Shown here in pieces: positions 1 to 64,000 of a stretch of 64,000 nt of DNA; position 1 is the stretch's first letter, and the number at the start of each line of letters is the position of its first letter. The stretch spans positions 1 to 64,000 of IMG/VR virus record IMGVR_UViG_3300037193_002967; one strand, written 5' to 3'. The DNA is from a virus. The notes under the pieces were generated by a model. It did no database searches and had not been told where the DNA came from. It was given only the letters and a program-made list of their open reading frames with translations. A program made the translations under genes and the position numbers.

Positions 1-672
1 CGAGCCGCTAAATTGGCACTTAAGCTAAAGGAATTGGAAGCTAAAAAATCCGCTTCTAATAGCAAGGGCGACACCCAGAAATTGAACGAACAAATAGTTG
101 AGTTAAATAATCAGCTACGTGCAGAAAAAGATGCAAAAGCAGCATTAGAGACTCAGCACAAAACCAATCTTAAAAATTTTAAGATAGATGTGGCTTTGAG
201 GCAGTTGCTTGGTACTTATAAAACCACCCAAGATAATCTTAGCCCAGAAACCAAGTCTTTAATATTGTCGAGCATCATTTCTAACCATTTGAAGACTAAA
301 AATGCAGCTTGGGAAATGGATGACAATGACAATTTGATCCTGGCGGGTGCGAATGGTACCAATTTATTTACTGATGATAACCGTCCACTCACTCCTAAAA
401 CTTTTATAGATAAAGTTTTAACCGATGAAAAGCTGTTAGTGGTTACCGATAACAGTAATAATAATAACGGTAACAATAATAACAATTCCTACCGGCCAAC
501 CAATAACAATGGTGGGCAATACAATTCCAATAGGGCCAACGGCCAATACAATGACAATGGCAACCATAATAATGGTGGTCAACGTCGAGCAAATCCCGTA
601 CTTCAGGAACTTATTCAAAAATCCCAAAAGGATATTGAAAAGTCCGAGAATGGCGGTATTAAGGTGATGTAA
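1..672 (+). CDS. Scaffold-like protein upstream of the capsid gene (5' partial)
   Basis: The frame is open from base 1, so the true start lies upstream and the N-terminus is missing. The visible part has a charged, Lys/Glu-rich coiled-coil region (first 60 residues), a mixed central domain, and an Asn/Gly-rich low-complexity stretch from about residue 145 to 195 with runs of Asn. It ends 39 bp before the major capsid gene. A coiled-coil protein at this position is usually a scaffold or a GP20-like minor capsid component (family and position knowledge). The role is inferred from position and composition; no catalytic motif for a protease is visible in this part. Confidence 0.6.
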   Translation, partial: RAAKLALKLKELEAKKSASNSKGDTQKLNEQIVELNNQLRAEKDAKAALETQHKTNLKNFKIDVALRQLLGTYKTTQDNLSPETKSLILSSIISNHLKTKNAAWEMDDNDNLILAGANGTNLFTDDNRPLTPKTFIDKVLTDEKLLVVTDNSNNNNGNNNNNSYRPTNNNGGQYNSNRANGQYNDNGNHNNGGQRRANPVLQELIQKSQKDIEKSENGGIKVM

Positions 673-711
673 GATCGAATTCTTTTACTTTTTACTTAAA
701 AAATATTTTTT

Positions 712-1842
712 ATGGCGAATGGCTTTTGCCCTAGCCTGCTATATCACATCAATGAAATAGCAGGTGAAAACGCACCCGGCCGTAAAATGCATGTAGCTGG
801 TTTTTTGGCTATGCTTTTATGTTGCCAAAACAGTAGTGTATCTCCTATTAATGACGCTTTTCAAAATGGCCATCAACGTGGTTTGAATATTAAATACCGC
901 CGCCGTCCTGTACTTACGGATGTGCAGACAGAGGACAATTGCGATATTAATACCCAACCTGGCTACTTAGAGTGGTCTATCCCGCAGCTTTTACATCGAC
1001 AAGTAAGTTTTCATATTGCGGATGATCTTATCCGTCAATATTGTGAAGATGCCAGCCGTATGCGTACTACTGGGCAACCTCCTACACCAGTTATGAATGA
1101 AGTGTTTGATCTCATTGTAGAACATGCAAATATTCTTATGAGATCAATTAATGTAGCCTTGGTTACTGCTCAGGCTACTGAATTTGGTGCCAATACTACC
1201 ACTGGAAGCAGTACCGGCAAGTTCATTAATATCAACCGAAATGGGGATCAATTCATTTTGGATGATGGCATTGTTGAAATGATGCAGGATATTTCCGAGA
1301 ATGAAATTTGTGGTGATCCTTGTTTGGTTGGTGGTGGCTTATTCGCAGCTTATGATAAGGCACGTGCATTGGCTTGCTGTAATGCTGCAGGTATGAATTT
1401 GGGTGCGGCAGGTATCCCATCTTTCTTTTTTGATAAAGACACGCAGACAATTTGGGGGCAAGATAGTGTTGGTCTTTTTGCTCCTGGCAGCGTGAAATTT
1501 ATTAGCCGTAATAAATTTGTTGGTTCATTTGCTGGTCAACGTGGTCAAAGCTTCTTTACCACACTTCCTCTGCCGGTCAGTGAATTTGGTTGCGCAGATG
1601 ATTGTTTGCGTGATCTAGTACTAGATATGCAGATCAAATATTTCGATTGTCCTACAGAAATTGAAGGAGGCGAAACAATAGATCGTGGATTCCAAGTTAT
1701 CCTCGGTAAGGATTTCCATTTGTGGACTCAACCAGATAATGCATTCCAAGCAACCGATCCCTTAGCAAATACTAATGGTACATTAAAGTACTTCATTAGT
1801 AATAATACTTATGGTGGAGGCTCCTACGCTTATCCTGGTTAA
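712..1842 (+). CDS. Major capsid protein
   Basis: A 376-residue protein directly after the scaffold-like gene. The length, the alternation of helical and beta-rich stretches and the Gly/Phe-rich segments fit an HK97-fold capsid subunit, and it is followed by a chain of small overlapping head-tail genes, as is usual for this position. The start is ATG after a very AT-rich leader. A hairpin after the stop may set a high transcript ratio for this gene. I assign the role from position and general character; I do not recognise a specific subfamily. It is unusually rich in Cys for a capsid protein, including a Cys pair near residue 220. Confidence 0.75.
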   Translation: MANGFCPSLLYHINEIAGENAPGRKMHVAGFLAMLLCCQNSSVSPINDAFQNGHQRGLNIKYRRRPVLTDVQTEDNCDINTQPGYLEWSIPQLLHRQVSFHIADDLIRQYCEDASRMRTTGQPPTPVMNEVFDLIVEHANILMRSINVALVTAQATEFGANTTTGSSTGKFININRNGDQFILDDGIVEMMQDISENEICGDPCLVGGGLFAAYDKARALACCNAAGMNLGAAGIPSFFFDKDTQTIWGQDSVGLFAPGSVKFISRNKFVGSFAGQRGQSFFTTLPLPVSEFGCADDCLRDLVLDMQIKYFDCPTEIEGGETIDRGFQVILGKDFHLWTQPDNAFQATDPLANTNGTLKYFISNNTYGGGSYAYPG

Positions 1843-1851
1843 TAAATAAAT

Positions 1852-1874
1852 GCCGCGCATACTTTGTGTGCGCG
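1852..1874 (+). terminator. Hairpin after the capsid gene
   Basis: A 10-bp stem (CCGCGCATAC with GTGTGCGCGG, one G-T pair) and a 3-base loop stand between the capsid stop and the next start, followed by a T-rich stretch. It could be a partial terminator or an RNA stabiliser. It also argues that the next gene starts at the ATG at 1885 and not at the TTG inside the stem. Confidence 0.6.
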
Positions 1875-1884
1875 GTTCCTTTAT

Positions 1885-2397
1885 ATGGAGAATTGTCTTA
1901 TTGATTATATAGGATTTCAGGTTTGTGCTGGTGAAGAGCCACCTGCAAGTAACTTATATATTAATACTCTTCCGGGTATAAGTTTAGAAAGTATTGACAA
2001 AATAGCAGATGCCGAACAGGTAACCTATTGGGGAGTATGGCAGGATGCCCAAATTGCCGCGTGGCCCAGATTTAAGCAAGGATTTATTTCTGAATTGTTG
2101 AAGTGCTATACAATCACTCGTAGTTGTGATTATGAGGATTTGATATGCGATAATAAGGAATATCTTGCCACAGCATGGATGTATTTGTTAGGCAATCAAT
2201 TGATGATCTACCGACTATACACTAGTAGGTTAAATAGGTATACTACTATTGATTATAAATTAGCTGAACAGCTTAAAGATTTTTATCAGGTAGAATACGA
2301 AAAGGAATTAACCATAGCTATAAAACTTGTAGATGTTACTGGTTGCTGTAAAATGGAAGAGTCAAATAATCCACAAAGGGTAATATGGCTGCCATAG
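1885..2397 (+). CDS. Head-tail connector candidate
   Basis: A 170-residue protein following the capsid gene, mostly helical with a few Cys and Trp. The position and size fit a connector of the gp15/gp6 type that joins the portal to the tail. The start at 1885 is preferred because an upstream TTG in the same frame lies inside the hairpin stem. Its end overlaps the next gene by 13 bp, which suggests coupled translation. No motif is recognisable, so the function is inferred from context only. Confidence 0.5.
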   Translation: MENCLIDYIGFQVCAGEEPPASNLYINTLPGISLESIDKIADAEQVTYWGVWQDAQIAAWPRFKQGFISELLKCYTITRSCDYEDLICDNKEYLATAWMYLLGNQLMIYRLYTSRLNRYTTIDYKLAEQLKDFYQVEYEKELTIAIKLVDVTGCCKMEESNNPQRVIWLP

Positions 2398-2849
2398 CAA
2401 TAAAAACAAATCTTCCAGAAGTGGCAAATAGGCTTAAAACAAAACTTGCCAAACTTAGAGACAGGGAATATTTGCTGCGCCCAGTATGTACCGATTTGAT
2501 CGATCTAATGACCCAACGCATTCACATGCGCGGGGAGGCTTCGGACAGTAGTCAGATCGGGACCTATTCAAAACGATATCTTTTATTGCGACAAAAGAAA
2601 TATAAGCGCAGTAGTGATACAAAAGTGATAGTGAGCTTAACGAGGCAATTGGAAAATGATTGGGCAGTAATCGCTACAAAAGATGGATATGGCATAGGCT
2701 TTAAGAACAGATTTAATCTTCAAAAGGCAAGATGGGTAGAAGCTATTAAAGACAGGATTATTTTCAAGCTTACTGATAAGGAACTTGAATACGCGAAGCT
2801 TAGACTTGAAGAATTAGTTTCGCAAGCTTTAAACAATAATGGTATATAA
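2385..2849 (+). CDS. HK97 gp10-like / virion morphogenesis protein candidate
   Basis: A basic 154-residue protein. The N-terminal helix, followed by a segment around MTQRIHMRGEASDSSQIGTY and later SLTRQLENDW, resembles phage virion morphogenesis or gp10-like neck proteins, which carry a 'G..W..L...T..L..S' type core (family knowledge). It overlaps both neighbours by 11-13 bp in a head-completion cassette. The assignment is by gene order plus this loose resemblance. Confidence 0.5.
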   Translation: MAAIAIKTNLPEVANRLKTKLAKLRDREYLLRPVCTDLIDLMTQRIHMRGEASDSSQIGTYSKRYLLLRQKKYKRSSDTKVIVSLTRQLENDWAVIATKDGYGIGFKNRFNLQKARWVEAIKDRIIFKLTDKELEYAKLRLEELVSQALNNNGI

Positions 2850-3411
2850 GATTTTAGATATAATCAATGAGGGCATTGCGGGTATTCATGTTGATGAAAG
2901 GATTTATGGTTTAGCTGAAAACGTAACCAGGGAAACGAGCAGTGGATATATTAGCATGCCTGGGGTGGTAGATATTAATAATGAAGTTAAATATCTCGGT
3001 GTAGATGATATTTATTCCTTTATTGTTTACCACAAAATAACCAATGCGACTATTGTTTATAACAGTACCGGGTATGGCGAAAATTATGGAGATGCTGTAA
3101 ATACTTATCTATCTAGTCTTTACGTGTATTGGGATCGAAAAAAAATAATGCTTTACCCGCCAGATATGCTTTTATTATTGCAGGCCAGAATGCCGGTAGC
3201 TATAAAAGGGCTAAAGGATATAAAGCAAGCGGTGGTCTTAATTGGGAATGCTAATACTAATACTCAACAGATATATCAACAGGAATACAGTTCCAATGAG
3301 CCCTTAACACGTTTACCAGAAGGCAAATATATTATGCAGATCAACTATAACATTCGAATAACTTTTAACCCATCATGCTTTACTAATTGTGTAGAGTGTG
3401 ATGCAAAATAA
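2839..3411 (+). CDS. Tail terminator / tail completion candidate
   Basis: A 190-residue alpha/beta protein between the neck candidate and the tail tube candidate, the usual place of the tail terminator. The C-terminus ends in a short Cys cluster (CFTNCVECD). It overlaps the gene before it by 11 bp and the next gene starts 8 bp after its stop. No family signature is visible; the role is inferred from order. Confidence 0.45.
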   Translation: MVYKILDIINEGIAGIHVDERIYGLAENVTRETSSGYISMPGVVDINNEVKYLGVDDIYSFIVYHKITNATIVYNSTGYGENYGDAVNTYLSSLYVYWDRKKIMLYPPDMLLLLQARMPVAIKGLKDIKQAVVLIGNANTNTQQIYQQEYSSNEPLTRLPEGKYIMQINYNIRITFNPSCFTNCVECDAK

Positions 3412-3419
3412 AAAAGATT

Positions 3420-3980
3420 ATGGCATACGGAATTTATTATCCGGCCGGTTGTGCGGCAGCGATACCGGATCACTATTGCAATCCTTGCGAAACTCCTGAA
3501 CATGGAAGGTTGCGATCTGCCGCCTTTATTGCAAACGATTTCGAATTTACCGATCCTAGCAATCCGGATGAATGGGAAAATGGTATTGCTAATAAGAAGA
3601 TCATTATTATTCCTGAAGTAAATGGCAGTTTTGATGGCGGCAGTGAGGTAGAAGTTCCGGGCTATGGCGATCAGCAGACCAAGCTTACGGGCTATAACTT
3701 TCAGGCTACTTTTAACGACCCGAACTATAAACTGAATGCTGATTTTTATAACGCCATCAAAAATAGTAGGAATTACAGGTTTGCGTATAGAACTGAAACG
3801 CAGATTCATCTAACGCAAAACACTGTACAGGTTATCCCTAAAAATCCTGTTACAGAAGATTTGACCAGTGAGGTAGTATGGAATGTTATTGTAAAATGGT
3901 CTGAGGGGGATGTGCCTACGCCTTATGATATGCCGCAAGGAATATTTACATGTTTTGATTATAGTGGTGTAATTGTATAA
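3420..3980 (+). CDS. Tail tube (major tail) protein candidate
   Basis: A 186-residue, beta-rich protein. It begins with a Cys-rich segment (CNPCETPEHGR near residue 22) and has evenly spaced beta-strand patterns typical of the tube fold. It sits after the tail completion gene and is followed by a strong terminator-like hairpin, so it closes the head/neck operon. The assignment to the tube is by order and predicted fold and is not certain. An alternative is another virion decoration protein. Confidence 0.45.
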   Translation: MAYGIYYPAGCAAAIPDHYCNPCETPEHGRLRSAAFIANDFEFTDPSNPDEWENGIANKKIIIIPEVNGSFDGGSEVEVPGYGDQQTKLTGYNFQATFNDPNYKLNADFYNAIKNSRNYRFAYRTETQIHLTQNTVQVIPKNPVTEDLTSEVVWNVIVKWSEGDVPTPYDMPQGIFTCFDYSGVIV

Positions 3981-4011
3981 TTTTTGCGTCTGTCTATTTT
4001 CCTTTTACAGG

Positions 4012-4046
4012 TGGCGGGTTACAACAAGTGCCCGCCATAATTTTTT
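4012..4046 (+). terminator. Terminator before the tail spike genes
   Basis: A 7-bp stem TGGCGGG/CCCGCCA with a 12-base loop, followed by TAATTTTTT. It separates the head/neck operon from the spike genes. Because it lies between the upstream in-frame codons and the ATG at 4051, it supports the ATG as the start of the spike gene. Confidence 0.75.
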
Positions 4047-4050
4047 AAGT

Positions 4051-7000
4051 ATGAAAATATTATTAATTTTTATCTTATCACTTGTTAGTATATGCGCTTT
4101 TTCTCAAAGCACATTACCATTACGTGCAGATACAGTCGTAGTTGAAAAAGTAGCTGGGAGTGGTGAATTTAAATTGAAAAATAGTACAAGAGATACTACT
4201 GGCATACTAACTAATATAGGTGGTGGTAGAACACAGTTTAGAAAACCAAGAAAAATTAACGATACCTGTATAGTTATAGGGTTAGATACAATTTGTGGCA
4301 TTGGAGGGGATGATTTACCTGCTCAAGCAGGTAATCCATACAAAACATTAAGAACTGATGGAACAACAGCTACATGGGAGAACACGTTAGATTGGGTGGA
4401 TGCGAGAACGTTTGGGGCCGATCCCACAGGTGTGTTAAATTCTACAACCGCAATCCAAAATGCAATCAATTCCCTTCCAAGTACAGGAGGAGTATTATAT
4501 TTTGGACCTGGTACTTTTAAAACTGATGGAAATATTCATGTAACGCGAACTTGTAGAATAATTGGCGCATCTGGCACTAATGCTATGGGATGGAATGGGC
4601 CTCAAGGAAATAGGCAACATCAGTATGATTTAACTAAAATCACCTGTACATCTGATACTGCCAACTTGTTTATCTTCGACAGCTCTGGAACCATTATTGA
4701 ATACTGTTCGTTAATAAACACTTCTCCAACTACACCCACGCAAGGCTCAGGTATTAAATCCATGCGCCCTTCTACAAAAATAATGCATTGTGCAATTGCC
4801 GGATTTTACGATAACGTGTATATAAATGTCTCACCAGAATATTATATAGAGGATGTTTTTTTCTCAAAGTATGTACGATATGGTTTATATCATAGAACAG
4901 ACCTGGAGCCAGACGCAGGTGATCAGGTTTTAACCAGTTGTTGGTTTTATCCCCGTAACCATAATGCTGCATCAGCTATTTATGTAGAAAGTGGCGGTGG
5001 TTTAAAGATTTCTGATTGTAAATTCAATGCTAATTCAGTAGATACGCTTCAGAATAATTGCATAACGGTGTTATTGAACGCGCAAACTACGGTTGACTTA
5101 TTGATCAGTAATTGTTCATTTGAAAATTATTTGGATGATGCTATTAATATAAGAGCCATTAATGCTGGCCAGTTTCACGAAATACTGATTACCGGGAACC
5201 AGTTTGCCCCTAACAGCGCCAACGCTGATGGCATTGTTATCAATGGAGCAAGCGGTACAATCGCTTCAGTAGCGATTACTGGCAACGTTATGAAATTTAC
5301 GGGTGATACAGCGGTATCACTAACGAGTATTGCCAAAGTGTCGTTCTCAGGGAATAATATAGATAATTTTACTACTGCCTATAGTAGAGTGGATGTACCA
5401 GATTTCTCGTCTGGTAACATGATAGCTGATAATTTTTATCCTGCGGAACATTCGGACCGTTTTGTCAATGGCGAAGCATTTACCATGTTAAGAAATTCCA
5501 ATACAGGAAGTTCGGCATTTGCAAGAACGCGCATATTAAATGATGTGGGTCAAGGTATTTCAGTTGGCATTGGTAGTGTTGCAAGGGATAATGGGCTTGG
5601 CTTAATAGAAAGCACTGGACCTGGTGGAATTCGAATACATTCAACACTTACTGCCTCGCCAATAGACAATTACATAGATAATACCTTAATTACCAGACTG
5701 AAAAAAGATTCCATTAGCTTCTACAAGCCAGTCTCAAGAACAATGGAATTAGTAGACGGCTCATTCAATGTACGAGCATCAATACAGAATGTTGTAGGAT
5801 CATTTCAAATTAGTGCAAATGCTAAATGGGATGGTGATTCTTGGGAACGGTATTCGATAGGTGATCCAAGCTGGAATCTTAGTTTAGCTTCCGATGCCAA
5901 TCTTTTTTCTATTAGAAGAGCTGCATCTGGTGCAGGTTCTATAACATGGACAAACACTTTAACTGCGAATGGATCAGGGGAAATAAACATAGGCAATTTC
6001 ACGGATCAAGGTGCTTATACTTTACAGAATACAGGTGGCTTATATCAAAACGGCCTAGTATCATTAAATTTAGGTAGTGACGCAACGGGAGATACCTATT
6101 ATAGAAATTCAGGAAGTTTATTAACAAGGCTTCCGATAGGGACAACAGGACAAGTGCTAACTGTTAGTGGTGGAGTACCTGCATGGTCAAACAGCGTTAA
6201 TATAGCTACAGCGTCGCTTACTGCCAATAACGATTACATTCAAAATTGGAACAATAAAGATTTGCGTTTTGATTCTATAAAACTGGGCCGCTTATTCAGT
6301 TACGGGGTACCAAGTTTATTCACAGGAGGTAGACCAGCGAGTACACTGATACAATTAAATGCTACTAACACAACATACCCTTTATACATATCTCGGGATA
6401 TCAAAGACGGGTTAGGTAATGATAGTGCGTTTAGCAGACTTGTAGTAGATGCAGGAGCGAAAGCTATGCAAATAATAACATACAGAGAGAATTTACGTGG
6501 TCTCATAGGTGTGGGGGAAGGCGGCATATCTCTGGTCTCGGATACCAATACTTCAGATGTTTTGGATAACAGCCGAATATCAATTACCCATAGCACCGTT
6601 CAGGTTCTTGGTGACGATTCATTGGTATTGAGCGGTGTTATTCGCCCTGCGCAATACGGGGATAGTGTTTTGTCTTTAGTGAACATAACACATAGTAACC
6701 CGGTAGGAAACCGCAGCAATTACAAAGTATCGTATGTCCCTACTGTTAATACGCAGATAACGAAAGATTCTGCATCGGGAGTATCTTCAGTAGATATTAA
6801 CCTGTCGGCATACAGTAGTTATGATAGGGTGGTTATTTACTTAGATAAGGTAGAGGTATCGAATAATGGAGTTGAACTTCGTACCAGGTTCAGTAATAAT
6901 GGCGGTTCAAGTTTTGCGTCCGGCGCTTCTGATTACGAATGGTTGATCAATTGGAGAATAACCCCGAACGGTGCAGGGGTGAACGGTGACGATGCCGATG

Positions 7001-7266
7001 ACCATATCACATTGGTACAGGACATAAGCAACGTGGCCGGGCATTCTGCTTCAGGAGAGATCGAACTTTTACATTGCAATGATGCCAGCTACCAACCTAT
7101 GTATAAAGGCGAGTTTATCAGCAGTTTCACGACAACGGGTGCTATTATACGGGAAAGTGTTGGCGGAAGACAAACCTCAAGCACGTATGTGAATGCGATT
7201 AGCTTCTTTCCAAGCGCTGGCACATTTGATAAATTTAAGTATAGAATTATTGGCTATAAAAATTAA
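4051..7266 (+). CDS. Tail spike with pectate-lyase-like beta-helix and a signal peptide
   Basis: A protein of 1071 residues. The start at 4051 gives a typical Sec signal peptide (Lys, then a hydrophobic run ending ...ICAFSQS). From about residue 115 the sequence WVDARTFGADPTG, followed by a Ser/Gly-rich segment with AIQNAIN, matches the N-terminal part of the Pectate_lyase_3 family, and repeating short beta-strand turns follow to about residue 480. The middle and C-terminal parts are beta-rich and repetitive and end in a compact domain. Such proteins bind or cut surface glycans as phage receptor-binding spikes. A cleavable signal peptide is unusual for a virion protein that assembles in the cytoplasm; it may instead be exported. 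It is followed after 3 bp by a second beta-helix gene. Confidence 0.75.
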   Translation: MKILLIFILSLVSICAFSQSTLPLRADTVVVEKVAGSGEFKLKNSTRDTTGILTNIGGGRTQFRKPRKINDTCIVIGLDTICGIGGDDLPAQAGNPYKTLRTDGTTATWENTLDWVDARTFGADPTGVLNSTTAIQNAINSLPSTGGVLYFGPGTFKTDGNIHVTRTCRIIGASGTNAMGWNGPQGNRQHQYDLTKITCTSDTANLFIFDSSGTIIEYCSLINTSPTTPTQGSGIKSMRPSTKIMHCAIAGFYDNVYINVSPEYYIEDVFFSKYVRYGLYHRTDLEPDAGDQVLTSCWFYPRNHNAASAIYVESGGGLKISDCKFNANSVDTLQNNCITVLLNAQTTVDLLISNCSFENYLDDAINIRAINAGQFHEILITGNQFAPNSANADGIVINGASGTIASVAITGNVMKFTGDTAVSLTSIAKVSFSGNNIDNFTTAYSRVDVPDFSSGNMIADNFYPAEHSDRFVNGEAFTMLRNSNTGSSAFARTRILNDVGQGISVGIGSVARDNGLGLIESTGPGGIRIHSTLTASPIDNYIDNTLITRLKKDSISFYKPVSRTMELVDGSFNVRASIQNVVGSFQISANAKWDGDSWERYSIGDPSWNLSLASDANLFSIRRAASGAGSITWTNTLTANGSGEINIGNFTDQGAYTLQNTGGLYQNGLVSLNLGSDATGDTYYRNSGSLLTRLPIGTTGQVLTVSGGVPAWSNSVNIATASLTANNDYIQNWNNKDLRFDSIKLGRLFSYGVPSLFTGGRPASTLIQLNATNTTYPLYISRDIKDGLGNDSAFSRLVVDAGAKAMQIITYRENLRGLIGVGEGGISLVSDTNTSDVLDNSRISITHSTVQVLGDDSLVLSGVIRPAQYGDSVLSLVNITHSNPVGNRSNYKVSYVPTVNTQITKDSASGVSSVDINLSAYSSYDRVVIYLDKVEVSNNGVELRTRFSNNGGSSFASGASDYEWLINWRITPNGAGVNGDDADDHITLVQDISNVAGHSASGEIELLHCNDASYQPMYKGEFISSFTTTGAIIRESVGGRQTSSTYVNAISFFPSAGTFDKFKYRIIGYKN

Positions 7267-7269
7267 TTT

Positions 7270-8670
7270 ATGAATTATACACTTAAACCAGATTCGGGCG
7301 GCCATATAATTGTAGATGGGAAAAATTATAAACCTGGGGATGTGATTTTTATCACCGGGAATCCAAAGGATGTTCTTCTTTCTAATGTAAATGGTGATCC
7401 AATTAATAACGTACACATAACTAATGTACCAGGAGAAAAACTTTCAATAGGGGATGAGAAATGGAGCGGCGGATCATATAGCTATGGATTAGTGTTTAAG
7501 AGGTCCAAATATGTTAATATTTTTCCTTCTTACAAGGGAGCATTCACTTTAAGCGGAAGCACATCTACGGCCCTTGATACAAATGGCTTTGGTGTGCGCG
7601 GGGCATATTTTAATCTGCGCATAGATGACCTTTCTGATAATTTTACTGTTCGTGATCTTGTTATAAAAAATGGTGGTACCGGATTATGGGCAAAGACTGA
7701 GGTATCTCCTACTGATTCGAGAACATGGGCAGGCAATTTTCTTGAAAATTTCAAGTTCTATAATTTAGAAATTAGCAATACTTATGTAGAAGGTATGTAT
7801 ATCGGTCATACTGCTACGTTATGGAATATTAAGACCAATCAGCCGATGTATACCAGACCCACTACAGATTTGGCTAATTATAAAGAGCCCGCTAAATTAA
7901 GAAATGTAGTTATAGAGAATTGCAAAGTATATAATACTGGCTTTGATGCCATTCAGACAGCTGCCATAGATAACCTAGACGTGGTTGGAAATGAAATATA
8001 TGGATGGGCTGCTAATAAAAACTGGGGACATAATGCGGGAATTTTAATTGGCGGGAGGGTTAAAAATTTTAGAGTTTTTAATAATTATATACATGAGGGT
8101 TATGGAGATGGAATTCAGGTATATGCTGAAGGTGGCGCCGATGCTATTATAAAAAATAACCTTGTAGTTAAAGCCGGTATGGAAGGTGTGAGTTTAAGGG
8201 GAACAAATGCATTGGCAGTTTTATTCGAAAGGAATACTGTGATCATGCCTGGTAGTACTACTTTTAGAGTTAATGGTGCAATGGGCGGCACTGGTCAAAA
8301 TATTGTTAGAAAAAATATTTTTATCCAACCGGCTGCAACGGGCGGCGTGGTTTATCCTAATAGATATATTTATTTGGAAAACGGTGGAAAGGTTACGGAT
8401 GAAGATAATATTAAGATTCCAGCTCTTGCAGATGTAGCATTAGGTGTTGATAATTATTATGAACCTCGTGCTGGTAGTCCATTTGTAGGGTATGGATATG
8501 AAATTCCAAAAGTAATTGAAGACCCAGACGTTGATCCACATCCCACTATGCAGGCTCAAATAGAAGGAGGCATTGTTAACCTTTTAAAATTACTACCGGC
8601 GGGTAATAATGAATTTACTATAAGACTTGGTGAGGCAATAATTAAAATTGGTATCAATATAATTAAGTAG
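7270..8670 (+). CDS. Right-handed parallel beta-helix protein (second spike or depolymerase)
   Basis: A 466-residue protein. From about residue 60 to 400 it shows repeated coils with N and V ladders (for example VVIENCKVYNTGFDAIQ and AIIKNNLVVKAGMEGVSLRG), the pattern of right-handed parallel beta-helix polysaccharide lyases or hydrolases (Beta_helix family). The N-terminal 60 residues (DGKNYKPGDVIFITG) resemble the cap before the helix. It has no signal peptide. It starts 3 bp after the first spike and is likely a co-transcribed partner that degrades or binds surface polysaccharide. Confidence 0.75.
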   Translation: MNYTLKPDSGGHIIVDGKNYKPGDVIFITGNPKDVLLSNVNGDPINNVHITNVPGEKLSIGDEKWSGGSYSYGLVFKRSKYVNIFPSYKGAFTLSGSTSTALDTNGFGVRGAYFNLRIDDLSDNFTVRDLVIKNGGTGLWAKTEVSPTDSRTWAGNFLENFKFYNLEISNTYVEGMYIGHTATLWNIKTNQPMYTRPTTDLANYKEPAKLRNVVIENCKVYNTGFDAIQTAAIDNLDVVGNEIYGWAANKNWGHNAGILIGGRVKNFRVFNNYIHEGYGDGIQVYAEGGADAIIKNNLVVKAGMEGVSLRGTNALAVLFERNTVIMPGSTTFRVNGAMGGTGQNIVRKNIFIQPAATGGVVYPNRYIYLENGGKVTDEDNIKIPALADVALGVDNYYEPRAGSPFVGYGYEIPKVIEDPDVDPHPTMQAQIEGGIVNLLKLLPAGNNEFTIRLGEAIIKIGINIIK

Positions 8671-8692
8671 CGGGCAACAAAATTGCATTCTC

Positions 8693-8980
8693 ATGATGAT
8701 AAAATCTGATAAAATGAAGGTTTCGCCCGACATGAACTATAACATAGACTCCAATATGCTAACAGTTATAACCGTATTCTTCTATGTCTTATTTGTTATA
8801 ACCTCCCAGGGAGCCGCCGCTATTGCTACTATATTAGCTGCGTTCAGTACGCTTTTATGGAATGTATACAAATATATCATGGATAGGAAAGACCGAAAAA
8901 AAGCCAATATTCAAAACATGAATGGTTCCAATGGTAAAAAACAAATTGATCACCCTATAAATGAACAATCCAATGAGTAA
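8693..8980 (+). CDS. Small membrane protein, holin candidate
   Basis: A 95-residue protein with two hydrophobic segments (about residues 22-37 and 40-60) followed by a charged hydrophilic tail. Its size and topology fit a class II holin. It overlaps the next membrane protein by 20 bp and both lie a few kb upstream of the endolysin in the same direction. The start could also be the second ATG, one codon later. No sequence family is recognised. Confidence 0.5.
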   Translation: MMIKSDKMKVSPDMNYNIDSNMLTVITVFFYVLFVITSQGAAAIATILAAFSTLLWNVYKYIMDRKDRKKANIQNMNGSNGKKQIDHPINEQSNE

Positions 8981-9371
8981 CCTTCAGATTATTATTGTCG
9001 GGTGGCTTGTGGGTCAATTTGGATACGCAGCCGTCAGTATCCATGTATTGCAACGACATAAGCCAAATATTAATTACTGGGAAGCCGCTGGCGCTTATTT
9101 CAGAAAGGAATTTAGCAATTTCGTAATGGCCTTTGCTGGCTTATTGATATTGATTTTTATATTTCCGGATTTTTGGGATGCTGATATCAATAAAATGGAT
9201 TTAAAGATCAAATCAACTAAGACATGGAAAGAATGGATCATGATCTATCAGCGCGTAACTACTGTAGTGATCGGTGGTCTTAGCCAGCACTTACTTTATA
9301 TAGCTTTTAAACGAGGCAAGAAGGAAATAGAAAAATTGGATGAGCAAAAGGCAAATGAAAATATAGAATAA
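8961..9371 (+). CDS. Membrane protein of the lysis region
   Basis: A 136-residue protein with hydrophobic segments near residues 8-27, 50-68 and 95-112 and a charged Lys/Glu-rich C-terminus. It overlaps the holin candidate and is closed by a terminator. A holin or antiholin partner role is possible, but only the topology and position support this. Confidence 0.45.
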   Translation: MNNPMSNLQIIIVGWLVGQFGYAAVSIHVLQRHKPNINYWEAAGAYFRKEFSNFVMAFAGLLILIFIFPDFWDADINKMDLKIKSTKTWKEWIMIYQRVTTVVIGGLSQHLLYIAFKRGKKEIEKLDEQKANENIE

Positions 9372-9375
9372 AACT

Positions 9376-9404
9376 AAACCCCTGATATAGATCAGGGGTT
9401 TTTA
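9376..9404 (+). terminator. Rho-independent terminator
   Basis: An 11-bp perfect stem AAACCCCTGAT / ATCAGGGGTTT with a 4-base loop, followed by a T-run. It ends the spike-holin transcript. Confidence 0.9.
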
Positions 9405-9485
9405 GATATATGTCATTATCATATAAAAGATAAGTATAAAAATAAAATATTTCTTCAAGAATAGAAAATATTTTATTTTGCAGGT

Positions 9486-9794
9486 ATGAATATTGGAGCA
9501 TCTATTAAAAAACTGAGAGGATATGCTGGTATTTCCCAAGTGGAATTAAGTAAAAAGGCCAAATTAGCCCAAGGTTATTTAAGTAATATAGAGAGGGGGA
9601 TGCAGAATCCTAGTTCTCAAGTTATCAAAAGGATTTCCAAGGTCCTTGATATACCACCAGGTTTGATTGTGGTTATGTCTATTGAAGACGAAGATGTGAA
9701 AATTGGAAAGAAAAGGCTCTTTAAAAAGTTAAAACCTGTGATGGAAGAAATAATTGCAGAAGCATTAATCCTACAATATGGCCGTAAAAATTAA
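9486..9794 (+). CDS. XRE-family transcription regulator
   Basis: A 102-residue protein. Residues 5-60 carry a helix-turn-helix of the Cro/cI (HTH_3) type, with the pattern GISQVELSKKAKLAQGYLS and IERGMQNPSS, followed by a short helical tail. The ATG lies only 6 bp after an ATATTTTATTTTG sequence that resembles a Bacteroidota -7 box, so the transcript may have a very short leader. It overlaps the next gene by 17 bp. It probably controls the lysis genes or a lysogeny decision; no target site is obvious. Confidence 0.85.
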   Translation: MNIGASIKKLRGYAGISQVELSKKAKLAQGYLSNIERGMQNPSSQVIKRISKVLDIPPGLIVVMSIEDEDVKIGKKRLFKKLKPVMEEIIAEALILQYGRKN

Positions 9795-10536
9795 AACAAT
9801 ACCGCCATGGGTATTGATCCTTTTAGGGGCAATTGCTGTCTTATTATTTCTTAAATTCTGTTTTAAAAATGAAAGCATTCCCCCTCCAAATTTGGATGCC
9901 ATTAAAAAGCAACATAACCTTGACAGTATTGAATTTGAAGAAACAAAAAAGAAATGGCAATCAGAAAGGAATGATTTAACTGCCCAAGTACAGGAACTTA
10001 ATATTAAAAATGAATCTACAACTAACCACCTTAACAAAATCCTTTCTGATAATAAGCGGTTGATTGATAAATTTTATTCTAAACCGATCCCAGGTAAAGA
10101 TTCAAGTGGCCAGACAATAGTCCCCAATGAATTTATTGATGATTGCAAGGATTGCTTTACTCAAATAGCTGCTACGAGTGATACAGTTGAAAAATATAAA
10201 TCTGAAGCCGAAGGGTTACGTGTTCTTTATGTAAGCGCTGCTAGTATTGATAGTGCCAGAATTGCAGAATTAGAAAAAGAAAAGCTAAAGCTGAACAAGG
10301 ATTATAATGATATACGTATTGCTGCTGAAGTAAATGCAAAATATTTAGAACCACGTAGAAAATTAAAAGTAGGAATTGCCGGGATGCTTAATAATAAATT
10401 TTTACCTAATGGGATCGGTCCATCTTTTATGTACCAGGATAAAAAAGATAGAAATATTGGATACCGGCCATTATTTGGAAATGGTGAGCCTATGCATATA
10501 ATTGATATATTAGTTCCTTTCAAATGGAGCAAATAA
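9778..10536 (+). CDS. Membrane-anchored coiled-coil protein, spanin candidate
   Basis: A 252-residue protein. One N-terminal membrane segment (about residues 10-27) is followed by a long charged coiled coil (35-100 and 135-185) and a C-terminal beta-rich part of about 60 residues (KLKVGIAGM ... DILVPFKWSK). An inner-membrane anchor plus a periplasmic coiled coil just upstream of an endolysin is the layout of an i-spanin. The beta-rich end is unusual and might contact the outer membrane. The function is inferred from layout only. Confidence 0.45.
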   Translation: MAVKIKTIPPWVLILLGAIAVLLFLKFCFKNESIPPPNLDAIKKQHNLDSIEFEETKKKWQSERNDLTAQVQELNIKNESTTNHLNKILSDNKRLIDKFYSKPIPGKDSSGQTIVPNEFIDDCKDCFTQIAATSDTVEKYKSEAEGLRVLYVSAASIDSARIAELEKEKLKLNKDYNDIRIAAEVNAKYLEPRRKLKVGIAGMLNNKFLPNGIGPSFMYQDKKDRNIGYRPLFGNGEPMHIIDILVPFKWSK

Positions 10537-10552
10537 TTATAAAATTACATTC

Positions 10553-10858
10553 ATGAATAAGCCCAGAAAAGATAACGAGTTAATTAGCGTAATATTAATA
10601 ATTGGCATTTTTACAGCCGTCTTGTTGGCCGTTTATTTTACTTACAGCAATCTTGCTGCCATCCTTGAAGGCTCTTTTTGGTTAGCCGGAATTTGGCTGA
10701 TATTAAATGCAGCAATTATAGCGGGCTGGTATATTGTTATTAAATACTGGCAGGACCCTAATAAGAATCTTTTTAGAGTATTACTTGTAATTGTTCATAT
10801 CCTAACTATTGCACTTACGATGGGCCACCGGGCGGGTTGGCTAGAGCAAGTTAAATAA
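10553..10858 (+). CDS. Small membrane protein, lysis region
   Basis: A 101-residue protein with three hydrophobic segments (residues about 11-30, 35-60 and 75-92). It is the first of two membrane proteins directly before the endolysin and could be a holin or pinholin. Nothing beyond topology and position supports a role. Confidence 0.5.
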   Translation: MNKPRKDNELISVILIIGIFTAVLLAVYFTYSNLAAILEGSFWLAGIWLILNAAIIAGWYIVIKYWQDPNKNLFRVLLVIVHILTIALTMGHRAGWLEQVK

Positions 10859-10862
10859 GTTT

Positions 10863-11318
10863 ATGAATTCGTTTGATATCATTTGTGTCACAATAATTTT
10901 TTGGGGAGCTTGTTTTGGACAAGCAGCCTACCATTCTTTCTTATTGAAGAAAGATATAACCGCCGATCGAAAATGGCATTTGGGTCACGGGTTTGTCTAT
11001 TTTATTTTTTGTGCTATTGTTAGCTATATATACTTTACAGAATTTGGTTGGATCGTTGGCTTGTTGATAATGATCCATGGTATTTTAACCAGGCTGGCGT
11101 TTTTCGACGTTCTTTTAAACGCAATACGAGGCAAATCCTTGTGGTATAATGGACCAATTGATAGAGAACCAGGAAGTCTTATAGACTGGTGGGAGAACGA
11201 TATTTTAAGGGTTGGAGAACCTGGTGGAATAAAAAGAGTCATCAAATTAAAAATTGCTTATTTGGTATTATGGATTCTTTATTTAACTTTTTTATTTATA
11301 AAATATGCAATTAACTGA
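10863..11318 (+). CDS. Membrane protein, lysis region
   Basis: A 151-residue protein with an N-terminal hydrophobic helix, hydrophobic segments near residues 40-60 and 65-80, and a C-terminal helix (about 128-148). The soluble middle carries WYNGPIDREPGSLIDWW. It starts 4 bp after its neighbour's stop and overlaps the endolysin start by 14 bp, which suggests translational coupling to lysis. Its family is not recognised. Confidence 0.5.
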   Translation: MNSFDIICVTIIFWGACFGQAAYHSFLLKKDITADRKWHLGHGFVYFIFCAIVSYIYFTEFGWIVGLLIMIHGILTRLAFFDVLLNAIRGKSLWYNGPIDREPGSLIDWWENDILRVGEPGGIKRVIKLKIAYLVLWILYLTFLFIKYAIN

Positions 11319-11676
11319 AAACTTCGATCTCGAAGAATTTGCTTGCAAAGACGGGACGCCAGTACCTACACACTTAATGGCGAATGTGAGATTATTGGCC
11401 TATAATCTACAAGTATTGCGTGATTATTTAGGGGAACCTGTTCATGTGAATAGCGGATATCGCACACCACCATATAACGCCAAAGTGGGTGGCAAAAAAA
11501 AGAGTCAGCATTTGTTGGCTAAAGCCGCAGATATTACAGTAAAATCAAAAACTCCAAAACAACTATACGCTATCATAGAAAAGCTTATTAGTCAGGGCAA
11601 AATGAAGCAGGGCGGACTAGGTTTATACCCTGGGTTTGTACATTACGACGTAAGACCAGTTAAGGCTCGTTGGTAG
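11305..11676 (+). CDS. Endolysin, M15 D,D-carboxypeptidase/endopeptidase type
   Basis: A 123-residue protein matching the Peptidase_M15_3 family. Motifs are VNSGYRTPPYN (residues 48-58), SQHLLAKAADI (67-77) and HYDVRP (113-118); the expected zinc ligands are H69, D76 and H113. The enzyme would cut peptide cross-links of peptidoglycan. There is no signal peptide, so it depends on a holin for access to the wall. It lies last in a run of membrane proteins, as expected for a lysis cassette. Confidence 0.9.
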   Translation: MQLTENFDLEEFACKDGTPVPTHLMANVRLLAYNLQVLRDYLGEPVHVNSGYRTPPYNAKVGGKKKSQHLLAKAADITVKSKTPKQLYAIIEKLISQGKMKQGGLGLYPGFVHYDVRPVKARW

Positions 11677-11711
11677 TAAAGATATTTGCTTTTTCTTCAT
11701 TTTTAATAGGC

Positions 11712-11739
11712 GTCCATGTATTTCTATACATGGACTTTT
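11712..11739. terminator. Terminator between converging transcripts
   Basis: A perfect 9-bp stem GTCCATGTA / TACATGGAC with a 6-base loop and a short T-run on the plus side. It lies between the endolysin stop and the stop of the converging sigma factor gene and probably serves mainly the plus-strand transcript. Confidence 0.75.
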
Positions 11740-12235
11740 AATTATAAATAAAAACTCGGGCATATTTAAATTGCAATCTCTTTTTGATCCGGTGTACGCG
11801 AACCCGTAGATTATTTTCGTCAATATTTAATAGTGATTGTATCTTTTTAAAACTATATCCATTTAGATATAAGAAAAATATTTCTCGATCTTCATCTGGC
11901 AATTCTGCAATTACAGTATTATATCTAATGGCTTGCTCTAATTTTTCCGCCTCTTCCATACGGTACTCTAAATTATCAAGGAACTCTTCACTAAATGGGA
12001 TATAACGCTTTTGTACCTTCTGTCTTCGAACATGATCTATGCAGGTTCGTTTGCATACGGAAAAGAACCATTGGCTAAATAAGCCCCTACCATTGAACGT
12101 TGGGAAAGAGTGCCACGCCCTTAATAAAATTTCCTGAATGATATCCTCACGGCTCAATTTGTTGGCATAACGATAGCAAGCGTAATGCATGATCTCTTTA
12201 TTGGCCTCAATTCCCGCTATAAATTCAGCTTCCAT
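11738..12235 (-). CDS. Sigma-70 family (ECF-like) RNA polymerase sigma factor
   Basis: A 165-residue protein with region 2 (about residues 20-85, including LSREDIIQEILLRAWHSF and FSQWFFSVCKRTCIDHVRR) and region 4 (about 105-155, LPDEDREIFFLYLNGYSFKKIQSLLNI with a helix-turn-helix). This two-region layout is that of ECF sigma factors. It would redirect host RNA polymerase core to phage promoters, most likely late or middle genes (inference). No anti-sigma gene is recognised nearby. It is the last gene of a minus-strand unit that starts at the promoter near 13250. Confidence 0.85.
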   Translation of the reverse strand: MEAEFIAGIEANKEIMHYACYRYANKLSREDIIQEILLRAWHSFPTFNGRGLFSQWFFSVCKRTCIDHVRRQKVQKRYIPFSEEFLDNLEYRMEEAEKLEQAIRYNTVIAELPDEDREIFFLYLNGYSFKKIQSLLNIDENNLRVRVHRIKKRLQFKYARVFIYN

Positions 12236-12244
12236 ATAATTTAA

Positions 12245-12529
12245 TTAAAAATCGCCAGAGGCCCCTCCTCCACCGGTATCACCACCATCAAAGCCGCCAA
12301 AATCAGAGCTACTTGAATCGTTCGATTCAGGGGAAGATAGAAAATCAATCGAAGAATTTATATACTCTTGTTGAAAAGTAGGTGGCTCAAGGTCAGACGT
12401 TGTATTCTTAGTAAAATTTGTTCTTTCATGTGGCGGCAAACCATAATAAATATGGTCAGAAATAGTTTGCCCGAAATAAAAGCGTATATTTTTTGTTTGG
12501 CTATAAAAAGGGATAATGCACCTATACAT
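12245..12529 (-). CDS. Hypothetical protein with Ser/Gly-rich acidic tail
   Basis: A 94-residue protein placed 9 bp upstream of the sigma factor gene. The first half is mixed and aromatic. The C-terminal 30 residues are Ser/Asp and then Gly-rich (SSSSDFGGFDGGDTGGGGASG), a flexible tail with no known fold. The gene pair order makes a link to sigma activity possible, but nothing in the sequence proves it. Confidence 0.6.
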   Translation of the reverse strand: MYRCIIPFYSQTKNIRFYFGQTISDHIYYGLPPHERTNFTKNTTSDLEPPTFQQEYINSSIDFLSSPESNDSSSSDFGGFDGGDTGGGGASGDF

Positions 12530-12539
12530 GATAGTAATT

Positions 12540-12788
12540 TTATAATTCGTTATTGATTGCAGCCATGAAAAGTATAATGTTTTGTCTTAAAGGACCAAAA
12601 CCGTATAATTTCTGCTTATCAAATTCCCATATATAAGCATCGGATGCCCACCAACCAACAGACTTATGCATATTTTTCAATTCATCTAATTCCTGCTCTG
12701 ATGGCATGAATAAATCTAATAAATCATAACTTATTAAATTATGCGCGGCACACCGACATAGCCCGCTTTCAGGCATCTTACCCGTCAA
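12540..12788 (-). CDS. Hypothetical protein
   Basis: An 82-residue, mostly helical soluble protein with a Trp pair (VGWWASD). It lies in the sigma factor operon between the membrane peptides and the Ser/Gly-rich protein. No family is recognised. Confidence 0.55.
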   Translation of the reverse strand: MTGKMPESGLCRCAAHNLISYDLLDLFMPSEQELDELKNMHKSVGWWASDAYIWEFDKQKLYGFGPLRQNIILFMAAINNEL

Positions 12789-12824
12789 TAAACATGATTC
12801 ATAAAAATCTAAATGCCTACCATT

Positions 12825-12944
12825 TTATCGAATTGTTTCATTAATATAATATGCGTAAGCACCGCCTAGTACTGCCAAGATAACTCCTATAACAATAATT
12901 GTATTAATAATAGTGTTTAAATTTTTTTGTACAAAATGTTTCAT
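12825..12944 (-). CDS. Small single-pass membrane peptide (39 aa)
   Basis: It starts MKHFVQKNLN and has one hydrophobic segment (about residues 11-33, rich in Ile and Val). It is one of three tiny membrane peptides in tandem upstream of the sigma factor. Spacing, direction and shared topology support that it is translated. Confidence 0.5.
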   Translation of the reverse strand: MKHFVQKNLNTIINTIIVIGVILAVLGGAYAYYINETIR

Positions 12945-12962
12945 GATAAACAGTATTTTATT

Positions 12963-13064
12963 TTAAAGTGATAAAGTTGAAAAAAGCCATAAGAAAAACC
13001 AGATCAATAGTACTACAAATGCAAGAAGTACTATAATCACAAATATATTCAGCAGGTTTCTCAT
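12963..13064 (-). CDS. Small single-pass membrane peptide (33 aa)
   Basis: It starts MRNLLNIF; nearly the whole peptide is hydrophobic with two Trp/Phe-rich turns, so it should lie in the inner membrane. It is the middle member of the three tandem peptides. There is no family match from memory. Confidence 0.45.
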   Translation of the reverse strand: MRNLLNIFVIIVLLAFVVLLIWFFLWLFSTLSL

Positions 13065-13127
13065 ATAAAAAATATGCGTTTATACCATGCGCATCCCGGT
13101 ATTAAGAGAGCCCCTATAGTGAACCGT

Positions 13128-13223
13128 TCAGGTGTTAAATGGAAAAGTCAAATAGTCAAGCATAAATACGAATGCAAGAAATAAAATTGCTACAGCGGCG
13201 TGTAAGTACTTTTCGTGTTTCAT
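13128..13223 (-). CDS. Small single-pass membrane peptide (31 aa)
   Basis: It starts MKHEKYLHAA and has one hydrophobic stretch (residues about 10-22). It is the first gene downstream of the promoter at 13245-13274, so it heads the sigma factor transcript. Confidence 0.5.
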   Translation of the reverse strand: MKHEKYLHAAVAILFLAFVFMLDYLTFPFNT

Positions 13224-13244
13224 TGTTTAATTGCTTTTGTGATA

Positions 13245-13274
13245 CAAATATACATCTGTTTAATAATTAAACAA
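13245..13274 (-). promoter_or_regulatory. Promoter with embedded palindromic operator
   Basis: On the minus strand there is TTG (13274-13272), 19 bp, then TATATTTG (13252-13245), an exact fit to the Bacteroidota -33/-7 consensus. The spacer holds a perfect 15-bp palindrome GTTTAAT-A-ATTAAAC (13258-13272), which is well placed for a repressor. An FNR-like sequence TTGAT-CGAA-GTCAA lies upstream at 13312-13325, inside the end of the next gene. It should drive the small membrane peptides and the sigma factor. Confidence 0.7.
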
Positions 13275-13280
13275 GAATTT

Positions 13281-13490
13281 TTATAGCTTTTTTTTCCGCT
13301 CTTTCAATTCCTTGATCGAAGTCAAGTTTTTAACCAAGGTCATGCGTAATTCTGGTACATACCAAGAGTCAATTTGGCCTCGATTGATCCAGTTCCTTAC
13401 CGCTCCTGGCGTTACTTCCAGTTTATTAGCTAAATGCATCTGGCTAACCCACTCAGTAATATCAACTTGTTGTTTCAATTTTTTTGACAT
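13281..13490 (-). CDS. Helix-turn-helix DNA-binding protein
   Basis: A 69-residue basic protein. The ATG at 13490 is preferred over an upstream in-frame start because it begins MSKKLKQQVD and has a short overlap (29 bp) with the upstream gene. Residues 13-40 (WVSQMHLANKLEVTPGAVRN, then WINRGQID) form a helix-turn-helix like those of excisionase or MerR-type proteins that read a helper domain binding site. It sits just upstream of the palindromic promoter at 13245-13274 and is a natural candidate to bind it (inference). Confidence 0.7.
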   Translation of the reverse strand: MSKKLKQQVDITEWVSQMHLANKLEVTPGAVRNWINRGQIDSWYVPELRMTLVKNLTSIKELKERKKKL

Positions 13491-13746
13491 AAGGGTTATC
13501 TTCAAAAGGCATTTTATAGCGAAGAGCCATATATTCAAAATAGAAAGAACAAAAAAGCATTGCTTCTTCTGTACTTTTGCATAAAGCGGCTATTAAAGCG
13601 AATACATCTATTTTTGGGATAGAGGGAATTGACCTTTGGATAACTTCCAGGTCACCAGCAAAAGACTTTAAAGCGGCCACTCTATCTGGTGGGATGCCTA
13701 ATTGGGCTGCAACATCTTTCCCTTCTTTAATTATCGTTATTTTCAT
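13462..13746 (-). CDS. Hypothetical protein
   Basis: A 94-residue protein with a basic N-terminus and a helical core containing Cys and Phe (MLFCSFYFEYMAL). It overlaps the genes on both sides. It belongs to the early minus-strand transcript; its function is unknown. Confidence 0.6.
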   Translation of the reverse strand: MKITIIKEGKDVAAQLGIPPDRVAALKSFAGDLEVIQRSIPSIPKIDVFALIAALCKSTEEAMLFCSFYFEYMALRYKMPFEDNPYVKKIETTS

Positions 13747-14554
13747 TATTTGGTTGATTTAAGACTTTTGCCTGTCTGGTATAGCCTTCTTTTTCAAAGG
13801 CGTCGATCCAGATCAATTTTCGTAATGAATTATTTGGACCATATGGCTGAAATCTAAAGTGTCCCCGAACACCAAAACCCTCGCTTTTAACTAACGTGGT
13901 AAACCATGTGCTATCCAAGATTTCGATATTGCGTTTAGTTTCATTGACATATTTAATACCGATGTGGTGATCTTTTCTGTTGGCCTTAATTAACTTTGTA
14001 TCCAACTCACAATATTTCATGAAAAGGATCATTGTAAATATATCTCCAAATATACTTATTGGCTCTAATCCGGCATCGATAGCCTTTTTACTAGCATAAA
14101 AGCGGGCCCCACTAGCGGGCATTCCGGGCCGTCGCTGTGCGACTAATCCCAATGCCGTTTTATCCTTTTTTGTGTGATTATTGAAAAATAAAATGGTCGC
14201 ATCCATTTCAAATTCATTCTTCTGGCCCCACGTTTCTATACTATAGAAAATCGTATTTGTCTCATGTATATCTGGCTTAAAAATAAAAGTACCAGATTCG
14301 TTTATTGGTTCTGCATCTAAAACTGCACCAAGCTTATGACAACTTTTATCGTAGGCTTCATAAAATGGATGACTGATGTATTGTATTTTTTTACTGAAAC
14401 GAGGCTGAAGGTTAGGCCATTTTGTTATAATAGAATGGGCCAGCATCATTTTTTGATCAGCCGTAGTCTCTCCACCATCATCAATTATCCTAAATGATAA
14501 GTGGTCAATATGATCTAATAAATGTAAAGCGGTATTTTTATAATTGATCTTCAC
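13727..14554 (-). CDS. Hypothetical protein
   Basis: A 275-residue soluble alpha/beta protein. Residues 140-160 read GLVAQRRPGMPASGARFYAS. It overlaps its downstream neighbour by 20 bp and its upstream one by 4 bp, so translation is likely coupled. I do not recognise the family; given its neighbours (DnaA-like protein, recombination genes) a role in DNA metabolism is possible but unproven. Confidence 0.65.
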   Translation of the reverse strand: MKINYKNTALHLLDHIDHLSFRIIDDGGETTADQKMMLAHSIITKWPNLQPRFSKKIQYISHPFYEAYDKSCHKLGAVLDAEPINESGTFIFKPDIHETNTIFYSIETWGQKNEFEMDATILFFNNHTKKDKTALGLVAQRRPGMPASGARFYASKKAIDAGLEPISIFGDIFTMILFMKYCELDTKLIKANRKDHHIGIKYVNETKRNIEILDSTWFTTLVKSEGFGVRGHFRFQPYGPNNSLRKLIWIDAFEKEGYTRQAKVLNQPNNENNDN

Positions 14555-14808
14555 ACTTTCGGCTTAAAATATTTTGATTTATCATATGGAGCATTTTTGA
14601 AATCATTCTCCAAGGTAGCAGCATTTATTTTATCCAGCGCGCTTTGAGTACATTGAATAAAAAGTTCACTTTCTTTTATGCCTTCTTCCGTTAACCTGTC
14701 GGCAGCAATAGCTAAAGCATGGCCTTCTTTACAAAGCTCTAATTGGCCTTGTAGTGCTACCTTGATTGCTGATACTTCTAAGCCTGTTAATGGTTCACTT
14801 TGTTTCAT
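14551..14808 (-). CDS. Hypothetical helical protein
   Basis: An 85-residue helical protein with two Cys residues, overlapping the genes on both sides by 4 bp. No family is recognised. Confidence 0.6.
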   Translation of the reverse strand: MKQSEPLTGLEVSAIKVALQGQLELCKEGHALAIAADRLTEEGIKESELFIQCTQSALDKINAATLENDFKNAPYDKSKYFKPKV

Positions 14809-14999
14809 TTTTTTCTATTTAACTTATAAACATTAAAATATGCGGCCTTGGCTTCATCTTCATTTCCTCCATCGGCAAAGACTTTGAAATATGCATCCAA
14901 AGCCTTGTCTTCAAGGGCTTGATTGCCACCACGATCAGTTTTCTTAAATTTATCCCAATCCGATAATTGATCGGGATGTTCTTTTTCGTCTACTCTCAT
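14805..14999 (-). CDS. Small hypothetical protein
   Basis: A 64-residue charged protein. The start at 14999 (MRVDEKEHPDQ) gives a normal acidic start; an upstream in-frame start would add a stretch that looks out of frame with the DnaA-like gene. It overlaps the DnaA-like gene's 3' end by 50 bp. Confidence 0.55.
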   Translation of the reverse strand: MRVDEKEHPDQLSDWDKFKKTDRGGNQALEDKALDAYFKVFADGGNEDEAKAAYFNVYKLNRKK

Positions 15000-15354
15000 C
15001 TGTATTATTCTTTTTATGTATTTGTTTGGTAGCGGATATCGTCTTGTAGTATTGAGAATTAAGCAGATATTTTTCCCAGAACGGGTAAAATTTTGCATCC
15101 TTATTTAAGATTAAATTTTCTGCAACGTCTCGCGCCACTAAAACTGTAGAATGATCCCGGTTTCCTATAGACTTCCCGATCTCTTTCAATGAATAATTGG
15201 TGAAATAAAAAGCGATATAGGAAAAAATAAAACGGGCAGTTTTAAATTTAAACTTGCGGCTGCTGCTGATAACATTTTCAATAGATAGTTCCAAGGAATT
15301 ACAAACATCATCCAATAATTGAGGAAGAGTAGGAGCTAAGGTGTTCGGTATCAT
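14950..15354 (-). CDS. Stand-alone DnaA domain IV protein
   Basis: A 134-residue protein. Residues about 35-76 carry the DnaA-box binding domain: helix (KTARFIFSYIAFYFTNYS), then LKEIGKSIGNRDHSTVLVA, where the GxRDHSTVL signature is the known DNA-binding motif of DnaA domain IV (family knowledge). The AAA+ and N-terminal domains of DnaA are absent. It may bind DnaA boxes on the phage or host chromosome to direct or block initiation. It is early in the minus-strand operon next to recombination genes. Confidence 0.8.
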   Translation of the reverse strand: MIPNTLAPTLPQLLDDVCNSLELSIENVISSSRKFKFKTARFIFSYIAFYFTNYSLKEIGKSIGNRDHSTVLVARDVAENLILNKDAKFYPFWEKYLLNSQYYKTISATKQIHKKNNTDESRRKRTSRSIIGLG

Positions 15355-15357
15355 AAT

Positions 15358-15489
15358 TTATATTTTTGAGAGTGTAAGAATTCTCAAGGGGATATCCTGA
15401 AAATTAAGATTCTTTGCGGCACTCAAGTCTGCATTAAACATGAATTCGTTGTACTCGCTAAATGAAAATGTGCAATTATCAATAACCAA
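15358..15489 (-). CDS. Possible small protein, start uncertain
   Basis: Between the DnaA-like and nuclease genes lies an open frame ending at 15358. With the TTG at 15489 it encodes 43 residues; with the ATG at 15441 only 27. The frame stays open to about 15517 and reads like real protein (IADSDCN...). A second frame in the same stretch, opened by a TTG, gives a hydrophobic peptide (RILIVIWLLIIAHFH). Only one of these, or neither, is used. Confidence 0.3.
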   Translation of the reverse strand: MVIDNCTFSFSEYNEFMFNADLSAAKNLNFQDIPLRILTLSKI

Positions 15490-15543
15490 ATTACAATCAG
15501 AATCCGCAATGATATTTCGTTTTTACTTTTATGATATTCGTAG

Positions 15544-16134
15544 TTAATCCTCGCATACGCTGCCAAATTTTAAAATTTTTTCAGCCCAGAATTCATTATG
15601 ATCACTCACGGGGATAGAATAAATATGGGCTTTTTTAAGCGGCTTAGAGTAGGCTAAAATATATGCCTCTGTATGTTGCCCAAGCTTTGCATATCCAAAA
15701 AGTTGATCATCATATTTCATGAACTTGATAAGTTCTGGAATGTTCTTTGAGTCCGTGATCTTTAGATCAACTACAATTCGTTTTGGTATCTCCATATCTA
15801 AGCGACCTTTAGCAGGAAGACAAAAGCCATGGTAATGAAATATGCCGCTATAGCTTATCTGAGAATGCATATAAGGTAATATTCCTGAAAAATTAGCCCT
15901 TAAATAAGCTGCAATAGCTTTGGCGGCTGGATATAAGCGATGTGTCATATCAACCCGCTCATTAGATATAATCCCATCTACCAGACTTCCCAGGATAATT
16001 TTATCAGTTACTTCGACATTTTTAGATAACCCAAATGCTTCACTTTTCAAAAAACTAAAACTATATTGAGAAAAGCTCCTGTATTCATTAAAGTCAAGCG
16101 AAGTGAACCGCTGTTGATCAGTACAGGTTATCAT
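15544..16134 (-). CDS. PD-(D/E)XK exonuclease, RecB-like
   Basis: A 196-residue protein with a PD-(D/E)XK core: GRLDM (D113), RIVVDLKIT (D123 and K125), and the later YDDQLFGYAKL with the Q-xxx-Y motif (Q144, Y148) typical of RecB and Cas4-like nucleases. Such phage exonucleases trim DNA ends to give single strands for annealing by RecT. RecT is encoded 2 kb upstream in the same operon (18104-18931), which supports a two-part recombination system. Confidence 0.8.
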   Translation of the reverse strand: MITCTDQQRFTSLDFNEYRSFSQYSFSFLKSEAFGLSKNVEVTDKIILGSLVDGIISNERVDMTHRLYPAAKAIAAYLRANFSGILPYMHSQISYSGIFHYHGFCLPAKGRLDMEIPKRIVVDLKITDSKNIPELIKFMKYDDQLFGYAKLGQHTEAYILAYSKPLKKAHIYSIPVSDHNEFWAEKILKFGSVCED

Positions 16135-16396
16135 CTTCTTTTAAACGGTTCTCCACCTCGTAAAATATGAGACTGGTGGCCATTATTAAATAAGCTTCTT
16201 CTAGTGAATTTTCGGCAAAATCCAATACTTCTATGATAAGATCACCTTTATTAAAGACGCCCCCCAAGGGTGGATTATTAAGAGTGGTGTCAATTTTTTT
16301 TTCAACCAGATCAAGCAATTCCTGTTCGCGTTCCTCAGAAATTCCAAACGCATCTGATAACGAAGAAGAATCTTTTTTAAGTAAGTTTCGTATCAT
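16118..16396 (-). CDS. Small paralogous protein A of the recombination operon
   Basis: A 92-residue acidic, helical protein. It contains LSDAFGISEEREQELLDL, a motif shared with two other proteins encoded nearby (16407-16736 and 17844-18107). It overlaps the nuclease gene by 17 bp. Function unknown; the shared motif and gene order suggest a common role with RecT and the nuclease. Confidence 0.6.
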   Translation of the reverse strand: MIRNLLKKDSSSLSDAFGISEEREQELLDLVEKKIDTTLNNPPLGGVFNKGDLIIEVLDFAENSLEEAYLIMATSLIFYEVENRLKEDDNLY

Positions 16397-16406
16397 ATAG
16401 TACTAT

Positions 16407-16736
16407 TTATGGCAGATTAATGGCAACACCTTGATTTGCTAAGTTTATTAATTTTGATTCTAACTCGAAAATCCGTTTTCCTAAATGAAACAAGACATAT
16501 GCTTCTTCCTGTATCGACTTGCAAATAGAAAGAACCATAGTAATGCATTTAGTTTGAGAAAAATTAAAATCGGTGATACCATTATTAAGTGTAGTAAAAC
16601 AAGATTCAATATAATCTCCCGCTGTCGATATAGCATTAGTGAGCAATTCCTGCCCTCTTTCAGAGGTTAAACCAAAAAATGAAGGAAGATTTGGGGCGCT
16701 TAAAACAAACAATGATTGTAAAGAAATATTTTCCAT
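16407..16736 (-). CDS. Small paralogous protein B of the recombination operon
   Basis: A 109-residue helical protein with LPSFFGLTSERGQELLTNA, the same motif as in proteins A and C. It is longer and has a hydrophobic, Cys-containing middle. It lies 3 bp from the coiled-coil gene. Function unknown. Confidence 0.6.
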   Translation of the reverse strand: MENISLQSLFVLSAPNLPSFFGLTSERGQELLTNAISTAGDYIESCFTTLNNGITDFNFSQTKCITMVLSICKSIQEEAYVLFHLGKRIFELESKLINLANQGVAINLP

Positions 16737-16739
16737 TTT

Positions 16740-17831
16740 TTATAATTTGCTTTTAGTAGTCCAAATTAAGCCGCTAAAGTTAAAATTGTTGTCTTCATTT
16801 TTTATCTTCTCAAGAGCATCTGACATTTGTTGTATACCAAATCCAGTTAGCCATTTAGTAACACGCAATTTAGTTCGGCATTTTGCTGAATTAGCAAGGT
16901 AAGCCATAACTATTATGTTAGCAGCTTCAAATGTTTCTGGCATATTCAAAACAAATACCTCATTCAACTCTTTGCTATCAGTGGTCACCAAGACAGAAGT
17001 GGCCATTGACTGAATATTAGCTGCAACTACATCTTCGGTTTTGGCTTGCTCAATTGCAGAATGATTCTGCGCAGTTTCCTGGGTATTGAGATAGAGAGCC
17101 TGATCCTTATTGTCCCAAGCCTGGGTGTAATCAGCATATTTTACATTCAGATCATGTACGAAACCGGAAACATAATATTGAGCCGGTTGAGGTTGAAATG
17201 CTTTATCAATTTCTGCATTTACTTCCTCCTGAGTGGCGTTTATTGCCCCAAAAGAAGGCTTTTGCATGGTACGGTTGCCAATAGTAATGCGGGCACGGAT
17301 TTTGGCTAAATAAGGCTCCAATTGCTCTGGGGGGACCTTTTCTAAGGCGTAAATGTAACTCTTGCTGATAAGATCAGCATGCTCTTTTAAATAAGCAGCA
17401 TTTTGATTTGCGATGTAAAGCCGAACGTTTTCAGCTATTTTTTTCAATTCATCTAATTTGATCTGGGCAGCATCATCTTCGTCTTTCTTTTTCTTTTTAA
17501 GCTTAATTAACCCGTCTATATATTCGGCAATTTTATCATTTACAGACTTTTCGGGCTGCATTAGTCGTGCCTTAACATCATCCAGCTTGTTCGTAGTTTC
17601 AAGCCTTTTTTTATAGAGGGCATCTTTGTCTCGTTTCGCCTGAGCTAATATTTCTTCTGCCTGTGGAATCCTTGCGGTTTCGGTGGGTAACAAAAGGCGA
17701 TTAATTATGCCCTGACCTTGAACTTGCAAAGACAAATGAAGGTTATGAATCTCTACACCTAAATTTCCCCAAGCGATTCGTTTCTTATTTATTACTTCAA
17801 TTTGGTCTGTAATTGGTTGTATATCGGACAT
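16740..17831 (-). CDS. Coiled-coil protein of the recombination operon
   Basis: A 363-residue protein with long helices: residues 1-150 are coiled coil with a Lys-run near 111-116 (KLKKKKKDEDD), and a mixed domain follows. Gene order (RecT, paralogue C, this gene, paralogues B and A, nuclease) is similar to phage cassettes that hold a DUF1351-type protein beside RecT, but I cannot confirm membership of that family. It may organise or load the nuclease and RecT. Confidence is limited to a real coding gene with an unknown role. Confidence 0.6.
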   Translation of the reverse strand: MSDIQPITDQIEVINKKRIAWGNLGVEIHNLHLSLQVQGQGIINRLLLPTETARIPQAEEILAQAKRDKDALYKKRLETTNKLDDVKARLMQPEKSVNDKIAEYIDGLIKLKKKKKDEDDAAQIKLDELKKIAENVRLYIANQNAAYLKEHADLISKSYIYALEKVPPEQLEPYLAKIRARITIGNRTMQKPSFGAINATQEEVNAEIDKAFQPQPAQYYVSGFVHDLNVKYADYTQAWDNKDQALYLNTQETAQNHSAIEQAKTEDVVAANIQSMATSVLVTTDSKELNEVFVLNMPETFEAANIIVMAYLANSAKCRTKLRVTKWLTGFGIQQMSDALEKIKNEDNNFNFSGLIWTTKSKL

Positions 17832-17843
17832 AGAAAGTTTTAA

Positions 17844-18107
17844 TTAAAATGGATTAACTGCGCGGCCTGTACGATAAAGCCATTGTATGTGGTTTGAAAA
17901 AGCATAAATAAATTCGTTATCGTTATTGGTAAACGATTGAATTTTTTCCAATAAATCTGCCATATGAACCAAGCGAATGCCAGAGGGTGGGCTGAAGTCG
18001 CGCACCATACTGTCTAAATTATTGGCAATCTCGGCTTGTCTCTCACTCGAAATACCAAATGCATCTCCAAGATTGCCAGCTGTTCGGTCATTGAAAATTA
18101 AATTCAT
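17844..18107 (-). CDS. Small paralogous protein C of the recombination operon
   Basis: An 87-residue protein with NLGDAFGISSERQAEIANN, matching proteins A and B over about 20 residues. It overlaps the RecT stop by 4 bp. Function unknown. Confidence 0.6.
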   Translation of the reverse strand: MNLIFNDRTAGNLGDAFGISSERQAEIANNLDSMVRDFSPPSGIRLVHMADLLEKIQSFTNNDNEFIYAFSNHIQWLYRTGRAVNPF

Positions 18108-18931
18108 AATTCATCTGACGTTGGAGAATTTGAAGAAGTGCTTGGGGATACAGTGCTATTTATTTCTACATGCGAAATAAAATCTTCATCGGGTACGAAC
18201 TGCGCTTCCTCGTCGAAGGTAGGATCAACAACTTGAGTTTTGGGTACATCATAAACACGGGCCGCAGTTTCATTAGGGTTACGCCCAAGCTTCTTTAAGC
18301 TATGGCGTATACATTTTGCCCGTGCAAATTCCGGATCAATACCACCATTAAAACTGGTATAATTTGCGTTGGCAAAATTAAGCGACGTATTATCTACGTT
18401 CTGCTGATTGCGGGAATTGTCTTTATGGGAAGCTTTGCGCCATCTCATAAAATCGCCTTCGTCAAAAGAATAATCTTCCCACCGGGGACTTCCATATGAG
18501 GGCAAAAGTAACCGCATGCTCACCTTTATTACTTTCCCACTCGAATCTTTTTCAACCTGCGGATTAGTATAGTCTAAAATCCGTCCTTCCTGCCTCATAA
18601 TACTAATTAGTCCATTACAGGTGGGAGTGATTTCTAAAACCGACTTCCAATTTGGAGCTTGCTTGGTGCCGGTATTAACTGACCTGGTTTTCACATATAC
18701 TAGACCGGCATATGGATCAAGACTAAGATTTGATTTTATCACACTTCGCATCGCTAAAACGATGCTTTGAGGTTCGCACTTTAAAATATCTGGTTTCGAA
18801 AAAGCTAACGCTTCAAGGTACATTATTTCCTGAGAAACTATAGCAGACAGATCAGCACCAGGGCGAGCATTTATTTTCAATAAATGCTCAAGAGTTGATT
18901 GTTCTTTGCGGACTATTTCAAGTTGTTGCAT
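18104..18931 (-). CDS. recT: RecT-type single-strand annealing protein
   Basis: A 275-residue protein of the RecT family. The body contains EALAFSKPDILKCEPQS and SVIKSNLSLDPYAGLVYV, a pattern seen in RecT proteins, plus the later ISIMRQEGRILDY and CIRHSLKKLGRNP. It anneals complementary single strands and would act with the nuclease encoded in the same operon. The C-terminus is Ser/Thr-rich and likely disordered. It lies just downstream of an 80-residue DNA-binding protein. Confidence 0.9.
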   Translation of the reverse strand: MQQLEIVRKEQSTLEHLLKINARPGADLSAIVSQEIMYLEALAFSKPDILKCEPQSIVLAMRSVIKSNLSLDPYAGLVYVKTRSVNTGTKQAPNWKSVLEITPTCNGLISIMRQEGRILDYTNPQVEKDSSGKVIKVSMRLLLPSYGSPRWEDYSFDEGDFMRWRKASHKDNSRNQQNVDNTSLNFANANYTSFNGGIDPEFARAKCIRHSLKKLGRNPNETAARVYDVPKTQVVDPTFDEEAQFVPDEDFISHVEINSTVSPSTSSNSPTSDEL

Positions 18932-18944
18932 TGGATTTGTTTAA

Positions 18945-19187
18945 TTATTTTACAGCCGCTAATTTAGAAGGTTTACGAACATCAACCAAATTTTTTTTGA
19001 TTTCATTCAAATTAACCAATAAAATATAATTATTGCCAATTAAATCAAAAGCATAAACACCTGGCAAAGTTCCATTTCTATAATAGCGCTGAAATACTGC
19101 CTGTTTTGTGCATCCCATTCGTTTGGCATACTCCCTCACAGTCATCGATTGAAGATCGTTAACTTTTGACTTTATTTTCTTCGTCAT
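18945..19187 (-). CDS. Helix-turn-helix DNA-binding protein
   Basis: An 80-residue basic protein. Residues 15-48 (TVREYAKRMGCTKQAVFQRY) form an HTH like excisionase or MerR-type domains. It is the first gene of the minus-strand early transcript, divergent from the plus-strand early genes across a 53-bp control region, so it is a good candidate for a regulator of both. Confidence 0.75.
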   Translation of the reverse strand: MTKKIKSKVNDLQSMTVREYAKRMGCTKQAVFQRYYRNGTLPGVYAFDLIGNNYILLVNLNEIKKNLVDVRKPSKLAAVK

Positions 19188-19240
19188 TAAAAATATTTTT
19201 GGTAAATTTAGTTGATGGTTGTAAACTTGCCAAATAATTT
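19188..19240. promoter_or_regulatory. Divergent early promoters
   Basis: In the 53-bp space between the HTH gene (-) and the plus-strand operon, the minus strand shows TTTG (19234-19231), 20 bp, TAAATTTA (19210-19203). The plus strand shows TATTTTTG at 19194-19201, an exact TAnnTTTG box, with a less well-spaced TTTTG at 19164-19168 inside the HTH gene. The two promoters overlap, so they probably compete. Confidence 0.65.
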
Positions 19241-19561
19241 ATGCGCGTCACCCAAAAATATCTTCTTAATTGGCTTAAAGCTAAGTTCGAACAACTAGAA
19301 ATCGAATATGTGCCATATGATATCCAAAAGACAAGATTTCATCCAAGTCAATACGAAGCAGGGGCGGCTAATTTCTTAATTAGGGCCAGACATAAAACGT
19401 GTAAATCCGATTACTTTGCTGATGCGATAATCTTAGTCCCATTTCCCTTGTGGGATTACCAAGGGGCATTAAATAACGGTTATGAATTATTTTGGGAGCC
19501 AAGGACAGAAAGATGTGGTTACTTTATTAATGATTCAAATTTAATTTATAGAAAAAAATGA
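19241..19561 (+). CDS. Hypothetical protein
   Basis: A 106-residue soluble protein with aromatic clusters. It is the first gene of the plus-strand early operon and overlaps the next gene by 4 bp. Not recognised. Confidence 0.6.
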   Translation: MRVTQKYLLNWLKAKFEQLEIEYVPYDIQKTRFHPSQYEAGAANFLIRARHKTCKSDYFADAIILVPFPLWDYQGALNNGYELFWEPRTERCGYFINDSNLIYRKK

Positions 19562-19821
19562 CAACGATAATTCTTCTTTTAATTTTAAGTCTCATACAAC
19601 TATATAGCCTATATATAAATAGGCGCATTGAGAAAGTTTTCAGTTTTAGAAGCTATATTCTTAAATTGGTTAAAGATGCGTCAATTAAAAGCGGGAGAAA
19701 CCGGTTTGTAGATTTATACGTAAAACTGCCCCACCCTAAAGAGATGATCTACTCGTTTAAACCTTTGAAACTAGAATCTTTTTATACCGAAAAAGAAATA
19801 AATGAATTATTGGGATTATGA
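19558..19821 (+). CDS. Small protein with N-terminal membrane segment
   Basis: An 87-residue protein. Residues 3-20 are a hydrophobic helix, followed by a basic and then mixed soluble part. It overlaps both neighbours by 4 bp. Its role is not known. Confidence 0.6.
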   Translation: MTTIILLLILSLIQLYSLYINRRIEKVFSFRSYILKLVKDASIKSGRNRFVDLYVKLPHPKEMIYSFKPLKLESFYTEKEINELLGL

Positions 19822-20300
19822 TCTCACAGGTAGACCCATATTTCAAGTTAGAAAAATTACGAGTTTATATAAATAATTGGATAGATAAATATCCAAAATG
19901 GTGTAACTCTTATAATTTCGAACAGTTTTTTTATAGAAAATATCCGGAATCCATACCTGGGACACCAGAATTTTATAAGGTAATAGCGACCCATTGTTAT
20001 TACTGTAACAGATCATTTGAGCGCGATACAAAAAATTTTTGTGCAACGATCGACCACTTTGAGCCAAAATCACTGGGACAAACAACAAAATATGTAATTG
20101 CCTGTATTGATTGCAATACGCGAAAAGGCAACATGTCACCAGAAATATTATTATCAAGGTTCGGTTATGCGCATTTGAGAGGTTTGCCTTTGTGGGGATA
20201 TCAGGGTAAAAAATTGAAATTCATTTATACCCAAATACAAAAGATAAACAACGATCGATTATATAACATGGGGCCATCGGTTTATTATATTAAGCGTTGA
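19818..20300 (+). CDS. HNH endonuclease
   Basis: A 160-residue protein. The zinc-binding HNH core is visible: CYYC (C60, C63), TIDHFEPKS (D79, H80), CIDC (C96, C99) and CNTRKGNMSP (N100, N105). Such phage proteins cut DNA, in packaging or as homing or mobile nucleases. Here it is in an early gene operon before a helicase, so a processing role in DNA metabolism is as likely as a selfish one. Confidence 0.8.
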   Translation: MISQVDPYFKLEKLRVYINNWIDKYPKWCNSYNFEQFFYRKYPESIPGTPEFYKVIATHCYYCNRSFERDTKNFCATIDHFEPKSLGQTTKYVIACIDCNTRKGNMSPEILLSRFGYAHLRGLPLWGYQGKKLKFIYTQIQKINNDRLYNMGPSVYYIKR

Positions 20301-20305
20301 ACAAT

Positions 20306-21484
20306 ATGGAGGACAAATATACAAAGACACAACAGGAATTCTTAAATAAGGTAATTGAAGGAAAAAATATTTTCTTGACTGGGAATGCTGGGGCGGGTAA
20401 ATCATTCATACTAAAAGAAGCAAGAGATATTTTAACTGGTCTAAGACGTCCTGTAATCGTAGTGGCTCCTACGGGAATCGCTGCGACTAATGTCGATGGC
20501 GCAACTATTCATAGTATATTTCGAATAAATCCATACGGAATTCAAGATGAAACCACCGCAAATTGGGTGAGCCCAGCACGGCGCGAAGTTCTTCGCAAAG
20601 CAAGCGTAATAATATTTGATGAAGTGAGCATGTTGCGGCCGGATGTGCTAGATGCTACTCATTGGACATTAAAGAAAAATGGACTGGGTGGCCTTTGTAG
20701 ATACCAGATTATATTAGTCGGGGATATGATGCAACTCCCGCCTATTTTAAATGATAATGAACGTAGCATTTTGTATCGAAGCTATGATGGCGATACTTTT
20801 GAGTATGCTCATATTTACCCCGCGCTGAATATAGAACGCGTGGAATTGCTAGAAATAAAACGCCAAACTGATCCGGAATTCATTGCTGCTTTGAATGTAA
20901 TCAGAAATGGAGGTAAGCATAAGTACTTCAGGCAATTTATTCATACGGAGCCAGCAGGGATTATTTTAGCGCCACATATATCTACTGTTCAAAAATATAA
21001 TGAAGCGGGTCTAAATGATCAAAAAGGGGAACTTTTTACATTTAAAGCTACTATTGAAGGAAATGCAGAAGAAAAAGATTTTCATTTGGAGCCCGAGATA
21101 CGTGTTAAAAATGGATGCAAAATTATGTACCTGGCAAACAGCGAGGATAACCCGTTGCGAAATGGTACATTAGGAATTTTTGTAAGCCACGCAGGGTGCC
21201 ATTACATTCGTGTAGGCAATACGGATTTTGCCCTTGAGCCTGTAACTATTTCAAAAAAAGACTACGTATATGATAAGGAAAAAGATGATATCATTTTGAA
21301 AGACATAGGTAGCATTACTCAATATCCAATTAAGCTCGCATATGCTTTAACGATACATAAAAGCCAGGGATTAACATTTGATGAAGCGACAATTGACCTA
21401 CGAAGGCCAACTTTTGCAAAAGGCCAAATGTATGTTGCACTTAGTCGATTAAGCAAGCCCGAAGGATTAAGAATAATTATTTAA
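20306..21484 (+). CDS. Pif1-like SF1 DNA helicase
   Basis: A 392-residue protein. Walker A GNAGAGKS (residues 26-33), PTGIAATNVDGATIHS (motif Ia, about 55-70), Walker B FDEVSML (104-110), and the C-terminal IHKSQGLTFD and YVALSRL motifs are all in order, as in Pif1/Dda/RecD family helicases. The ATG at 20306 is chosen since an earlier in-frame TTG overlaps the HNH gene's end. It would unwind DNA at phage forks or during recombination. Its gene is followed with a 1-base overlap by a small basic protein. Confidence 0.9.
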   Translation: MEDKYTKTQQEFLNKVIEGKNIFLTGNAGAGKSFILKEARDILTGLRRPVIVVAPTGIAATNVDGATIHSIFRINPYGIQDETTANWVSPARREVLRKASVIIFDEVSMLRPDVLDATHWTLKKNGLGGLCRYQIILVGDMMQLPPILNDNERSILYRSYDGDTFEYAHIYPALNIERVELLEIKRQTDPEFIAALNVIRNGGKHKYFRQFIHTEPAGIILAPHISTVQKYNEAGLNDQKGELFTFKATIEGNAEEKDFHLEPEIRVKNGCKIMYLANSEDNPLRNGTLGIFVSHAGCHYIRVGNTDFALEPVTISKKDYVYDKEKDDIILKDIGSITQYPIKLAYALTIHKSQGLTFDEATIDLRRPTFAKGQMYVALSRLSKPEGLRIII

Positions 21485-21750
21485 TGGGCTGTAAAGGAAC
21501 CATACAGTTGATAAGAAGAGATGATGATTCTATTGTTAGAAGACAGGTTTATCATTCCTTTACCAAAAAGGAAGCTATTATTGAAACATGGAAAAAATTG
21601 TATGGTAAAAAATTTTATGAAATATTGAAGATAGTAGAAGTGCCTGAGCAGCGGCTTCGCAAGCAAAAGTCGGAAAAGAAAAATAAAGTTGCCAACTATG
21701 GCAAGCTTCATCGCAATCATAACACTTCAGGATTTAAAAAGAAATATTAA
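21484..21750 (+). CDS. Small basic protein
   Basis: An 88-residue, very basic protein (many Lys and Arg in the C-terminal 40 residues). Its first base overlaps the helicase stop codon, so it is translationally coupled. It could bind nucleic acid by charge; no family is recognised. Confidence 0.6.
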   Translation: MGCKGTIQLIRRDDDSIVRRQVYHSFTKKEAIIETWKKLYGKKFYEILKIVEVPEQRLRKQKSEKKNKVANYGKLHRNHNTSGFKKKY

Positions 21751-21772
21751 TTAAGTAATAAAAAGCAATCAC

Positions 21773-22252
21773 ATGTTTAACACTAAAGCGCAACAACAAC
21801 GAAAAATTCAACAAACCCACCACGAAATTGATACGAACCCCATGACACCTGAAGAATTAATGAAGCCACGGTATAAGGTAATCGCTGATTATCCACTAAG
21901 TAGATTTATAATAGGGTCTATTGTAGAAGGACAAAAAGGCAGATTTGATGAATGGTTTTTTGAAATAAATGGTAAAGAACTTCCATTCGACATAACACAA
22001 TACCCGCATCTCTTCAAAAAGCTGGAATGGTGGGAAGAAAGAAAGCTGGAAGAAATGCCGCAGTATGTGAAGGAATTCAATTCATTATATAAGATTGGGG
22101 AAGTCATAAAAGTTGCCGAATGGAACATGGGAGATGAAGAGCCCAATATACCTTGTTTTAGAGATGAGACGGATAATTCTTTTACATGGGTTCGTGGCTT
22201 TCATCCTGCCACCGAGGAAGAATATAATGCATACATAACTCAAATAACATGA
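21773..22252 (+). CDS. Hypothetical protein
   Basis: A 159-residue protein, Gln-rich at the N-terminus, with acidic and aromatic-rich middle. It overlaps the lyase gene by 4 bp. No motif is visible. Confidence 0.55.
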   Translation: MFNTKAQQQRKIQQTHHEIDTNPMTPEELMKPRYKVIADYPLSRFIIGSIVEGQKGRFDEWFFEINGKELPFDITQYPHLFKKLEWWEERKLEEMPQYVKEFNSLYKIGEVIKVAEWNMGDEEPNIPCFRDETDNSFTWVRGFHPATEEEYNAYITQIT

Positions 22253-23457
22253 AAAAACAATTGTTACTATTCATTCTTTTCTTAGTGGCCTTTATAGCGA
22301 ATGCGCAGACTTTTCCGATAAAGATCGACGCTATTCGATATGATGCGATGTTAGGAGTTGCTGTAGAAGAAAGTCTTGAGGGCGGAATGCATGTAACAAA
22401 TGTTAACGCCGGTGATTACATTGATTTCAAGATCAACATCCAAACCGACGCAGTGTATTTCTTCAAGGTGCGAACCGCTGGCCATGGTGGCATGCACGGT
22501 GGGATATTACAAATCCGTGATTCCGCCAATAGAATTTTGGGTACGATTAAAACGCCACCCACCCAAAATAAGCAAGCGTTTGCTATAGGAGCAGGCCGGA
22601 TTCGAATGCTTCCTGGATATAGAACCTACCGAATATACGCGATAACTGAAATCTTAAATTTCAAATCGATTGAAATTGATACGTCCAACTACCGGCACTA
22701 CATGACCTTCACGCCGCTGGTGGCCGGCAACAGCACCTGGGAGAATACCCATGATGTTAATGGTTGGATCAAAGAGATCAATAACGCCCGCCCTGCTGCC
22801 GCTACGATCGTCGAGAACCCCTTTGGGAAACCCGGCTGGGCGATGAAGTTCGAGCAGCGGAAGACTGATACCCCTGCGGCTGTGAGGGCTGAAATGAGGT
22901 TAACGAGTCTTTCTAATGAGCCGAGGGAGGGGTGGTGGAGTTGGAGTGAATACTTGCCATCTGAAGATTGGGCGGCGTCCGACCCGCATCAGGACGTTTC
23001 GGGGCAATGGCATGAGCGGCCAGATTTTCATTTAGGTGAAACATGGCGAAGCCCGCCAATTATGAAAAAAATTCAGAATGGAAAATATTGGGTGAATATT
23101 ATTTGGGCATCCGCTGCCGTCAACAGCAATCCATTCAGCTATGATGGACAGGCAACTATTGATTGTGGCCCTGTGTTGACTGATCAATGGGTTGATTGGG
23201 TATTTCACATTAAGTACGCTTACGACAATACCGGTATTCTGGAAGTCTGGAAGAATGGAGTTAAAGTGGTAGAAAGGATCAACATGCCGAACAGTTTCAA
23301 CGATGTTGATGTGCCGTATTTTAAGATCGGTGTATATAAAGGCGCATGGTGCTGCGCGGAATATCACGCCACATCCCCGGGCACGAAAAGAACTATATAT
23401 ATCCGCAACGTGAAAATAGGCAAACCGAATAGTTTTTATAATGAAATGAAACAGTAA
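22249..23457 (+). CDS. Secreted polysaccharide lyase-like protein
   Basis: A 402-residue protein. A Sec signal peptide (residues 1-19, MKKQLLLFILF...ANAQ) is followed by a carbohydrate-binding-like domain (about 20-140) and a beta-sandwich domain (about 150-400) with WWSWSEYLPSEDW, SGQWHERPDF, VDWVFHIKY and the closing FKIGVYKGAW. This pattern fits the heparin lyase I-like Polysacc_lyase family (PF14099). It should act outside the cell on glycans. GC content in 22.7-23.45 kb looks higher than in the rest, and it is isolated among early genes, so it may be a recently acquired cargo gene. Confidence 0.75.
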   Translation: MKKQLLLFILFLVAFIANAQTFPIKIDAIRYDAMLGVAVEESLEGGMHVTNVNAGDYIDFKINIQTDAVYFFKVRTAGHGGMHGGILQIRDSANRILGTIKTPPTQNKQAFAIGAGRIRMLPGYRTYRIYAITEILNFKSIEIDTSNYRHYMTFTPLVAGNSTWENTHDVNGWIKEINNARPAAATIVENPFGKPGWAMKFEQRKTDTPAAVRAEMRLTSLSNEPREGWWSWSEYLPSEDWAASDPHQDVSGQWHERPDFHLGETWRSPPIMKKIQNGKYWVNIIWASAAVNSNPFSYDGQATIDCGPVLTDQWVDWVFHIKYAYDNTGILEVWKNGVKVVERINMPNSFNDVDVPYFKIGVYKGAWCCAEYHATSPGTKRTIYIRNVKIGKPNSFYNEMKQ

Positions 23458-23464
23458 ACCAACA

Positions 23465-23737
23465 ATGACACTACCGAAGGAAACAATTGAAAGGATCAAT
23501 AAGGATGCAAATAAAATGTGGACTACTGATACGCCCCATATTGGATACCAATTTGGCCCCAAACAAAGAGCGTACATTTTTGGCCGCTGCCAGGAAGCTG
23601 AACGCGCCAGGGTATTGGTAGAGGCGTTGGAGAAGATCGGTACTTTCTTCCCGAACGTCGATAATGCCAAAGACATGAAACGTATTGCAATCGAAGCCCT
23701 TTCATCATACAATAAAACGCAGGAAGATGGGATATGA
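23465..23737 (+). CDS. Small hypothetical protein
   Basis: A 90-residue helical protein with a central ...FGRCQEAERARVLVEALEKIG... and a C-terminal ...AKDMKRIAIEALSS. The C-terminal pattern also appears in a 218-residue protein encoded at 25663 (TGANRMRDIAAEALAS), which suggests a shared helical module. Function unknown. Confidence 0.55.
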   Translation: MTLPKETIERINKDANKMWTTDTPHIGYQFGPKQRAYIFGRCQEAERARVLVEALEKIGTFFPNVDNAKDMKRIAIEALSSYNKTQEDGI

Positions 23738-24140
23738 TTTAATACCAAAAAACAAAAAGCTAGACTCGTTTTCTGTAGGATGGCTTACATGGCCAATGTT
23801 TCTTCAAGAAACAGGTATGGGGTATATATTAGGCTATGGAACAGGGATGAAGCCCGGCAGCTATGTTTATCAGGGTGGTAACAATGGATCACCATCATCA
23901 AATGATGGATATAAGGTTTCATCAAAAGAAGCGAAGATGATGGCGGCCGTTGCTCGTGGATATGTGTCAGTACAAAGGTATGTCAATAAAGAATGGGAAG
24001 CTATACCAGCCGAACAGTTACCTAGCTACGAAAATGCACAAGCAGGGATATATCGGGCCAAGATTCACGAAGATCATTTAGTGAAACTTGAAAAATTTGC
24101 TGACTTCGCAGAAGAATCGGGTGGCTTTTCAATTAATTAA
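23727..24140 (+). CDS. Hypothetical protein
   Basis: A 137-residue protein. The ATG at 23727 follows a good AGGAAG ribosome site and overlaps the previous gene by 11 bp. It is a soluble protein with a Gly-rich segment. No family is recognised. Confidence 0.55.
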   Translation: MGYDLIPKNKKLDSFSVGWLTWPMFLQETGMGYILGYGTGMKPGSYVYQGGNNGSPSSNDGYKVSSKEAKMMAAVARGYVSVQRYVNKEWEAIPAEQLPSYENAQAGIYRAKIHEDHLVKLEKFADFAEESGGFSIN

Positions 24141-24152
24141 ACACCATCAACA

Positions 24153-24500
24153 ATGCAAAAGGAAACAATATTTGAAATGAATGAAGTGATTGCCCGGTTT
24201 ATGGCGCTTGAAGAACGACATGACGAGTGGCGAGCACCGCATCCAACCCTTGTATTTCTTTATGATAATGCGTGGACGCCAGTACCTCGACTAAAATACC
24301 ATTCATCATGGGATTGGATCATACCAGTTTGGATCAAGTTCAGAAAATTAGAGTTAGATAATAAATATTTTTCCGAATGGTGTAATAGTTTAAGCTGGTA
24401 TTTATATAGTTCGGACGAACCTTCTCGCTTTGCAGAAAGACTATATTATGCTATTCAATGGTATAATAAATACAGTAACTCGTACTCAAATTTGTGTTGA
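24153..24500 (+). CDS. Hypothetical protein
   Basis: A 115-residue protein rich in Trp, Tyr and Arg. Its stop codon lies in the first pentamer of the first GYNNN array (24496-24500). Function unknown. Confidence 0.55.
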   Translation: MQKETIFEMNEVIARFMALEERHDEWRAPHPTLVFLYDNAWTPVPRLKYHSSWDWIIPVWIKFRKLELDNKYFSEWCNSLSWYLYSSDEPSRFAERLYYAIQWYNKYSNSYSNLC

Positions 24501-24580
24501 GTAAAGTGGAGTATAGTACTGCTATGTAATGTCGGGTGCCGTTCAGTGATGCGCCGTTATGTCTAGTATTGTAAAGTTTT
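24496..24580 (+). repeat. GYNNN pentanucleotide array 1 (17 units)
   Basis: Seventeen consecutive in-phase 5-mers, each starting G then C or T, the other three positions free; no unit departs from the pattern. The first (GTTGA) covers the stop of the upstream gene. It is followed by TAAAACAATAAAG and then the ATG of the 188-residue protein gene at 24597. There is no GATTTT tail here. Visible directly in the sequence. Confidence 0.9.
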
Positions 24581-24596
24581 TAAAACAATAAAGTAT

Positions 24597-25163
24597 ATGA
24601 TCTACACAGTAAAAATCGAAGGCGTTACGCCTTATATGCAACATCGCATGGACGATGTTAAATTAGCCGACTGGGAAAAGAACCGCAAACAGATCATCGA
24701 ACGTCCGGATGTGGCCCTCGAAGATGCAAAGCGGGCGGAATATCATTGTTACAGAAATAAAGATGGGCATTGCTATATCCCATCAGAACAGCTTAGAATA
24801 GCTATGATCAATGGAGGCACTTACTTAAAAAGTAAAGTTGGTACTAAAACCAAAAGTATGAAAGGCATTATTGCCGCTGTTCTTCAAATCACCCCTGAGC
24901 AAATATTGCTGCCAGATTATGATGAAATTGATAAAAGGTCAGCCGTAAATAAAAATGTTAAAGCCAGGGTAATGGTGATCCGCCCAAAATGGTCCCAGTG
25001 GGAAACCCAGTTTGATATGATCTTGGATAATGGGACTCTTACAAAAGAAATGCTTACAGAACTTGTAAATGTTACTGGTAATTATGTAGGCATCGGAAGT
25101 TATCGGCCTACTAACAATGGGTATTTTGGTAGATTCAAATTAAATGATATTTGCATAAAGTAG
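24597..25163 (+). CDS. Conserved phage protein between pentamer arrays
   Basis: A 188-residue protein. It starts IYTVKIEGVTPYMQHRMDD, has YIPSEQLRIAMINGG in the middle, and ends NYVGIGSYRPTNNGYFGRF near the C-terminus. I recognise this pattern from a widespread phage and prophage family of unknown function whose members end with a GIGxxRPxxxGxFGRF-like motif. The glycine-rich end is reminiscent of RAMP/Cas7-like loops, but this is weak resemblance. It lies exactly between GYNNN arrays 1 and 2, with array 2 starting 4 bp before its stop codon ends, which makes it the best candidate to bind them or their transcripts. Confidence 0.65.
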   Translation: MIYTVKIEGVTPYMQHRMDDVKLADWEKNRKQIIERPDVALEDAKRAEYHCYRNKDGHCYIPSEQLRIAMINGGTYLKSKVGTKTKSMKGIIAAVLQITPEQILLPDYDEIDKRSAVNKNVKARVMVIRPKWSQWETQFDMILDNGTLTKEMLTELVNVTGNYVGIGSYRPTNNGYFGRFKLNDICIK

Positions 25164-25244
25164 AGTGATGCGATGTTTTGCGGAGTAACGCAATGTTATG
25201 CTAAGTCACGTCAAGCGCAATGAAGTAACGTCCTGTACCGTATA
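25160..25244 (+). repeat. GYNNN pentanucleotide array 2 (17 units)
   Basis: Seventeen in-phase 5-mers; only ATGAA (25220-25224) lacks the GY start. The array starts inside the stop codon region of the 188-residue gene and ends with GTATA, then GATTTTTTT and AAATAATAAA. It has the same 85-nt length as array 1. Confidence 0.9.
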
Positions 25245-25263
25245 GATTTTTTTAAATAATAAA

Positions 25264-25344
25264 GTAGCGTCGCGTTACGTTGGGCTAAGTTAGGTGGCTG
25301 TGATGTAGGGCAAGGTGTTGTGGGGCGAAGCGCAGTTTAGTATA
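25264..25344 (+). repeat. GYNNN pentanucleotide array 3 (16 units)
   Basis: Sixteen 5-mers that all start GY, with one extra T (25299) that shifts the phase once in the middle. It ends GTTTA, GTATA, then GATTTTTT and AAA. Confidence 0.9.
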
Positions 25345-25384
25345 GATTTTTTAAATTTACTTAATTAAGATATTTTATTTTGTT

Positions 25385-25484
25385 GCGATGCAATGTTATG
25401 TCATGTAAAGAAATGTACGGTGGAGCAAAGTAATGTCAAGCCACGTGTAGTATCGTCAAGTCAAGAATAGTAAAGTTTAGTATT
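25385..25484 (+). repeat. GYNNN pentanucleotide array 4 (20 units)
   Basis: Twenty in-phase 5-mers; GAAAT and GAATA deviate (GA instead of GY). It is preceded by ATATTTTATTTTG, the same 13 bases as upstream of the XRE gene at 9486, a possible promoter. It ends GTTTA, GTATT, then GATTTTAT. Confidence 0.9.
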
Positions 25485-25519
25485 GATTTTATAGCCACTA
25501 AAAATATTTTTATTATACT

Positions 25520-25639
25520 GCTGTGCGTAGTTATGCGTGGCGGCGTAATGTTAAGTTGTGTAAAGTGGAGTTTAGTAAAATAAGGTGGAGTAAAGTAATG
25601 TCAGGCCACGTGTTGTATGGTAAGGTCAAGTTTAGTATA
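25520..25639 (+). repeat. GYNNN pentanucleotide array 5 (24 units)
   Basis: Twenty-four in-phase 5-mers; only ATAAG deviates. A stretch of about 35 bases (GTGGAGTAAAGTAATGTCAG and on) is nearly the same as in array 4. It ends GTTTA, GTATA, then GATTTTTTT and the leader of the next gene (ATG at 25663). Confidence 0.9.
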
Positions 25640-25662
25640 GATTTTTTTCAAATAAAAGAACA

Positions 25663-26319
25663 ATGGAGAATAGCAAACTACCAGGTGAGGTAAAGAAAAA
25701 AATAAGGCATTCAGCACATCGAGCAACTGATGCCGAAGAAGCCCGCTTGAAACAGAAGAATATTGACTATGGCCGCATGATTAGCCATTTGGGTGGTTTT
25801 ACCGTTGGCCACATTGCTGGCGCTATTGAATGGGCAGAAAAATGGTGGGAGGTGTACGAGGAAAACGGAAGAATGGCAATGAAGGTTACTGAGCTGTGGG
25901 AAGAGAACGAGAATCTGAAGAAACAACTTAATCACTATGAACTTTTTGAAATAAATATCAAAGCTGGGATGCCTGAAAATGAGGCTTCATTCCAGTCTGG
26001 ATATACTTGTGGTCACGATGTCGCAGAGGATAAGTTAAAGAAGGAGAGCGAGAGGCTGAAGGCGGCACTGAATAAAATCATTAACGTATATCCATCGGTA
26101 ACTGGCGCTAACAGAATGCGTGATATAGCGGCCGAGGCACTGGCATCAAAGGGAAAGGAGGGAGAGAAAAAGATAGTGATAGGCGAAGCACCGGACCTGG
26201 GCGATTGCAAAGAGTGCAAGACAGCGAAAGCTGAACACGATTATAACGGCCATCAGTATTACGTCTGCAATACGTGCTTTGATCGGCTGTCCCGAGAATT
26301 CGAAGACGAATATCAGTAA
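25663..26319 (+). CDS. Helical protein with C-terminal zinc-ribbon
   Basis: A 218-residue protein. Residues about 60-150 are coiled coil with many Glu/Lys; the C-terminal 40 residues carry CKECKTAKAEHDYNGHQYYVCNTC, split into CxxC pairs, a likely zinc-binding ribbon. The module TGANRMRDIAAEALAS resembles one in the protein at 23465. It is the first gene after GYNNN array 5. Function unknown. Confidence 0.6.
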   Translation: MENSKLPGEVKKKIRHSAHRATDAEEARLKQKNIDYGRMISHLGGFTVGHIAGAIEWAEKWWEVYEENGRMAMKVTELWEENENLKKQLNHYELFEINIKAGMPENEASFQSGYTCGHDVAEDKLKKESERLKAALNKIINVYPSVTGANRMRDIAAEALASKGKEGEKKIVIGEAPDLGDCKECKTAKAEHDYNGHQYYVCNTCFDRLSREFEDEYQ

Positions 26320-26341
26320 GCACTAAACAATCAAAACAATA

Positions 26342-26596
26342 ATGGATAAGCAACAATGCCCTGAGTTCCCGCATTTCGGCGCACGTTACCCAGATGCGCG
26401 GTGTATTGATGGGTATCTATGGGATCTGGATTCAGATAATGATGGCATGTTTACTCGTGGTGGTGATGATCCGTGCCCGTTCTGTAATACCGAACAGTAC
26501 ATTGAATTTCTTTTGGATGAGCATAACGGTGTAACTAGGTCACAGATTGAGCAGCACATCCAACAACTTAGAAACCGTTACCAGCACCCAGACTAA
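26342..26596 (+). CDS. Small Cys-containing protein
   Basis: An 84-residue protein with CPFCNTEQ and two more Cys upstream. It may bind zinc, but the spacing is not a clear ribbon. It belongs to the early small-gene operon. Confidence 0.55.
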   Translation: MDKQQCPEFPHFGARYPDARCIDGYLWDLDSDNDGMFTRGGDDPCPFCNTEQYIEFLLDEHNGVTRSQIEQHIQQLRNRYQHPD

Positions 26597-26615
26597 CCCC
26601 TCAAAAAGATAAATA

Positions 26616-26717
26616 ATGGAAAAGTTTTGGACCGCAGCGGGCATTGGAGTTGTCATCCTCTGCTTTCTTTTAGGTATGGCATTGATCATTTACATCACAA
26701 ACAAATATGATAAATAA
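26616..26717 (+). CDS. Small single-pass membrane peptide (33 aa)
   Basis: MEKFWTAAG followed by a hydrophobic helix and a short charged end (YITNKYDK). Its stop overlaps the start of the next gene (TAATG), which supports translation. Confidence 0.55.
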   Translation: MEKFWTAAGIGVVILCFLLGMALIIYITNKYDK

Positions 26718-27826
26718 TGGAACAATACCCAGGCTCATATTATCAACCACTTTTCGACTATATACATGACCAGCATGGCACTCTGCTATTAGAAAGTGAG
26801 TGTCAAGAAATTATTGAAATTGTCAATAAGATGCAAGCCACCCAGCCGCCATCCAATACAGCGGTAGAGGAAGAAACAGTACCCGATCTTTCTGCGGCAA
26901 CAGACCAGGAAAAGGCCGATTTTATTAATGGTCTTATCAAAATTGCGTCCCGGGAGATTTTAAAGGTCTTTGTTATGCTGGGATTAAAGAGCCATATCGA
27001 AACTACAGTTGTTAATGAAGCTACCGGAGACGCATTTCTATTTAGCTTTCGGAAGAAGGGAGCCGCATCCACCCCACAAGGTGCAGCAGACCCCGAAGCA
27101 CTAACCATTGCCGATTACGAAGAAGTCTTAGCCGATCACCGCCGCCTGGTTCGAGAATTGGATACCATCATCAACGGCGAGAATGCAGCCAAACAAGCCA
27201 GTTTATGCGATATGGTGAAACAGTTAGAGAATGAATGGCCGAAGAGGCGAGGGGCGGTATGGGTGAATGGTGTTAAATGGCCGGAGGGGAGGCATAATGA
27301 GGTACACTGGCGTACCGTTCGCGATAAACACCCGGTACTTGTGGTTGGCAGAAATCATGTTGATAACATCGTAGCTCAATTCGGGAAGGTTTATCTGCCG
27401 TCAGACCTCGAATACCTCGACGAAAGCGGACTCCAATTTACTCAGGGTGATGCGGTATGGGTGAAGGGTGATTATGAGCGGTTGTATCATCAGATAAAAA
27501 GTGGGAAGCGCACGGTGTGTTTTATAGATTATACCCCATTCGGGCAAGATAAAACCTTCCGGGATATATGCACCATCAGAGCCGAAACAATGGAATTCAC
27601 CTCACGCGGCCACGGGTATGGCGGCGGCAAGTACCAGGATGCGGTTTATGAGAAAAAAGAATTTTTGGAGGAATGTAAGAAATTGAACGTCGAATGGCTC
27701 GACGAATCCCCATCAAACCAAAGCGATGCGGTGGAGTTCTTAGATTATCTACAGAAACATGGTTTTTATCTTTCCCTCATTTATAGTAATGAACAACTAT
27801 ACGATCAATTCAAAAACCAACCATAA
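26717..27826 (+). CDS. Large hypothetical protein
   Basis: A 369-residue protein. Residues 1-150 are helical and acidic; from about 185 there is a mixed domain with RRGAVWVNGVKWPEG, VLVVGRNHVDNIV and GHGYGGGKYQD. It is coupled to both neighbours by TAATG overlaps. GC is higher than average. Not recognised. Confidence 0.6.
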   Translation: MEQYPGSYYQPLFDYIHDQHGTLLLESECQEIIEIVNKMQATQPPSNTAVEEETVPDLSAATDQEKADFINGLIKIASREILKVFVMLGLKSHIETTVVNEATGDAFLFSFRKKGAASTPQGAADPEALTIADYEEVLADHRRLVRELDTIINGENAAKQASLCDMVKQLENEWPKRRGAVWVNGVKWPEGRHNEVHWRTVRDKHPVLVVGRNHVDNIVAQFGKVYLPSDLEYLDESGLQFTQGDAVWVKGDYERLYHQIKSGKRTVCFIDYTPFGQDKTFRDICTIRAETMEFTSRGHGYGGGKYQDAVYEKKEFLEECKKLNVEWLDESPSNQSDAVEFLDYLQKHGFYLSLIYSNEQLYDQFKNQP

Positions 27827-28017
27827 TGGCTAAACAAAAATTGACACCAGCGTATTGGCATGAAGCGTGTGATAGAACATTTTGTGTTCAACAAATAATT
27901 GATAATTTATTATCTCAGCATCCTGCTATTTCCCAAACCCCTCACTTAAAAATTAAGATTGAACAGTTACAAGAAATATTAAGTGAAATATACCAGGAAA
28001 CAGGAGCTAAAATGTGA
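27826..28017 (+). CDS. Small hypothetical protein
   Basis: A 63-residue helical protein in the early operon, overlapping the next gene by 4 bp. Unknown. Confidence 0.5.
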   Translation: MAKQKLTPAYWHEACDRTFCVQQIIDNLLSQHPAISQTPHLKIKIEQLQEILSEIYQETGAKM

Positions 28018-28274
28018 TGGAACTACGATGCAAATATAAAGTTGCTTTTAGCAATAGCATTAAGGCATTAGCGGCACTGCAAAAACATAACTCTAAAAAT
28101 AAAGAGTTTAAATTTACAGGTTATTATTGTTGTCAATATTGCAAATTATGGCATTTAACATCGTTGCCCGCTCATAAATGGGCGTCACAGAAAAAATTTC
28201 ATGAAGATCGTATTAAAAATAATCAACTTGGTGATCCAGATAAAAGTAGACTTGGTAGAATGAAGAAAAAATGA
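28014..28274 (+). CDS. Zinc-finger-like small protein
   Basis: An 86-residue basic protein. YYCCQYCKLWHLTS (residues 38-51) has Cys and His in a possible zinc knuckle. Such small Cys-Lys-His proteins are common in phage early operons. The start may also be the second Met (28017). Confidence 0.55.
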   Translation: MMELRCKYKVAFSNSIKALAALQKHNSKNKEFKFTGYYCCQYCKLWHLTSLPAHKWASQKKFHEDRIKNNQLGDPDKSRLGRMKKK

Positions 28275-28456
28275 GTTCTGAAAATCTTAATATTGATTAT
28301 CATAAGCAACAGCTGCTTTTAAAATCCTTAAATAAGTATCGGACTAAAGTTCAAGCCCGCGCTGCATTAGGTATCTCGGAAAAACAAATGTATACGTACA
28401 TAGAGAAATATAAAATTATTAAAAATAAAGAAGGCGAATATGTTCAACTTAAATAA
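28271..28456 (+). CDS. Helix-turn-helix protein (Fis-like)
   Basis: A 61-residue protein. KVQARAALGISEKQMYTYIEKY (positions 31-52) has the shape of a Fis/NtrC C-terminal helix-turn-helix. It likely binds DNA as a small regulator. It overlaps the next gene by 17 bp. Confidence 0.6.
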   Translation: MSSENLNIDYHKQQLLLKSLNKYRTKVQARAALGISEKQMYTYIEKYKIIKNKEGEYVQLK

Positions 28457-28796
28457 AGAGAATTTTTTCGACGATATAAAAGCGAAATATCCGCAAGCGT
28501 TCGAACACTTTATGAATTGGCTGGATGATTATAAAAAAGAAATACGATGGGATGAATTGTTTGCAAAAAATGCGAGGCTATCTGTTAAAAGTTCTGATGA
28601 TATTTACCCTGATACCATTAAATTTCATGATCTCCCATTCGATATGCAAAACGGTATACTTGCCAGGTTTGATATAGAAAAATTCAGTGGGAAGCTTGGA
28701 TATGAAAGTATGCTTAAAACTGAACCACGTCGAATGGAAAATCTTTTTGCTGCCGTTCAAACAGCTATTGAAAACAAAAATATTAAATTGAACTAA
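28440..28796 (+). CDS. Hypothetical protein
   Basis: A 118-residue soluble protein ending the run of small early genes before a terminator. No motif. Confidence 0.5.
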   Translation: MFNLNKENFFDDIKAKYPQAFEHFMNWLDDYKKEIRWDELFAKNARLSVKSSDDIYPDTIKFHDLPFDMQNGILARFDIEKFSGKLGYESMLKTEPRRMENLFAAVQTAIENKNIKLN

Positions 28797-28855
28797 ATAA
28801 AAATATTTCTTACCTTAGTACTGCTTCAATTTTTTTTGACTAAAAAATGCTACAC

Positions 28856-28884
28856 ACCCGCTTGTTTCTACTCGCGGGTTTTTT
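28856..28884 (+). terminator. Rho-independent terminator
   Basis: Stem ACCCGC/GCGGGT with a 12-base loop and a T6 run. It ends the small-gene operon. Confidence 0.75.
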
Positions 28885-28905
28885 GTCCCTTTAAATAATT
28901 ATCGT

Positions 28906-29103
28906 ATGAATAACGCAACCGAGATACTATACTACCAATGTTGGGTAATGTATGATAATGGTCGCCCTTCGCATTATGCCTTTGTTGATAGCAAATGCAT
29001 TCCGATAGAAGGACAGGCCCTGCATTTAAATGAAATTAAAAATTCTGGATTTTATTTATTACCACTTTTTGGATGGCGCGTTAAAAAGAAAATAATTAAA
29101 TGA
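28906..29103 (+). CDS. Small hypothetical protein
   Basis: A 65-residue protein with an amphipathic N-terminus and a basic C-terminus (WRVKKKIIK). Overlaps the next gene by 4 bp. Unknown. Confidence 0.5.
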   Translation: MNNATEILYYQCWVMYDNGRPSHYAFVDSKCIPIEGQALHLNEIKNSGFYLLPLFGWRVKKKIIK

Positions 29104-29288
29104 TCAAAAAATATTTTTTACTAATTCGTGGATTTATTCGCTGCCGAATTTTTAACTTTTGCCCGAAATGCAATAGTGATGCGCCGGAAAAGGATACATG
29201 TAGTATCTGTGATGACGCATATGGTTACCCGACACGTGCTGTATGTATGACATGGTGGCTTGACTACAAAGACGAACTAAATGATTAA
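29100..29288 (+). CDS. Small zinc-ribbon-like protein
   Basis: A 62-residue protein with CPKCNSDAPEKDTCSICDDA: two CxxC pairs, a zinc-ribbon candidate. It directly precedes the SF2 helicase, overlapping it by 8 bp. Confidence 0.55.
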   Translation: MIKKYFLLIRGFIRCRIFNFCPKCNSDAPEKDTCSICDDAYGYPTRAVCMTWWLDYKDELND

Positions 29289-30795
29289 AAAAAAATTCAC
29301 ATTACTAGATTACCAACTGGCATTCCAAAAAAACCTAGCTATTGCCGTTAGGGATCACCAGCAAGTTATTGCTTGTGCGGCTACTGGTTCAGGTAAGACC
29401 AAGACTTTTATAGACACTTCCGCTAAAGCACATGCGAAGGGCAAAACAATATTGATCATTTCTGAATCCCTAAAGATATTCGAACAAATAAAAGAAGAAA
29501 TAGAAGCCACTGAAATAGCAGACGGCAAGAATTACAAAACTATACAGCCGCATTTCGTTTATCTCGCCATGGCCCAGACCTTGCGAAATCGCCAGCATCT
29601 TATTGAACAATTTGCCGCACTTGGTCCTAACCTGCTAGTGATCTTCGATGAATGCCACATGGGGAACGGCGCCGCAATTCTTAAGTTATTTAAGTCGAAT
29701 GGCGTTCTTATCATAGGTTTTTCTGCCACACCAGAAGGTAAGCATTTGGTAGATATCTACAATCATTGTGTAGTGGGTCCACAGCCGCATGATCTGGTTC
29801 TAAGCGGCGATCTTACTCCATATAAGCATATAGCCAGACAACGCGCTGATATCGCTAATCTGCGCCTTAACAGCGCAGGCGATGAATACACCGAAGAAAG
29901 CCAGGAAGAAGTATTTGAATCAGATGAAGTATACGAAGGGCTCACAGAGGATTTGCGTGTTATACCATTTAGAAAATGTATAATTTATTGTGCAAGCATA
30001 AGAGATTGCGAACACACATATGAAACTTTAACCGCTGCCGGTTTTATATGTTCGCGTATCCATACTCGTATGACCAAGGATGAACAGAAGATCGAAATGG
30101 ATAAATTCATGGGCCTTACTCCTATAATGATCAATGTAGCCATCTTGACTAAGGGATATGATTATCAACCAATCGACCTGATCGTATTAAAATTCAAAAC
30201 AAAAAAGTTAACTAAGTATATTCAATGTATTGGGCGTGGCTCCCGTGTATTAGATGAAGATCGTGGTAAACCACTAGAGCAAAGAAAAAAGCAAGTATTC
30301 CGCGTGCTGGATTATGGGCAAAATCACGAAGCCCACAAGCAATGGGATTATGAACACGATTGGGCCAATAAGTGGCAAGGTAAGCCCACGCGTCCTGGTG
30401 TACCCCCTCATAAACTGTGCCCAAATTGTAACCATCTTATTCCAAATAGCATAAAAAAATGCCCAAATTGCGGGTACGAATTCGTAAGTTTGACGCTCGA
30501 CCCGGAGCCAGCGGAACAACCTGAAACAGTACTAATCGAAATTACCCAACCATACACCCAACTATCCGGCAAGAAACTAAGTGAACTTTCACCTGAAGAA
30601 CTAGCCATTTATGCAAAGACCAAGAATAAGCGCATGTATGCTATACGAGTTGCAAAAGCACGTGCCCAAAACAATGATGAGGATTTCCTACGTTCCTTCG
30701 GCGCCGCCATGGGTTATAAATGGGGATGGGCACAAAGACTACTCGAAAATATGCCCACCGATCCAATAGAGTATAATGATTTCATTCTGAGATAG
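29281..30795 (+). CDS. SF2 (DEAD/DEAH) helicase with C-terminal zinc ribbon
   Basis: A 504-residue protein. Walker A ATGSGKTK (residues 34-41), DECH box (123-126) and SAT (148-150), and later QCIGRGSRVLDEDRG (motif VI) are in order, so it is a full SF2 enzyme. A C-terminal zinc ribbon has CPNC and CPNC about 15 residues apart. Such phage helicases unwind DNA or RNA in replication. It directly precedes the primase-helicase gene (14 bp). Confidence 0.85.
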   Translation: MIKKKFTLLDYQLAFQKNLAIAVRDHQQVIACAATGSGKTKTFIDTSAKAHAKGKTILIISESLKIFEQIKEEIEATEIADGKNYKTIQPHFVYLAMAQTLRNRQHLIEQFAALGPNLLVIFDECHMGNGAAILKLFKSNGVLIIGFSATPEGKHLVDIYNHCVVGPQPHDLVLSGDLTPYKHIARQRADIANLRLNSAGDEYTEESQEEVFESDEVYEGLTEDLRVIPFRKCIIYCASIRDCEHTYETLTAAGFICSRIHTRMTKDEQKIEMDKFMGLTPIMINVAILTKGYDYQPIDLIVLKFKTKKLTKYIQCIGRGSRVLDEDRGKPLEQRKKQVFRVLDYGQNHEAHKQWDYEHDWANKWQGKPTRPGVPPHKLCPNCNHLIPNSIKKCPNCGYEFVSLTLDPEPAEQPETVLIEITQPYTQLSGKKLSELSPEELAIYAKTKNKRMYAIRVAKARAQNNDEDFLRSFGAAMGYKWGWAQRLLENMPTDPIEYNDFILR

Positions 30796-30811
30796 CCCGT
30801 AAATACATTTG

Positions 30812-33352
30812 ATGGATAATCAATTGCACCCAGTTTGGCAACAAGTGGAGCTATTGCTTAATGACGGCATCAATCTGGTGCCGGTGAGAGATAAAGAGGA
30901 AGAATATCACGGTAAAGTATATGCTAAAAAGACACCATACAGTGAATGGACTAAATTTCAAACTGAACGAGTAGGAAGACAAGACCTATTCCATGAAATG
31001 GAACGCCGCAATACTACCGCTGTTGCGATGGTTTGCGGGGGAATATCCGGAAATCTAGAAGGGATCGATATTGATGAAAAATACCTCCCTGGGATCAGTG
31101 CCCGGTTTTTTACCGACCTGCAAGCTATTTACCCGGACCTCTTCGAAAAATTGCGGGTCCACAAAACACCCTCCGGCGGTTGCCACATTCCTTACCGGAT
31201 CGAATTGCCAGAAGGACAGGCAATGCCACGAAGTCAGAAACTTGCCCAACGGGAAGCTATATCAGAAGAATTACAGGCAGATATCGACCGGGGCATCAAA
31301 AAGCCATCAAAGACCCGATGTTTTATTGAATCTCGTGGTGAAGGTGGCTTAATGACCTGCCCACCATCGATGGGGTATACAGTTCGCAAAGATGCTCCTA
31401 TACCATTACTTACTTGGATAGAACGCTGCCAGCTTATCGAATTCTGCCGGGCGTATAATACCTATATTAAAGAAGATAAGCCCTACAAACCCAACCGAGC
31501 GGAATTAAATTACTACGATGAGAATCCTTTTGAACACTATAACCGAACTGTTTCGGCGGTCGAACTTTTGGAAAGTCTGGGCTGGCAACTTGTTAGTAAG
31601 CGCGGCACTCATCTTTGGTTCACCCGACCCGGTGGCAGGCGTGGTGATGTTCACGCTTCGTTCCACGTGGAACATCGCTATTTTTACGTATTTACTGTCA
31701 GCACAGAGTTAGAGCCTGACCGTGCCTATAATCTATCAACCCTCCTGGCACATTACAGTTTCGGCGGGGATAAGCAGAAGACCTATCAATGGCTAGTAGA
31801 AGCAGGCTATGGAAGAATCAAGCCCGCTGTGGAACAACGTATCATCCGCACCAAAGCCATGACCGGCGACCCGCTTCCACAGAACATCAGTACCCAGGGG
31901 CGGGAAATGTACCAACAAACTGTAGAGCAGCTTAATACCCAGCATCCACACGGCATATTCTGGTCGCCCGACGATGAGGGTGTAATGCGTATAAGCCGCC
32001 TGCGCTTTCAGCAAGTTGCTCATGACCTGGGTTTTCGCCTGTATAAAAAGGAATTGGTACGTATACAAGGTATTTATATACACCATTGCGAGGATAGGCA
32101 GTTTTACGATGCTATGTCCGGTTATATTAATGAGGAAGATGGTGATCTGTATGAAGAGATTTTCAATGCCCATCATGCTTTTTTTCAAAAGAACGCCAAT
32201 TTCTGCATAACCTGTCTGACAACCATCAGTCAAGAAAAAATACTAGGTGATTCTCGTCAAGTATGCTATAAGTTTTTCCTTAATGGCTTCGTTGAGATAT
32301 CTGCAAGTGGCTGGTCTTTTAATAGTTATGAATTGATCACAGACCATTTAGTTTGGGCAACCAAAGTTCAACAGCGTGATTTTGTCGAGGATCAATCAGG
32401 CGGTCTTTATGTAGATTTCTTAAATAAGTCTGTTGAACTAGATAAGAATACAGATCATATAATGCGTTGTTTGGGGTATTTGTCCCACGAATGGAAGGAC
32501 GAAACCACCGGTTATTTTATCGTACTCACTGAGCGCTGCCCTGATCCTATGCAGGGTGGAGGGTCCGGCAAAAACCTTTTCTGTAACTTACTTAAGCTGA
32601 CAACTACTTACATGTCGATCCCTGGGAGTCAGGCCCAGGCTAATGAAAAGTTCCTTCAATCCTGGCGTGGCCAAAAGATATTTGCCATCAGCGATCTACC
32701 CAAAGATTTCAATTTCGGCTTCCTAAAGGAAATGACCACGGGAGAAGCCATTCTTAAGAAGTTATTTAAAAATGAAGAAGTACTTGGTCTGAACGATGTA
32801 CCCAAGTTCATTTTACAGACCAATTATGCTGGTGATGTGCAGGATGGAGGGATCAAGGGCCGTATGATCCAGATTGAATTTACCGGGTTTTTCAATCGTA
32901 AGCGTGGCGTGGATATGCATTACGGAAAACATTTTGCCAACGATTGGACCCCGGAAGACTTCCATGCCTATGACACTTTCATTATTAAATGTATCCAAAC
33001 TTGGATGCAATTCGGACTTAAATTAGATGATATCGAGCTTTCTGCTACCGGCTGGGAAAAAAGGTTCGTTGTATCGTACGGACAAGCCCTATTTGACTTC
33101 ATTACCGAAAATTGGGAGAACTGGAAAAACCGGTTTATTTCAAATGAACAGTTTAACCGGCAGCTTGACGAATTTATACGCGAGAATAATATCAATCAGA
33201 AGTATCGGCCCACCTCCTTCAAGATCAATAATGCCTTAAAAGAATGGTGTGATAAACGCGGATACATATTTAATAAAGCTGATATACAACGTGTAGACGC
33301 CATCAATACCGTACGTGGCCGATCTTTTACTGAAGAAAAGCTGCCTTTTTAA
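30812..33352 (+). CDS. Bifunctional primase-helicase (PrimPol-like N-terminus, D5-like C-terminus)
   Basis: An 846-residue protein. The N-terminal 300 residues contain AVAMVCGGISGNLEGIDIDE and GGCHIPYRI, typical of PrimPol-type primases. The C-terminal half has Walker A GGGSGKN at about residue 582-588 and the later FAISDLPKDF and KFILQTNYAG, fitting the D5-like/DUF5906 helicase of phage primases. It would make primers and unwind the fork. The ATG at 30812 is chosen over the in-frame TTG just before it. Confidence 0.85.
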   Translation: MDNQLHPVWQQVELLLNDGINLVPVRDKEEEYHGKVYAKKTPYSEWTKFQTERVGRQDLFHEMERRNTTAVAMVCGGISGNLEGIDIDEKYLPGISARFFTDLQAIYPDLFEKLRVHKTPSGGCHIPYRIELPEGQAMPRSQKLAQREAISEELQADIDRGIKKPSKTRCFIESRGEGGLMTCPPSMGYTVRKDAPIPLLTWIERCQLIEFCRAYNTYIKEDKPYKPNRAELNYYDENPFEHYNRTVSAVELLESLGWQLVSKRGTHLWFTRPGGRRGDVHASFHVEHRYFYVFTVSTELEPDRAYNLSTLLAHYSFGGDKQKTYQWLVEAGYGRIKPAVEQRIIRTKAMTGDPLPQNISTQGREMYQQTVEQLNTQHPHGIFWSPDDEGVMRISRLRFQQVAHDLGFRLYKKELVRIQGIYIHHCEDRQFYDAMSGYINEEDGDLYEEIFNAHHAFFQKNANFCITCLTTISQEKILGDSRQVCYKFFLNGFVEISASGWSFNSYELITDHLVWATKVQQRDFVEDQSGGLYVDFLNKSVELDKNTDHIMRCLGYLSHEWKDETTGYFIVLTERCPDPMQGGGSGKNLFCNLLKLTTTYMSIPGSQAQANEKFLQSWRGQKIFAISDLPKDFNFGFLKEMTTGEAILKKLFKNEEVLGLNDVPKFILQTNYAGDVQDGGIKGRMIQIEFTGFFNRKRGVDMHYGKHFANDWTPEDFHAYDTFIIKCIQTWMQFGLKLDDIELSATGWEKRFVVSYGQALFDFITENWENWKNRFISNEQFNRQLDEFIRENNINQKYRPTSFKINNALKEWCDKRGYIFNKADIQRVDAINTVRGRSFTEEKLPF

Positions 33353-33380
33353 TTTTAAAACAAACCAAAAATCAAGGATC

Positions 33381-33704
33381 ATGAACAGTATTGAACAATT
33401 AAAGATGCTCGGACTCACAGAGCCCGATTTTGACCTTTTAGTAGCTGGCCTGGATCAACTACCTCACAAAGGTGATGTGCAAGAACTTGTTACCCAAATG
33501 ATGCGGGGCATTGGTAAAACACCTGAAGAACACAGAGTACTCACAGATCAGTATCGAGCACAGCTTCAAAAAAAGGAAAAAGAAAAAGCTACATTGATCG
33601 AAGATATTCGCATTCTTCAGGGCAAGCTTTTGATGCTGAAACGATACATGAAAGATAACGAATTATTGCAGTCGGTAAACGAGATAATCAACCCAAAAAG
33701 TTGA
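33381..33704 (+). CDS. Small coiled-coil protein
   Basis: A 107-residue protein with a helical core (EEHRVLTDQYRAQLQKKEKE). The ATG at 33381 has a nearby AAGGATC ribosome site; the upstream in-frame extension is unlikely. It closes the replication operon. Function unknown; a helicase loader is a guess only. Confidence 0.5.
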   Translation: MNSIEQLKMLGLTEPDFDLLVAGLDQLPHKGDVQELVTQMMRGIGKTPEEHRVLTDQYRAQLQKKEKEKATLIEDIRILQGKLLMLKRYMKDNELLQSVNEIINPKS

Positions 33705-33735
33705 TCTCATAAAATACTAAATCATTCCCTTATTT

Positions 33736-33762
33736 AAGGCGGCTATTATGGCCGCCTTTTTT
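33736..33762 (+). terminator. Rho-independent terminator
   Basis: A perfect 8-bp stem AAGGCGGC/GCCGCCTT with a 7-base loop and a T-run. It ends the replication operon. Confidence 0.9.
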
Positions 33763-34079
33763 GTTACAAACTTTTTTTGTTACAAATCAAAATTTGTAAC
33801 AGTTTTTGTAACGTATTAACTTATTGATATTTAATATATTATACTACCTTGTTACAATGTTACAAAAAATATAGTATAATGGAAGGTATAGGTATAAAAT
33901 ATATAAGGGGTAATTATGTATCTACGAATATATCGTAGATACGCATTTCGCATAATTGTATTTCCCCGTATATATAAATAAGGGCGGTTTTTTTTTGTAA
34001 CTTTGTAACAGACACTTAAGTTAATGAAATTCAATTATTTATACTTTAGTTGCATAAACAACTATGTTACAAGTTACAA
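33763..34079. repeat. Iteron-like region, candidate replication origin
   Basis: Ten copies of GTTACAA or its complement TTGTAAC lie in five pairs: 33763/33779, 33794/33806, 33851/33859, 33995/34003 and 34066/34073. The region is extremely AT-rich and holds a long palindrome (33918-33942). It lies directly after the replication genes and before the nuclease-terminase operon, a natural place for an origin or a multi-site control region. No gene is visible. Confidence 0.6.
33918..33942. repeat. Perfect inverted repeat, cruciform candidate
   Basis: GTATCTACGA-ATATA-TCGTAGATAC, 10 bp arms, flanked by further complementary sequence (GGGGTAATTATG and CATAATT...TTTCCCC). It sits in the centre of the iteron-like region. 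Confidence 0.8.
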
Positions 34080-34182
34080 AATATTAGGGCCATTTTGGTG
34101 GTTTAGCCCCACTTGACGAAAAAAGTGAAAAAAGTGAATTTCGTGAAATCCGTACTTTTCGTGGTTTCCGTACCTTTGCCGG

Positions 34183-34590
34183 GTGACTCACGATCAACTC
34201 CAATCCCAATGCTTCCTCAAAGCCTGGAATCACTCCCAAGATGACGGATTCTTTCCCTGGATGCAATACCGGTTCTTTAGCGTACCAAATAGCGCTGTGG
34301 GCTTCCTGGGACCCAAAAAGGCAAAACAGTTACAATCTTGTGGTCTGGTGGCAGGCGTCTGGGATATGCCTATATTTGACTCCAATGGGGCCTGTCACTG
34401 GATCGAATTCAAAGTTGGTAAAGACACAGTGAGCCCCGCCCAAAAAAAATTCAGAACAGCCATGCTTCCACTCGGGAACCAATTTTTTTATGTGGTACAT
34501 GAAGACGTTAACCTTTTTTGGGAAATTTTCACTAACATTGCACATATGAATATTCAATCTTTATTGAAACTTCAATACAATGACGCCTAA
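34183..34590 (+). CDS. VRR-NUC nuclease
   Basis: A 135-residue protein starting at a GTG. The catalytic VRR-NUC core is visible as GLVAGVWDMPI and CHWIEFKVGKDTVSPAQKKF (D, E-x-K). Such phage nucleases are Holliday-junction resolvases. It overlaps the small terminase gene by 11 bp, which fits resolution of branched DNA before packaging. Confidence 0.8.
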   Translation: MTHDQLQSQCFLKAWNHSQDDGFFPWMQYRFFSVPNSAVGFLGPKKAKQLQSCGLVAGVWDMPIFDSNGACHWIEFKVGKDTVSPAQKKFRTAMLPLGNQFFYVVHEDVNLFWEIFTNIAHMNIQSLLKLQYNDA

Positions 34591-35158
34591 ACAACAAAGG
34601 TTTGTTGATGAATATGTGAAAGACCCAGATCGGAATCAAACACAGGCAGCAAGAAAGGCGGGATATAGTGAAAAAACAGCAGCACAGGCAGCGGCTCATC
34701 TGTTAAAAAACCCTAATATTCAGCTAGCTATAAGGGAAAAGCTAGAATTAGTTCGAGCAGAAACTGCATTAAAAATTCAACGAGAGGAAGAGGAAAACTG
34801 GCTCGATCCCGTCAATGTGGCAAAAGGCTTCAAAAAAATCTACGATAGATGTATGCAAGCCGAAGCCGTGATGCGTTATGATGCTCGTGAAAAACGTATG
34901 GTCCCTGTCCGTGATGAGCATGGTAACGCGATGTATGTATTTGATTCCAATGGTGCCAATCGTGCCTGGGAAAATATTGCCAAACATATTGGGTTCTACG
35001 AAATTGATAATGCCCAAAAAGCCCCGATCATCAATATTGAACTTAATAACACCAATAACATTGCAATTCTAAATGCAAGCGACGAAGAGGCCGGAGATAA
35101 AGATCAATTTATCGACGGAAATGTTCTTACCATGCTACCGCCATCTTCTGAAGAATGA
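34580..35158 (+). CDS. terS: Terminase small subunit
   Basis: A 192-residue protein. It begins MTPKQQRFVDEYVKDP, then NQTQAARKAGYSEKTAAQAAAHLL, the N-terminal DNA-binding domain of the Terminase_2 family. It recognises the packaging start on the phage DNA and loads the large subunit. It overlaps the large subunit gene by 86 bp. Confidence 0.85.
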   Translation: MTPKQQRFVDEYVKDPDRNQTQAARKAGYSEKTAAQAAAHLLKNPNIQLAIREKLELVRAETALKIQREEEENWLDPVNVAKGFKKIYDRCMQAEAVMRYDAREKRMVPVRDEHGNAMYVFDSNGANRAWENIAKHIGFYEIDNAQKAPIINIELNNTNNIAILNASDEEAGDKDQFIDGNVLTMLPPSSEE

Positions 35159-36497
35159 GGTAGAAGTAATTAGCCCTGTCGAAGAGTTAGCACCTGTTCC
35201 AATTGACATAGAGTTTTTATGGGGCGGCCGCGATAGCGGTAAGAGCCGTCATATTGTCCAACAATTGATTTATGATTGTCTAAGACTGCCTTATTTTAGA
35301 TGCGTCCTTGTGAGAAAGGTTTTCAACACTATCAAAGAAAGCCAATGGCAGTTAATTAAGGATGTTTGCGAAGAATGGGGCGTGGATCATCTATTCAGCT
35401 TCAAACAAAGCCCGCTTGAGATCATTTGTATCAATGGTAATAAGTTTATATGCCGCGGTATGGATGAGCCTGGCAAATTAAAATCTATTGCCAACCCTTC
35501 ACATTGCTGGTGCGAAGAAGGGAATCAATTGGAAAAAGATGATTTTGTTATCATCATGACTTCTTTACGCTATAACCAAGGCCGAGTTAAAGTGTGGTTT
35601 TCTTTCAACCCTGAATACGAGGGAGATTATAAAGAGTTTTGGTTATATGCTATCTTCTTTAAGAAATACGAACATCTCTTATATAAGCAAAGAATATTTG
35701 TTGGACAATGGCAAATAAAGCTGCCAATGTACCAATTTAAAGAACGTATAATCAATTTTACATACAGAAGCACATGGACAACGTACAAGGATAACCGATA
35801 CTGTAAGCATGAGCGTGCTGCTTTCTTAGAAGAGTTAAAAATCCTTGATCCATACTGGTATAAAGTATTTACGCAGGGGTATTGGGGGAATAGAATTGTT
35901 AGTGATCCATATTGCTATTGCTTTAATGAAGAAAAGCATGTTGGATCGACTTATTTAGACCAAAACAAGGAACTTTATTTAAGTTTTGACTTCAACGTGA
36001 ATCCTATTACCTGCGGCGTGTATCAGCATGACGAATATGATAATTGGATTAGAGTAATCGAGGCCATAAAGCTTGATAATAGTGATATATATAAACTTTG
36101 TGACCATATTAAGGCAAAGTATTGGGGATATGTAATGATCGTTACTGGCGATGCTACCGGACGAAATACGAGTGCCCTGGTACAGGATGGGATCAACTAT
36201 TATTCAATTATAAAAACCGAATTGGGTTTAGTGGATGGCCAGATGCGCCAACCAACTATTAACCCACCAGTCCGTGAGAACCGAGTATTAGTTAACGCTT
36301 GCTTATTTAAGTTGAATATACTTATGGACGAACAACATTGTGCCCCGTTGATCTTCGACTGTAAGAACGTAAGCGTGACTGACCTGGGAGATATTGATAA
36401 AGGAAGTAGGTCAAATCCAAAGAAACGCGCTGACCATCTTGACCATTTCAGATATTATTTAAATACTTTTTGGAAAAGAGTTCTTAAAATGCAGTAA
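35073..36497 (+). CDS. terL: Terminase large subunit
   Basis: A 474-residue protein. ATPase: Walker A GGRDSGKS (51-58) and Walker B CWCEEG (145-150). Nuclease: SFDFNVNP (D306), GDATGR (359-364) and HLDHFRYYL near the end supply the acidic metal-binding residues. It packages the genome and cuts it to length. The first ATG overlaps terS by 86 bp; an internal ATG at 35121 is an alternative start. Confidence 0.9.
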   Translation: MQATKRPEIKINLSTEMFLPCYRHLLKNEVEVISPVEELAPVPIDIEFLWGGRDSGKSRHIVQQLIYDCLRLPYFRCVLVRKVFNTIKESQWQLIKDVCEEWGVDHLFSFKQSPLEIICINGNKFICRGMDEPGKLKSIANPSHCWCEEGNQLEKDDFVIIMTSLRYNQGRVKVWFSFNPEYEGDYKEFWLYAIFFKKYEHLLYKQRIFVGQWQIKLPMYQFKERIINFTYRSTWTTYKDNRYCKHERAAFLEELKILDPYWYKVFTQGYWGNRIVSDPYCYCFNEEKHVGSTYLDQNKELYLSFDFNVNPITCGVYQHDEYDNWIRVIEAIKLDNSDIYKLCDHIKAKYWGYVMIVTGDATGRNTSALVQDGINYYSIIKTELGLVDGQMRQPTINPPVRENRVLVNACLFKLNILMDEQHCAPLIFDCKNVSVTDLGDIDKGSRSNPKKRADHLDHFRYYLNTFWKRVLKMQ

Positions 36498-36544
36498 ATT
36501 GGGATTGCTTCGAATATGAACCATTTCGTGAGTTTTTGCGTGCA

Positions 36545-36574
36545 GGGCTGTCCGGGGAGGGACAGCCCTTTTTT
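36545..36574 (+). terminator. Terminator after the terminase operon
   Basis: A 9-bp stem GGGCTGTCC/GGACAGCCC with a 6-base loop and a T6 run. The next promoter starts directly after it. Confidence 0.9.
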
Positions 36575-36575
36575 A

Positions 36576-36645
36576 TTGATCGTGGTCAATAACTTACGCA
36601 GTATGACAAAAAGATTTGTCATTGTCGTTTTTGTGCGTATCTTTG
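36576..36645 (+). promoter_or_regulatory. Two-part operator promoter A
   Basis: TTGATCGTGGTCAA (36576-36589), 14 bp, TGACAAA-AAGA-TTTGTCA (36604-36621). Its TTTG serves as the -33 box, followed by 19 bp and TATCTTTG (36638-36645), an exact -7 box. It would drive the 36665-36949 gene. Confidence 0.8.
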
Positions 36646-36664
36646 GGATATAAATAAAGATCAC

Positions 36665-36949
36665 ATGAAAAATAGAGCTAAAAAGGGTGGTGAAATAGGA
36701 ATGAACGGGGAATTTTATAAAGGCGGATTATTTTTACCATCAACCCAATTGCCAAAGCAATCACCTATCAAAATCCATAACACAACCACCAAAAAGCCTA
36801 TGGCAGATTGGCAAATTAAGAATCTTGAACGTGCCATTGAGGGTACTAAAAAGGCTCTTCATGCCGCAATTGAAAGAAATGATAAACTGGCTATTGAGGG
36901 CAATACTGCTCAATTAGAAAGATATATGAAAATGCTAAATCAACAATAA
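36665..36949 (+). CDS. Small protein under promoter A
   Basis: A 94-residue basic protein; the second half is a coiled-coil-like helix. Followed by a terminator. Function unknown; regulated by the two-part operator promoter. Confidence 0.55.
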   Translation: MKNRAKKGGEIGMNGEFYKGGLFLPSTQLPKQSPIKIHNTTTKKPMADWQIKNLERAIEGTKKALHAAIERNDKLAIEGNTAQLERYMKMLNQQ

Positions 36950-36975
36950 CAATATTTGTCCGAGATGTACACACC

Positions 36976-37004
36976 GGCCGCAGGTTTCGCCCTGTGGCCT
37001 TTTT
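36976..37004 (+). terminator. Terminator
   Basis: Stem GGCCGCAGG/CCTGTGGCC (one G-T pair), 6-base loop, T5 run. Confidence 0.8.
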
Positions 37005-37005
37005 G

Positions 37006-37076
37006 TTGACCTGAGTCAAGATATTCTATTTATTGACAAATATATTTGTCATTTCAAAAGCGCCTACCTATCTTTG
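37006..37076 (+). promoter_or_regulatory. Two-part operator promoter B
   Basis: TTGACCTGAGTCAA (37006-37019), 14 bp, TGACAAA-TATA-TTTGTCA (37034-37051), then 20 bp and TATCTTTG (37069-37076). The same architecture as promoter A, upstream of the gene at 37097. Confidence 0.8.
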
Positions 37077-37096
37077 AGTCATCAAAAGCAAATAAC

Positions 37097-37357
37097 ATGA
37101 AACACTTCATTTCTTACAGCGCGATCTCAAATTCAGGTACTACAATACCAGATGAATTTTTTTGGAATGGGAAAGAGTTCTGTGTAAACTACAAAGAGAC
37201 CTATCCGATAGTATTTTTTAGCGATGAAGAGGTGGAAGAGGAAGCTTCCAAGGCTATGCAACATTTGGAAGACGCGGGTTTGGAACACCTATATCAAGAA
37301 CCTCAATTCAGCTTCGGTATTAAGCTGGAAAGTGAATGGGCCGTTTGTGATAAATAG
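37097..37357 (+). CDS. Small protein under promoter B
   Basis: An 86-residue acidic protein starting MKHFISYSAISNSG. The start at 37097 places the promoter fully upstream. Unknown function. Confidence 0.55.
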   Translation: MKHFISYSAISNSGTTIPDEFFWNGKEFCVNYKETYPIVFFSDEEVEEEASKAMQHLEDAGLEHLYQEPQFSFGIKLESEWAVCDK

Positions 37358-37370
37358 TTAATTAACTTTT

Positions 37371-37395
37371 GGCTAGGGTAAAACCTGGCCTTTTT
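37371..37395 (+). terminator. Terminator
   Basis: Stem GGCTAGG/CCTGGCC (one G-T pair) with a T5 run. Confidence 0.7.
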
Positions 37396-37416
37396 ATATT
37401 TTAAAACTTATTGCAT

Positions 37417-37785
37417 ATGTACTCATCAACTTATTATTTTCTTCAAGTCAAGAGGAATGTGGGTCACAATCTAGTATGGTGGTCCAATGAACACGTTGAC
37501 ATAAACCACCTTCTTTGGTTATTTGGCAATTATGACATTGCTTGCATATGGAAGGTCAGACCTAAACTACCGTTAACTGACCCTAAACTATTAGGTAAAC
37601 ATAAATTAGAGCTTAGTTATATCGGCGATGGCCGCGTATTCCTTAATTTTTGGGATTGGGCTCACGGTAATGATGTATGTGTACAAATCATAGATGGGCA
37701 TCTTGTTGATGGAAATGAACAAGTAATTTCAATTAAAGAATTTATTTCTACTGTAGAAGCGTCTATTTGTAAACGGGAATTATAA
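37417..37785 (+). CDS. Hypothetical protein
   Basis: A 122-residue soluble protein. The start MYSSTYYF at 37417 is preferred over an upstream in-frame codon. Unknown. Confidence 0.5.
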   Translation: MYSSTYYFLQVKRNVGHNLVWWSNEHVDINHLLWLFGNYDIACIWKVRPKLPLTDPKLLGKHKLELSYIGDGRVFLNFWDWAHGNDVCVQIIDGHLVDGNEQVISIKEFISTVEASICKREL

Positions 37786-37807
37786 TTAATCATAAAAACT
37801 TTTCAAC

Positions 37808-39163
37808 ATGTCTCATTTTACAGTATTAGTTATCGGCGAGAATCCGGAAGGACAATTAGAGCCTTATCATGAGTTTGAATGTACAGGGCAGGATGATTAT
37901 TATGTCAAGGATATTGATATTACCGAACAGGTCCGAAAGGATTATGAAGACGCTACCGTTGTGCGTTATAGGGATGGGGATGGAAACCTGTATGAGCCTT
38001 ATAGTGATGAATTTTATCGTGATCCCACAGAAGCAGAACGCGAAATTATTGGGCCAATAGCCGGTTCCGGATGCGGTGGTGGTATACAATGGTCTTCAAG
38101 AGACTGGAAAGATGGGCGCGGGTATCGTACTAAAGTAAAATTTAAGCCAGATCACTTGGAAGAGGTGGAAATACCTCTTAAAGAAATTGAGTCCTTTTTG
38201 GAGTATTGTACTGAACATGAAGGTAAGCCCCGAATTACCGAAGCTGGATTAGGATTTGAGCGACGAGAGAATAAGGGTAAATTAAGTAAGGCATATAAAT
38301 ATGGATACACCGTCATTGATCCCGTTACGCGTGAGGTGATCCGCGTTATAAGACGTACTAATCCAAATGCAAAATGGGATTGGTATCAGTTAGGTGGGCG
38401 ATGGACCGGGCTTTTTAAATTAAAGCCATTAAATTTACTTGCTTATAATGAGGTGTTTGATTCTTTCCAAGGGTTTACTGCATCCGAAATGGAAGCCTTT
38501 GTAAAAATGAAGATTGAAAATCCTGCCAAATTTGAAAAGGTAATTTCAAAATATAATGGCAAATCTGCGGAATTGCGGGCTAAGGTAGAGCAGTTAGTTA
38601 TTGAAAAGAATCGCCGCTTATTTCCAGAATACAAAATCGGGAATCCGGGTCTAATGACCGAACCTGCTAAAGAAGGCTATGCCGATATGGCAAAAAAGCG
38701 GGATATCGATTTCGAAGGTATGCGCGATGAGGCTGTCAAAGAAGCAAAGGAAAGGTATGATTATGCAATGGAAATTCTGCATGAGTTACCGATCAATTAT
38801 ACTTGGGAGCAAATTAGGGAACGGATAAAAGACACGGATGAAGCTCGTAATGCCTATTGGAGCCAACCGCGTTGTAAAGCATGGCGAGAAAAAGAATTCG
38901 ACACTCGTGAATCTTGGCCATTTAGTTACCGTGCCTCGCCAGATGATTTTTTGATCACTGAACAGGAGTACATTCAGAAAGCCGCGAACCGGGCTATTAG
39001 CACACATGCCGTTATCAAAGATGGCAAATGGTACGAACGCGGTAAAATGGGTTGGTGGGCGTTTGTTTCTAACGAGAAAGCAGACTGGGATAAGGAATTT
39101 GCCGCATTGCTTGATAGTGTTGATGATGATACATTATTGTCGGTCTGGGATTGTCATATTTAA
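37808..39163 (+). CDS. Conserved phage protein
   Basis: A 451-residue protein starting MSHFTVLVIG, with YEDATVVRYRDGDGN and WDWYQLGGRWTG. This pattern (MSHFTVLVIG ... WDWYQLGGRWTG) occurs widely in phages and some plasmids; the function is unknown to me. The C-terminal half is helical and Arg/Lys-rich. Confidence 0.7.
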   Translation: MSHFTVLVIGENPEGQLEPYHEFECTGQDDYYVKDIDITEQVRKDYEDATVVRYRDGDGNLYEPYSDEFYRDPTEAEREIIGPIAGSGCGGGIQWSSRDWKDGRGYRTKVKFKPDHLEEVEIPLKEIESFLEYCTEHEGKPRITEAGLGFERRENKGKLSKAYKYGYTVIDPVTREVIRVIRRTNPNAKWDWYQLGGRWTGLFKLKPLNLLAYNEVFDSFQGFTASEMEAFVKMKIENPAKFEKVISKYNGKSAELRAKVEQLVIEKNRRLFPEYKIGNPGLMTEPAKEGYADMAKKRDIDFEGMRDEAVKEAKERYDYAMEILHELPINYTWEQIRERIKDTDEARNAYWSQPRCKAWREKEFDTRESWPFSYRASPDDFLITEQEYIQKAANRAISTHAVIKDGKWYERGKMGWWAFVSNEKADWDKEFAALLDSVDDDTLLSVWDCHI

Positions 39164-39179
39164 CTTTAAAATATTTTTT

Positions 39180-39482
39180 ATGGAATTTAAGCATACGCCT
39201 GGGCCGTGGGTCGTTTCCGATTCTCCGTTAGGGTATACCGAAAGTGCTATAAAGCATGGCACTGGCATGATGTACTTAAATGTCGTCGCAGGTCGGGCTA
39301 AGATAGTAACGAAGTGTTTACACAAAGACAGCATGACCTTAATTGCTAATGCAAAGCTAATTGCTGCCGCTCCTGAATTGTTGGATGCGTTGATTGCTGC
39401 ATACAATGAATTAAACCTTAAATATAACGATACCGAAGTTATTAATAAGGCAAAAGGTGCCATCAAAAAAGCCACCGAATAA
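39180..39482 (+). CDS. Ea22-like small phage protein
   Basis: A 100-residue protein starting MEFKHTPGPW and carrying NAKLIAAAPELLDALIAAY, a pattern common in phage early proteins of the Ea22 type. ATG at 39180 follows an AT-rich leader (TTTAAAATATTTTTT). Role unknown. Confidence 0.65.
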   Translation: MEFKHTPGPWVVSDSPLGYTESAIKHGTGMMYLNVVAGRAKIVTKCLHKDSMTLIANAKLIAAAPELLDALIAAYNELNLKYNDTEVINKAKGAIKKATE

Positions 39483-39508
39483 TTCACAATAAAAAAAAAA
39501 TTCAATCA

Positions 39509-40060
39509 ATGGGAACAAGAAATCTCACTATGGTCATTGACCAAAACGGAACAAAAAAAGTAGCCCAGTACGGCCAATGGGATGGCTACCCTTCAGGGGT
39601 TGGCGCTGGCATAGTTATCTTTTTGCAGAACAAGCCGTTGTTTGACTTATTTAAGTCAAAATTGCATCGTGTCAGGTTTTTGGAGCCGGAAGGAAGGGAC
39701 AAGGAATTTGTGGAAAGTTATGATAAAAATACTCCTGCATGGAGCCATGAGCTAGACAACAGAACAGAGGCACAAAGACGGTGGTATTCGACTTATATGC
39801 ATCGTGATTTGGCGGAAGAAGTATTAACGAATATAGCTAATTCTGAAGACGAAGAAATACTGTTAGACGATAGTGAAGAAACCGCAAGAGGGGGTGGCTG
39901 GGTCGAGTATTCTTATGTAATCAACTTGCAGGATAATACCTTGTCGTGTTATCATAAGTTAGATAAGCCGCCTTTCAAGGTTTATTCTATAGATGAACTT
40001 CCCGATTTCGAAAGATTTACAGCCGAATGTGAAGCTGCGGAAGACGCATTGAGAGGATAG
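39509..40060 (+). CDS. Conserved phage protein (MGTRNLT family)
   Basis: A 183-residue protein starting MGTRNLTMVIDQNGTKKVAQ with a QWDGYPSG segment, a pattern found in many phage and plasmid proteins. Function unknown. It ends with a long terminator hairpin. Confidence 0.7.
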   Translation: MGTRNLTMVIDQNGTKKVAQYGQWDGYPSGVGAGIVIFLQNKPLFDLFKSKLHRVRFLEPEGRDKEFVESYDKNTPAWSHELDNRTEAQRRWYSTYMHRDLAEEVLTNIANSEDEEILLDDSEETARGGGWVEYSYVINLQDNTLSCYHKLDKPPFKVYSIDELPDFERFTAECEAAEDALRG

Positions 40061-40086
40061 TTAGCGGTTTTGAAAAGTTCCGCTAT

Positions 40087-40123
40087 AAGCCTGGGTTACC
40101 TTTTTGGTGATCCGGGCTTTTTT
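40087..40123 (+). terminator. Terminator before the structural operon
   Basis: A 14-bp stem (AAGCCTGGGTTACC with GGTGATCCGGGCTT, three wobble pairs), 5-base T loop and a T-run. Confidence 0.85.
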
Positions 40124-40172
40124 ATTTTTTAAAATTTGGCCAGGAGTGGGAAAAAGTGTATAATTTAGGGGG

Positions 40173-40454
40173 ATGAATGCCTGTTCTATCACACCCTTAG
40201 ATATTGGAGAACAAACTGGTTATTGCAATGGTTATTATCAGCGAATAACAAAGGCTGAATTACATGTTTATGAAAATGGGGACCACAGAATAAAATTAGT
40301 ATTTGAAGATGGTACAGTATCCGAAGGAAAGATAATTAAGATTCAGCCAGTTAATAATCCGCCTCACTGTATAGTAACTGATGGGAATTTTTTAGAGTCA
40401 TTCGAGCCAATTCAAATTATTTGGAAAACTGATCAAAATACTTGCAATGAGTGA
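40173..40454 (+). CDS. Structural region protein
   Basis: A 93-residue beta-rich acidic protein at the start of the tail gene block, preceded by a GGGGG ribosome-like run. It overlaps the next gene by 8 bp. Unknown. Confidence 0.55.
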   Translation: MNACSITPLDIGEQTGYCNGYYQRITKAELHVYENGDHRIKLVFEDGTVSEGKIIKIQPVNNPPHCIVTDGNFLESFEPIQIIWKTDQNTCNE

Positions 40455-40803
40455 TAAATGCACATGTTGCTTTGAAGATTTCATAGTTCGCTGCACTGAT
40501 TACATTCAGGTATATGCGAAGTTGGAGCCTAACACTAATTACTTCTGGGTAATTACTGATAAGTTTGATAAACAATATGGAGGGTCATTTACTACTGATG
40601 CTGATGGCTTCTGGCGTATTCAGGTAGAAGATTTGCCCGAAGGGTTACTCACCGAATACAGTAGCTCATTTAATCTTCAGGTCTTTGAAGATGCTTATGG
40701 GTGCAGCCCAGTAAAATTTAAAGTTGCCCAGGATTATGATTGCATTCAATTCAATGTGCGCGGCGGCTTACGCAATAAAATAACTTTAGGATGCGAATTT
40801 TAG
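40447..40803 (+). CDS. Structural beta-rich protein
   Basis: A 118-residue beta-rich Cys-containing protein (MSDKCTCCFED). Position fits a minor tail or decoration protein; no family. Confidence 0.5.
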   Translation: MSDKCTCCFEDFIVRCTDYIQVYAKLEPNTNYFWVITDKFDKQYGGSFTTDADGFWRIQVEDLPEGLLTEYSSSFNLQVFEDAYGCSPVKFKVAQDYDCIQFNVRGGLRNKITLGCEF

Positions 40804-40967
40804 AAGAGTTATTTAGGTTTAGTTTTATTGATAAGTGCGTGTTATTGGTTGGAGTTGCCTCTATTTTTTTTAATTTCGCTTATATAGTACCATTCAGTGT
40901 AGGCTGGTGTTCTGGGAGTGTGTTATTTAATTTGATTGTTTATTGGATACCGAATGAGGAAAAATAA
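40791..40967 (+). CDS. Small membrane protein (58 aa)
   Basis: It starts MRILEELFRFSF and has two hydrophobic segments (about 16-34 and 38-52). It overlaps the previous gene by 13 bp, so coupled translation is likely. Unknown. Confidence 0.5.
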   Translation: MRILEELFRFSFIDKCVLLVGVASIFFNFAYIVPFSVGWCSGSVLFNLIVYWIPNEEK

Positions 40968-40969
40968 AA

Positions 40970-40995
40970 AACCCGAATATAGAAATATTCGGGTT
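40970..40995. terminator. Hairpin with T-run on the minus side
   Basis: A perfect 10-bp stem AACCCGAATA/TATTCGGGTT. The A-run lies before it on the plus strand and no T-run follows, so on the plus strand it is not a classical terminator; it would act as one on the minus strand. Confidence 0.5.
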
Positions 40996-40997
40996 AA

Positions 40998-41060
40998 ATG
41001 AAGTACAGTAAAATAAAGAAAGCATATGAAATACTACAAGGCGAATATACTAAAAATTAA
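40998..41060 (+). CDS. Tiny possible peptide (20 aa)
   Basis: An ORF MKYSKIKKAYEILQGEYTKN that starts just after the hairpin and ends 4 bp before the next gene. Length alone gives little support; included because the spacing and basic, DnaJ-like start look translated. Confidence 0.25.
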   Translation: MKYSKIKKAYEILQGEYTKN

Positions 41061-41064
41061 TTAG

Positions 41065-41298
41065 ATGGCTTGTTGCCCATCCACCATAGTTTCTTTTCAA
41101 AATGGAGTTACTGAAATACCATATACTGCACTGATGCAACAAACATATGGTCCTACACCACGTGTATATATCTGGTATTATGATGTGGTAACCGGAAAAT
41201 GGATGCAAAGTAGTTTCTTTACTTTAGTAAGTTTTAAGGATAATATTATTACCATTGACCATGGCGGGCCGCAGATCGGTGCGGCAGTGATAAGATAA
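41065..41298 (+). CDS. Stand-alone copy of a structural beta domain
   Basis: A 77-residue protein. The sequence from TEIPYTALM...YGPTPRVYIWYYD to IDHGGPQIGAAVIR matches the C-terminal domain of the 245-residue protein at 49289 (MTIPWTAYLRDRYGDFPSVEV...RLDFGGPSSGVIKI). It is probably a tail or baseplate domain that also exists alone. Confidence 0.6.
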   Translation: MACCPSTIVSFQNGVTEIPYTALMQQTYGPTPRVYIWYYDVVTGKWMQSSFFTLVSFKDNIITIDHGGPQIGAAVIR

Positions 41299-41305
41299 GC
41301 TAATC

Positions 41306-41521
41306 ATGAAAGAAGAGTTGACGCGCACCTTCACAGTAACGCGCGTAATACAGCCATACAATGATGAAAATGATTTGGTGGCTATTTCTGTTACTGATCT
41401 ACATGGCCGTTTTGAGCAGCAAAGTTTCTTTAAACGTAAAGGAACAAGATGGGATTTTGAATGTGAACGTAATGAGCGCATGGCAATTAAATTACTTGTA
41501 CATAATTTGTTGATGAAATGA
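41306..41521 (+). CDS. Small hypothetical protein
   Basis: A 71-residue protein with a KEELTRTFTVTRV start. Overlaps the next gene by 4 bp. Unknown. Confidence 0.5.
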   Translation: MKEELTRTFTVTRVIQPYNDENDLVAISVTDLHGRFEQQSFFKRKGTRWDFECERNERMAIKLLVHNLLMK

Positions 41522-41742
41522 GTTGCGAACACAAATTCGTCTTTATTAGAAATCATAGTTACTATACATGGATAAGCAGATACACGCTTAAATATGTTAG
41601 CGTCGATTATTTTTTTTGTGAAAAATGTCTTGAATATCATGAAATTAAAAAGGAGGCGCAGGTTAGCGATTCTCAGAAGGATATATTACCAGAATGGGCA
41701 CGCCTTATCACTTATAAATTACCTTCGGAATATTCTATATGA
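41518..41742 (+). CDS. Small Cys-containing protein
   Basis: A 74-residue protein with MSCEHKF and FFCEKCLEYHEI, a possible zinc-binding C-x2-C pair. Overlaps the next gene by 4 bp. Confidence 0.5.
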   Translation: MSCEHKFVFIRNHSYYTWISRYTLKYVSVDYFFCEKCLEYHEIKKEAQVSDSQKDILPEWARLITYKLPSEYSI

Positions 41743-41894
41743 AATCAATATTATTATTACTAATCCTCATCGCCTGCCGTGGACCCCGAGAGCGCATCAA
41801 AGATTGGCCACCTAAGTGGCTGGATACGGTGATCCATAGGCCAATGCCCGCATGTAATGACACAACAGCATTTAAAGAAAAATTAAATAAGTAA
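41739..41894 (+). CDS. Small lipoprotein (51 aa)
   Basis: MKSILLLLILIAC is a lipoprotein signal with a typical lipobox (LIAC); the mature part is RGPRERIKDWPPKWLDTVI, then a second half. Such small phage lipoproteins serve as o-spanins or superinfection-exclusion factors. Its stop overlaps the next ATG. Confidence 0.6.
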   Translation: MKSILLLLILIACRGPRERIKDWPPKWLDTVIHRPMPACNDTTAFKEKLNK

Positions 41895-42007
41895 TGTCAG
41901 AAGATATATTGGTTTTGATCCCGCTCATGGTACTTGCAGTTCTCTATTTAATAGAAATTTATAGGAACTCTAAGCGAGAGATTGAAAAAATATGTGATGA
42001 AAAAATA
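41894..42007 (+). CDS. Small membrane peptide (37 aa)
   Basis: MSEDILVLIPLMVLAVLYLI is a hydrophobic N-terminus, followed by a charged KREIEKICDEK tail. Coupled to the lipoprotein gene by overlapping stop and start. Confidence 0.45.
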
Positions 42008-42017
42008 AACCGTACGT

Positions 42018-42162
42018 AATGGGACCAGGATTTGGAGATATCGGCCCACCAGAATGGTTTTGGTACCTGCTATTTTTACTAGCAGCAATTGGGGGTATAG
42101 CCATGATATATTTCTTAATTAAGTTTATTATTTGGTGCATTCATCATATTAGTATTACATGA
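42018..42162 (+). pseudogene. Small membrane protein with a frame break at a T5 run
   Basis: From the ATG at 42018 the frame reads MGPGFGDIGPPEWF and then loses sense. The +1 frame after the T5 at 42057-42061 continues as WYLLFLLAAIGGIAMIYF, a clear membrane helix, to TGA at 42162. With one T fewer the two parts form one 47-residue membrane protein. It is a frameshift mutation, a sequencing error or a slip site. Confidence 0.55.
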
Positions 42163-42266
42163 AATGGAAATGTATCATCTCTAACGAATTCGAATTATGG
42201 ATTGATCCGTCTGTTTTATCTAAGAACAAAAGAACAATTTTGAGGCTATTTAAAGTTGGCAAATAA
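42159..42266 (+). CDS. Small basic peptide (35 aa)
   Basis: MKWKCIISNEFELWIDPSVL and then a basic end (NKRTILRLFKVGK). Overlaps the previous gene's stop (ATGA). Confidence 0.45.
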   Translation: MKWKCIISNEFELWIDPSVLSKNKRTILRLFKVGK

Positions 42267-42273
42267 CCACATT

Positions 42274-42732
42274 ATGATCTTAATTCAACTATTCATAATT
42301 TCTCTTTTGGTTTTCGCAATCCATTATACCATGTTGGAAGGCGAGATATTTGATTTTGTGCGCAAGTGGTGGAAGAAGAAGGAAGATAGGGAGATGTGTT
42401 TGGCAGAAGAGTGTGCAAAAGAAGCAGCGTATTTAGAGTCGCTGGATAAGCCTTCTAGGCAATCGCTTATTGAAAATAGGCGCGTATTAATTAAGTTTAA
42501 TGCCGATTGTGAAAACAAGCATTTAAAAAAGTTATTTCTACTCGAAAAATTATCACAACCTATTTTCGATTGCCCGGTGTGCATGGCTCCATGGCATGGT
42601 ACCTATCTTTATTGGCTGATCCCATGGCAAAGGATCGGATTACCCGCGCATGATTGGGTTGCATGGTTGGTTGTAATTATTGGTGCATTAGGTTTGAATA
42701 GTATTATTATAAGAACTTTTAAGGATGAATAA
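42274..42732 (+). CDS. Membrane protein with CxxC motif
   Basis: A 152-residue protein. N-terminal membrane helix (residues 1-21), a charged helical middle, then FDCPVCMAPWHG and a C-terminal hydrophobic helix. The ATG at 42274 is preferred over an in-frame TTG upstream. Similar proteins are common in phage tail regions of Bacteroidota phages (general impression), role unknown. Confidence 0.55.
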   Translation: MILIQLFIISLLVFAIHYTMLEGEIFDFVRKWWKKKEDREMCLAEECAKEAAYLESLDKPSRQSLIENRRVLIKFNADCENKHLKKLFLLEKLSQPIFDCPVCMAPWHGTYLYWLIPWQRIGLPAHDWVAWLVVIIGALGLNSIIIRTFKDE

Positions 42733-42919
42733 AATACACGTTTCAAAGAACCCGGATATTATATTATCTGAGGCCCAAAAACATATTTTTTGTGAAAATG
42801 GTGTGAGCAAATCGGGGAACGAACAAGTTATTTCCAATGAGCAGCTTTATGAAAAAATGGAAGAAATGATAGATAGCATGAAATTAAAATGCAAATGGAA
42901 GGATATACACAACTATTAA
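42725..42919 (+). CDS. Small hypothetical protein
   Basis: A 64-residue helical protein, overlapping the previous gene by 8 bp. Unknown. Confidence 0.5.
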   Translation: MNKIHVSKNPDIILSEAQKHIFCENGVSKSGNEQVISNEQLYEKMEEMIDSMKLKCKWKDIHNY

Positions 42920-43122
42920 TAAGGCACGGTTTTCGTGAATCTGGCACTTGCCGCTGTGATGGTTATTTCACAAAAAAATATCGGAAGAGGAATATTGAAA
43001 TAAAGATCAGAGTAAGTAAATATACCTTCAAAGTAAAAGAAGACAATTCGACTTTATACGGCTTTCAAGCCTTAATTAACTTAGAAAAAGTTTTGAATGA
43101 ATTGGATAAAAAGACTGTTTAA
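42889..43122 (+). CDS. Small hypothetical protein
   Basis: A 77-residue basic protein with a CRCDGYF segment. It overlaps both neighbours (31 and 26 bp). It could also start at the second ATG (42895). Confidence 0.5.
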   Translation: MQMEGYTQLLIRHGFRESGTCRCDGYFTKKYRKRNIEIKIRVSKYTFKVKEDNSTLYGFQALINLEKVLNELDKKTV

Positions 43123-43681
43123 GCGCAATCCCAGGGTGAAAGAATTCAATGGGGAATATGCTACAGAAGTATTTAGACATAATGGGAAGGTATACTTTGC
43201 CTTTACCGATACATTTCGCATCCCGGCAGGTCGCGCCCTGTGTGCCTTAGCTATTTACGAAGAATTACGTATGCGATGTGATCGGGAATATTTGGAAAAG
43301 CATATTAGAGCTACAGAACTTATTTTAAGCCCGGATCGGAAACGTATTGATCTGGCTGCATTAGCCTTAATTAACAACAATCTGAAGGAAAGACTTAATT
43401 TAGCCCCTTATCCTGATCATATTTATAAGCTGGCTAGTGTAATGTTCTTTGATCAAAGCGAGAGCCCCTATAAGTATGATTTTGTGTATAATCAAAAAAA
43501 GATCGACGAATGGAAAGCTGATCCCGGAATGTTGGATTTTTTTTTGCGAACACACTTCAAGGATTTGATGCCCTCTTTACCTTCGTCCGGCATAAATGCG
43601 GACACTTATTTTCAGGTAGCGGAAAAAGTAAACAAACTACACCGACAACAATTGTCGGACATCATATCCAGCAAGAATTAG
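43097..43681 (+). CDS. Tail assembly chaperone, short form (gpG-like)
   Basis: A 194-residue protein just before the tape measure, the standard place of the tail chaperone. Near its 3' end lies T9 (43537-43545) read as GAT TTT TTT TTG, a slippery sequence for -1 frameshifting. The -1 frame is open to 43851, so a longer product probably exists (see the fused feature). The short form likely coats the tape measure during assembly. Confidence 0.65.
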   Translation: MNWIKRLFKRNPRVKEFNGEYATEVFRHNGKVYFAFTDTFRIPAGRALCALAIYEELRMRCDREYLEKHIRATELILSPDRKRIDLAALALINNNLKERLNLAPYPDHIYKLASVMFFDQSESPYKYDFVYNQKKIDEWKADPGMLDFFLRTHFKDLMPSLPSSGINADTYFQVAEKVNKLHRQQLSDIISSKN

Positions 43682-43851
43682 ACGCATGGTTTAGCCAGAT
43701 GTATTGGCTTGGAGATAATGATCCAATAAAAATTAATGCAATAAATAACGGCCCTATCGTAGATTTTTTTATCTTGCTGGATGAACGGGTTAGACAAGCC
43801 AAACAACAGTTAAAGGGAATAGACAGACGCCTGCAAAAATCAAAGAAATAA
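43097..43851 (+). CDS. Tail assembly chaperone, frameshifted long form (gpGT-like)
   Basis: If ribosomes slip back one base at T TTT TTG (43540-43546), the product continues in the -1 frame through ...GHHIQQELDAWFSQMYWLGDN to ...LQKSKK and stops at 43851, 3 bp before the tape measure start. The extension of about 100 codons is clearly protein-like and has no good start of its own. A -1 frameshift of two overlapping chaperone frames before the tape measure is a conserved feature of long-tailed phages. Confidence 0.6.
43537..43546 (+). promoter_or_regulatory. Slippery site for -1 ribosomal frameshifting
   Basis: Nine T followed by G. In the zero frame the codons are TTT TTT TTG; slipping back gives TTT TTT TTT. 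A heptamer T TTT TTG is of the X-XXY-YYZ type known to slip. Confidence 0.6.
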
Positions 43852-43854
43852 TCC

Positions 43855-46800
43855 ATGGCAGGCGAACAAACTACCGAAGTTGTATTTATTGACTTTCAAA
43901 CGAATCTCTCGGAACTTGAATCCGCCACGGATATATTGGAGAAAACCGGTCAAATAGATAAAAAGACTGCGGATGCCTTCAAAAAGACGAATGCTGAAAT
44001 TGATAAGCGCAAAAAGGTTGTAAATGATGCTGCCAAGGCCACCCAGGCAGCTACACAAAAACAAATGATAAGCATTGAAGAATTGAATGCTTACATGGAA
44101 AAGTTTTTTTCGGATTTCGTGTCAGGGATGCAGGAAGGGGTAATTGATGCTCTCAAGGAAGCCGGATTTGAATTCGATGAATTCGGCAATATTATCAACA
44201 AAAATAAGGATAAGGTCAACAAGGATGTTGGGTCCATGAAAAAGGAACTCAGCGACATTAATAAAGAGTTGGCCGCAATGAAATTGCGTGGTGAAGAAAA
44301 TACACAACAATTCTTAGAACTTGCTCAACGTGGTGGCCAGCTTAAAGATGCTATTGGTGACGCTGCCAGGGAGGTGAACCGGTTTGCCAGTGATACCCGA
44401 AATATTGATGGTTTAATTGATCTTACAAACGGTCTTGCAGGAAGCTTTGCTGTTGCTCAGGGGGCAGCAGCCCTTTTTGGTTCGGAAGGCGAAGCATTGC
44501 AGGAAACTTTAGTTAAGGTGAATTCAGCCCTGGCCATTTTGCAGGGGTTACAATCTGCTACTAATTTACTTCAAAAGGATAGCGCTGCTATCACAACTCT
44601 TAATACTATTGCCCAACGTGGCTATACTTTTGCCGTGGGGGAAAGTATAGGTGCTTTGAAAGCGTTTCGTGTAGCCCTTGCGCTTACTGGGATTGGTGCT
44701 TTAATCCTGGGTTTAACCGCCTTGGTAATGTGGCTCAATAGGGCAAATGAGGAAATCGAAGCAAATACGAAGGCATTACGTTTATTGAATGCCGAATTGG
44801 ATCGGGATATTGAAAATTTAGACAGATATACTTCAGAGATACAGCAGGCAAGTGCAGTACGTATAGCAGCTTTAGAGGCGCAGGGAGCGGCTAATAAAAA
44901 AATACGCGATGAACAGCGAGAAGCCACAGCCGAAGAGCTAAGAGGCGTCTTTGAGCTTCAGCAGGCATATAGGGATCGTGCGAACGCTGCCGAAGAAACG
45001 CTTAGGCAGATTGCATTAGGGAACCGCAAGTTTACTGAAGAGGAAGTTGAAGAAGCTGAAAGAACAGTACAGACATTTGCAGAATTGACTGAGCGGCGTA
45101 AACAATTAGCTACTGATCTGCGTGTACAAGCCATTCAGGACGAAAGGGAAACGCAGCGTGAGCAGTTGCAGGCAATTGTAGATGGGTTAGAAGCTCAATT
45201 GGCTGCAACGAGACAAAATAGTGCAAAAGAACTTGAAGTAAATAAACAACTTGCGCGCGCGCGTGCGAATGTGGAATTAAATGAAGCTGGGCAAAACGCT
45301 GCCAAAAGAAAGCTTATTGAGGCAAATTTACGTAAGGAATTACGCGAATTAGATGCTGAATATGCCAGGGTCCGGCAGCAAGATCGTATTTCACAATTAG
45401 AAGCTGAACTAACTAAGGAACAAAGTGAACGTGAAAAGATCACTAGTCGTACGAGTCAACGAGAAATCGATCTGCAAGCTAATATTATTAAAGAACAGGC
45501 GCGTCTTGAATTAATGCAAACTGGATTAACTGAGGGCCAGAAAACCGCAATTGTTCAAAAATCACTTTCTGACAGATTAAAGCTTCAACGTGAATTTACT
45601 AAACAAAGCGCTCAGGAGTCGTTGGAGGATTTTATTAGTCGTAACAATCGAGAGCTTGAACAATTAAATATATCAAATGAGGAACGCTTGCGGCTTACAG
45701 AAGAAAATATCATTGTACAGTCTCAACTGGAAATAAATGCCGCTGAAGGTCTTTCAGACAAAATAAAAGAAATTGAAGCCAAAAGGGATGCCGACCTGCG
45801 TGCTGCAAGATTGGCATCAATTCAACAACGTGTGCAGTATGAGGAAGAATTGCAGACCGCTCAAACAGGAGTACTAAGGCGGGCTCAGGAACGAATACTA
45901 AATAGCGAAAGAGCCACTTTGCGACAGCGGATTACAGCTATTAATCAATTAGCCGCTTTGGATATTGAGGCGATCAATAGGCGCCAGGATGCATTAGAAG
46001 AAGCTCACAATAAGGGCCTCATCAGTGAAAAAGAATATATCCTTGAGTATGAAAAACTGAAAGATGAGGAATTAAGAGTAACAGAAGAAACTGAAAGAGC
46101 TAAAACAGAAGTGCGTCGCAAAGCAGCAATAGAACAGGCAAATATTGCTATTCAAATTACCAGCCAGGTTTTGGAGATTTTTCAATTAGAATCACAGCAG
46201 CGACTGGAAGCACAACAAAATGAATTGAATTACCAACGCCAACAAATAGCCGATCTTCGTGAAACTGGTGCTATTACGGAAAAAGAAGCTACTGCCAGAC
46301 AGAAAAAAATTGATGCCGAGGAAAAAAGATTACGCAGGCAGCAAGCTGAAAGAGAAAAACAATTCGCCATTTTTAAAGCCGTGTTAGCTATCCCACAGGC
46401 GTATCTTACAGGCTTAACACAAGGCGGTCCCATTTTAGGTGCAATTTATGCAGGGTTAGCTGCGGCCCAGGCTATAGTTATAGCAAGCCGACAAATTCCA
46501 AAGTTCGGAAGAGGTAAGCATAATGAATATGAAGGTCCGGCCGAGATCGGCGAAACCGGACCAGAGCTTTGGCAAACCGATATGGGCATGTATTATGTAC
46601 CTAAAAAAACCATTGTTTGGGTAGGGAAAAAAGACCAAGTTTTTAATCCAACCGAAACAAAGAAAATGCTGGAACGGCCCGCCATGAATATTGAAAATAG
46701 CTATCAGAATGTAAATAATACTGGCAGCGTTTTTAATATTGATTATGATAAGATGGGAGAATCTATTGCCAAACGGATGCCGCAGACCGGTTTTAATTTT

Positions 46801-46884
46801 GATAAAGATGGGTTTACTATGTGGGCGCTCGGTCAAAACAGCTTAAATAAGTATTTAGATAAACGGCGCAGCTATGGAGTATAG
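43855..46884 (+). CDS. Tape measure protein
   Basis: A 1009-residue protein dominated by helices and long coiled coils from about residue 300 to 870 (repeated Glu/Arg/Lys heptads), with a hydrophobic, TM-like segment near residues 271-293 and a second around 880-900. Its length fixes tail length in siphophages. It follows the chaperone directly and precedes the baseplate gene, with which it overlaps by 11 bp. Confidence 0.85.
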   Translation: MAGEQTTEVVFIDFQTNLSELESATDILEKTGQIDKKTADAFKKTNAEIDKRKKVVNDAAKATQAATQKQMISIEELNAYMEKFFSDFVSGMQEGVIDALKEAGFEFDEFGNIINKNKDKVNKDVGSMKKELSDINKELAAMKLRGEENTQQFLELAQRGGQLKDAIGDAAREVNRFASDTRNIDGLIDLTNGLAGSFAVAQGAAALFGSEGEALQETLVKVNSALAILQGLQSATNLLQKDSAAITTLNTIAQRGYTFAVGESIGALKAFRVALALTGIGALILGLTALVMWLNRANEEIEANTKALRLLNAELDRDIENLDRYTSEIQQASAVRIAALEAQGAANKKIRDEQREATAEELRGVFELQQAYRDRANAAEETLRQIALGNRKFTEEEVEEAERTVQTFAELTERRKQLATDLRVQAIQDERETQREQLQAIVDGLEAQLAATRQNSAKELEVNKQLARARANVELNEAGQNAAKRKLIEANLRKELRELDAEYARVRQQDRISQLEAELTKEQSEREKITSRTSQREIDLQANIIKEQARLELMQTGLTEGQKTAIVQKSLSDRLKLQREFTKQSAQESLEDFISRNNRELEQLNISNEERLRLTEENIIVQSQLEINAAEGLSDKIKEIEAKRDADLRAARLASIQQRVQYEEELQTAQTGVLRRAQERILNSERATLRQRITAINQLAALDIEAINRRQDALEEAHNKGLISEKEYILEYEKLKDEELRVTEETERAKTEVRRKAAIEQANIAIQITSQVLEIFQLESQQRLEAQQNELNYQRQQIADLRETGAITEKEATARQKKIDAEEKRLRRQQAEREKQFAIFKAVLAIPQAYLTGLTQGGPILGAIYAGLAAAQAIVIASRQIPKFGRGKHNEYEGPAEIGETGPELWQTDMGMYYVPKKTIVWVGKKDQVFNPTETKKMLERPAMNIENSYQNVNNTGSVFNIDYDKMGESIAKRMPQTGFNFDKDGFTMWALGQNSLNKYLDKRRSYGV

Positions 46885-49084
46885 ATTCTACTTGAATGGT
46901 GATCCATGTGAAGAGCCTATTGGATGGGCTGATTTCGAATTATCGATGCGCCGGGATGACAAAACCCATGGCATTCAGTTTGAGGTTAGTACTGGAACAT
47001 TACGTTTTTATGGACCTGATGCATTATATCTTAAAGAACAAAAAGAATTGCATGGAATTAAAGCTCACGTGGAATTTGTGGCTCAGGAATTTTGCGATGA
47101 CCCATATACTCCATTTGAAGAAATAAGAGGTCAATTGAATTTTGGTAAATACAAGGAATTATGCGGAAATCAATGTTTAGTTGAATTGCCAGTTGAGGAA
47201 GATAGTTGCAGGTTGATCTTTAAAAATAAATACGATCAAAAGGTTGATTTGGATTCTGCTCTTACTTTTAATGGCATCAATTCTTTACCGAATTATACAG
47301 GCTTAAGGATCGATATGGAATTACCGCCTAAAGCATTACAAGCGGCGGTTGATGGGAGTGTTGGCGAAGAAGATAATATTGTAGAATTTGACGAAACGAT
47401 TATTCAGGCCGCAAGATTTTTTATTAGGCCAACATATATAATTGAAAGGTACAATAATATTTTAACAGGCCAGTTAGTGCCGGTTAGCAATTGGGATACC
47501 ACAGACGGCGCTGATTTTCCAATAAGCCCGCAATTATTGTTTGAAGATATAATAGCATGTTTTGATGGAGATTTTGAATATAGCGGAAGACAAAAGGGGC
47601 TTCTTGAAATTACGGAAAATGGATCAAATGCAGGTGTGTATGCCTTAAAGCATAAAATAGTTAAATGGGATGGAAATGGCAGTATATTTAATGACTCCAC
47701 ATTAATTGCAGAACACGTGTTTTTTGATGATTTTGGTAATCCTGTAGAAATACCCTATAGCGTTAGTTTTGATAATACACTGAGCGGTATTTTAACTTTG
47801 GCCGAAGGAGATGGGTTATATAATGTTATAGAGGTTGGGGTGTTGACGGCGCTTTCTGCTTCTTTGCATTTTAAAGTTACTTATGATGATGATACATTTT
47901 TTACTTTATCAGCGAGAAAAGAATGCCCATCTACAAATGCAGAAGTTTATTTGATCCACGAAACATTGAGCCGAATTGCTGAAAGTATAACAGATATGTG
48001 TATACGAGTAAAAAGTTCTTATTATGGTCGAATAGACAGTCAGCCGTTTGCTTTTCCTAGTGATGGGTGTGGTGGTTTAAGACTATTAACTAGTGGACTT
48101 AAGATTAGACGCGCACCAGATGGAAAATTTTTCGCCAGTATGAAAGATGTAGTGGAGGGATTAAATTCGATTGATAATATTGGATTTGATATTGTGCCAG
48201 ACCCGGATTTGCCTAATAGGTTTTTAATGTATATCGAAGAAGTGGGATATTTTTATCAAGATGAAGAGGTGTTTATTATTGATCATATACCTGAAGGTAC
48301 AGTAGAGATGCAAGAGCAAATGCATTATGCCAAAGTGAATGTAGGGTATAAAAAATGGGAAGTAGAAGGGGTTAATGGCTTGGATGAATTCAATAGTACT
48401 AGGGAATATAGAACTAGCATTGATACAGTCAATAATACGCTGGATATTACTAGCAATCTAATTGCTGGCAGTTACCCTTTGGAAATAACAAGACAGCAAA
48501 ATTTTGCTGATAGTGGTGCGGCAGATACGAAGTTTGATAATGATATTTTTATTGTAACTTTAAAAAGAAATGCGTACGATTTTTCGGTAGAGCAGGACAA
48601 TGTATCAAGTGCCGAAAATTTCTTTGATCCTCCTAGCATTTACAACTTTAGACTAAGCCCCGTACGAAATTTGATGCGTTGGTATAAGACAATTGCTGCC
48701 GGATATAGAAATTTAACGGATGGGGAAAATAAATTGTTTTTTGGAGCCGGAACCGGTAATATCAATGCCAGGGGTGAGGTGATTGAGGGTGCCTATGATG
48801 CAGAATGCAAAATAGAATCGATGCCCATTTCTGAAAATCAGGATATTTTTATCACTCATTTCGCTAGGGCAGAAGACTACACGCCCTTATATAAGAACGA
48901 AACTTTTTCTTTTGAATACCCGTTAAGTATTTCTGAATATAAGGAGTTAAAAGCTTCTCCATATGGTTATATAAGTTATAGATGTGGGAGTAGCGGAGAT
49001 TTTGAAAAGGGATTTATTAAGGAAGTGAAATTCAGGCCAGCTAAAGGCATGGCCTCTTTTTCATTAATTAAAAAATGGTCATGA
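46874..49084 (+). CDS. Baseplate / distal tail protein
   Basis: A 736-residue, beta-rich protein directly after the tape measure. It has no clear enzyme motif; the position suggests a distal tail protein or baseplate hub that carries receptor-binding components. Overlaps its neighbours at both ends. Confidence 0.6.
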   Translation: MEYRFYLNGDPCEEPIGWADFELSMRRDDKTHGIQFEVSTGTLRFYGPDALYLKEQKELHGIKAHVEFVAQEFCDDPYTPFEEIRGQLNFGKYKELCGNQCLVELPVEEDSCRLIFKNKYDQKVDLDSALTFNGINSLPNYTGLRIDMELPPKALQAAVDGSVGEEDNIVEFDETIIQAARFFIRPTYIIERYNNILTGQLVPVSNWDTTDGADFPISPQLLFEDIIACFDGDFEYSGRQKGLLEITENGSNAGVYALKHKIVKWDGNGSIFNDSTLIAEHVFFDDFGNPVEIPYSVSFDNTLSGILTLAEGDGLYNVIEVGVLTALSASLHFKVTYDDDTFFTLSARKECPSTNAEVYLIHETLSRIAESITDMCIRVKSSYYGRIDSQPFAFPSDGCGGLRLLTSGLKIRRAPDGKFFASMKDVVEGLNSIDNIGFDIVPDPDLPNRFLMYIEEVGYFYQDEEVFIIDHIPEGTVEMQEQMHYAKVNVGYKKWEVEGVNGLDEFNSTREYRTSIDTVNNTLDITSNLIAGSYPLEITRQQNFADSGAADTKFDNDIFIVTLKRNAYDFSVEQDNVSSAENFFDPPSIYNFRLSPVRNLMRWYKTIAAGYRNLTDGENKLFFGAGTGNINARGEVIEGAYDAECKIESMPISENQDIFITHFARAEDYTPLYKNETFSFEYPLSISEYKELKASPYGYISYRCGSSGDFEKGFIKEVKFRPAKGMASFSLIKKWS

Positions 49085-49287
49085 ATTTAGAGAATATTTG
49101 GCATGTAGTTCCATTAAACGATCTATTTAAACATGATACAATTACTTTTAATAATGGGGAAAATATAGTTTGTGAATGTGATTGCGAACCATCCATTTCG
49201 ACAGAAGAAAACGGATTTGTTGTAATCCACCACAGCTTTGACGGCAGAGAGGGGATTGAAGCCGTAAACGAAATCTTAAATAAGTAA
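49081..49287 (+). CDS. Small acidic protein of the tail region
   Basis: A 68-residue protein with ECDCEPSISTEENG. It overlaps the previous gene by 4 bp. Unknown. Confidence 0.5.
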   Translation: MNLENIWHVVPLNDLFKHDTITFNNGENIVCECDCEPSISTEENGFVVIHHSFDGREGIEAVNEILNK

Positions 49288-49288
49288 C

Positions 49289-50026
49289 ATGCCTTACAGA
49301 ATCGAAACAAGCCAGTTTAGTTTTGTTCAATTTGCCGAAGGTGATTCAATTGAGGCATGTGGATGGTCTAGTGCGGATATGTGCTTGCCAGTATTTAATA
49401 CAGAGGATGTATGGTTTCAGTTTGTAGTAGCTTCAGACACAAAAGAGGAAGCAGATGATCTATGCGAAAATGAAGATTTGATAACACTAGGTCTTGTCGA
49501 GGCATGTACCGATGGTTTTTTATTGGAATTTAGTCAGAAGCCTAACCGATATCGAATTAGTGATACCCGAGTTAGATACGATTGGACGCATGGCTTCCCT
49601 GGTTTTCAAAATGTGCTAAGTGTTGGGGAATGCTTTCATATAAAAGTTTTGATCGTAAATCAGCAGTTTTGTAGTAATTGTTTTCAGCGTATTGTCGATG
49701 ATTGTCATACAAGCGTAATTCAATATGGAAACAATGATAATGCCTTCGGGTTTAATTATTGCGCAGGCGCTACAGATGAGCAACAGGATGAAAGCTGTGA
49801 GCCATTAGAAATACCTTTTGGGCCGAGTGTGGCAACCATGACCATACCATGGACAGCTTATTTAAGGGATAGGTATGGTGATTTCCCGAGTGTTGAGGTT
49901 TGGACCTACGAGCCAGGAGGCGAGTTAATTAAGCCTGGAATAGTTGCTGAATTAGATGGTTACCCACCTAATGAAATCAGGTTGGATTTTGGGGGTCCCA
50001 GTTCAGGGGTTATAAAAATAATGTGA
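49289..50026 (+). CDS. Baseplate/tail protein with a duplicated C-terminal domain
   Basis: A 245-residue protein starting MPYRIETSQFSFVQFAEG. The C-terminal 70 residues match the stand-alone protein at 41065-41298. The N-terminal part is beta-rich with Cys residues. It probably takes part in the baseplate. Confidence 0.55.
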   Translation: MPYRIETSQFSFVQFAEGDSIEACGWSSADMCLPVFNTEDVWFQFVVASDTKEEADDLCENEDLITLGLVEACTDGFLLEFSQKPNRYRISDTRVRYDWTHGFPGFQNVLSVGECFHIKVLIVNQQFCSNCFQRIVDDCHTSVIQYGNNDNAFGFNYCAGATDEQQDESCEPLEIPFGPSVATMTIPWTAYLRDRYGDFPSVEVWTYEPGGELIKPGIVAELDGYPPNEIRLDFGGPSSGVIKIM

Positions 50027-50041
50027 TTAAAACTCTTTACT

Positions 50042-50239
50042 ATGAAAGTAATAAAGGTTCCATTATTGGTAGCTGGTGTTCTGTTTTTCCCAATACATTT
50101 ACTTATAATGTTACCAATTGAATTGCCATTATGGAGGGAGTACCGTAAACAGAATTATAACGTGCCTGGGTTTTTGAAATTTTTCTGGGATCGATGTTGC
50201 TCCTTAAAAGAGGTTAATTACAAGAAATTTAAATCATGA
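50042..50239 (+). CDS. Small membrane protein (65 aa)
   Basis: Starts MKVIKVPLLVAGVLFF, with two hydrophobic segments and a charged C-terminus. Overlaps the next by 4 bp. Unknown. Confidence 0.5.
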   Translation: MKVIKVPLLVAGVLFFPIHLLIMLPIELPLWREYRKQNYNVPGFLKFFWDRCCSLKEVNYKKFKS

Positions 50240-50433
50240 ATTTGTATTTTATTATTTACTGGCTTGTGGGATTTATTATTTGTGCAAGATTATTATACTT
50301 GGAAGCCGAAAGATTGGATATGGGCATGGCGATTTTAAATCCGTGGTTTTGGTTAATTGCAATGGTAGAGGCTATTGTATGGCCTATAGTTGTAATATAT
50401 TTCTTAATTCGTAAATTTAAACGTCATGCCTGA
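50236..50433 (+). CDS. Small membrane protein (65 aa)
   Basis: MNLYFIIYWLVGFIICARLL and a second helix near 40-58, then a basic end. Overlaps the next by 8 bp. Unknown. Confidence 0.5.
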   Translation: MNLYFIIYWLVGFIICARLLYLEAERLDMGMAILNPWFWLIAMVEAIVWPIVVIYFLIRKFKRHA

Positions 50434-50824
50434 ATTAAATACCACGTTGGCGGTAAATTTTGATTTTGTAGTTAAGCAAAATCAAACGTTCAATCCGTTA
50501 CTTACTTTTTTGCATGATGATGATAGCCCAGTGGATTTTACTGGTACCACCATAAAATTGAGTGTTCGAGAAAAGGATGGTTGCGGTTGTAATCGCGGCT
50601 GTAGTCCACATGACACTAATTTTAACCAAGTTTATAAGCAGGATTTTGTTCCTAACATAACTGGATCAGGAGATAATGAGTTGCAATTTGATGATGTGAT
50701 TGAGTTGGCTCCTGGTAAATATGTTTATGACATGCTTGTTGTATGGCCAGATGGTGAGCAGCAATATTATTTAAAAGGGAAATTCAAGGTCGAAAAATCG
50801 TATACTGATGCAAATGACAATTGA
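50426..50824 (+). CDS. Baseplate upper protein (BppU-like) candidate
   Basis: A 132-residue beta-rich protein. FVVKQNQTFNPLLTFLHDDDSPVDFTGTTIKL resembles the N-terminal BppU/Siphovirus baseplate domain. CGCNRGC at about 52-58 may bind metal. Confidence 0.55.
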   Translation: MPELNTTLAVNFDFVVKQNQTFNPLLTFLHDDDSPVDFTGTTIKLSVREKDGCGCNRGCSPHDTNFNQVYKQDFVPNITGSGDNELQFDDVIELAPGKYVYDMLVVWPDGEQQYYLKGKFKVEKSYTDANDN

Positions 50825-50918
50825 ATTTAAAGGGGTTTCGGTTTCGTTTAATATTTTCACAACAACCGGTGGCAATATAGTTATTAAGTATATTAATCAA
50901 CCGATAATTAAAATATAA
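50814..50918 (+). CDS. Small protein (34 aa)
   Basis: MTIEFKGVSVSFNIFTTTGG; its stop overlaps the next start (TAATG). Overlap and size suggest a real short gene. Confidence 0.35.
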   Translation: MTIEFKGVSVSFNIFTTTGGNIVIKYINQPIIKI

Positions 50919-52096
50919 TGGCTTTTGTCAACAGAATTAGGTTGCCTTTTAAGATCACTCGACCTCAATATACAGAAGAAAGAGAGGTGTTTAGAAAGTC
51001 TAATGGGGTTACCATGGTTCTTAGTTCGGTTATAAGAAAACGTTATGAAGGTGAAACGGATTTTTGGCCTGATAAAATTCATGGCAGATTTAAGATTGCA
51101 CTTAGTCACGATAATGTTACTATTGAAGGAGAAAAATACGTTGGCGGGGTTGTTCAGGATGGAGATTACACAATCAATTGGCCAGATTTCTTGGACTACC
51201 CATTAGGAAAGGCAGAATTTTTTGTATTTGCAACTCCATTCGATGCCACAAATAGCAATTGTGGCGCATGTGAAGAATTCAGTCAAATTGTGGTTGAAGA
51301 TGATAATATAGGAGATGTTGAGGAATCAGAAAATCTTATAATTGACGTGTTAGCGAACGATAGCATTTGTTGCTCACCAGTTATAATTAGTATTGTTACA
51401 GCTAATAGTGAATATGTTGAAAGTATTTCCATAACAGAAGATAATGAAATACAAATCTTAATTAAAGATGAAGTTATAACTCAAAACAGTGTAATACTTG
51501 CCACTTATAGGGCGCAATGTGAAAATGGGATATATGATGAGGGGAATATTATTGCGAATGTAACAGGAAGCGGTGACGCTGGGTGTTTGGCACCATTGAA
51601 TGTTAATGCCGATTCAGTAAGTGATGATACAGCTTCAATAACTTGGACTGCGCCTGACCCGGCGCCTGCCTGCGGATATATATGGAATCTTTATTTAACT
51701 ACCGATCTCGGAACCCCTATTCAAAGCGGTACTACTACCGAAACAGAATTAGATTTAACTGGCCTTACGCAACGCAGGCAATATAGGATCGATATACAAA
51801 GCGATTGTTGTGATGGGAATGTAAGTAGCGTAGCCTTTGATACATTTACTACACTCCCAAGTGGTGGATTGGAGTCCTGCGGTAGTTATAGATTGTGTTA
51901 TGAGCAGGCGCTTCCGCCAGAAGACGAAGGTGTGGCGCGCGTAGAATATTTGAATTGTAATGGAGACTATGAAGTATTGGTGATCCCAAATCATCAATGC
52001 CGAGAAGTGTGTATGTTGCAAAGCGGACCAGGTATACCAGTATATGTTAATCCGGGTGATTATGTTGTTACCCCTCAATATTTAGGACTATGTTAA
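50918..52096 (+). CDS. Baseplate/tail protein with Ig-like and fibronectin III domains
   Basis: A 392-residue protein. Residues about 130-215 show an Ig-like/cadherin-like pattern (VEESENLIIDVLANDS), and about 225-315 a fibronectin type III domain (TASITWTAPDPAPACGY...YRIDIQSDC). Such add-on domains mediate weak carbohydrate contacts. It overlaps the glycosyltransferase gene by 7 bp. Confidence 0.65.
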   Translation: MAFVNRIRLPFKITRPQYTEEREVFRKSNGVTMVLSSVIRKRYEGETDFWPDKIHGRFKIALSHDNVTIEGEKYVGGVVQDGDYTINWPDFLDYPLGKAEFFVFATPFDATNSNCGACEEFSQIVVEDDNIGDVEESENLIIDVLANDSICCSPVIISIVTANSEYVESISITEDNEIQILIKDEVITQNSVILATYRAQCENGIYDEGNIIANVTGSGDAGCLAPLNVNADSVSDDTASITWTAPDPAPACGYIWNLYLTTDLGTPIQSGTTTETELDLTGLTQRRQYRIDIQSDCCDGNVSSVAFDTFTTLPSGGLESCGSYRLCYEQALPPEDEGVARVEYLNCNGDYEVLVIPNHQCREVCMLQSGPGIPVYVNPGDYVVTPQYLGLC

Positions 52097-52959
52097 AACA
52101 AGGTGTTCTTATAATCGCTATTGGCCATCCTTATTACGGCCGAATGGCCTTTAATTTGGCAAAAACTATCAAGGCAGTAGACAAAAATATGTCAATACAA
52201 GTGGTAGTAAATGAATCTTCATTGAACCACATTAGCCATAAAGATTTGTGGGTATTTGATTATATAACTTATACTGATATAATAAATGGGTTTGAATGCA
52301 AGCTACACGCTGATAATTTATCCAAGTTTGAAAATACTCTTTTAATAGATGCTGATTGCGCATGGGTAAACTTATTAAGCCCATCTAACCTTTTTAATAC
52401 ATTAAGTGGATGCACATTTACTGGAATTACAGAGGGTTACTTTGATCCCAAGGTACCCCAGGCAAGCGAAGTACATCCAAAATATTATTTTTGGGCCGAT
52501 ATCGATGAGATTATTTCAAAATATGGGTTGACAAATATTATTTTTCAATGGCGGAGTGAATTTATTTATTTCGAAAAATGTGACTGGGTAAAAGTTATGT
52601 TTGATGTAGCCAGGGAGGTTTATCAAGATGCACCACAAAGGCTGAAAAGTATAAAATTATTTGCTCATCATGTGCCGGATGAACTTGCGTTAAACATAGC
52701 TGCAAGTACTTGTAATATACGGCCTCATAAATACAAATGGCAACCTAGTTTTTGGCATAGAATTAATCCGGGGTATTCTACAGTCGAACAGTTAATGTCT
52801 AAATATTATGTTCTTAGTTGTGGTAGCAACGTAACCGAAATGAATATAAAAAAGATTTACGACAGAATTGTTAAGGCTGCTAGTTATAAGTTAGGTATGC
52901 AACATATTTTCCCACTTATTTCCAAAAGAGAAATGATGCCTGCGCGTCAACAAATGTAA
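52090..52959 (+). CDS. GT-A glycosyltransferase-like protein
   Basis: A 289-residue protein. It starts MLKQGVLIIAIGHPYYGRMAFNLA and has LLIDADCAWV at about 87-96, where DAD is the metal-binding DxD of GT-A glycosyltransferases (GT8-like). It lies between a baseplate protein and the portal in a structural operon, which is an unusual place for an enzyme of this type. It may glycosylate a virion protein or a host surface glycan (inference). Confidence 0.55.
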   Translation: MLKQGVLIIAIGHPYYGRMAFNLAKTIKAVDKNMSIQVVVNESSLNHISHKDLWVFDYITYTDIINGFECKLHADNLSKFENTLLIDADCAWVNLLSPSNLFNTLSGCTFTGITEGYFDPKVPQASEVHPKYYFWADIDEIISKYGLTNIIFQWRSEFIYFEKCDWVKVMFDVAREVYQDAPQRLKSIKLFAHHVPDELALNIAASTCNIRPHKYKWQPSFWHRINPGYSTVEQLMSKYYVLSCGSNVTEMNIKKIYDRIVKAASYKLGMQHIFPLISKREMMPARQQM

Positions 52960-52963
52960 ATGT

Positions 52964-54808
52964 ATGGCACAACAACCAATAGTATTGGATTATAGACAGT
53001 TGAAAGAATATTTTTTTGAGAATAAACATCACCTGTATTATTCTTTGTCAGTAGATAAGTACAAAGAATTTTTGCCGCATAGTGATGGTGAATACCCGAA
53101 GGATGTAATAGAGCGCCAGAGACCTAATGAACCAATGGCGGTAAAGGATTTCCGTAAAGAAATATGGGAACCAATTACTAAACCTAAGTTCACACAGATA
53201 GTAAGTAGCTTAGGAAAAATAAGGAGAAGTAGTGATTGGGCTATTAAATATCCAGAAGAGGCAAAAGAATTAACAAAGATATCAGAAGAAGAAACTTTAC
53301 AAAAATATTGTGAAGAAGAATTCCCTTATTTTAAATCTGTAACAAATTGGGTATTCAGTGTGTTGATGAAATTTTATCTTATTGATCCCAATGCGGTAAT
53401 GCTAGTAATGCCTTTAGAATCCAATGTTGATCCAACTGAATATATAAAACCATATCCGTATTTATTCAATTGCGAAGATGTATTTGATTTTGTTCCTGAG
53501 AAATACGCAGTTATTAGAAATCCATTAGGCAGCTCCTTATATAAGAATGGAAAAAGTTTTTATGTAGTAACGGAATCGGTTATTGAATTGTGGGAGCAGG
53601 TTAGTGCAAGAAATTTCGAAATCAGTGATCAATATTTTCATGGATTAGGGTTTATGCCAGCTTTTAAGCTGGGTGGAATAATAACAAAAAGTCATGGACA
53701 TAATTTTTTGTATGAAAGCCGGATCAGTGGAATATTGCCCAGCCTGAACGAAGCAATTGCAGAATATACAGATTTGCAAGCAGCAAAGCGATTACATATA
53801 TATCCTGAGCGATGGGAGTTTAGTCAAAACCAATGCACCACCTGTAAAGGCGCAGGCACTATTAGGAATTCATCTTATACAGCAGGCAGTGGTTTTGATC
53901 CTATTGTTCGTTGTAATGATTGTGGAGGATTGGGGGTAAATATTAATAGTGGCCCTTATAGTAAGGTTATCGTTAAACCTACTGACGCGGGCATGGCGGC
54001 AATACCTACACCACCGGCTGGTTTTATTGAAAAAGATGTAGAGATCGTAAAGATAATGGATGAAAGCTGGCGTAAACATATTTATGATGGTCTTGCCTCA
54101 ATTAATTTTCAATTCCTTGATAAATCACCTTTAAATCAAAGTGGATTAGCTAAAGAAGTAGACAAAGAAGAGTTAAATAACACTGTTCATTTGATTGCCG
54201 AGGATATTGTAGCAGTAATGGACAAGTTTTATAAATCAACCGCTCATTACCGTTATAAAGATTTATATTCTTCTGAGGAAATAGATACTATGCTACCGTC
54301 TATTCCTGTTCCTGATCATTTTGATTTATTAAGTAGTCAATTTATGCAAGAAGAAGTGGCGAAAGCTAAGACTTCTAAATTACATCCAACTATTGTAAGT
54401 GCAATGGAGATAGAATATACTGGGAAACGATTTATTAATGAACCGGAAGTTAAGGACAGGCTGGAACTAATTTTAAGACTTGATCCGTTACCAAATATTA
54501 CAGAAGAAGAAAAAATGACAAGATTGAGCAATAAGGGCATTACTCAACTTAATTATATCATTAGCAGCAATATTCAATCTTTTGTACAACGGGCTATCGA
54601 TGAAATACCTGATTTTGCTTCCAAATCATTACCAGAACAAATAAAGGTTATGGAAAAATATGCGCAAGCTCAAATTGATGCTGCTAAGGCAGAGGTGGAA
54701 GAAATGATGCAAAGACAGATTGAATTAATAGGCAATCAACCACCTGAAACTGGTGATCCTAGTGAAGAAGATGAAGAAGAGCCAGTATTAGAACCTGAAA
54801 ATGTATAA
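52964..54808 (+). CDS. Portal protein with a CxxCxGxG insert
   Basis: A 614-residue protein. Helical stretches and the size fit a phage portal, and the next gene is a MuF-like protein. At about residues 291-298 and 317-324 are CTTCKGAG and CNDCGGLG, two CxxCxGxG zinc motifs typical of DnaJ zinc ribbons; they form an unusual insert for a portal. The C-terminal 40 residues are acidic. Confidence 0.65.
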   Translation: MAQQPIVLDYRQLKEYFFENKHHLYYSLSVDKYKEFLPHSDGEYPKDVIERQRPNEPMAVKDFRKEIWEPITKPKFTQIVSSLGKIRRSSDWAIKYPEEAKELTKISEEETLQKYCEEEFPYFKSVTNWVFSVLMKFYLIDPNAVMLVMPLESNVDPTEYIKPYPYLFNCEDVFDFVPEKYAVIRNPLGSSLYKNGKSFYVVTESVIELWEQVSARNFEISDQYFHGLGFMPAFKLGGIITKSHGHNFLYESRISGILPSLNEAIAEYTDLQAAKRLHIYPERWEFSQNQCTTCKGAGTIRNSSYTAGSGFDPIVRCNDCGGLGVNINSGPYSKVIVKPTDAGMAAIPTPPAGFIEKDVEIVKIMDESWRKHIYDGLASINFQFLDKSPLNQSGLAKEVDKEELNNTVHLIAEDIVAVMDKFYKSTAHYRYKDLYSSEEIDTMLPSIPVPDHFDLLSSQFMQEEVAKAKTSKLHPTIVSAMEIEYTGKRFINEPEVKDRLELILRLDPLPNITEEEKMTRLSNKGITQLNYIISSNIQSFVQRAIDEIPDFASKSLPEQIKVMEKYAQAQIDAAKAEVEEMMQRQIELIGNQPPETGDPSEEDEEEPVLEPENV

Positions 54809-55773
54809 TGGCCAGTTTTAAAGCTATAATAGATCGTATTGATGATGCAATTGCTACGTTTGCAGAAAAAATTCCAGCTTCGCAGCGGGACATGTTATAT
54901 GCTATTGATGAAGAGTTGGCAAGGTTAGATTTGTTAAATGGGAAAATAAAACCTACGGTAGCAAATCTAAAGATTGTTAATAGTATAAAAAATAAGCTCC
55001 TTCGTGTGATCCTTACCGATGAGTATAAATCTCAGGTAAAAGATTTTATACAATCTTTTAGGGATATTACTACTCTTCATAATCAATACTGGCGAAGTAT
55101 TGAAAAAAAGTTCAAGCCTAGTAGCATTCTTAAAGAGGTAAAGAAAGTAGCTATTTCTGATACCATTGAAAAGCTTACTGAGAATGGAATAAATGTAAGT
55201 GTAGCAGGTCCTGTAGCAGATATCCTAAATCAAAATATCACACAGGGCGGCAGTATGAAAGACTTGAGGGATGGCTTAAGAACTATGTTAACCGATGCAG
55301 GCGATACCCCAGGACTATTAAAAAAATATGCCACGCAAATTACGACGGATAGTATCAATCAGTATAGTCGAAATTATACTCAAATCGTCACCAGTGATTT
55401 GGGTCTTGAATGGTTTGGATATAGGAATACCTTAATTAAGACAAGTAGGCCGTTTTGTATTGCTATGGTAGAGCGACGATATTTCCATGTCAGTGAAATA
55501 CCTGCCTTACTTAAAGCAACTGATCTAACTTACTTAAATCAAAAAACTGGCAAGAGGGAAAAGGTTAAATTAAATCCAAAGACAAAACTTCCGGATGGAA
55601 TGTATGCAACAACCAATGTAGCCAACTTTCTTACTCTTCTAGGTGGGTATAATTGTGGTCATCAGGCGGGGCCGGTAAGTGAAACCCTGGTAAAAATGCA
55701 GGACCCGGCTCTTTATAATAAGGTAATATCCAGTAATTCATATAAAGCGTGGAAAAGAGTTAACGCGGTATGA
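54808..55773 (+). CDS. MuF-like minor head protein
   Basis: A 321-residue protein. The C-terminal half has TTDSINQYSRNYTQIV, then SRPFCIAMVERRYFHVSEI and GGYNCGHQAGPVS, the RxFC ... NCxH pattern of SPP1 gp7/Mu gpF-like minor head proteins. These bind the portal inside the head and enter the host with DNA. It starts at the last base of the portal gene's stop codon. Confidence 0.75.
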   Translation: MASFKAIIDRIDDAIATFAEKIPASQRDMLYAIDEELARLDLLNGKIKPTVANLKIVNSIKNKLLRVILTDEYKSQVKDFIQSFRDITTLHNQYWRSIEKKFKPSSILKEVKKVAISDTIEKLTENGINVSVAGPVADILNQNITQGGSMKDLRDGLRTMLTDAGDTPGLLKKYATQITTDSINQYSRNYTQIVTSDLGLEWFGYRNTLIKTSRPFCIAMVERRYFHVSEIPALLKATDLTYLNQKTGKREKVKLNPKTKLPDGMYATTNVANFLTLLGGYNCGHQAGPVSETLVKMQDPALYNKVISSNSYKAWKRVNAV

Positions 55774-55801
55774 TTTTTATATCAAAAAATATAATAAATT
55801 T

Positions 55802-56317
55802 ATGGCTCTTCACAATGTTAACATAAACTTGTGCCCACCAGGGGCGCACGAAGGTTTCGAAACTCTTAACAAAAAAATTGATCAACTTATTATGAGCTTA
55901 CAAACTTTAGCTAAAGAAGTTACCGACCTGAGGGCGCAGGTAACTGATTTGCAGACGACAATTGACACAGAACAGGATCAGATCAGAACCACGATTGACA
56001 CCCTTAATACGAACATCGTAGCTTTGAATGGCACTATTCAGCAATTACAGGACCAGTTAGCTAATGGTGCCACTCCTGAGCAATTGGACGCACTGCAAGC
56101 TGATATTATTGATGTACGTAATAATCTCACTACAGCAAAAGAAGATTTGGCGGGCACCATTCCCGATGCTCCACAGGAGCCAGGTAATGGCGAAGGAACA
56201 AATGGCGGCGAGACTACTGGTGGGCAAACACCTACTACTGAACCTGCTACAGGCGAAGGTACTCCCGGTGGGGTAACTGGTAACCAAGGAACCAATACGC
56301 CATCAACTAATTTATAG
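55802..56317 (+). CDS. Coiled-coil protein with Gly/Thr-rich tail
   Basis: A 171-residue protein. Residues 25-120 form a coiled coil (LAKEVTDLRAQVTDLQ, then QLQDQL), and the last 50 residues are Thr/Gly/Pro-rich (GEGTNGGETTGGQTPTTEPA). The tail could be a flexible fibre tip or head decoration. It closes the structural operon. Confidence 0.55.
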   Translation: MALHNVNINLCPPGAHEGFETLNKKIDQLIMSLQTLAKEVTDLRAQVTDLQTTIDTEQDQIRTTIDTLNTNIVALNGTIQQLQDQLANGATPEQLDALQADIIDVRNNLTTAKEDLAGTIPDAPQEPGNGEGTNGGETTGGQTPTTEPATGEGTPGGVTGNQGTNTPSTNL

Positions 56318-56348
56318 TAGTTCTTTTGAGTCTAATCCCTTGATGCAA

Positions 56349-56375
56349 AAAAGGCTACCTTATTGGTAGCCTTTT
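56349..56375. terminator. Terminator between converging operons
   Basis: An 11-bp stem AAAAGGCTACC/GGTAGCCTTTT with a 5-base loop; T-runs on both sides, so it works in both directions. Confidence 0.9.
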
Positions 56376-56413
56376 GTTATAACTGCATATGAAACTAGAA
56401 AAGAGCCACACTG

Positions 56414-56719
56414 TCAATATTTTTTTAGTTCAATATTCAGGCTGTCTATTTTATATTGATAGCCCCAAATTTTGCTTTTGATCCGCATTCTTTCATTAAC
56501 ATTAATAGCCTGGGGGCTCATGATCTCACCAGTTTTGGCATAAGCGAATGTAGGAGCATGTTCCACCAATACCAGTGCGGCCTTTTGACGGCCAATGCTG
56601 TCTTTATAATTTTCAATCAATTGTGTGATTCTGGATTTTTTATTACCCCTATTTATATTAATAATAAAATACGTCAAAAGCAAACCAAGGAAAATAAAAA
56701 TAATTACAAAATATTTCAT
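56414..56719 (-). CDS. Small protein with N-terminal membrane helix
   Basis: A 101-residue protein. The start MKYFVIIF at 56719 is preferred; residues 2-22 are a membrane segment, then a helical periplasmic-type domain. Role unknown. Confidence 0.5.
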   Translation of the reverse strand: MKYFVIIFIFLGLLLTYFIININRGNKKSRITQLIENYKDSIGRQKAALVLVEHAPTFAYAKTGEIMSPQAINVNERMRIKSKIWGYQYKIDSLNIELKKY

Positions 56720-56743
56720 CTTAAATAAGTTTAGTTTTAAAAA

Positions 56744-56767
56744 GCCGCCCCGCATGACCAGGGCGGC
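56744..56767 (-). terminator. Terminator of the minus-strand gene upstream
   Basis: A 7-bp stem GCCGCCC/GGGCGGC, with T5 following on the minus strand. Confidence 0.75.
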
Positions 56768-56917
56768 AAAAGCAGAAAACATGACGAAACTTACATAGAA
56801 AATACACCAACTATGTAACAGAATTAATACTAAATGGTAACAATCAAAAAGCGTACGGGGTGATCTTACAAGAATCGAAGTAACGCCTCTCTACGACACA
56901 TTCAGTATTAAATATTA

Positions 56918-57280
56918 TTATAAAGAGCTTTGTTTTGATTCTTTTAGAAATTTAGTATAAAGTCTTCCCTTCTGCGTTAAATTGAATCTACAGGAAAATG
57001 GATCAGTTAAGATCATTCTTCCGTCTATTTCAATCCTGCCTAACATGAGACTTTCGTAAAGCTGCGTAAATACCAGAAATGTCTCAGCAATATCTGCTGC
57101 TTCGTCATCATTTTCTATATTCCAAAATGACTCACCAGTTTCCATTTGGTAGACAGTATCTACATAATTTATAATCAAATCCTCACTTATTGGGTTCCAG
57201 TTCTTTTTCCTAGAAATATTTACCAATCTACCAAATTCCTTGGTAGTCATATTTTCAAAGAAGTTTTGTAAATCTCCCAT
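56918..57280 (-). CDS. Hypothetical protein
   Basis: A 120-residue acidic helical protein starting MGDLQNFFEN at 57280 (the longer start would run into the hairpin at 57297-57323). Unknown. Confidence 0.55.
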   Translation of the reverse strand: MGDLQNFFENMTTKEFGRLVNISRKKNWNPISEDLIINYVDTVYQMETGESFWNIENDDEAADIAETFLVFTQLYESLMLGRIEIDGRMILTDPFSCRFNLTQKGRLYTKFLKESKQSSL

Positions 57281-57296
57281 ACCGTGAGCTTTTAAA

Positions 57297-57323
57297 GAAA
57301 GGCCCACCAACTAAGGGCCTTTC
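57297..57323 (-). terminator. Terminator after tRNA-Glu
   Basis: A perfect 9-bp stem GAAAGGCCC/GGGCCTTTC with a 9-base loop, followed on the minus strand by TTTAAAA. Confidence 0.8.
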
Positions 57324-57351
57324 TGATGAATAAAACCACTATATGAAACAG

Positions 57352-57422
57352 TACACAGTATGGGAATCGAACCCATTACATTGACGTGAAAGGCCAACCG
57401 CTCACCAATTGCGTTACTGTGC
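57352..57422 (-). tRNA. tRNA-Glu (TTC)
   Basis: A normal cloverleaf: acceptor GCACAGT/ACTGTGT, D-arm CGC...GCG with GG in the loop, anticodon loop CTTTCAC (TTC), T-arm ATGGG-TTCGATT-CCCAT. No CCA is encoded. Confidence 0.85.
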
Positions 57423-57479
57423 TTGTACCAGCATAGAAATGCCGGGTACGTTAAATTCCAAAATCCTATGAAAAACCAG

Positions 57480-57583
57480 TGACCGGCAGCGGATTCGAAC
57501 CACATAACTAACGCAGAAGCTGCGCTTTACCTGATACTGATATTGTAAATATACCGCTAAGTATATTACTCACAGCGCCGGTC
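57480..57583 (-). ncRNA. tRNA-like RNA with unusual arms (104 nt)
   Basis: Acceptor GACCGGC/GCCGGTC and a T-arm around GTGG-TTCGAAT-CCGC are clear. The 60-70 bases between do not form a normal D-arm and anticodon arm: there is no GG in a D-loop, one possible 5-bp stem has loop ATTTACA, and a second hairpin GCGCAG-CTT-CTGCGT lies before the T-arm. Isotype not assignable. A degenerate or expanded tRNA, or a tRNA with a very long variable arm. Confidence 0.55.
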
Positions 57584-57663
57584 ATTTGCCCGCCGTATCG
57601 TGCGGGCGCGTAACGCGATTATGAGATTTTACACTGTATAGATGGTCGGTAAAATTAATTTAC

Positions 57664-59088
57664 TTAAGCATGCACATTCTTGCCTTCTTCGGTTTCCCAT
57701 ACACCTTGCGCAATCCTTTGTCCGAGCAATTCGCCAAATAATTTCACAAATTGTTCAGCCTTATTGGGCTTATCAACCTGATCATTCATCAAAGCAATCT
57801 GGTAAGACATGCTGTGAATGCATGATTCAACGATATCATCTGTAATAGTGCCTTGTTTCTTTGCCAATTTAACAGCGCGCTGTGCAATTTCAGCTACTAC
57901 GGCACCCTGTACATCGGGTGTCTTTTTAGCAAGCGTGGCATAATCAAGCATCGCTTCGCCCTTCAGGCCCTTGAAATATACCTGGTAGATTTGTGAACGC
58001 ACTTCTTCGTCAGGGTTCTCAAATTTGATCATTACATCAATCCTTCCAGGGCGGCGCAAAGCAGTATTGATCTTTTCGGGGTGGTTTGTGGTGAAGATGA
58101 CAGTCAGGTCATTTCCTTTAGTTTGAACACCATCCAAGGTATTCAAAATTTTATTCATGCTGCTATCCCGCTGTTCACCAGAAGCAATTTCGTCCACATC
58201 TTCCAAGAAAATGATGCATGGCTGGTATTTTTTACACTGGTTCAACAGAATATCAAAAGCTTTTGCATCTTTCAGATAAAAGAATGACATGCCATGATTT
58301 TCAACAGCGGCGCGGCCAACGCGCATAGCGGTTTCGGTTTTACCAGTACCATAGCCACCTGCAAAGAGGTAGCAGCGTTTTCCAGATTCTCCCAGGCTGT
58401 CAATGATGAAAGTGTCAACCACCAATTGTTCCCGTTTGTTCAGAACAATTTTTTCGCTGCCTTTGTTTTCAATGATCTCAAAGGCAAGGTTATTACCATT
58501 TTTAGTAACAACAATACTTTTCCCCCGGTAAATACTGGCGGTTTCCAGTTGTTCGCGTATAAGGTTGAAATAGTTGGTAATGGGGTCGCTGAATTTCCGC
58601 TTTGCTTGGATTGAAATATGCACGGTACCATCATCTGCAATTCCAATTCTCGCTACGGCCTTTTCCCAACAGGTAATTTGGAAGTCACCATAAAAAGCAC
58701 GTTCGTTTACCTTCTTGCCTTTTTTGATATCTACCACGATATCAATTTCTCTCGGACTGCCAGTAAACCAGTTTTCTTTTCCATTCATCCATCCAAATTC
58801 ACGTTCTGTAACACGGCGAACGGCTACCAAAACATCCTGCCAGTTCCAGCCTTCAAAGGCGCTGGAAAAATTGTTTTCGGACTCTTCATTTTTCCACTGT
58901 GCCTCTAATTCCTTAGCAGCTACACGCTTGTCCATGCCTTTAGGGAGCAGGATTTTTTTCACCTCATCCGAATATTCGGTAGGTGTTGCGATTTCTTTTA
59001 CGTTATCCGGAAGGTCTACGCCCATGGCTTTTAAGAGAGCGGCTACAGGTCCTTCAATTTGTACTTCGCGTTGAAGCAATTTAGACAT
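57664..59088 (-). CDS. AAA+ ATPase
   Basis: A 474-residue protein. AAA+ core at about 235-370: Walker A GGYGTGKT (244-251), Walker B CIIFLEDVDE (291-300), sensor TTN (333-335) and arginine finger RRPGR (345-349), as in FtsH/Cdc48-type ATPases. The N-terminal half is a substrate domain of unknown type. It could remodel host or phage proteins. It lies between tRNA genes and is transcribed with them on the minus strand. Confidence 0.8.
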   Translation of the reverse strand: MSKLLQREVQIEGPVAALLKAMGVDLPDNVKEIATPTEYSDEVKKILLPKGMDKRVAAKELEAQWKNEESENNFSSAFEGWNWQDVLVAVRRVTEREFGWMNGKENWFTGSPREIDIVVDIKKGKKVNERAFYGDFQITCWEKAVARIGIADDGTVHISIQAKRKFSDPITNYFNLIREQLETASIYRGKSIVVTKNGNNLAFEIIENKGSEKIVLNKREQLVVDTFIIDSLGESGKRCYLFAGGYGTGKTETAMRVGRAAVENHGMSFFYLKDAKAFDILLNQCKKYQPCIIFLEDVDEIASGEQRDSSMNKILNTLDGVQTKGNDLTVIFTTNHPEKINTALRRPGRIDVMIKFENPDEEVRSQIYQVYFKGLKGEAMLDYATLAKKTPDVQGAVVAEIAQRAVKLAKKQGTITDDIVESCIHSMSYQIALMNDQVDKPNKAEQFVKLFGELLGQRIAQGVWETEEGKNVHA

Positions 59089-59125
59089 GCTTTTTTGTTT
59101 TTGAGTTATAAAATCCCTTAGTTAG

Positions 59126-59195
59126 TTGCGTGGGTTGGAGTCGAACCAAACTTCAGGGTTATGAGCCCCGTGTGCTACCGTTACACCACCCCGCC
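59126..59195 (-). tRNA. tRNA-Met (CAT), initiator-like
   Basis: Anticodon loop CTCATAA gives CAT. Acceptor GGCGGGG pairs with CCACGCA with mismatches at 1:72 (G-A) and 5:68. The anticodon stem has three G-C pairs (GGG/CCC) at 29-31/39-41, a hallmark of initiator tRNA. An elongator Met or a tRNA-Ile2 is not excluded. No CCA is encoded. Confidence 0.8.
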
Positions 59196-59308
59196 ATGAG
59201 CAACTTTTGAATAGAGTTGCCAACTATTAGCGTTGCATTTGTTTTGTTCGCTGCGACTTTTAGACCCCAGCAAACTGGTTGAACCACACAATCTACCCAA
59301 CCTCTTTA

Positions 59309-59509
59309 TTACCAAAAAGGATCACCCGGTACGTATGGAAAATCAACTCCCAAATTCCTGCCCGTGCGGTAAGCCTCTTCAGAATGGCCAGGATGCCTTT
59401 TTTTCATATCTTCTATTTCTTCATCATTATAGTAGCCGCCATCTCTAAGATCGTCACAATTACATTTATCGAGTGGCTGACCGCAGGAAGAGCAATAAGA
59501 TGGGGTCAT
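59309..59509 (-). CDS. Small protein with Cys pairs
   Basis: A 66-residue protein starting MTPSYCSSCGQPLDKCNCDD, a zinc-binding CxxC...CxC start, then an acidic stretch. Position between two RNA genes. Unknown. Confidence 0.55.
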   Translation of the reverse strand: MTPSYCSSCGQPLDKCNCDDLRDGGYYNDEEIEDMKKRHPGHSEEAYRTGRNLGVDFPYVPGDPFW

Positions 59510-59532
59510 AAAACGTAATTTAAAAAGTTTTT

Positions 59533-59562
59533 AAAAATGGGCCCAGCGTAAAAACGCCGGGC
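59533..59562 (-). terminator. Terminator between RNA genes
   Basis: Stem GCCCGGCG/CGCTGGGC on the minus strand with T5 following. One of three similar hairpins in the tRNA region. Confidence 0.7.
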
Positions 59563-59637
59563 GCGTTAAATGACTGATTGGCGTTTGTCAACGATTGAAC
59601 ACTAATCAATGTTAATTAACCATTAAACCTTATCCTG

Positions 59638-59788
59638 TGAAAGCGAATGGATTCGAACCATCAATACAAATGCGTGGAAGCCGCACTCATATTTTTAGGG
59701 AACTATCGTTGGGATTCCACCCCCTATTTTCGCTCCTTTTTTAGCCGACCCTAACGGTCGCTGCGTTTACCAATTCTGCTACACTTTC
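59638..59788 (-). ncRNA. tRNA-like RNA with expanded middle (151 nt)
   Basis: Acceptor GAAAGTG/CGCTTTC, a D-arm GCAG-AATTGGTAAA-CGC with GG, and a normal T-arm GATGG-TTCGAAT-CCATT are clear. In place of the anticodon arm and variable loop there are about 100 bases with several hairpins (GCGACC...GGTC; AGGGG...; GTGCGG...). No convincing anticodon is visible. An intron, a tmRNA-like or decoy RNA, or a degenerate gene. Confidence 0.55.
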
Positions 59789-59795
59789 GTTAAAC

Positions 59796-59890
59796 TTTAT
59801 TTAAGTTGCAGTTTCACAAGATTAGTGGGATTCTCGCCCGTTCCTGAATTTAATCATACCGATCTTGGCTTAAACGCAACTTAAATAAAT
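59796..59890. ncRNA. Long hairpin element
   Basis: TTTATTTAAGTTGC (59796-59809) pairs with GCAACTTAAATAAA (59877-59890) over 14 bp, followed by a bulge and GTTT/AAAC. An inner helix CAAGAT/ATCTTG and a D-loop-like GGTA are present. The loop holds no ORF. Confidence 0.55.
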
Positions 59891-59904
59891 TAAGTTATTT
59901 TAAA

Positions 59905-60027
59905 TTGACGGATGGCAGGATTGGTTAAAACACCGTTTACCTGCACGTGCTACAGTTACGACTTTCTGCTTGCACACCACCAAAAGTCGATAGTGCGTGG
60001 AGCGTCTAATTCCGCCACATCCGTCAA
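59905..60027. ncRNA. Cloverleaf-shaped RNA element (123 nt)
   Basis: Outer helix TTGACGGATG/CATCCGTCAA (10 bp). Inside lie three hairpins: GCAGG/CCTGC, CGACTTT/AAAGTCG with a GCAC/GTGC base, and GTGG/CCAC. This is a four-helix shape like a tRNA, but the loops lack the T-loop TTCGAAT on either strand. Either strand could be the transcript. Confidence 0.5.
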
Positions 60028-60497
60028 AGAGTTTATTGGCTGTCCATGTATCCAGCATGGAATGACTATCGAACACGTTAATTCGCTCTTAAATGCGCAC
60101 CCATAGTACTATGATATAATACCTGTCATGCACACATTCCTTTCACCCCTCCATCAAACAAACGCTACTGGTATAGCTGTAGTAATCGCCTTCCTTTCAC
60201 CTTGCGGGTTCACTCATAAGGCAGTGCGTTGTTGCATCTCGCAGGAATACTACTGTTTGACTTCAAGCAGCCAATAAGAAGTTATTGGCGTTAAGCAGGC
60301 CGTCAACGACGCGGCACTTTCATGCTATAAACTTGACCATACACAATGTGTTAAGCGGTCGGGCATCTATTGCCTGCTATTAGCCAATAATATCTTCAAT
60401 TACTTTTCAAAGAACTTTAAAAATGGGCACTGAGTAGAAACAAAGTGCCGGGCTAACGATTGCATGCCCGATGAAGGGCCCATATGAAAAAAATTCG
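60028..60497. other. Non-coding region with hairpins
   Basis: No convincing gene. Hairpins seen: TCCATG/CATGGA (60041-60062), GCCAATAA-GAAG-TTATTGGC (60269-60288), GACC...GGTC with ACACA/TGTGT (60337-60362), and on the minus strand a terminator GGCACT/AGTGCC followed by T5 (60419-60449). A direct repeat CCTTTCACC occurs twice. Confidence 0.4.
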
Positions 60498-60556
60498 AGG
60501 CGGGAACAGGATTCGAACCTGTGAAATTACGCGTTAAGCCACTCCGCAACCCCGCC
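60498..60556 (-). ncRNA. tRNA-like RNA without anticodon arm (59 nt)
   Basis: Acceptor GGCGGGG/TCCCGCC, D-arm GCGG-AGTGGCTTAA-CGC and T-arm ACAGG-TTCGAAT-CCTGT are well formed. Only 8 bases (GTAATTTC) join the D-arm and T-arm where the anticodon arm should be. It is too short for a tRNA and keeps the elements seen by processing enzymes and EF-Tu. It may be a decoy, a tRNA fragment or a deletion product. Confidence 0.65.
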
Positions 60557-60628
60557 ATATAAGGGCCCAGCTGGATAACCAGGCCCGTTTATTAAGAAAA
60601 AACCTTAATAATGGAAAAAAATATGAGT

Positions 60629-61501
60629 TTAATTAACCATTTCTAAAATGGTATTGAATATTTTTTTGTCGGCCCTCTCTTTTTCAAAGAATGGCTTGCT
60701 TTCAACACCGTGAATATACTCATTGAAAGCATTATAACCAAGCCATAAATTGGGGGTTGCGCCCAATTGGCCAGCTTCTTTTTGGATGGTATCAATGATC
60801 TGTTGGGCGATTTTAGAAGGCTCATCCGGGTTCTTTTCGCTTTTTTCGTACTTCGCCAGACCGGTCTTGCCTAGAACATATTTCACGAATTCATTGATAT
60901 CTGGTACTACGCCTTCTGCCAGCACATTGAACTTTTTTTGAATGGTGTAATACTCGTTATCCATGAATTGCGCAATAAGCTCTTCGATCTTCGGCATAAT
61001 GATTTCCATGGTGTTAGCGCCGCGTTTACGAAGGCTAAATCCAATTTTCATATGAGCCACATGTAGACCGTTCTCGCATATTTTGCGAAAGCCCGAGAAG
61101 CCGCCCACAGTACGAACGCTACCGTCATATGAATTAATAGCGGTTAGCATGGGTTTGATAGTATCAACACCCTTGGCGTTTTTGAACTTATCGCCAATGT
61201 TTACATGGTAGGCATCGTCTTCCAGGATGTAGTCTACCTTGAAGTTTTGATTGCGGTAGTTGCTGGCGCGCTTGCTGTATTGAATACCAGCATTATCCAG
61301 TAACGTCTCAAACTGACCGAAGAATTGCTCATTCGGAATGAGATTATAGCCATTGCTTACCAGGTTGACAATCTCGCCATCAGCAATAATAAATTTATCA
61401 AAACCGGGGCGCATTTTAAATCCGGTGATCATTGAAGCGTCCGCTTCTGTAACGGGGATGTAGATGTTGTCGTTTCTTTTGTAGGATTGTTGTGTGTTCA
61501 T
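60629..61501 (-). CDS. DUF932 family protein
   Basis: A 290-residue protein. VGGFSGFRKICENGLHVAH with the ICENG core and NLWLGYNAFNEYIHGV fit the DUF932 phage/plasmid-like family (function unknown). It lies under an operator of the TGACAAA-N4-TTTGTCA type. Confidence 0.75.
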   Translation of the reverse strand: MNTQQSYKRNDNIYIPVTEADASMITGFKMRPGFDKFIIADGEIVNLVSNGYNLIPNEQFFGQFETLLDNAGIQYSKRASNYRNQNFKVDYILEDDAYHVNIGDKFKNAKGVDTIKPMLTAINSYDGSVRTVGGFSGFRKICENGLHVAHMKIGFSLRKRGANTMEIIMPKIEELIAQFMDNEYYTIQKKFNVLAEGVVPDINEFVKYVLGKTGLAKYEKSEKNPDEPSKIAQQIIDTIQKEAGQLGATPNLWLGYNAFNEYIHGVESKPFFEKERADKKIFNTILEMVN

Positions 61502-61520
61502 GTTTTTTTGCTTTATGATG

Positions 61521-61562
61521 TGAAGTTAATTTGGTTTTTTGAATTGACAAAATATTTTGTCA
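61521..61562 (-). promoter_or_regulatory. Promoter D with single operator
   Basis: TGACAAA-ATAT-TTTGTCA (61545-61562). On the minus strand TTTG, 19 bp, TAACTTCA (61528-61521), a weak -7 box. The second palindrome is missing. Confidence 0.6.
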
Positions 61563-61778
61563 ATTATTTTTTTCTGGGACCAATTTATTTAATCTTTCTA
61601 GTAGGTCGGCCCTGATGCTGTTAGTAGCTATCCAAACCTCCCCATTAAAATAAACGGAATTACATGGTGAAAAATCCTTTTCTGCCCTTAGGCATTGCTC
61701 AGTAATATAGCCTTCAGTGCTGCCCATCAATTTACCCCAAGCATAAATGTAAGGGTATTTTAAAAATATTTGTTTCAT
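61560..61778 (-). CDS. Small protein from the divergent promoter
   Basis: A 72-residue protein; its end overlaps the operator of promoter D. Driven by the minus-strand arm of the 61811-61937 control region. Unknown. Confidence 0.5.
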   Translation of the reverse strand: MKQIFLKYPYIYAWGKLMGSTEGYITEQCLRAEKDFSPCNSVYFNGEVWIATNSIRADLLERLNKLVPEKNN

Positions 61779-61810
61779 GGTAATTATGTTTTTTGTTTTG
61801 ATTGATAGAG

Positions 61811-61937
61811 TAAAGATATTGGGTTTTATTTAATTGACAAATATATTTGTCTTATATTCGCCGATCTTGATCATGATCAATTAAGTCGGTAATTATGACA
61901 AAATAATTTGTCATTTCGAACCCTGATAGTATATTTG
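61811..61937. promoter_or_regulatory. Divergent two-part operator promoters C and C'
   Basis: A central TTGATCATGATCAA (61867-61880) serves both directions. Plus: 15 bp, TGACAAA-ATAA-TTTGTCA (61896-61913), 19 bp, TATATTTG (61930-61937). Minus: 14 bp, TGACAAATATATTTGTCt (61835-61852), 19 bp, TATCTTTA (61818-61811). Symmetric and the best example of the design. Confidence 0.85.
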
Positions 61938-61960
61938 TGTAAACAAAAGTAAAAACATAT

Positions 61961-62308
61961 ATGGAACTTAATATAAAACAGCTTAAAAAATGGATTGCCG
62001 CTTTAGATAGCGGGGAATATAAGCAATCAATTGGAAGATTGCAGGGGCCAAATGGGTATTGTTGTCTTGGGGTTGCTACCAAATGCTTAGTGCCATTAAG
62101 CCAGATTGAAATAGATCATGAGGGTTACCTTATAGGCACCGTTCCTTTTGATCAAAAATCGGCTCCAAAATGGTTAAAGGAAATAAGTCTTGATTTCAAT
62201 AAACAAACTGGGTATCATTTAACATCATTAAATGATGTATATGGATATAGTTTTACCGAAATCGCCACGCTATTGGAATTAATATACATCCATAAAATCC
62301 TTGATTAA
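61961..62308 (+). CDS. Conserved phage protein
   Basis: A 115-residue protein with CCLGVATKCLVPL, a pattern found in many phage proteins of unknown function. First gene of the plus-strand unit of promoter C. Confidence 0.6.
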   Translation: MELNIKQLKKWIAALDSGEYKQSIGRLQGPNGYCCLGVATKCLVPLSQIEIDHEGYLIGTVPFDQKSAPKWLKEISLDFNKQTGYHLTSLNDVYGYSFTEIATLLELIYIHKILD

Positions 62309-62323
62309 TAAAATCCCAATCCA

Positions 62324-62488
62324 ATGAATATTCTGATTTCTTTCAAACTTTACAATCTGCATGGCAAATTAACTGTTGCCGCTACGATTGTCTGCGATAT
62401 GAAAAAGATGGCATATTATATAGACGAATTCAATTCTTCTAGTGTCAATCCTCAAAAAGATCAATTATTAATTTGTAAAAAAGGCTAA
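62324..62488 (+). CDS. Small protein (54 aa)
   Basis: Starts MNILISFKLYNLHGK; good start and spacing in an operon. Unknown. Confidence 0.5.
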   Translation: MNILISFKLYNLHGKLTVAATIVCDMKKMAYYIDEFNSSSVNPQKDQLLICKKG

Positions 62489-62490
62489 CG

Positions 62491-62730
62491 ATGAAACAGC
62501 AAAATCAATCTACACAAGCCACTGAAACGGCAACTTCTTCTTTTGAAGATAAAATATTTTTCATGGGCAATGAAAGTATTAATGTTATTCAGGCGCTCAT
62601 CCCTCTTTTAAAACAAAGAGAGCAGGCTGCTAAATTTTTCAGAGATGAACAGCTTAGTGTTTATAAGGTGCAGTTGCAATCTGTTATAGAAGACCTGAAC
62701 GAAGAAATTAAAAAACTTTTATCATTATGA
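62491..62730 (+). CDS. Small helical protein
   Basis: A 79-residue protein with a long amphipathic helix. Overlaps the next gene by 4 bp. Unknown. Confidence 0.5.
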   Translation: MKQQNQSTQATETATSSFEDKIFFMGNESINVIQALIPLLKQREQAAKFFRDEQLSVYKVQLQSVIEDLNEEIKKLLSL

Positions 62731-62963
62731 GCTACCCCGAACGTCTATCCGAAATTATCCGATTGCTTTCTGAAGCCAGATATAAAATCGATGGGTTGGC
62801 AATAGATATGGAACGTGAGACTAATGAATTGAGTATTAAAGGATTAATATCACCAAATTACGTAGAAAATCGATCAGATAATATTGGTGACTTATATGAT
62901 GCAAGTGGTCAGATTGATAACAGTATTATTTTACTTACAAAGATAAAAAATGGACCAATTTAG
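62727..62963 (+). CDS. Small helical protein
   Basis: A 78-residue acidic helical protein. Unknown. Confidence 0.5.
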   Translation: MSYPERLSEIIRLLSEARYKIDGLAIDMERETNELSIKGLISPNYVENRSDNIGDLYDASGQIDNSIILLTKIKNGPI

Positions 62964-63010
62964 GTTTAATCCTGATCATGGTATTTCTTGAATCTCTTAA
63001 ATAATTATAT

Positions 63011-63391
63011 ATGCAACTAACAATTGAAAATGTACGAAAAATATTTTATGATTCTCTTCATCATGAGGGCGAAGAAGTTTCCGATCCAGTAATCTGTGAA
63101 GGCATTGTAAATTCGGTTGGCTTTCATCGCGCGAGGCTGGAAAGCCATAAGGATGAAATTGCTTCCATGTTGGTTCAATTGCCAAAAGAGTTTCACAAAT
63201 CTCATGGTGGCGGTCATAGTTTCTTAAATATGTGTATGTTGGATTCTGGGGAACAGTGGGCAGACGAACACATTGATGTAGAAAAACTTCTGTTATTGGG
63301 TCTTGGCATTGAAAAGGCTGCTTATAATTTGGGACCTCAATTTTGGCCACTTTTACCAGGTGGGGTGGCTTACGTTTATATCGATTTTTAA
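63011..63391 (+). CDS. Hypothetical protein
   Basis: A 126-residue soluble protein. KSHGGGHSFLNMC (residues about 65-77) has a His/Gly cluster that could be a metal site. Unknown. Confidence 0.5.
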   Translation: MQLTIENVRKIFYDSLHHEGEEVSDPVICEGIVNSVGFHRARLESHKDEIASMLVQLPKEFHKSHGGGHSFLNMCMLDSGEQWADEHIDVEKLLLLGLGIEKAAYNLGPQFWPLLPGGVAYVYIDF

Positions 63392-63409
63392 AACTTAAAT
63401 AATAAACTT

Positions 63410-63709
63410 ATGTGGGCGGAAAAACAGATTACTAAAGATGAGGCAATTGCTTGGTATTCAAGTGGCATATGGGAAAAATGGACAGCACAGGAAATCGTAA
63501 AAGCGCAATTGTTTCAAAAACGGCTATTCATGCCTTTTGATAAGTTTCATGAAGCCGTAGAAAAGGTTTTGGGCCGTGGAGTATTTACCCACGAATTCGC
63601 ATACGTGGAAGCATTGCAACATGAATACTTAGGAGAAAAGCCGCCTCCTACTTTTGAGGAAATCATTAACCTTATCCCAGAAGAAAAAAGAGTCATCATT
63701 AAAATTTAA
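63410..63709 (+). CDS. Hypothetical protein
   Basis: A 99-residue helical protein with many Trp. Unknown. Confidence 0.5.
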   Translation: MWAEKQITKDEAIAWYSSGIWEKWTAQEIVKAQLFQKRLFMPFDKFHEAVEKVLGRGVFTHEFAYVEALQHEYLGEKPPPTFEEIINLIPEEKRVIIKI

Positions 63710-63714
63710 ATGGT

Positions 63715-63915
63715 ATGCCTTTAGCAGAGGAAATAACTAAATTCTCACAAGTAGTTGGCAGCAATGCGCCAGAAGTGGGAGGGTTTACTATCGGATGGTA
63801 TAGGAAAGAAGCACAAATTAAAGCTATCGCTTTAAGGTTAGCTGAAATGGCCTCTTTTTTACCACACGATCAGCAACAGGAATATAATTCACTCATTCAA
63901 CAATTGATGAAGTAA
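63715..63915 (+). CDS. Small hypothetical protein
   Basis: A 66-residue helical protein. Its stop overlaps the next start (TAATG). Unknown. Confidence 0.5.
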   Translation: MPLAEEITKFSQVVGSNAPEVGGFTIGWYRKEAQIKAIALRLAEMASFLPHDQQQEYNSLIQQLMK

Positions 63916-64000
63916 TGTATAAGAAGCGAAGTGAACATTTAGTGAACTGGGTTAATAGTCACCCATTGATAAACGTAAAACTTTTGTGTGAAATGGCGGG
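63915..64000 (+). CDS. Partial protein at the window end, HTH-like start
   Basis: MYKKRSEHLVNWVNSHPLIN, then KLLCEMAG: the pattern of an HTH domain start; cut by the window end. Confidence 0.45.
   Translation, partial: MYKKRSEHLVNWVNSHPLINVKLLCEMA

Follow-up and report, generated by a model that had tools for sequence, protein, structure and literature searches.

An anticodon-armless tRNA-like RNA in a phage genome and the recurrence of similar RNAs among viruses

The window studied here, meaning the whole 64,000-nucleotide stretch of viral DNA that was analyzed (part of a virus record of 72,173 bases), encodes a 59-nt tRNA-like RNA on its minus strand, read from position 60556 to 60498. Upstream on the same strand lies a gene for a DUF932 protein, and downstream lie a Leu-like tRNA, tRNA-Met, an AAA ATPase gene, and tRNA-Glu (Table 1). 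The 45-nt stretch upstream of the RNA folds at -16.4 kcal/mol (z -3.41). By eye, a second Leu-like tRNA is recognizable at 59898-60026 (minus strand); its acceptor (GACGGAT/ATCCGTC) is perfectly paired, its lower half is long, and its T loop carries an insert. A highly structured noncoding stretch at 60032-60380 (minus strand), closed by TTATTGGCTG/CAGCCAATAA and adjoined by a second stem-closed unit, had no Rfam match. A hairpin motif, GTTGGCAACTC...AAAAGTTGC, at 59200-59224 (minus strand) precedes tRNA-Met and was also seen upstream of the armless RNA in four phages of the TCTCAAG family described below (L156, L158, L160, and L167). Beyond the window, the same record encodes an RNA ligase (L003 10335-11075, minus strand; PF09414, E 1.9e-16), which may function in tRNA repair.

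Table 1. Parts of the tRNA-like RNA and features around it, in window coordinates.
Feature	Position	Strand	Basis
Anticodon-armless tRNA-like RNA	60498..60556	-	RF00005 38.0 bits; armless model R1 39.0 bits
Acceptor 5' strand GGCGGGG	60556-60550	-	sequence
TT after acceptor 5' strand	60549-60548	-	sequence
D stem GCG / CGC, 3 bp	60547-60545 / 60533-60531	-	sequence
D loop GAGTGGCTTAA, contains GG	60544-60534	-	sequence
Linker GTAATTTC, 8 nt, replaces positions 26-48	60530-60523	-	sequence
T stem ACAGG / CCTGT and loop TTCGAAT	60522-60506	-	sequence
Acceptor 3' strand TCCCGCC	60505-60499	-	sequence
Discriminator T (T73), CCA not encoded	60498	-	sequence
Strong hairpin, ends 6 nt before RNA 5' end	60563..60587	-	fold of 45-nt upstream stretch
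Seven-T run just past RNA 3' end, possible terminator	60487..60493	-	sequence
DUF932 protein, upstream gene, same strand as RNA	60629..61501	-	Pfam PF06067, E 7.5e-13
Leu-like tRNA, ~91 nt with further hairpins replacing anticodon arm, downstream	59638..59788	-	cmscan RF00005 30.6 bits
tRNA-Met(cat), ordinary length, downstream	59125..59195	-	ARAGORN; cmscan 44.8 bits
AAA ATPase, downstream	57664..59088	-	Pfam PF00004; 75% identity to G001 homologue
tRNA-Glu(ttc), downstream	57351..57422	-	ARAGORN; cmscan 50.5 bits

Examination of the element confirmed the first-pass annotation's description of well-formed acceptor, D, and T arms joined by 8 bases: the RNA is the upper half of a tRNA in which an 8-nt linker replaces the anticodon arm. 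The acceptor stem comprises 7 bp (six Watson-Crick and one GU), the T stem is fully paired (5/5), and the elbow residues T8-A14 and G15-C48 are present, the D stem being only 3 bp; the terminal base of the linker GTAATTTC is C48, able to form the Levitt pair with G15. Compared directly with the tRNA model RF00005 by cmscan, the element scored 38.0 bits (cut-off 29; E 1.2e-5), with 15 anticodon-arm model positions skipped. A structural scan found exactly one such architecture in the window, and 150 mononucleotide shuffles yielded no instance of it. The whole-window gathering run of cmscan missed the element, and ARAGORN made no call at 60498-60556, from which it follows that standard tRNA callers can miss RNAs of this class. 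In the isolated minimum-energy fold, T8-T9 and linker bases are pulled into a longer D helix. Having no anticodon arm, the element cannot decode.

With canonical tRNA (RF00005), the element shares the 7-bp acceptor, T8, A14, G18-G19, R15-Y48, and a T arm with a TTCGAAT loop, but it differs in lacking the anticodon arm. The tRNA-like domain of tmRNA is likewise a tRNA upper half with the anticodon arm absent; the window RNA, however, has a D stem, is 59 nt long with no tag reading frame or pseudoknots, and carries neither G3-U70 nor A73. Identity with tmRNA was rejected, as an ARAGORN tmRNA search of the window found nothing and C3-G70 and T73 occupy the relevant positions. The Y RNA-like YrlA is reminiscent of the window RNA in being a nondecoding tRNA-like module, yet it has a separate Ro-binding stem, of which none was seen here; this identity was also rejected, with no RF02553 match at E <= 1 in 57000-61000. 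The armless mitochondrial tRNAs of nematodes, mites, and spiders are also miniaturized, but there the anticodon is retained and the D and/or T arm is lost, the reverse of the window RNA; their CCA-adding enzyme and EF-Tu are adapted to them (PMC7730189, PMC12221289). For minimal RNase P substrates (acceptor/T-stem models), the upper half suffices (PMC4975455), although these are laboratory constructs rather than genes.

Searching with the ATPase led to one IMG/VR relative of the window phage (G001), the ATPase being the only neighbor found common to both, and searching with the major capsid protein led to three relatives (G002-G004); no relative was found in IMG/VR through the DUF932 protein. 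G001 has an armless element of its own at 56639-56699 (7/7 acceptor pairs, encoded ACCA, 27.2 bits with the armless model R1 described below), at a position not syntenic with that of the window element. A tRNA search of G002-G004 gave a single match, a full-length tRNA in G003. The first-pass annotation had held that a normal tRNA at this place in related phages would mark the element as a simple deletion; none was found at this place in these relatives. No ortholog of the window element was found in IMG/VR by the DUF932 route, by an exact 36-nt search (0 matches), or by a pattern fitting its D and T arms (pattern A), which returned other families only and may have left out the window's own record. 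Two further tRNA-likes of G001 have perfect acceptors: L002 (L137) 629-740 (plus strand), which encodes CCA, has a lower half of 64 nt, and immediately precedes the shared ATPase, and L012 1153-1273 (minus strand), whose lower half is 71 nt long.

Similar RNAs were sought in IMG/VR with three patterns in which the D and T arms are spaced too closely for an anticodon arm (linker of 1-13 nt in pattern A and about 2-12 nt in the others), all counts being lower bounds. At least 155 matches were obtained, of which at least 71 passed structural filters that required T8, giving at least 57 distinct viral armless tRNA-likes at 70 loci. To avoid circularity, frames for a test of acceptor pairing were defined from the D and T arms alone, with the acceptor unselected. 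Among the matches listed, the 82 distinct frames had 7/7 acceptor pairs in 48 cases, 6/7 in 8, and five or fewer in 26, as compared with 1.5% reaching 7/7 and 3.5% reaching 6/7 upon random re-pairing of the same acceptor strands; the 26 poorly paired frames imply that some class members are decayed or false. Among the 57 elements in the matches listed, the linker was 8-9 nt long in 39, A14 was present in all 57, and the Levitt pair 15-48 was Watson-Crick in 52 (36 G-C and 16 A-T; shuffle mean 28.8), a pair that these RNAs could simply have retained from the tRNA they descend from. In this same set of listed matches, the discriminator was A in 38/57, CCA was encoded in 5/57, and ARAGORN found no other tRNA in 36/57 loci; acceptor sequences of class members are freely variable. 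The window element, with its 8-nt linker and G15-C48, fits the class both in linker length (7-12 nt) and in having a Watson-Crick pair at 15-48. A covariance search for the same RNA in other phages, proposed in the first-pass annotation, was borne out in that a covariance model (R1) built from 43 members, with the window sequence left out, detected the window element over its full length (positions 1-60/60) at 39.0 bits and E 1.1e-9. The 98.8% of paired cells in alignment A1 is an inflated value because its rows were preselected for 7/7 acceptor and 5/5 T-stem pairing, and in three of these rows the D stem is out of register.

The TCTCAAG family comprises five loci (L153, L156, L158, L160, and L167) that occupy the same place in phages sharing, over kilobases, mostly 77-90% identity. 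Although the immediate flanks in this family are hard to align, L153 and L158 agree at 59/59 positions of the RNA, as do L156 and L167; in L160, acceptor pairs 1-72 and 2-71 are changed on both sides, and 3-70 has passed from A-U to a G-U wobble. The L199 and L200 RNAs, both with encoded ACCA, match at 47/58 positions, their differences including two compensatory pairs, and lie between unalignable flanks. Judged from these sequences, conservation combined with compensatory changes in the TCTCAAG and L199/L200 RNAs is not what random decay would predict. In the CCTCTCG family, represented by nearly identical contigs, the RNA sits on the same strand as the two genes that flank it, one for a major head protein and the other for a tail protein, at distances of 46 and 25 nt. 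The annotated phage MW202828.1 carries an unannotated armless member (637-697), which scores 48.1 bits. When four members were compared with INPHARED by BLAST, no armless copy of those four was returned, the rows listed in one of the searches being annotated tRNA-Pro of Caulobacter phages.

Several loci contain further tRNA-like arrangements. In MW202828.1 (L428 522-697, plus strand), an unannotated tRNA whose anticodon stem is 7 bp long and whose loop is 30 nt is directly followed by the armless tRNA-like, and L153 has a second armless tRNA-like at 3026-3088 (plus strand; AGTCAAG/CTTGACT, 36.4 bits), ~110 nt downstream of the first. At L114 2166-2385 and 2928-3097 (plus strand), armless tRNA-likes lie within the anticodon loops of other tRNA genes, the outer acceptors being paired 7/7 and the nested pairs sharing the lead-in CAGAGTAAACTG. 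Nesting inside another tRNA was seen in 2/65 elements tested, both in L114, and was ruled out for the window element, which has no outer tRNA halves on both flanks.

The neighborhoods of 57 listed elements revealed no single functional neighborhood. Among the matches listed, both flanking ORFs were on the same strand in 24/57 and tight on both sides in 6/57. A strong upstream hairpin (z <= -2) was present for 11/30 armless versus 21/115 ordinary tRNAs (p 0.03). With pattern A, intact armless elements occurred in 5/22 viral stretches versus 4 flagged in at least 119 from cell genomes, a rough comparison in which one or two of the four flagged elements look real by eye. Two Bacteroidota loci with degenerate armless tRNA-likes (L424 and L425) both encode a Band_7/SPFH protein (in L425 by resemblance); L424 also has two tRNAs, and L425 also has RNaseH-like and AAA proteins.

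Recurrence, acceptor pairing, linker clustering, the Levitt pair, orthologous conservation, and the independent model match together argue that anticodon-armless tRNAs are probably a real, recurrent class of phage RNA whose tRNA upper half is kept by selection while the lower half is dispensed with, a reading to which we assign a probability of about 0.6. Architecture, recurrence, covariation, and conservation within one family were observed at the level of the class; for the window's own copy, selection is something we infer. This copy may still be decaying, because its D stem is only 3 bp, its discriminator is T73, CCA is not encoded, and the tRNA-likes around it are aberrant.

An explanation to which we give a minority share of the probability is a simple deletion pseudogene: the anticodon and variable arms of a type-II-like phage tRNA would have been lost recently, leaving a gene that is now decaying. 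A product of deletion had been among the suggestions of the first-pass annotation; it is unlikely to account fully for the class, given that class orthologs are conserved above the genome average with compensatory changes, but for the window copy it is possible. Neighbors such as the tRNA-like at 59638-59788 are aberrant, the odd lower halves in the region fit a decaying cluster, and the D loop of the window element resembles that of tRNAs with long variable arms. Armless decay does occur, since the third pattern matched 3/394 Bacteroidota cell genomes and each match has <=5/7 acceptor pairs by eye. The acceptor and T stems of the window element, however, are intact, and an arm-loss control in 1.64 Mb of viral loci, of little power, turned up one unselected armless tRNA but none that lacked the D arm or genuinely lacked the T arm (five "T-less" matches still contain T-arm sequence). 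Far less probable is a recombination or integration scar, that is, an attP/attR-like tRNA fragment. Fragments at attR are one-sided, and such an origin is disfavored by the two acceptor strands of the window element, both present and paired; no integrase was noticed, short of a dedicated search, near 60.5 kb. What commends a scar is that integration commonly takes place at tRNA genes and that tRNA fragments are known to arise when phages integrate (PMC9897764).

The recurrence of similar, like-shaped RNAs in many other viruses points to a role other than decoding. RNase P, the CCA-adding enzyme, and EF-Tu recognize features of the upper half, and those features are preserved here. RNase P does not require the anticodon stem-loop (PMC4975455), and on these two grounds an RNA processing element dependent on tRNA maturation is ranked first, as a best guess held tentatively; the upstream hairpins and the strands of flanking ORFs described above favor it only weakly. 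RNase P, 3' trimming, and CCA addition would recognize the acceptor/T stack and elbow, and this recognition would lead to excision of the RNA from the phage transcript; the chief role of the RNA would be that of a compact signal for processing or punctuation, and a stable ~60-nt product would be left. Besides a primer, the first-pass annotation had offered a decoy for tRNA-cutting or tRNA-modifying enzymes. A decoy is weak for anticodon nucleases, because the anticodon arm is their cut site; a decoy or sponge that buffers host immunity by occupying acceptor-end or elbow enzymes (CCA-end pyrophosphorylating toxSAS, MenT transferases, Cas12a3, and similar enzymes) is the main competitor of the processing role but rather unlikely. 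All parts that such enzymes need are retained, and the frequent discriminator A among the matches listed is in keeping with a decoy, which owes its remaining plausibility to the existence of acceptor-end immunity: FaRel2 inspects the acceptor stem (PMC11559606) and Cas12a3 attests that such immunity is real (PMC12851939). Against a decoy, acceptor sequences vary freely, few of the listed matches encode CCA, and no association with a defense or counterdefense gene was noticed, short of a systematic check. tmRNA is alanylated by AlaRS, and members with G3-U70 and A73 might similarly be charged by AlaRS and act, without decoding, via EF-Tu or SmpB/ribosome rescue, which we consider improbable. 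Among the matches listed, G3-U70 occurs in 11/50 members whose acceptors pair 7/7, each of the 11 also having A73, compared with 38/816 full viral tRNAs and 11/98 with the same D arm (p 0.045 versus the latter); this enrichment is modest, however, and may reflect tRNA-Ala descent, and the window element, with C3-G70 and T73, lies outside the subset. A broader scheme, possible but doubtful, is that upper-half tRNAs are a widespread phage class that enter host maturation (RNase P and CCA addition, with the G3-U70 subset alanylated) without decoding and serve both as processing signals and as acceptor-end decoys that counter tRNA-directed immunity, the lower half being free to vanish or expand.

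The usual explanations for phage tRNAs are decoding or escape from anticodon nucleases. In the open-access full-text literature, with subscription journals mostly outside the search, we found no report of anticodon-armless phage tRNAs. If these RNAs are conserved, a tRNA gene unable to decode would separate maturation from decoding in nature, and other phage uses of tRNAs would become directly testable with small, defined RNAs.

Follow-up and report, generated by a model that had tools for sequence, protein, structure and literature searches.

The divergent promoter region at positions 61,811–61,937 of the analysed DNA would, as we read it, be a phage promoter with two inputs, arranged back to back. 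Its upstream switch, a palindrome common to several viruses, is probably read by a host protein, while the second switch, a virus-specific dyad, is probably a repressor site. In its most specific form, to which we give a probability of about one half, this reading places a host CRP/FNR-family activator at the common palindrome and a phage HTH repressor over the -33 region. The analysed DNA, below called the window, covers the first 64 kb of a virus record of 72,173 bp, which is circular or circularly permuted because its last ~130 bases or more (L002) repeat the window start. We infer a Bacteroidota host for the window phage from the promoter consensus (PMC7366714) and from DUF932 relatives in Flavobacterium phages. 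With TerL and DUF932 as queries, no relatives were found among the viral contigs, and no integrase was identified among the window-phage proteins examined.

Architecture of the divergent promoter C

The centre of the region, promoter pair C, is the palindrome TTGATCATGATCAA (61867–61880), which is common to both directions and is a probable activator site. In the plus direction (C+) it is followed after 15 bp by the operator TGACAAAATAATTTGTCA (61896–61913), which holds the -33 TTTG at 61907–61910, and by the -7 box TATATTTG (61930–61937). In the minus direction (C-) the gap is 14 bp, the operator AGACAAATATATTTGTCA (61835–61852) is one position off the TGACAAA-N4-TTTGTCA consensus and holds its TTTG at 61841–61838, and the -7 box is TATCTTTA (61811–61818). 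Both -7 boxes lie 19 bp past the operator-internal TTTG, and the distance from the palindrome centre (61873.5) to the start of the box is 56.5 bp (plus) and 55.5 bp (minus). An earlier note on this DNA had described a perfect palindrome placed 14 and 15 bp from two TGACAAA-N4-TTTGTC(A) sites, with -7 boxes 19 bp beyond each site, and all of these bases were found at their places on both strands. Its statement that the centre-to-box distances equal those of promoters A and B likewise agrees with our measurements (A, 55.5 bp; B, 56.5 bp). The first gene of C+ encodes 115 aa (61961–62308, plus strand; phrog_18067, unknown) and that of C- 72 aa without a family (61560–61778, minus strand); C is predicted to drive two divergent sets of small genes.

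Further copies of the module in the window

Altogether, the window holds four promoters of the Bacteroidota type TTTG-N19/20-TATMTTTR, namely A, B, C+ and C-. They share one layout, in which a 14-bp TTGAYC-NN-GRTCAA palindrome is followed after 14–15 bp by an 18-bp TGACAAA-N4-TTTGTCA dyad and after another 19–20 bp by the -7 box, so that the palindrome stands 48–49 bp before the box. The looser dyad TTGAY-N4-RTCAA is likewise present at A, B and C. The 18-bp dyad overlaps each promoter and contains its -33 TTTG. The -7 boxes are TATCTTTG, TATATTTG or TATCTTTA; TTTG followed after 19–20 bp by TANNTTTG is exact in A, B and C+ and has one mismatch in C-. Back-to-back use at C is one use of the module, which is unidirectional elsewhere.

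Promoter A consists of the palindrome TTGATCGTGGTCAA (36576–36589), the operator TGACAAAAAGATTTGTCA (36604–36621) and the -7 box TATCTTTG (36638–36645), and precedes gene A (36665–36949; 94 aa, no family). Promoter B consists of TTGACCTGAGTCAA (37006–37019), which departs once from TTGAYC-NN-GRTCAA, the operator TGACAAATATATTTGTCA (37034–37051) and the same -7 box (37069–37076), and precedes gene B (37097–37357; no family), whose start is probably the ATG at 37097. All of these lie on the plus strand, as do three intrinsic terminators, one closing the terminase gene directly before A (36544–36569), one between the cassettes (36976–36999) and one closing cassette B (37371–37390). Because terminators flank them on both sides, genes A and B are, by their arrangement, predicted to be independent moron-like cassettes. 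A reading of the palindrome as a Dam methylation site (GATC) was ruled out, as B carries GACC/AGTC.

A fifth operator, D (TGACAAAATATTTTGTCA, 61545–61562, minus strand), absent from the list in the earlier note, stands ahead of the gene for a DUF932 protein (60629–61501, minus strand). It has a weak -7 box, TAACTTCA at 61528–61521, and no upstream palindrome. Separately, at 13252–13325 on the minus strand, TTGACTTCGATCAA precedes TATATTTG by 59 bp (48+11), and TGTTTAATTATTAAACA lies in between; this arrangement coincides with the 3' end of an HTH gene (13281–13538) and is a possible fifth promoter of the set.

Shuffling the window 200 times gave a mean of 0.03 strand-hits for operators with at most one mismatch, as compared with 10 strand-hits (five sites) observed. 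The palindrome with an exact -7 box at 46–52 bp occurred three times in the window (shuffle mean 0.005, maximum 1). It is very unlikely that the geometry of the window arose by chance.

The upstream palindrome recurs in other phages

Viral contigs were scanned for the palindrome 24–30 bp before TTTG-N18–20-TANNTTTG, which yielded three further phage promoters (L048, L051 and L052). A second scan, in which the gap before TATCTTTG was left free between 36 and 62 bp, added L069, L078 (two promoters) and L056, and integrase relatives added L110 and L111. The palindrome thus stands 48–50 bp before a -7 box in eight further phage records, and TTGA/TCAA is kept at 14 of 14 phage sites. Beyond L048, a scan with TATATTTG turned up no new phage. 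Of 15 palindrome-TATNTTTG pairs in ten phage records, 12 had gaps of 48–50, where 65 gaps were possible; this figure is to be read with the fact that the pattern used to retrieve the contigs was the same, only without a fixed gap. A permuted palindrome gave no pairs in these records. Most of the remaining free-gap matches were protein-coding repeats of a few genes, and five of the eight matches without a covering long ORF (counted by hand) lay at 48–49 bp.

The full two-site pattern was found in none of the viral contigs and gave five matches in genome contigs. One of these, in Terrimonas (L006), was rejected, being actually the ccoS promoter with a -7 box that mimics half of an operator. Among named phages only Pan5 carries the cassette, and only in part. 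The TGACAAA operator is missing from Pan5, a TerL relative, and from Flavobacterium phage 6H with its DUF932 relatives. We also observed a start region of about ATTYATCAA after the -7 box in most of L048, L051, L052, L056, L069, L078, L110, Pan5 and window promoters B and C-.

The second dyad is exchanged between phages

For each promoter, the stretch from the upstream site to the -7 box was searched for its best palindrome, with the fraction of shuffles as a measure of significance. A second dyad centred 25 bp before the -7 box (26 bp in B) was found in the window promoters, both promoters of L078, L069, L056 and the first promoter of Pan5, with shuffle fractions of 0 to 0.02 except for window promoter A (0.088). 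It has four different sequences, namely the TGACAAA type in the window, ATGAAATATATTTCAT in L078 and L069, ATGCAATATCTTGCAT in Pan5 and ATTGTTCAAAATATTGCACAAT in L056. No significant second dyad was found in L110, L052, L048 and L111, and in L051 the best dyad lies elsewhere, 13.5 bp away. In Pan5, the second palindrome is present and the upstream sequence is different. The two elements are therefore separable, the first recurring in unrelated phages and the second being exchanged.

The early promoters of the temperate phages L078, L069 and L056 (IMG/VR contigs) are among the closest parallels, with the same upstream palindrome, spacing and place of the second dyad. In contrast to the window promoters, they have a different second dyad and lie near recombinase, HTH1 and XRE genes. 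L078 and L069 have one dyad in common, and although their small XRE proteins are 52% identical overall, both carry the recognition-helix stretch ATINKIEAG. This suggests that in each cassette the second dyad is read by the XRE protein.

Pan5 (L008, a Pseudanabaena phage) has two promoters, at 25361 and ~26400, each with a TATCTTTG box and a dyad in almost the same position. They share a preceding ACCCARAAACCATGA element, and Pan5 proteins have matches among those of the module phages; its cyanobacterial host may have been recorded wrongly. A further scan of the viral contigs for the TGACAAA dyad with a -7 box gave mostly coding matches. The sole intergenic pair was in the Mu-like phage L040 (6358–7652), where TGACAAAATATTTTGTCA precedes two genes, has its centre 25 bp from a TAATTTTG box and lacks an upstream palindrome. 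The CI gene of L040 gave no clear match to the HTH_3 protein of the window.

Candidate readers of the two elements

The sole HTH_3 (Cro/CI-type) protein of the record, of 102 aa (9486–9794, plus strand), is the candidate operator-binding repressor. The arrangement resembles the Cro/CI-type systems of lambda and 434 in that one HTH_3 protein goes with several identical dyads overlapping core promoters, here five sites, and the dyad core ACAA-N6-TTGT resembles the 434 operator. It differs in that the sites control accessory cassettes and that no operator lies beside the candidate gene, which adjoins the lysis genes and has no site with two or fewer mismatches nearby.

For the upstream palindrome, a host CRP/FNR-family activator is preferred because host genomes use such sites, because the phages lack a CRP/FNR protein and because the module phages do not all share any one protein family. 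A cNMP-binding (CRP/FNR, PF00027) protein was absent from nine phage records, while the control was positive in 11 of 14 genomes. The co-located HTH1 family was rejected as the palindrome binder, being absent from the window record (G000), G779 and G780, which all carry the module; in chromosomes the module lay near HTH1 in only one of 30 loci. The presence of HTH1 in Chitinophagaceae indicates that the other module phages, too, probably have Bacteroidota hosts.

Plausible hosts carry CRP/FNR proteins and similar sites. Paired TGAYN4RTCA boxes precede ccoS/ccoN in most of 27 Chitinophagaceae regions (from L010–L039), the proximal box lying ~22 bp before the -7 box, a class II position. In most of these regions, tandem FNR-like boxes 22 bp apart were seen upstream of the cbb3 oxidase operon. 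Of four host matches to the strict palindrome, three have a gap of 22; they come from three Chitinophagaceae genomes, and in two of these the match falls where a Crp/Fnr gene has its 3' end. Searches for the strict palindrome with a promoter at phage spacing gave no match in 394 Chitinophagaceae genomes or, with TATCTTTG, in 395 phylum-wide genomes, and the class I-like gaps of 37–39 and 60–62 gave few host matches.

The phage sites resemble CRP/FNR-family sites in having a 14-bp dyad with TTGAY half-sites and perhaps in its fixed distance upstream of a core promoter, and plausible hosts have TGAYN4RTCA and TTGACCTAGGTCAA at class II distance. In contrast to them, the inner C/G of the phage palindrome is nearly fixed, the site lies ~56 bp from the -7 box and its reader protein is only putative. 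The description of the palindrome as FNR-like in the earlier note holds, as far as the sequences go, for the half-site (TTGAY), with backing from the host cco promoters and the host class II position. It does not extend to the distance, since E. coli CRP class I distances are 49.5 or 60.5 bp, from which the phage 55.5–56.5 bp differs, nor to the phage records, which contain no CRP/FNR protein. The phage gap of 48–50 bp is constrained, yet it matches no canonical class I spacing.

In three Chitinophagaceae chromosomes (L122, L124 and L129), the -7 box lies 60–62 bp downstream of a TTGATC..GATCAA-type palindrome and is directly followed by a conserved short transcript-like sequence, TTTTTCATAGGATAAGGTTTAATGGTTAATGGTATTTGATTAGTGCA, and a terminator-like hairpin. 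This sequence has no Rfam match and, by analogy with FnrS, may represent a small RNA that a Crp/Fnr-type regulator controls.

Alternative explanations

The palindrome could instead be bound by a phage-encoded activator unrecognised by sequence, so that both switches would be phage-made and no host signal involved. The strict spacing between palindrome and promoter, seen in phages and in neither the 394 family nor the 395 phylum genomes, speaks for this, as does the inner C/G, conserved in phages and not seen in the host cco boxes. However, the phages with the element have no protein family that all of them share, three of them lack HTH1, the leading co-located candidate, none of the phage records has a CRP/FNR protein, and host genomes use the palindrome at the class II position; we consider this explanation doubtful. 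Also to be weighed is a single protein that occupies both dyads cooperatively, or an activator at the TGACAAA site, leaving the palindrome without a separate factor. The dyad centres are 30–31 bp apart in all four promoters, about three helical turns, which speaks for this, but the dyads are unlike in sequence, vary independently among phages, and D has the TGACAAA site without the palindrome, which makes this highly improbable.

The phage also encodes an ECF-type sigma factor (11738–12235, minus strand; Sigma70_r2 and r4_2, phrog_1740), and its five TGACAAA sites are nearly identical, so they could be the -35 part of promoters read by this factor and not repressor operators. We regard this as unlikely, since the sites are dyads whereas sigma elements are expected to be asymmetric, the -7 boxes match the housekeeping consensus (PMC7366714), and other phages keep the -7 box and the geometry under different dyads. 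That we are looking at ordinary phage promoters with accidental palindromes is hardly credible: some other viral matches of the scan are indeed coding sequence with arbitrary spacing, but the shuffles, the permuted palindrome and the recurrence in unrelated phages all disfavour chance palindromes.

Proposed mechanism and implications

Bacteroidota housekeeping (sigma-ABfr) promoters have TAnnTTTG at -7 and TTTG at -33 (PMC7366714), whereas in the window the -33 element is embedded in an operator and an activator-like site is added upstream. According to the preferred reading, the host activator plus the phage repressor, the housekeeping polymerase would recognise TTTG-N19/20-TANNTTTG, as the consensus indicates. 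A dimer of the host CRP/FNR-family protein on TTGAYC-NN-GRTCAA, ~56 bp upstream of the -7 box, would activate transcription, and at C one dimer would serve both directions. The phage HTH repressor, for which the 102-aa HTH_3 protein is the best candidate, would sit on TGACAAA-N4-TTTGTCA, centred 25 bp upstream of the -7 box, cover the -33 element and block the polymerase at all five sites together. The genes so controlled would form small accessory cassettes, two of which end in terminators of their own, and the phage would release them at low levels of its repressor, provided that the host activator is in its active state. The earlier note had concluded from the symmetric constraint that a functional protein pair is at work. 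The spacing is indeed constrained and points to two different DNA-binding proteins, but rather than two proteins of one system, one host activator and one phage repressor are likelier.

Tentatively, the module may have a wider role, which we hold to be possible rather than probable: unrelated Bacteroidota phages would plug early or accessory promoters into an FNR-type regulator of the host for oxygen or nitrosative stress through the common site, with their own repressor dyad at a fixed -33 socket, as an exchangeable two-input cassette. No description of such a module was found in the literature searched, mostly outside subscription journals, and gene control in Bacteroidota phages is little described there. 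A constant site with an exchangeable dyad at fixed distances predicts, from sequence, which phages share a host-read input and which repressors pair with which operators. Promoters with two switches suggest a way for such viruses to couple their gene expression to the host's state; should the host protein prove to be an FNR-type sensor, this coupling would be to respiration.
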